The notes under the pieces: model-generated
Database searches by the model: none
Told to the model about the DNA's origin: nothing
What the model saw: the letters and a program-made list of their open reading frames with translations, nothing else
Translations under genes and position numbers: made by a program
NCBI GenBank assembly: GCA_014534155.1
Contig: JACVSB010000020.1
Span: 1-13,863 of the forward strand
Length of the DNA: 13,863 nucleotides
Origin: Thermoleophilia bacterium
GTDB lineage: Bacteria > Actinomycetota > Thermoleophilia > Gaiellales > Gaiellaceae
Reading direction: 5' to 3'
Part shown: positions 1 through 13,863 of the stretch, in pieces
How the letters are laid out: each line of letters starts with the position of its first letter
Numbering within the stretch: position 1 is the first letter of the stretch

Positions 1-207
1 AGCGGGCAGGGCGGCGCACTCTTTCGCGTCGATCCTGCGGCCTCGGACGCCCTCGTCGCCGCCACGAACGCGCGGGTCATGGAGATGCGCGGCCGAGCGA
101 TGCCCGGGTGGCTGCGCGTGGACGCTGAGGATCTCCGCAGCGAGGGGGAGCTGGCCGCGTGGGTGGCGCGCGGGCGGGACTACGCGCGCTCGCTGCCCGC
201 GAAGTAG
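1..207 (+). CDS. TfoX N-terminal domain protein (3' end only)
   Basis: Only the last 68 residues are visible; the gene starts before the window. The frame opens at base 1 and ends with TAG at 205-207. The visible part has the pattern of the C-terminal half of a TfoX/Sxy N-terminal domain: a strand with FRVDP, an ATNARVMEMRGRAMPGWLRV segment (family feature: Met-rich MEMRGRPM followed by GW.RV), then a helix with ELAAWVARG and the usual ending DYARSLPAK. Stand-alone TfoX_N proteins of about 110 residues are common in actinobacteria, and their role is mostly unknown. They should not be equated with the full competence regulator Sxy. It is followed by a 240-base gap and a gene on the opposite strand, so it looks unrelated to the amine cluster. 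Confidence 0.85.
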   Translation, partial: SGQGGALFRVDPAASDALVAATNARVMEMRGRAMPGWLRVDAEDLRSEGELAAWVARGRDYARSLPAK

Positions 208-447
208 TCGAATCCCCTGTCGAAGTGCTTGCCCACCCTCACGGAGGAGCGCAGAGCGCTGCGCGAGCTCGACGAGCGGGAGGCGGTCCTGCTTTCGCAG
301 CGGCGTATTGCGCCGCGGCGACGACGACCAACGCGTCGACCGCGACCCGCACGACGAGGGTCCGGGCGAGGTCGGGAGCCCGCTCGGGCGCCCTGCGCCC
401 GCCGCGGGCCCTCCGACCGCGCACGAGCGCCGCGTACGCCGGTCTGC

Positions 448-762
448 CTACGCCGTCGGCGTCAGCTCGTCCACGTAGACGTTCCAGGCCCGCACGTCGT
501 CGAGGGCGAAGACGCCGTTCTCGAGGAACGGATCCCCGGTCACGAGCTCTCGTGCCTCGTCCTCGCCGACGTTCTCGAGCACGATCACCGAGCCTGAGGA
601 GTCAGCGAACGGCCCGCCCATGACCATGGTCCCGCGTGCGACGAGCTCGTCCACGAACGCCGCGTGCTCGTCCCAGCCGGGCTGCGCCTCGGGGGCCCCG
701 CCCGTCCAGGTCGGCCCGGCGCGAAAGCGGACGAGAACCCGGACGACTCGCGTGCGCCCCAC
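448..762 (-). CDS. YCII-related (YciI family) protein
   Basis: A 104-residue protein, the usual length for a single YCII domain. The family fold is a ferredoxin-like alpha+beta barrel, often dimeric, with a conserved His and Asp proposed as an active site. Here the first strand is RVVRVLVRF (residues 5-13). The helix WDEHAAFVDELVARG carries His33. A MGGPFADSSGSVIVLE segment and the GDPF motif with Asp77 follow, then the C-terminal strand AWNVYV. The start chosen is GTG at 762, because the domain begins almost at once. No strong ribosome-binding site is visible and no other start fits better. The substrate is unknown for this family. Stop is TAG at 450-448. The next gene on the same strand upstream is the secreted protein starting at 1252, about 100 bases away, so co-transcription is possible but not shown. 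Confidence 0.85.
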   Translation of the reverse strand: MGRTRVVRVLVRFRAGPTWTGGAPEAQPGWDEHAAFVDELVARGTMVMGGPFADSSGSVIVLENVGEDEARELVTGDPFLENGVFALDDVRAWNVYVDELTPTA

Positions 763-859
763 ACCGGGGGAAACGGGTCCGGTCCGACGGGCATTCCAGA
801 CCCCGGCAGGAGAGCGGCCGGAGCCGACGAGCGTGCGGCCGCGGCGTGCTGGACGCGCG

Positions 860-1252
860 CTAGCCGGCCTTGGCGTTGGGACAGTGGATCGTCGTCCCGC
901 CGGGCTCGGCGAGGATCACCGCCTTGCTCGAGCGGTAGGCGAGGAAGGCCGTGTCGTGGTGGCCGCCGCCGATCAGTTCGCAGCTTGCGTTCCGGTACAC
1001 GCTCCGCTCGGTCACCGGAGTCGTGTGGAAGATCGCCCGGCACGTGAACGGGCCGGACACGAGCCCCGTGATCGGCCACTCGATGTCGCATTCGGCGGGG
1101 TGGAAGTAGTTGCCGTACCAGACGACGCAGCCGATCCCGGCGGGCGGCTCGCACAGGAGCACGCCGCCAACGGCCTGCGCCCTCGCTGGAGGAGGCCCGG
1201 CGAGCGCGAGCACGGCGAGGGCTGCGATTGTCGCTCCCAGGAGCGCCCGCAC
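860..1252 (-). CDS. Small secreted protein with six cysteines, unknown function
   Basis: I do not recognise a family. From GTG at 1252 the product is 130 residues. It begins with a clear Sec signal peptide: Arg at residue 2, a hydrophobic run ATIAALAVLALAG, then PPPARAQA, with likely cleavage after an Ala-x-Ala (ARAQA). The mature part of about 105 residues has six cysteines (contexts LLCEP, IGCVV, AECDI, FTCRA, ASCEL, IHCPN), enough for three disulfides. It is otherwise rich in Gly and beta-prone residues, suggesting a small disulfide-stabilised extracellular beta domain. The start is uncertain. In-frame GTG codons at 1312 and 1300 would add a charged 16-20 residue N-region. I prefer 1252 because the signal peptide is then normal and AGAGGA-like bases lie about 11 upstream. 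Stop is TAG at 862-860. Confidence 0.65.
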   Translation of the reverse strand: MRALLGATIAALAVLALAGPPPARAQAVGGVLLCEPPAGIGCVVWYGNYFHPAECDIEWPITGLVSGPFTCRAIFHTTPVTERSVYRNASCELIGGGHHDTAFLAYRSSKAVILAEPGGTTIHCPNAKAG

Positions 1253-1365
1253 TGCGAAGACGTTCCTCTCGCTCTCCGCCGAGGCGCCGCTCTCCGTCAC
1301 TCCACGTTTCACGTGCCACGAGTCTAGTACCGTCTGCAACGTACGACAAGACCTATGCTGGCGGC
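1253..1365. promoter_or_regulatory. Divergent intergenic region with a candidate leaderless promoter for the GSAM-like gene
   Basis: This gap separates the secreted-protein gene (minus) from the aminotransferase (plus). On the plus strand TATGCT at 1354-1359 fits the -10 pattern TAnnnT. It lies so that transcription would begin at or next to the ATG at 1366, which would give a leaderless mRNA as is common in actinobacteria. I see no convincing -35 box. The octamer AGTCTAGT at 1321-1328 recurs in the other divergent gap at 4981-4988. Its complement contains TAGACT, a -10-like hexamer for the minus strand. If the minus-strand gene starts at GTG 1312, its mRNA could also be leaderless. All of this is motif reading only. 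Confidence 0.3.
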
Positions 1366-2535
1366 ATGGACACCGCGACCGCGCCGCTTGCCGGTCTCGC
1401 CGAGCGCGCCCGCCGCGTCCTCCCGGGCGGCAACACCCGCACGACCCTGTTCGTCCCTCCGCACCCGCCGTACGCCGAGCGGGGAGAGGGCTACGAGCTG
1501 GTCGACGCCGAGGGCCACCGGCTGGTCGACCTACACGGGAACTACACCGCTCTCGTGCACGGCCACGCGCATCCGGCGATCGTGGCCTGCGCGACCGAGG
1601 CTGTCCGCCGCGGGTCCGCATTCGGCCTGCCCACCGAGGCCGAGATCGCGCTCGCCGAGACGCTCGCCGAGCGGGTCGGAGTGGTCGAGCGGGTTCGCTT
1701 CACGAGCTCGGGGACTGAGGCTGTCATGATGGCGGTTCGTGCCGCCCGGGCCGCGACGGGCCGCGCGGCCCTCCTGCGCTTCCGCGGCTCGTACCACGGC
1801 ACGTACGACGCTGTCGTGGAAGAGCCCGCCGACGGCGTCCCGGCGAGCGTCCACGACGATGTCCTCTCGGTTCCGGCCGGCGACGAGGCGGCATTCCTCG
1901 CCGCGCTCGAGGGGCGCGGAGGGGAGCTCGCCTGCGTCCTGCTCGACCTCATGCCGCACCGCGACGGCCTCCGCGAGGTTTCCCCCGGCTTCGCGCGGCT
2001 TGTCCGCGAGGAGACGGCGAAGCGGGGCATCGTGCTCGTCGTCGACGAGGTGGTCACGTTCCGGCTCGCCGCCGGAGGCCTCCAGGAGGACTACGGGATC
2101 GGGGCAGACCTCGTGGCCTTCGGGAAGGTGATCGGCGGCGGGTTCCCGGTCGGCGCCTTCGGCGGGCGGGCCGAGATCATGGACCTGTTCGACCCGTCGC
2201 GCGACGGCGCCGTCCCTCACGGCGGGACGTTCTCGGCAAACCCCGTCTCGATGCGCGCGGGCCAGGCCGCGCTCGAGCTCCTCGACGAGGACGAGATCGC
2301 CCGCATCGCGGGCCTCGGCGAGCGCCTGCGCGGGAACCTCGCCGATCTCGGGCTGGAGGTCCGCGGGCGGGGCTCGCTCCTCTACCTCGACGGGCTCGCC
2401 GGGGCGCCCGAGCGCTGGTGGCGCCTGTACGAGGCCGGGCTCCTCGTCACGCCGAGCGGCCTCGCCGCGGTCTCGACGCCGATGGACGAGGCCGCGATCG
2501 ACGAGGCCGCCGCGCGGGTCGAAGCCGCCCTCTGA
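1366..2535 (+). CDS. Class III aminotransferase, glutamate-1-semialdehyde aminomutase-like
   Basis: A 389-residue PLP enzyme of the fold-type I class III group, closest in pattern to the COG0001 (GSAM-like) branch. Seen motifs: N-terminal LPGGNTRTT (residues 19-27), typical of this branch; SSGTEA at 114-119 for the PLP phosphate; FRGSYHGTYD at 139-148; VVDEVV with Asp227 pairing with the pyridine nitrogen; and AFGKVIGGGFPVGAFGG with Lys254 as the Schiff-base lysine. The C-terminal domain is short but complete. Heme-pathway HemL proteins are usually about 430 residues, and no heme gene is nearby, so a role on a beta- or gamma-amino acid or amino-acid derivative is more likely. The start at ATG 1366 matches the family N-terminus; the frame is open further upstream but with no supporting signal. 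It ends 6 bases before the stop of the convergent BNR gene. It belongs to a different subfamily from the two aminotransferases at 5019 and 7160. Confidence 0.9.
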   Translation: MDTATAPLAGLAERARRVLPGGNTRTTLFVPPHPPYAERGEGYELVDAEGHRLVDLHGNYTALVHGHAHPAIVACATEAVRRGSAFGLPTEAEIALAETLAERVGVVERVRFTSSGTEAVMMAVRAARAATGRAALLRFRGSYHGTYDAVVEEPADGVPASVHDDVLSVPAGDEAAFLAALEGRGGELACVLLDLMPHRDGLREVSPGFARLVREETAKRGIVLVVDEVVTFRLAAGGLQEDYGIGADLVAFGKVIGGGFPVGAFGGRAEIMDLFDPSRDGAVPHGGTFSANPVSMRAGQAALELLDEDEIARIAGLGERLRGNLADLGLEVRGRGSLLYLDGLAGAPERWWRLYEAGLLVTPSGLAAVSTPMDEAAIDEAAARVEAAL

Positions 2536-2541
2536 CCCGCC

Positions 2542-3522
2542 TCAGGCGCCCGCGAAGGCGAGGGCACGCACGGCCGGGAGCGACGCGCCGCGTACCGGGC
2601 ACCGGCGCCAGCGCTCGCCCTGGTCACGGCTCTCCCAGACCTCGCCGTCCGAGAGGCCCGCGATCAGGCGCCCGTCCGCGGCGACGAGCGCGTAGGGCAT
2701 GCCGGGCAGGCGGTCGGGAAGCCCACCCGAGAGCGCCTGCCAGGGAGTAGCGCCGCGCCGGCGGTAGATGCGCGCCTGCGGGTCGCCGCCGCCGTGGGCG
2801 GCGTACGGCCCGGTGCTGGCGGAGACGTACCAGAGGTCCGCGTCCTCCGGATCAACCGCGACGGACCAGGTGTAGTGGCGGTCACGGCCCTCGTCGGCCG
2901 GGTGCCAGCTCTCCCCTGCGTCCTCGCTGTAGGCAGCGCCGCCGCCGCCCGCCTCGTAGGCGCGGCCGCGTGCGCGGGGGTGCCAGGCGAGCGAGTGCAC
3001 GTCAGGTTGCGCGCCCGGACGATGGTCCTGCCACGTCTCGCCGCCGTCCGACGTGCGCATGAGGCCTCCGAGCTCGATCCCGACGAGGAGGAGCCCCGCC
3101 TCGTGCGGACTCGGCGCGATCCAACGGACGTGCGAGGTCCACGGGCGGGGGGGAAACTTCCACGTGGGCCGGGAGGGAAGCGCGAGGAGGCCGTCGAGCG
3201 CGCGCCAGCCGGCACCGCCATCATCGCTTCGATAGAGCCGGCTCGGCTCCGTCCCCGCGTAGACCGCGCCGTCGCTCGGGCTCACCGCCAGCGAGAAGAC
3301 CTCAGGCTCCGGCAGCCCGCAGTCGCTCCAGATCCGGCCCCCGTCCTCGCTTCGCCGGACCCCTCCCCCGCGCAGCCCGGCATAGACCGTGTCGGGATCC
3401 CGGGGATCGACCGCAAGGCACTGCGCGCCGGTTCCGAGCAGGGAGAGCTCGAGAGACCACCCGTCGTCTGCCTCGTCGAGCCGCCCGATCCCGTCCCCAG
3501 TCGCCGCGTACAGGCGCGCCAT
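2542..3522 (-). CDS. BNR/sialidase-type beta-propeller repeat protein
   Basis: A 326-residue protein made almost wholly of BNR (Asp-box) repeats of the form S-x-D-x-G-x-x-W: SEDGGRIW (about residue 58), SDDGGAGW (about 99), SDGGETW (about 163), SEDAGESW (about 199) and SRDQGERW (about 304). Between them are strand pairs such as DTVYAGLRGGGVRRS and GAVYAGTEPSRLYRS. This is the pattern of 'WD40/YVTN/BNR-like' or VPS10-like propellers related to photosystem II assembly factor Ycf48. I see no signal peptide, membrane segment or sialidase catalytic Arg triad context, so enzyme activity is not supported; a binding or scaffold role is possible. The ATG at 3522 gives a natural propeller start (ARLYAATGDGIGRL). 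It lies 48 bases downstream of the aldehyde dehydrogenase stop on the same strand, so it may be the second gene of that transcript. No functional link to amine metabolism is evident. Confidence 0.85.
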   Translation of the reverse strand: MARLYAATGDGIGRLDEADDGWSLELSLLGTGAQCLAVDPRDPDTVYAGLRGGGVRRSEDGGRIWSDCGLPEPEVFSLAVSPSDGAVYAGTEPSRLYRSDDGGAGWRALDGLLALPSRPTWKFPPRPWTSHVRWIAPSPHEAGLLLVGIELGGLMRTSDGGETWQDHRPGAQPDVHSLAWHPRARGRAYEAGGGGAAYSEDAGESWHPADEGRDRHYTWSVAVDPEDADLWYVSASTGPYAAHGGGDPQARIYRRRGATPWQALSGGLPDRLPGMPYALVAADGRLIAGLSDGEVWESRDQGERWRRCPVRGASLPAVRALAFAGA

Positions 3523-3570
3523 CCCGCACAGCGTAGGTCTTCGCGCCCGCCGGCGCGGCGTTGTCGAGGC

Positions 3571-4944
3571 CTAGCCCGTAGCGATGAAGACGTTCTTGAG
3601 CTCGGTGTAGTAGTCGAGCGCGCGCGGGCCGAGCTCGCGGCCGACACCCGACTGCTTGAACCCGCCGAAGGGGGTGGAGACGCGGACGGACGTGTTCGAG
3701 TTGACCGAGAGCGTTCCGGTCTCGAGGCCGCGGGCGACCCGCAGCGCCTTCGCCCCGTCGCGCGTCCAGATCGACCCGGAGAGGCCGTAGATCGTCTCGT
3801 TCGCAAGCCGCACCGCCTCGTCCTCGCCGTCGAAGGGGATGACTGCGGCGACCGGGCCGAAGATCTCCTCCCGCGCCGCGCGGTCGTCGTTCGAGATCGG
3901 CGAGAGCACGGTCGGCGGGAACCAGAACCCCGGCCCATTCGGCGCAGGGCCGCGGAACGCGACGGGCGCGCCGTCCTCCACGTACGAGGCCACCTTCTCC
4001 CGCTGGGCCGCGGAGATGAGCGGCCCCATCTCCGTCTCGTCGGCGAGCGGGTCGCCGACCCGAAGGGCCGCGACCCCCGCTTCTAGGCGCTCCAGGAAGG
4101 CGTCGAGCGCAGGCCGCTCGACGAGGATGCGCGAGCGCGCGCAGCAGTCCTGCCCGGCGTTCCCGAACACGGCCGACGGGGCGGCAGCGGCCGCGCGCTC
4201 GAGATCGGCGTCGGCGAAGACGATGTTCGCGGACTTGCCGCCGAGCTCGAGCGTCACGCGCTTGATCGAGCGCGACGCGAGCTCGCCGATCCGGCGGCCG
4301 ACGGCCGTGGAGCCGGTGAAGGCGACCTTGGCCACGTCGGGATGCTCGACGATCCGCTCGCCGACGACGCGGCCCGGCCCGTTGACGACGTTCAGGACGC
4401 CCTCCGGGACACCCGCGTCCCGAGCGAGGCGCTCGAGCTCGAGCGCCGTCAGCGGGGTCAGCTCGGCGGGCTTGAGGACGACGGTGTTCCCGGCCGCGAG
4501 CGCCGGCGCGACCTTCCAGGAGGCGATGGCGAGCGGGAAGTTCCAGGGCGTGATGAGCCCGACGACACCGAGCGGCTCGCGAAAGGTCAGGTCGACGCCC
4601 CCCGCGACGGGGATCGTCTCGCCCAGCAGCCGCTCCGGCGCGCCCGAGTAGTACGTGAACGTGTCCGCGACCATGGCGACCTCGCCCCGGGCGTCCGAGA
4701 TCGGCTTGCCGACGTTGCGGGCCTCCAGCTGCGCAAGGTCCTCGGCGGCTGCCTCCACAGCCTCGGCGACGCGGCGAAGCAGGCGCGCGCGGTCCGCCGG
4801 CGCCACCGCGCGCCAGCCGGGGAACGCGTTCCGCGCGCGTTCGACCGCGGCATCAGCGTCCTCGACTCCCGCGCGCGGAAGCTCCGCGAGCACGTCTTCA
4901 GTCGCGGGCTCGAGGAGCTGCATCGTCTCGGTCGTCGCGCCCAT
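3571..4944 (-). CDS. NAD(P)+-dependent aldehyde dehydrogenase, probably acting on an aminoaldehyde
   Basis: A 457-residue member of the ALDH superfamily, slightly shorter than the usual 470-500 but complete. Oxidises an aldehyde to a carboxylate in the cytoplasm. Seen motifs: TPWNFPLAI (132-140) with oxyanion-hole Asn135; VVLKPAE with Lys158 for cofactor binding; FTGSTAVG (209-216) at the nucleotide fold; LELGGKSA with general-base Glu234; GNAGQDCCA with nucleophile Cys267; EEIFGP with Glu360; and TPFGGFKQSGVGRE near the C-terminus. The overall pattern resembles the betaine-aldehyde / gamma-aminobutyraldehyde / PuuC-like groups. Divergent from the aminotransferase operon at 5019 with a shared 74-base gap, it is the obvious candidate for oxidising aldehydes made by that operon. 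The start at ATG 4944 has AGGGGG eight bases upstream; Met8 is a weaker alternative. The exact substrate cannot be read from sequence alone. Confidence 0.92.
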   Translation of the reverse strand: MGATTETMQLLEPATEDVLAELPRAGVEDADAAVERARNAFPGWRAVAPADRARLLRRVAEAVEAAAEDLAQLEARNVGKPISDARGEVAMVADTFTYYSGAPERLLGETIPVAGGVDLTFREPLGVVGLITPWNFPLAIASWKVAPALAAGNTVVLKPAELTPLTALELERLARDAGVPEGVLNVVNGPGRVVGERIVEHPDVAKVAFTGSTAVGRRIGELASRSIKRVTLELGGKSANIVFADADLERAAAAAPSAVFGNAGQDCCARSRILVERPALDAFLERLEAGVAALRVGDPLADETEMGPLISAAQREKVASYVEDGAPVAFRGPAPNGPGFWFPPTVLSPISNDDRAAREEIFGPVAAVIPFDGEDEAVRLANETIYGLSGSIWTRDGAKALRVARGLETGTLSVNSNTSVRVSTPFGGFKQSGVGRELGPRALDYYTELKNVFIATG

Positions 4945-5018
4945 CCGCCTCGCCCCCTGGACCCCCTCGCTGATCGGGTTAGTCTAGTCCTTCGAGGTCG
5001 TTCCGTTCCCTATTTTCC
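4945..5018. promoter_or_regulatory. Shared divergent promoter region between aldehyde dehydrogenase and the aminotransferase operon
   Basis: The 74-base gap drives both arms of the putative amine cluster. The plus strand has TAGTCT (4980-4985), a TAnnnT -10 candidate giving a leader of about 27 bases, and a T-rich patch TATTTT (5011-5016), unusual in this GC-rich DNA but too close to the GTG at 5019 to be its own -10. The minus strand carries TAGACT (4987-4982) as a -10 candidate for the aldehyde dehydrogenase. Upstream of it on the same strand is the direct repeat GGAACGGAAC (5009-5000), whose GGAAC resembles an ECF sigma -35 element. The octamer AGTCTAGT (4981-4988) also occurs at 1321-1328. 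No regulator gene lies in the window. Confidence 0.35.
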
Positions 5019-6398
5019 GTGGAGGCGGCGCTGACGCAGGCCGGCATTTCGAGCAGCGAGACGAGGGTCTTCCCGCCGGAGCTCGACCGGCGCTACCCCG
5101 TCGCCGTGCGCGGGGAGGGGGTCTGGCTCGAGGACAAGGAGGGAAAACGGTACCTCGACGCCATGAGCGGCGGCTCGATGGCGGCGTCTCTCGGGTACGG
5201 ACGACGCGACCTAATCGCGGCGGCGCGCGAGCAGGCCCGGCGCGTCGCGTACGTGCACAACGAGTACCTGACGAGCGAAGCCCAGGAACGGCTCGCGCGT
5301 GAGCTCGTCGCCCTCGCGCCGGAAGGGTTCGCGCGCGCCTACTTCGTCACGGGAGGTGCCGAAGCGAACGAGGCGGCGCTCCGCCTCACGCGGGCCTACC
5401 ACGCGGAGCGCGGCGAGGCGGGCCGCTGGCGAATCATCTCCATGGCGCAGGCCTACCACGGCCCCACCGTCGGCACGCTGGCGCTGACGGGCCGTCCGGG
5501 CCTTCACGGACCCCTGGCGCCCTACTTCCCCAGCTTCCTGCATATCCCTCCGACGACGTCCCGCTTCGACCCGACCGGCGAGGCGGCGCTCGAGGCGCTC
5601 GACCGCATCCTCGCCCAGGTCGGGCCGGAGACGGTCTCGGCCTTCTTCTGCGAGCCGATCGGCGCCGCCGCGTTGCCGGCGCACCGCCCGCCCGACCGCT
5701 TCTGGGAGGGACTCGCCGCGCGAAGAGAGGAGCACGGCTTTCTCGTCTGCTTCGACGAGATCGTGACCGGCCTCGGCAGGACCGGGAACTGGTTCGCGGC
5801 GACCGACCTTCCGCTCGTCCCGGACGTGATCGCGACGGCGAAGGGCCTGGGTGCAGGCTACACGGCGATCGGCGCAGCCCTTTGCCGGGAGCACGTCTAC
5901 GAGGCGGTCGCGCAGGGCTCCGGCAGCTTCCCGCTCGGCCACACGTGGAGCGGAGCCCCGCTCTCCTGCGCCGTGGGCCTCGCCGTCCTCGACGCGCTCC
6001 GTCGCGAGGGGCTCGTCGAGCGCGTGCGCCAGCGCGGCCCCCGCTTGCGTGACGAGCTCGAGGACGCGCTCGGCGACGTCCCTTTCGTCCACGACGTACG
6101 CGGGCACGGGTTCCTGCTCGGCGTCGAGTACGCCGATCCGCGCGACGGCGCCTTCCTGCCCCCCGAGCTCGGCGTCGCGGGGAAGATCGACGAGACCGCC
6201 CTCGAGAGCGGGCTGATCCTCCTTTCCACCCAGCCGACGGGAGACGGCTACGCGGGCGACCAGACGCTCTTCGCGCCGGCCTTCACCGCGAGCGACGGGG
6301 AGCTTGCCGAGATGGTCGAGCGCTTCGCGGCGGCCGCACGCCGCGTTTGGGCGGCGGTCGAATCCCGTCTCCAGTCGGCACCCGTGGGGGCGCGGTGA
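5019..6398 (+). CDS. Class III aminotransferase A (first gene of the amine operon)
   Basis: A 459-residue PLP-dependent class III (omega-amino acid/diamine type) aminotransferase. Seen motifs: TGGAEANEAALRL (111-123) for the PLP phosphate; AYHGPTVGTLALTG (145-158) with the ring-stacking Tyr; FFCEPIGAAALP; FDEIVTGLGRTG (245-256) with Asp246; ATAKGLGAGY with Schiff-base Lys275; GHTWSGAPLSCAVGL; and the C-terminal RGHGFLLGVEYADPRDG. The start is GTG at 5019. It is the only in-frame start before the domain, since a stop codon lies at 4980 in this frame, and it has no clear Shine-Dalgarno sequence. Its stop overlaps the amidotransferase start by four bases. It is clearly paralogous to the aminotransferase at 7160: over residues about 205-375 well over half of positions match by eye. 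Likely role: transfers the free amino group of a diamine, gamma-glutamyl-diamine or omega-amino acid to a keto acid. The substrate is inferred from context. Confidence 0.9.
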   Translation: MEAALTQAGISSSETRVFPPELDRRYPVAVRGEGVWLEDKEGKRYLDAMSGGSMAASLGYGRRDLIAAAREQARRVAYVHNEYLTSEAQERLARELVALAPEGFARAYFVTGGAEANEAALRLTRAYHAERGEAGRWRIISMAQAYHGPTVGTLALTGRPGLHGPLAPYFPSFLHIPPTTSRFDPTGEAALEALDRILAQVGPETVSAFFCEPIGAAALPAHRPPDRFWEGLAARREEHGFLVCFDEIVTGLGRTGNWFAATDLPLVPDVIATAKGLGAGYTAIGAALCREHVYEAVAQGSGSFPLGHTWSGAPLSCAVGLAVLDALRREGLVERVRQRGPRLRDELEDALGDVPFVHDVRGHGFLLGVEYADPRDGAFLPPELGVAGKIDETALESGLILLSTQPTGDGYAGDQTLFAPAFTASDGELAEMVERFAAAARRVWAAVESRLQSAPVGAR

Positions 6399-7111
6399 GC
6401 GAGGCGCCGACGACGACCGGCGGGCGCTGGAGGGCGCTCGTCATCCAGCACGAAGCGCCGACGCCGCCCGGGCTGATCAAGCAGTGGCTGGAAGAGCGGG
6501 GCGCCGAGGTTGAGATCCTTCGCATCGACGAGCGCGATCCGCATGACATCGATCCCCGCGAGTACGCCCTCATCGTCTCGCTCGGCTCGGAGTTCGGGGC
6601 GTACCAGGACGACCTCGAGTGGATCTCGCACGAGATGGACTTGTTGAAGCAGGCCACGGAGAACGACGTCCCCATCCTCGGGGTCTGCTTCGGCGGTCAG
6701 CTCCTCGCCCGCGTCCTCGGCGGGCAGGTGTTCCGCTCGCCGAAGCAGGAGATCGGCTGGCTCCCCGTGGGCAGCACGGACACGGAGCTCGTCCCGGAGG
6801 GGCCGTGGTTCCAGTGGCACTTCGACACCTTCACGCCGCCGCCTGGAGCGCGCGTCGTGGCAGAGAACCAGGTCGGCCCGCAGGCCTACGTGATCGGACG
6901 AAGCCTGGGAGTCCAGTTCCACCCGGAGGTGACACCCGAGATCATGGAGAGCTGGGTCAAGGCGTACCGCCACGAGCTGGACGAGCACGGCGTCGATCCC
7001 GACCGGCTGCTCGAGCAGACGCTCGCGGCGAGCGAGACCACGCGCGCCACGAGCCTCGCGCTGCTCGACCGCTTCCTCGAACAGGTCGCCCGGCCGGCGA
7101 AACCGGCGTGA
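6395..7111 (+). CDS. Class I glutamine amidotransferase (GMP-synthase-like GATase1)
   Basis: A 238-residue stand-alone class I amidotransferase domain. The triad is intact: nucleophile Cys98 in VPILGVCFGGQ, and His176 and Glu178 in GVQFHPEVT. The oxyanion strand motif LIVSLGSEFGAY lies at 59-70. The elbow GVCFGG is that of the GMP-synthase-like branch (cd01741 type); PuuD-type gamma-glutamyl-GABA hydrolases have GICRG-like elbows of the peptidase C26 family. No synthetase partner domain is fused. In context with a GS-like ligase the better guess is hydrolysis of a gamma-glutamyl amide to release glutamate, as AtdA2 does beside the ligase AtdA1 in aniline degradation. Supplying ammonia to a partner is the alternative. 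The start is GTG at 6395, overlapping the previous TGA (GTGA), so translation is probably coupled. The C-terminal 50 residues form a helical extension beyond the core domain. Confidence 0.88.
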   Translation: MSEAPTTTGGRWRALVIQHEAPTPPGLIKQWLEERGAEVEILRIDERDPHDIDPREYALIVSLGSEFGAYQDDLEWISHEMDLLKQATENDVPILGVCFGGQLLARVLGGQVFRSPKQEIGWLPVGSTDTELVPEGPWFQWHFDTFTPPPGARVVAENQVGPQAYVIGRSLGVQFHPEVTPEIMESWVKAYRHELDEHGVDPDRLLEQTLAASETTRATSLALLDRFLEQVARPAKPA

Positions 7112-7159
7112 CCGAAAGGCGCCGGATGCGGACGTCGCGTCGTCCATCGCGAGGATGCA

Positions 7160-8509
7160 GTGAGAGCTGACGTGGCAGCGCCCGGGTCGAGCGTCCTTCC
7201 CCGGCAGGGGAAGGTGAGGCCGCTGCTCGTCGAGCGCGCCGAGGGCGTCTGGCTCTACACCGGGGAGGGGCGGGAGATCCTCGACGCCTGCGGCGGGGGC
7301 GCGATGGTCGCGTGCCTCGGCCACGGACGGGGCGAGATCGTCGAAGCCGCGGCTGCGCAGGCCGAGCGACTCGCCTACGTCTACTACCACCACTTCACGA
7401 ACGAGCTCCAGGAGCGCCTGGCCGAGCGGATCCTCGCCCTCGCGGCGCCGGAGATGGCGCGCGCGCGCTTCGTCACGGGTGGATCGGAGGCCAACGAGCT
7501 CGCCCTCCGGCTGGCTCGGCAGTACCACGTCGAGCGGGGAGCAAGCGGTCGCTGGCGCGTCGTCTCGCCCGGGCAGGCCTACCACGGCGCCACGCTCGGC
7601 GCGCTCGCCTTGACCGGCCGACGCACGCTGCAGGAGCCGTACACCCCGTACCTCGCGGATCACCTGCACCTGGCTCCCAGCACGTGGCGCTTCGACGAGT
7701 CCGGCGAGCGGGCGCTCGCGGAGCTCGACCGGCTGGTCGCGGAAGCGGGAGCCGACACGATCGCGGCCTTCTTCTGCGAGCCGGTGAGCGCCGCCGCCCT
7801 CCCCGGGTACTCGCCCCCGGACGCGTTCTGGCACGGCCTCGCGGAGCGCCGCGAGCGCTACGGGTTCCTCATCTGCTTCGACGAGGTCGTGACAGGGTTC
7901 GGCCGCACGGGCTCCTGGTTTGCGTACCAGCAGCTCCCGCTCGAGCCGGACATCGTCACCTTCGGCAAGGGGCTGGGGGCGGGCTACGCCCCGCTCGCGG
8001 GGATGCTCGCTCGCGAGGAGGTGTACGAGCCGATCGCGGGCGGCTCGAAGAACTTCGAGCACGGTCACACCTGGGACGGAGCGCCGCTCCTCTGCGCGGT
8101 GGGGCTGCGAGTCCTCGACGAGCTGGTCGAGCACGGCCTCGTCGAGCACGTGGCCGAGCGCGGCCCGCGCCTTCGCGACGAGCTCGCTTCCGCGCTCGCG
8201 GGCCGGCGCCTCGTCCGGAGCGTGCGCGGCCGCGGGTTCCTGCTCGGCGTCGAGCTCGTCGACCCGCGCGACGGCGAATCGCTCCTGCCCGACGAGCTGG
8301 ACGCGGCCGCGCTCGTCGACCGCACCGCGCTCGCGAACGGCCTCCTCGTCGCCTCGTCCCATTCAGTCGCCGACGGGTACACGGGCGACGAGACGCTCCT
8401 GGCGCCGGCGTTCACGAGCACCGACGAGGAGCTCGCGCTCGTGGTCGAGCGACTCGCGGACACGCTCGCCGAGGTCGAGCGCGAGGTCGTGAGAGCTCTC
8501 GCCGCGTGA
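7160..8509 (+). CDS. Class III aminotransferase B (paralogue of A)
   Basis: A 449-residue PLP-dependent class III aminotransferase. Seen motifs: VTGGSEANELALRL (105-118); AYHGATLGALALTG (140-153); FFCEPVSAAALP; CFDEVVTGFGRTG (239-251) with Asp241; TFGKGLGAGYAPLAG with Schiff-base Lys270; GHTWDGAPLLCAVGL; and VRGRGFLLGVELVDPRDG. It shares block order and most motif wording with the aminotransferase at 5019, so the pair arose by duplication. The differences (Gly-Lys against Ala-Lys at the PLP lysine; GFGRTG against GLGRTG; GMLAREE against AALCREH) suggest different substrates or amino acceptors. The start is GTG at 7160 with GAGGA four bases upstream; GTG at 7172 is a possible alternative. It lies 48 bases after the amidotransferase stop and overlaps the GS-like gene start by four bases (GTGA), again implying coupling. 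Confidence 0.9.
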   Translation: MRADVAAPGSSVLPRQGKVRPLLVERAEGVWLYTGEGREILDACGGGAMVACLGHGRGEIVEAAAAQAERLAYVYYHHFTNELQERLAERILALAAPEMARARFVTGGSEANELALRLARQYHVERGASGRWRVVSPGQAYHGATLGALALTGRRTLQEPYTPYLADHLHLAPSTWRFDESGERALAELDRLVAEAGADTIAAFFCEPVSAAALPGYSPPDAFWHGLAERRERYGFLICFDEVVTGFGRTGSWFAYQQLPLEPDIVTFGKGLGAGYAPLAGMLAREEVYEPIAGGSKNFEHGHTWDGAPLLCAVGLRVLDELVEHGLVEHVAERGPRLRDELASALAGRRLVRSVRGRGFLLGVELVDPRDGESLLPDELDAAALVDRTALANGLLVASSHSVADGYTGDETLLAPAFTSTDEELALVVERLADTLAEVEREVVRALAA

Positions 8510-9837
8510 GCGGGGTCGAAGTCTCGGATGTGCCCGCGGCCGGCGAGAAGGCCGCGGAGCAGGCACGAGAGTACGTCCTCCTCGGCATGCCGGACCTGAA
8601 CGGGTCGCTCCGCGGCAAGGCGCTCAGCCGCGACGCGTTCGAAGGGGCGGTTCGCGACGGGGCGGTCATGACCGACCTCCTCCTTGCCCTCGACCCGGTC
8701 GACGCGCCGATCACAGACTACGAGGACCTCGGCGTCCGCTCCGGCGCCGGCGATCTCGTCGTCCACCCCGACCTCGACACTTTGCACGAGCTCGCCTGGC
8801 GGCCGGGATGGAGCATCTGCATCGGCACGCCGAGCTGGCGCGACGGCACCGCCTGCGAGCTCTCGACGCGCGAGGTGCTGCGGCGCGCACTCGCCGCGAT
8901 GGCCGAGCTCGGGTACGAGGTGCTGGCGGCGTTCGAGTACGAGCTCCGCCTCTGGGATGCGCAAGGCTCGCCGCTCTCGAGCGGCATCAGCTACAGCCTG
9001 GTCGAGATCCCCCGCTACCACGAGTTCGTCGGGCGGCTCGGCCCAGCGCTCGCCGGCCTGGGCGTCGAGCTCTCCGCGGTCCACACCGAGGCGGGTCCAG
9101 GCCTCCTGGAGCTCAACCTCGCCGCGCGGCGCGGCCTGCGCGCCGCCGACGAGGCCGCCTTCGTCAAGCTGGCGGCCAAGGAGGTGGCAGCCTCCCTCGG
9201 CCTGCGCGCCAGCTTCCTGGCGAAGACGGCTCCCGGCGAGGAGGGCTCGAGCGGGCATGTCCATGTCTCCTGCTGGAGCGACGGCGAGAACGCGTTCGCC
9301 GGCGGCGGAGGCCGCGCGGCATCACGCGCGTGCGAGCGGGCGGTGGCGGGGATCCTGGAGCACCTCTCCGCAGCCTCGCTCCTCCTCAATCCGACCATCA
9401 ACTCGTACAAGCGTCTCCTGCCGGGCTGGTTCGCGCCCGTGAACGCAAGCTGGGGCGTCGAGAACCGCTCCGCCGCGCTCCGCGTCATCCGCTCGGCGCG
9501 GCCGGAGCGCTGCCGGATCGAGTGTCGGCGCCCGGGCGCCGACGCGAACCCCTACCTCGCCCTCGCGAGCCTGGTGGCGACGGCGGCGGACGGGATGCGG
9601 AAGGACGCGACGCCGCCTCCGCCCGTGGAGGGCGATGCCTACTCGCGCCCCGACCTTCCGGAGCTCCCCGGGTCGCTCGAGGCGGCGCTGCGCGCCTTCC
9701 GCGCCGACGAGGTGCTGCAGCGCGAGCTCGGCGAGCGGTTCGCGAGCTACTACACCACCTCGCGCGAGTGGGAGCTCCGAGCGTGGCGGGAGAGCGTGAG
9801 CGAGTGGGAGCGCGAGCGCTACGAGCGCGCGGTCTAG
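8506..9837 (+). CDS. Glutamine-synthetase-like ligase, probably gamma-glutamyl-amine synthetase
   Basis: A 443-residue GS-I-fold enzyme. The N-terminal beta-grasp has the D-x-N-G-x-x-R-G-K signature (MPDLNGSLRGK, residues 28-38). Catalytic-domain motifs: FEYEL with metal ligands Glu144 and Glu146; HTEAGPGLLEL with Glu195 and Glu202; SGHVHVS with His251; NPTINSYKRLLPG (295-307); WGVENRSAALRV; and RIECRRPGADANPYLALAS with Glu339. The NSYKRL and PGADANPYLALAS wording is that of the PuuA/GlnA3/GlnA4 group rather than the ammonia-assimilating enzyme, and the adenylylation motif NLYDLP is absent. Reaction expected: glutamate + amine + ATP to gamma-glutamyl amide. The start at GTG 8506 overlaps the previous TGA; the frame is open far upstream, but that stretch codes for the aminotransferase in another frame. 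The amine cannot be named: putrescine, other diamines, ethanolamine or a monoalkyl amine are all possible. Confidence 0.87.
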   Translation: MSGVEVSDVPAAGEKAAEQAREYVLLGMPDLNGSLRGKALSRDAFEGAVRDGAVMTDLLLALDPVDAPITDYEDLGVRSGAGDLVVHPDLDTLHELAWRPGWSICIGTPSWRDGTACELSTREVLRRALAAMAELGYEVLAAFEYELRLWDAQGSPLSSGISYSLVEIPRYHEFVGRLGPALAGLGVELSAVHTEAGPGLLELNLAARRGLRAADEAAFVKLAAKEVAASLGLRASFLAKTAPGEEGSSGHVHVSCWSDGENAFAGGGGRAASRACERAVAGILEHLSAASLLLNPTINSYKRLLPGWFAPVNASWGVENRSAALRVIRSARPERCRIECRRPGADANPYLALASLVATAADGMRKDATPPPPVEGDAYSRPDLPELPGSLEAALRAFRADEVLQRELGERFASYYTTSREWELRAWRESVSEWERERYERAV

Positions 9838-9867
9838 GCGCGCACTGCCGGCCCGGCCCCGCCCGCG

Positions 9868-11205
9868 CTAGTACAGCTCCAGGTACTCCTCACGCTCCCA
9901 GTCGGTCACGTGGTCGCCGAACCGCTGCAGCTCGTGGCGTCGCATGACCGAGTACGCCTGCACGAACTCGGAGCCGAGGAGCTCGACGAGCTTCTCGTCC
10001 TCCTCCAGGAGCCGGAGCGACTCCTCGACCGTCTCGGGGAGCTTGGGCTTCGACTCGTCCTCCTCGGCGGGCGGCCGAGCAGCGGGCTCGAGCTCGAGCT
10101 CGTCCGCGACGCCGAGGATGCCCGCACCGAGCAGCGCGGCCGAGGCGAGGTAGGGGTTCGAGAGCCCGGTGGGAGCACGGTTCTCGACGTGCCTCGTCGC
10201 GGCACTCCCGCCCTTGATTCGAACGAGCGCGCTCCGGTCCTCCGGGCCCCAGGAGACGTTCGTCGGGCTGAAGGTGTGCGTGCGGCGCCGTTTCAGGCAG
10301 TTCACGGTGGGGGCGAGGAGCGCGTAGGTCGAGCGAGCGTGCCGGAGCTGGCCGGCGACGAACGCACGGCCGACCGGACTCAGGCCGTCCTCGCCGCTCT
10401 CGTCGGCGATTGCGTTCTCGCCGCCGTCGAGGTCGAGCAGCGCCATGTGGTTGTGGGCGCCGCAGCCTGCCGAGTCCGCGAACGGCTTCGACATGAAGGT
10501 GGCCAGGAAGCCCTCCACGTGGGCTAGCTCCTTGACGCCGTTCTTGAACGTGAAGGTCTGGTCGGGGCCGTCGAGGCCGCGGGCGGGCTCGTACGTGATC
10601 TCCCACTGCGAACCGGCGTACTCGCAGTTCGCCGTGACGACGTCGATGCCGAACTCCTTCATCTCGTCCACGATGCGTTGGATCAGCGGAACCCAGGCGT
10701 TCCGGACCGTGTTGAAGATGTGGTAGCCGCCGAAGAGCCGCTGGCGCGTCTCGCGCTCGAGCACGTAGAACTCCGGCTCGATCCCGATCAGCGGCTCGTA
10801 CCCGAGCTCGCGGCAGCGTTCCAGCACGCGGCCGAACACGTGGCGAGGCGCCGCGCCCAGCGGGCGGCCGTCGTCCCAGAAGGTGTCGCAGATCATGCGG
10901 CCGGTCGCCTCCGCCCAGGGAACGACTCGCGCCGTCCCCGGATCCGGCTTCAGGCGCTGGTCGGCGTAGCCGACCTCCTCGTTGTAGAGCGTCCCCGCGA
11001 CCACGTCGGAGCGCGTGTCGAGCACGACGGCGCCGCCGTACATGTTCAGCCCGCGCTCGGCGGTGCCCGCCGCGTGCTCGAGCGGGACCGTCTTCGAGCG
11101 GCTCGTTCCGTGCATGTCGGGCAGCTCGAAGCGGACGTAGCGGATCCCCGCCTCGGCCCAGTCGGCGAGAACCTGCTCGACCGTCGGCTTCTGCTCGCCC
11201 GGCAT
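9868..11205 (-). CDS. Glutamine synthetase family protein (second, different subfamily)
   Basis: A 445-residue GS-fold protein on the opposite strand, converging on the ligase at 8506 with a 30-base gap. Motifs: ELPDMHGTSRSK (27-38) in the beta-grasp; GIEPEFYVLE with Glu143 and Glu145; NCEYAGSQWEI with Glu195 and Glu202; GCGAHNHMALLD with His251; PTVNCLKRRRTHTFSPTNVSWGPEDRSALVRI (299-330) in pieces, with Arg324; and HVENRAPTGLSNPYLASAALLG with Glu341. All metal and core substrate positions look present, so it should be an active ligase. The adenylylation motif NLYDLP is replaced by an acidic ESKPKLPETVEES segment, arguing against GlnE-type control. It may make glutamine, recapturing nitrogen freed by the cluster, or may be a second gamma-glutamylamine synthetase for another amine. 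The start at ATG 11205 is chosen because the domain begins right after it; in-frame codons upstream look non-coding. No strong ribosome-binding site is seen. Confidence 0.88.
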   Translation of the reverse strand: MPGEQKPTVEQVLADWAEAGIRYVRFELPDMHGTSRSKTVPLEHAAGTAERGLNMYGGAVVLDTRSDVVAGTLYNEEVGYADQRLKPDPGTARVVPWAEATGRMICDTFWDDGRPLGAAPRHVFGRVLERCRELGYEPLIGIEPEFYVLERETRQRLFGGYHIFNTVRNAWVPLIQRIVDEMKEFGIDVVTANCEYAGSQWEITYEPARGLDGPDQTFTFKNGVKELAHVEGFLATFMSKPFADSAGCGAHNHMALLDLDGGENAIADESGEDGLSPVGRAFVAGQLRHARSTYALLAPTVNCLKRRRTHTFSPTNVSWGPEDRSALVRIKGGSAATRHVENRAPTGLSNPYLASAALLGAGILGVADELELEPAARPPAEEDESKPKLPETVEESLRLLEEDEKLVELLGSEFVQAYSVMRRHELQRFGDHVTDWEREEYLELY

Positions 11206-11260
11206 GCCGGCGGACGATAATCGAGCGTTCGCGTCACCTGCCAGCCGGTACGCTTCGCCG

Positions 11261-11437
11261 GTGAACGCGGGAGTCTTCCCCCTCGTCGTTCTCGCCGCCG
11301 TCGTCATCACGATCACGGTCGCGTGGCCCGAGTTCTGGGCGACGAACGATCGCGAGCTGCCCTTCGACGCCGAGGACGAGACCCGGGGCGACTGGCAGCA
11401 GATCCCCCACCAGGGTCACCCGCCGGATACCGGCTGA
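11261..11437 (+). CDS. Possible small single-pass membrane protein
   Basis: A 58-residue reading frame from GTG 11261 to TGA at 11435-11437. It has one strong hydrophobic segment (VFPLVVLAAVVITITVAW, about residues 5-22) followed by an acidic, hydrophilic tail (PFDAEDETRGDW and a His/Pro-rich end). This looks like a single-pass anchor with a soluble C-tail. It sits between the divergent GS gene and the permease and points in the permease direction, 93 bases upstream of it. Support is composition only: no recognisable family and no clear ribosome-binding site. An ATG at 11204 in the same frame would overlap the divergent GS start codon (CATG) and adds a low-complexity leader, so I prefer 11261. 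It could be a small permease accessory subunit, or a chance frame. Confidence 0.45.
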   Translation: MNAGVFPLVVLAAVVITITVAWPEFWATNDRELPFDAEDETRGDWQQIPHQGHPPDTG

Positions 11438-11530
11438 GAACCCGCCGCCTCCCGGCGCCTCGCTTGCGGCGTCCGATGTCACCGTGCGATGATTTTCCCT
11501 GCGTCGTCGTCGGTGAAGGGAGGATGATCG
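11438..11530 (+). promoter_or_regulatory. Leader of the permease gene with a strong ribosome-binding site
   Basis: AAGGGAGG at 11516-11523 is the best Shine-Dalgarno match in the window, seven bases before the ATG at 11531. It decides the start over the out-of-frame ATG at 11524. A weak promoter candidate is TTGCGG (11464-11469) with GATGAT (11488-11493) at 18-base spacing. The promoter part is tentative; the ribosome-binding site is firm. Confidence 0.5.
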
Positions 11531-13366
11531 ATGGCAGCGAACGCTGACAGCGAGGGCGTCTTCATCCGCCGCTCCTCGGGCCTCACGCGTCAGGTAAGCG
11601 GCCGGGACGCGCTCGCGTACTGCGCGATGAACCCGGGGCTGCTCTACGCGTTCGTGTACGCGATGTTCATCATCCCGCTCTTCGCGGCGTACGGCGGCGC
11701 GTATCTACCGCTCGGGGTCCTGCCCGTCCTCATGATGTTCCCGATCGCGGGGCTCTACTGGTACTACTCGGTCACGATGCCGCGCTCCGGCGGCGAGTAC
11801 GTCTACATCAGCCGGACGCTGCACCCGGCGCTCGGCCTCTTTGCGAACTGGATGATCTCGATCACCGCGATCTCGTGGCTCGGGCTCCTGACCGATTGGT
11901 GGCTGAAGTGGTCCGTGGCCGACAGCTTCATCGCCCACGGGATCCGCTCCGGCAACGAGGGGTTGGTCAACGTCGGCACGTGGTTCGAGGGCGAATGGGT
12001 GCGAACGCTCATCGGCACGGCGGCCATGCTCCTGACGATCTGGATCTTCCTCAAGGGCGCGCGGATGATGATGCGCCTCGCCTACGTCGCGATCGGCGCG
12101 AGCTGGCTCGCGATCCTCATCCTCGCGATCGCCGTCCTCGCCACTTCCCAGTCCGAGTTCGTCGGCGCGCTGCGAAACCTCACCGGGATCGACGCCTCCG
12201 CCGTGATCGGCTACGGCCGCGAGGCGGACGTGCTTGCGTTCACCTTTCTCGCCACGCTCCTCGGAGGCGCGACGTACGTGGTCCTGAACACCCTCGGCGC
12301 CACGTTCTCGGCGAACATCGCCGGCGAGATCCGGGGCGTCTCGCGCTCGCAGGCGCTCGCGCTCTTCGGAGCGCTCGTGATCCAGATGATCACCTGGGGC
12401 GTGGCGTACACGCTCGTCTACGCGACCGCAGGAGCGAACTTCTGGCACGGCGTGACGATGAGCTGGTTCGACGGTGCCGACACGTATCCGCTTGCTCACC
12501 ACACGAACGGCCAGGTGGAAGCGGCGCTCGGCGCCGGCCTGGGAACCGCGCGCGAGCCGTTCCCGACCCTCCTCCTGGCGTTCACGAGCGGTGGAACCGT
12601 CCTCATCTACCTCTTCGCGCTCTGCTTCGCCGTCTCCACCTTCATCTCGGCGGCCGGCCTCGCCTTCGCCCCGATCCGGAACGTCTTCGCCTGGTCGTTC
12701 GACCGCCTCATCCCGACGAAGTTCGCCCAGCTCGACCGGCGCTACCGCGCTCCCTGGCTCGCCATCGTGGCCGTCGTCTTCGTGGGCTGGCTTTTCCTCG
12801 TGATCGACATCTGGCGGCCGGGCTGGACGGCGCAGATCGCCTTCACGATCACCGGGTGGTTCGTCGGCTGGATCGTTCTCGGGATTGCGGGGATGGTCTT
12901 CCCGCTCGTCCGTCCGGCGCTCTACCGGGCTGCCCCGCCCGCCGTGCAGCGCGGTGTCCCAGCGCTCGCCGCCGTCGTCTTCGCCGCCGCCGTGACCATC
13001 GTCGCGGCCGTCCTCGCGATCGCCGCGACGGAGTCGCGGACCTGGGGCGAGGTGACGACGATCGTCGGGATCGGTGCGATGGGGACGCTTGCGTTCTGGC
13101 TCATCGGCCAGAGGCTCGACGGGACGGTCCCGTTCGTCTCGCTCCTCGGGTGGGCGACGCTCGCGGTCAGCGCGTTCATCGAGTGGTCGATCCTGCGGCC
13201 CTTCTTCTCGATCGGGGGGGAGGATCCCGCGCTCTCCTGGGACGCGATGCGCCCGATCCCCTTCATGATGGCGGCACCGATCCTGATCTACATCGTCGCG
13301 GTCGTCATCGCCCGCCAGCGCGAGATCCCGCTCTCGGCCCAGTTCGGCGAGGTGCCGCCGGAGTAG
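11531..13366 (+). CDS. APC-superfamily amino acid/polyamine permease (long form)
   Basis: A 611-residue integral membrane transporter. The APC signatures are clear: MPRSGGEYVYISRTLHP (83-99) ahead of the third segment and ANIAGEIRGVSRS (261-273) after the sixth. By eye the hydrophobic segments lie near 30-54, 58-80, 97-120, 158-175, 183-205, 233-256, 274-298, 347-380, 409-426, 435-460, 478-500, 507-525, 534-553 and 577-594. That is about 14, against 10-12 in usual 450-500 residue members. A long extracytoplasmic loop (about 300-345) is also unusual. The N-terminus is cytoplasmic and hydrophilic. It is likely to import an amino acid, amine or polyamine by proton or sodium symport. Position next to the GS genes and aminotransferases suggests it supplies the cluster's substrate, as PuuP does in Puu clusters; this is inference. 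The start at ATG 11531 is set by the strong AAGGGAGG site. Confidence 0.9.
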   Translation: MAANADSEGVFIRRSSGLTRQVSGRDALAYCAMNPGLLYAFVYAMFIIPLFAAYGGAYLPLGVLPVLMMFPIAGLYWYYSVTMPRSGGEYVYISRTLHPALGLFANWMISITAISWLGLLTDWWLKWSVADSFIAHGIRSGNEGLVNVGTWFEGEWVRTLIGTAAMLLTIWIFLKGARMMMRLAYVAIGASWLAILILAIAVLATSQSEFVGALRNLTGIDASAVIGYGREADVLAFTFLATLLGGATYVVLNTLGATFSANIAGEIRGVSRSQALALFGALVIQMITWGVAYTLVYATAGANFWHGVTMSWFDGADTYPLAHHTNGQVEAALGAGLGTAREPFPTLLLAFTSGGTVLIYLFALCFAVSTFISAAGLAFAPIRNVFAWSFDRLIPTKFAQLDRRYRAPWLAIVAVVFVGWLFLVIDIWRPGWTAQIAFTITGWFVGWIVLGIAGMVFPLVRPALYRAAPPAVQRGVPALAAVVFAAAVTIVAAVLAIAATESRTWGEVTTIVGIGAMGTLAFWLIGQRLDGTVPFVSLLGWATLAVSAFIEWSILRPFFSIGGEDPALSWDAMRPIPFMMAAPILIYIVAVVIARQREIPLSAQFGEVPPE

Positions 13367-13426
13367 GGGTCGGGAAGAGGCCGTCGGGCTGCGCGCCCCG
13401 CTCGGTCACCCTCCCCTCGAGGCTCC

Positions 13427-13863
13427 ATGGGATTCTTCGGACGAAAGAAGGTGAACTCGTTCCGCGTCTTCTTCGCATCCGACCTGCACGGGAGCGAGCG
13501 CTGCTTTCGCAAGCTCGTGAACGCAGGCAAGCACTACGGGGCGGACGTCGTCATCTGCGGCGGCGACCTGACCGGGAAGATGATCGTGCCGCTCGTCGAG
13601 GGAGAGGACGGCACCGTGCGCGCCCGCTTCCTCGGGCGCGAGGTCGTCGCGCGGACGCCCGAGGAGGTTGCGGACCTCGAGAAACGCCTCGCGGCGGCCG
13701 GGTACTACCCCCACCGCACGGCTGCGGGCGCGGTCGACCCGGGGGACGAGGAGGCGATCGAGCGGCTCTTCCGCGACGTGATCACGGCGCGGCTCGAGCA
13801 GTGGATCGCGATCGCCGAGGAGCGCCTCGCCGGGAGCGACGTGCGCTTCTTCTGGATGGCCGG
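13427..13863 (+). CDS. Metallophosphoesterase (5' end only)
   Basis: The frame runs open from ATG 13427 to the end of the window, giving 145 residues of an incomplete protein. FRVFFASDLHGSERCFRKL holds the first metal-binding block (Asp-x-His of the calcineurin-like superfamily, DLHG). VVICGGDLTGK holds the second (GGDLTG, the GD-x-x box). The GNH-type third block and C-terminal histidines would lie beyond the edge. After the second block comes an insertion-like region rich in charged residues (GREVVARTPEEVADLEKRLAA) and a long helix (ERLFRDVITARLEQWIAIAEERL). Substrate unknown: phosphoesterases of this superfamily act on nucleotides, phosphoproteins or phospholipids. It begins 60 bases after the permease stop on the same strand, so could share its transcript, but a role in amine use is not evident. 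Confidence 0.85.
   Translation, partial: MGFFGRKKVNSFRVFFASDLHGSERCFRKLVNAGKHYGADVVICGGDLTGKMIVPLVEGEDGTVRARFLGREVVARTPEEVADLEKRLAAAGYYPHRTAAGAVDPGDEEAIERLFRDVITARLEQWIAIAEERLAGSDVRFFWMA

Follow-up and report, generated by a model that had tools for sequence, protein, structure and literature searches.

A conserved gene cluster in Thermoleophilia suggesting an oxidase-free gamma-glutamylation route for primary amine catabolism

Can primary amines be catabolized by gamma-glutamylation in a gene cluster that contains no FAD oxidase? This question is raised by a contig of a Thermoleophilia bacterium (JACVSB010000020.1; the 13,863-nt stretch that was analysed is referred to as the window), in which an aldehyde dehydrogenase gene (ALDH) lies divergent from genes for two aminotransferases (ATA, ATB), a class I amidotransferase-like protein (GAT), and a glutamine-synthetase-like ligase (GS1). 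Judged from the gene set and its conservation, we consider it on balance probable that the locus encodes an oxidase-free, Spu-like route, the substrate and order of steps of which are deduced. Related genomes and loci are designated by G and L numbers, respectively.

Gene content and organization of the locus

All genes of the initial annotation were recovered in their places, and their family assignments were confirmed (Table 1). A second ligase gene (GS2) and a third class III aminotransferase gene of the GSA type were absent from that gene list. ATA, GAT, ATB, and GS1 form an operon (5019-9837) with overlaps of 4 nt (GTGA in both cases) at the ATA/GAT and ATB/GS1 junctions. The nearest NCBIfam model of the ALDH is the aminobutyraldehyde dehydrogenase NF010000, with a score below the cut-off of this model. 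A Pfam scan of 10 window proteins found no FAD oxidase, ABC-transporter, Fe-ADH (PF00465), or Rieske dioxygenase domain.

Table 1. Features of the amine catabolism locus and its surroundings in the window.
Feature	Position	Strand	Remarks
GSA-type class III aminotransferase, third in the window	1366..2535
ALDH, aldehyde dehydrogenase	3571..4944	-	divergent from the operon, 74 bp gap
ATA, class III aminotransferase A	5019..6398	+	PLP Lys275; patch H80-x-E82
GAT, class I glutamine-amidotransferase-like protein	about 6395..7111	+	presumed triad Cys/His/Glu
ATB, class III aminotransferase B	7160..8509	+	PLP Lys270; patch Y75-x-H77
GS1, glutamine-synthetase-like amine ligase (predicted)	8506..9837	+	catalytic residues kept
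GS2, second glutamine-synthetase-like amine ligase (predicted)	9868..11316	-	convergent with GS1
APC-type permease, 611 aa	11531..13366	+	PF13520, 37.6 bits (cut-off 27)

Conservation and distribution of the cluster

The ATA-GAT-ATB-GS1 block is present in 15 of the 19 genomes encoding a GS1 with at least 63% identity, and in the other four of these draft genomes it is broken by contig ends. This identity line was chosen after the next GS1 relative, G338 (61-62%), had been seen to have no aminotransferase pair beside GS1. GS2 is found in 13 and the ALDH in nine of the 15 block-bearing loci (no ALDH was found in the remaining six), and permease relatives with 46-47% identity are located near GS2 in G001, G572, and G477. 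Conservation of the gene set had been proposed as a check on the initial annotation, and a block of ligase, aminotransferase, and amidotransferase genes indeed recurs with no oxidase in the locus. As the arrangement is found in many genomes, it is not a matter of chance. More distant GS1 relatives in G117 and G338 (47% and 61%) also co-occur with ALDH, PuuD, and class III aminotransferase genes, and the relative in G280 (49%) with Fe-ADH, ALDH, and PuuD genes.

The distribution of the cluster is patchy. GS1 was detected at E <=1e-100 in 8 of 399 genomes of the class, including G338, G280, and G117, which are missing the block, and at E <=1e-75 in 15 of 396 genomes of a phylum sample. ATA was found at E <=1e-150 in 6 of 232 genomes of one order (with a lone aminotransferase in G142) and in 2 of 31 genomes in a search of one family.

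Predicted functions of the ligases and the amidotransferase

GS1 and GS2 are 30% identical to each other and each only 29% identical to E. coli PuuA, and their scores with the PuuA equivalog model GGputSyn (217 and 231 bits, respectively) are below its cut-off of 650. Ten presumably catalytic Glu, His, and Arg positions for glutamate, ATP, and metal are kept in GS1 (8 sequences) and GS2 (5 sequences). Glu327 (E. coli numbering), which we place in the flap of the ammonium site, is a Phe in all 13 of these sequences, and Ser53, Tyr179, and Glu327 of this site are replaced in both window ligases; Asp50 is lost in GS2 and kept in the window GS1. Since the glutamate, ATP, and metal residues are retained and most of the ammonium site is lost, both proteins resemble ligases that use amines and not ammonia. 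The retention of Asp50 in 7 of the 8 GS1 sequences counts against this reading.

The Cys, His, and Glu residues of the presumed triad are invariant in the window GAT and 13 aligned relatives. The pathway of the initial annotation includes a hydrolase, for which GAT is a putative candidate by its family and triad. A BLAST comparison with E. coli PuuD gave no match, and by sequence GAT is not of the PuuD type. Moreover, a separate PuuD-type hydrolase gene adjoins GS1 in 6 of the 15 relatives, which renders the role of GAT uncertain.

A pair of amine transaminase-like proteins

The description of two paralogous class III aminotransferases is corroborated by the 56% identity of ATA and ATB, which stem from a single old duplication. 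In single-sequence searches, both matched solved amine transaminases (6gwi, a putrescine aminotransferase; 6hx9; and 9j4z, a polyamine:pyruvate transaminase) at E 1e-55 to 1e-61 and PuuE chains less well, at 3e-44 to 3e-46. A profile of ATA relatives ranks the solved transaminases in the same way, with amine and polyamine enzymes above PuuE, and, as a point against the oxidase-free reading, also lists chains named 4-aminobutyrate transaminase (5kr6, 3e-118; POP2, 3e-100). The locus thus contains class III aminotransferases nearest to amine:pyruvate transaminases. Among E. coli proteins, neither ATA nor ATB groups with GabT/PuuE, and their scores with PatA are not separable from those with GabT and PuuE.

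One patch differs consistently within the pair, reading H-x-E in ATA and Y-x-H in ATB in 13 genomes and the window. G726 and G669, with partial aminotransferases, were left out of this comparison; 4 of 44 aminotransferase rows were removed before counting as overlapping duplicates, and the column counts exclude four outsiders labelled by best hit (L181, L190, L075, L184). Such fixed differences would be compatible with two substrates and thus with the initial proposal that the second aminotransferase handles the released amino acid, but nothing marks either protein as a GABA enzyme. An obligate relay, in which ATA and ATB would deaminate first the gamma-glutamyl-amine and then the released amino acid, is suggested by the differing patch in the presumed pocket and seems to us rather unlikely. 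If it exists, all amine nitrogen would be kept as amino acid without the formation of H2O2 or free ammonia.

ATA and ATB may also form a hetero-oligomer, as hinted by the ATB of G602, an open frame without the PLP lysine. That such a heteromer generally contains an inactive ATB was rejected, as this lysine is missing in only one of the 120 ATB-type proteins listed as nearest to the G602 ATB, and this one is the G602 query itself.

It is possible, albeit doubtful, that the aminotransferases and the ligases serve parallel routes. ATA and ATB would then act on a free diamine and its omega-amino acid, equivalent to PatA/SpuC plus a GabT-like enzyme, and the ligases and GAT would separately serve another monoamine or buffer a toxic amine as its gamma-glutamyl conjugate, with GAT as the reverse hydrolase. 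This would be in agreement with the separate PuuD-type genes beside GS1, with the description of the GAT-like AtdA2 as hydrolysing a gamma-glutamyl amine back to the amine, and with the reported activity of SpuC on free putrescine. However, in the window the four genes are tightly interleaved, with overlaps of 4 nt, and they are co-conserved wherever the contig extends, which argues for one pathway.

Oxidases in the locus and elsewhere in the genomes

A profile of the PuuB family, constructed from the E. coli protein and 34 homologues, matched its positive controls (PuuB-like and other DAO genes) and found no match in any window ORF of at least 60 aa or in 23 related loci (316,604 bases). A candidate oxidase match in L131 was identified by Pfam as a dehydrogenase E1 component (E1_dh). 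The initial observation that the cluster contains no FAD oxidase is thus confirmed by Pfam and the PuuB-family profile for the window and the 23 loci. The accompanying search for a PuuB homologue beyond the cluster had a different outcome, as homologues with 27-37% identity are encoded elsewhere in 16 of the 18 searched cluster genomes; G717 and G332, both fragmented drafts, gave no match.

These homologues open the possibility that a PuuB-family FAD oxidase encoded in trans oxidises the gamma-glutamyl-amine and that the role of the aminotransferases is restricted to the omega-amino acids released. G002 even has a separate ligase-oxidase-PuuD cluster, with another GS beside DAO-type and PuuD-type genes (L141), but this DAO is only weakly PuuB-like (50 bits), and 10 PuuB-like genes from 7 genomes have no GS gene within the surrounding 8.5-19 kb. 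In addition, TIGR03329 is the top-scoring model for all 15 PuuB-like proteins scanned (from 14 cluster genomes), although none exceeds its cut-off, whereas E. coli PuuB scores best with a different model; as a scan of E. coli PuuB likewise returned no PuuB-specific model, these scores neither show nor exclude a PuuB function. We consider an oxidase in trans improbable. In G004, an Amino_oxidase gene adjoins another GS, and oxidase-based routes with other ligases may thus occur in the same cells (G002, G004).

Proposed pathway and comparison with known systems

In the oxidase-free route that we favour, the substrate would be a primary amine, most probably a diamine or a polyamine. GS1 and GS2 would ligate glutamate to one of its amino groups, and either ATA or ATB would turn the amino group that is left free into an aldehyde, transferring the nitrogen to a keto acid with no release of H2O2 and ammonia. 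The aldehyde would be oxidised by the divergent ALDH, and glutamate would be removed by GAT or, in some relatives, by the PuuD-type protein. The other aminotransferase would use another substrate with an amino group, namely the omega-amino acid that is released or the diamine without its tag. Here, we infer the substrate, the order of the steps, their division between ATA and ATB, and the direction of the GAT reaction. The initial idea that an aminotransferase replaces the oxidase fits the oxidase-free loci and the amine transaminase-like scores, but is weakened by the PuuB-family oxidases elsewhere in most genomes.

The closest counterpart is the Pseudomonas Spu system (spuI/spuABC; P. putida puuA-I, spuA, spuC-I; with KauB and PauD), in which spuB is a second ligase. 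It shares with the window the GS-like ligase, a protein of the amidotransferase class (a glutamyl hydrolase in Pseudomonas), and a class III aminotransferase of the amine:pyruvate type. In the window, however, a single old duplication has given rise to a pair of aminotransferases, a permease of the APC type takes the place of the SpuDEFGH ABC transporter, and GAT has no BLAST match to PuuD. The ALDH in the cluster is no difference, as the P. putida spu1 cluster is said to include one. According to passages of three studies (PMC10606097, PMC8274714, PMC11879879), Spu clusters hold a ligase, a hydrolase, and an aminotransferase, and SpuC is reported to deaminate putrescine and gamma-glutamylputrescine; in these passages, activity on the glutamyl-tagged amine is stated or assumed rather than dissected, and PMC11879879 describes spuB in one place as an oxidase and in another as the enzyme of the first gamma-glutamylation. 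A SpuI-SpuC-KauB-PauD2 route built in B. methanolicus yielded no product, which counts against a Spu-like reading. The merger of the gamma-glutamyl and SpuC-like routes initially proposed for this locus is thus supported by the conserved gene set, but has a precedent in Pseudomonas that diminishes its novelty. The principle is not new; here, the transaminase is an old, kept pair.

The E. coli Puu pathway (PuuA-PuuB-PuuC-PuuD-PuuE) has the classes of ligase, ALDH, amidotransferase-class protein, aminotransferase, and permease in common with the locus, but differs by its PuuB, homologues of which occur here only outside the locus, by a PuuE with which ATA and ATB do not group, and by the low similarity of PuuA and PuuD to their counterparts described above. 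The aniline and 1-naphthylamine systems (AtdA1A2, NpaA1A2) likewise pair a GS-like ligase with a GAT-like protein, but include a Rieske dioxygenase, which is not found among the window proteins scanned. Finally, ethanolamine gamma-glutamylation in Streptomyces and Chromohalobacter (GlnA4) also involves a GS-like ligase and an ALDH, but has a PF00465 alcohol dehydrogenase where the window has aminotransferases. A GlnA4-like pathway for an amino alcohol or another monoamine instead of a diamine is very improbable: among solved structures, GS1 is best matched by 5dm3, which we take to be an ethanolamine-pathway ligase, and the G280 neighbourhood contains the ligase, Fe-ADH, and ALDH that belong to the gene set tabulated for ethanolamine, but the window proteins scanned include no Fe-ADH and instead two aminotransferases, which would be needless for an alcohol.

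If the oxidase-free reading is right, the SpuC-type route would also be found, encoded by a conserved cluster, among soil Actinomycetota of the Thermoleophilia type, where it would allow nitrogen-saving, peroxide-free use of amines and would offer a clean system for asking whether a transaminase acts on a glutamyl-tagged amine.

Gene content and conservation of the cluster

The initial annotation described the genes of this region correctly but overlooked GS2, a second glutamine-synthetase-like ligase that converges with the first, GS1. The two class III aminotransferases, ATA and ATB, are 56% identical and the two ligases 30%, and four-base overlaps (GTGA) at the ATA/GAT and ATB/GS1 junctions resemble those of a coupled operon (GAT, class I glutamine-amidotransferase-like protein). 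Among the matches listed (at most 25 per protein), none of the window's proteins reached a curated NCBIfam cut-off.

Genes of the window
Gene	Position	Strand	Remark
YciI-like gene			leftmost in the window
GSA-type aminotransferase	1366-2535	+	third class III aminotransferase of the window; nearest to glutamate-1-semialdehyde aminomutase models, far below cut-offs
BNR-type (BNR-repeat) propeller gene	2542-3522	-	adjoins the GSA-type aminotransferase
Aldehyde dehydrogenase (ALDH)	3571-4944	-	
ATA	5019-6398	+	
GAT	about 6395-7111	+	
ATB	7160-8509	+	
GS1	8506-9837	+	
GS2	9868-11316	-	second ligase, convergent with GS1
APC-type permease	11531-13366	+	

The nearest proteins to the aminotransferase are approximately 80% identical, and two among the matches listed carry Gaiellaceae names. 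Searching the genome contigs with the GAT alignment yielded at least 80 retained loci, among which L001, L002, and L003 carry the ATA-GAT-ATB-GS1 block and L043 carries its GAT end, ATB, GS1, and GS2. Of 399 genomes searched in the class, 8 contain a GS1 relative (E up to 1e-100), as do 15 of 396 in a phylum sample (E up to 1e-75). The block is present in 15 of the 19 genomes with a GS1 of at least 63% identity, including one in which it is split over two contigs (G004) and two with ATB (G726) or GS1 (G717) in two frames; in the remaining four (G332, G563, G679, and G708), the locus is broken off by contig ends. In the next GS1 relative (G338, 61%–62%), the 1.5 kb remaining upstream of GS1 encodes no aminotransferase, and a single class III aminotransferase lies farther away.

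Among the 15 block genomes, 13 encode a GS2 orthologue (at least 59% identity) and nine an ALDH (51%–80% identity). A PuuD-type Peptidase C26 gene adjoins GS1 in six (G002, G004, G041, G160, G178, and G512) and lies 5.7 kb off in G477. Based on these presence counts, the four-gene block with both ligases is the constant part of the cluster, and the ALDH and the hydrolase vary. G001, G477, and G572 have a PucR-type GAF regulator alongside the cluster. In G512 (L195 11147-12469), one open frame immediately after GS1 fuses a PuuD-type Peptidase C26 and a GrpB domain. A third GS-like gene with an adjoining Amidohydro_2 gene lies beside the cluster in G003 (L138 11743-14433) and G512 (L195 2292-4961). 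Additionally, the 49% GS1 relative of G280 (L135) is accompanied by PuuD, Fe-ADH, ALDH, an FMN oxidoreductase, and a second GS, a set that resembles the ethanolamine type.

FAD oxidases at the locus and elsewhere in the genomes

The cluster had been proposed to gamma-glutamylate amines with an aminotransferase in place of the FAD oxidase. A PuuB-family profile (E. coli PuuB and 34 homologues, E up to 1e-4) matched nothing in the window or in 23 loci totaling 316,604 bases, 20 of them from the 19 genomes and the others from G338, G280, and G117; the same search recovered the PuuB-like and other DAO genes that served as positive controls. The oxidase-free character thus holds for the locus but not for the genome, as E. 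coli PuuB homologues (27%–37% identity) occur elsewhere in 9 of 11 genomes of one search and 9 of 10 of a second, i.e. in 16 of the 18 cluster-bearing genomes searched. PF01266 and PF01593 proteins were likewise encoded elsewhere in 11 of 11 and 13 of 14 genomes, respectively. For 15 PuuB-like proteins from 14 cluster genomes, the best model was TIGR03329; E. coli PuuB itself best matched a pipecolate oxidase model, and no PuuB-specific model appeared even for it. No GS gene was found within 8.5–19 kb around 10 PuuB-like genes (seven genomes). Apart from the cluster, G002 (L141 2164-6016, C364) has adjoining GS, DAO-type, and Peptidase C26 genes, the DAO scoring just 50 bits with the PuuB-family profile and lying nearest to a sarcosine oxidase model, and in G004 (C432:28111-30615) an Amino_oxidase (PF01593) gene directly adjoins another GS-like gene.

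Paired aminotransferases

For both ATA and ATB, PuuE chains scored below 6io1, 6gwi (putrescine aminotransferase), 6hx9, and 9j4z (polyamine:pyruvate transaminase). With a profile of ATA relatives, these four structures reached 4e-120 to 5e-131, and the 53 matches at an E of 1e-90 or lower lacked PuuE chains and included chains named as 4-aminobutyrate transaminases (5kr6, 3e-118; POP2, 3e-100). When the comparison was limited to E. coli proteins, PatA, GabT, and PuuE had similar scores. In a maximum-likelihood tree of 50 sequences, the 21 ATA-type (100/99) and 18 ATB-type (99/97) entries formed separate groups, indicating one old duplication before the cluster spread, with a rooting that depends on long outside branches.

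A short patch, in a region that we take to line the substrate pocket of class III transaminases, is H-x-E throughout the ATA and Y-x-H throughout the ATB sequences of 13 genomes and the window. Among 119 database neighbours of ATA, the H is invariant and the third position of the patch is E (n = 114) or D (n = 5); Y and H are kept in all 120 ATB-type proteins. The PLP lysine is likewise conserved (119/119 ATA neighbours and 119/120 ATB-type proteins). Given the kept lysine and the fixed, differing patches, both copies appear active, which fits two distinct substrates. Mean pairwise identity is 72% for ATA vs. 67% for ATB, with ATA higher in 88 of 91 comparisons. The single protein without the lysine is the ATB of G602 (L201 3148-4656, minus strand), an open frame with Ser at this position and an altered YHG motif, next to an intact ATA in the same cluster.

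Ligases and amidotransferase

Eight GS1 and five GS2 sequences were compared in an alignment that included E. coli GlnA and PuuA, the functional roles of the positions being those we presume for these enzymes. Ten metal, ATP, and glutamate positions are kept in all 13 ligases, and Glu327 is replaced by Phe in each. Tyr179 is replaced by Ser, Gly, or His, and Ser53 by Leu, Val, or Ala in all except one; Asp50 is kept in seven of the eight GS1 and is Gly in GS2, and the GS2 set and a single GS1 have His for Arg355. These residues, and those of GS2 more clearly than those of GS1, fit ligases whose amine substrate would not be ammonia. The closest solved relative of GS1 is 5dm3, presumably an ethanolamine-pathway ligase, and those of GS2 are several glutamine synthetases.

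The residues of the presumed GAT triad are identical in the window's protein and in 13 relatives. BLAST gave no match between GAT and PuuD, and their top structure matches are different sets.

Relation to known amine pathways

Several published studies are relevant here. SpuC of P. aeruginosa is reported to catalyse the deamination of both putrescine and gamma-glutamylputrescine, with pauB genes also involved and a promoter between spuI and spuA driving spuABCDEFGH (PMC10606097). SpuI-SpuC-KauB-PauD2 is described as a pathway, yielding no 5-aminovalerate in B. methanolicus (PMC8274714), and Puu, Pau, Spu, and ethanolamine genes have been tabulated (PMC9397018). In aniline degradation, a GAT-like enzyme is described as hydrolysing the gamma-glutamyl amine back (PMC11335346), and putrescine use by SAR11 is ascribed to plain transamination (PMC8437039). 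Given the Spu precedents, an oxidase-free gamma-glutamylation route is not a new idea; titles and abstract openings, mostly outside subscription journals, gave no account of this actinobacterial cluster.

The cluster lacks PuuB, the defining feature of Puu, and differs from Spu in its transporter, its amidotransferase, and its paired aminotransferases. It is best called a Spu-like variant, within which we infer the amine, the aminotransferase for each step, and the direction of the GAT reaction. Most likely, the cluster gamma-glutamylates an amine and employs a transaminase instead of the oxidase.
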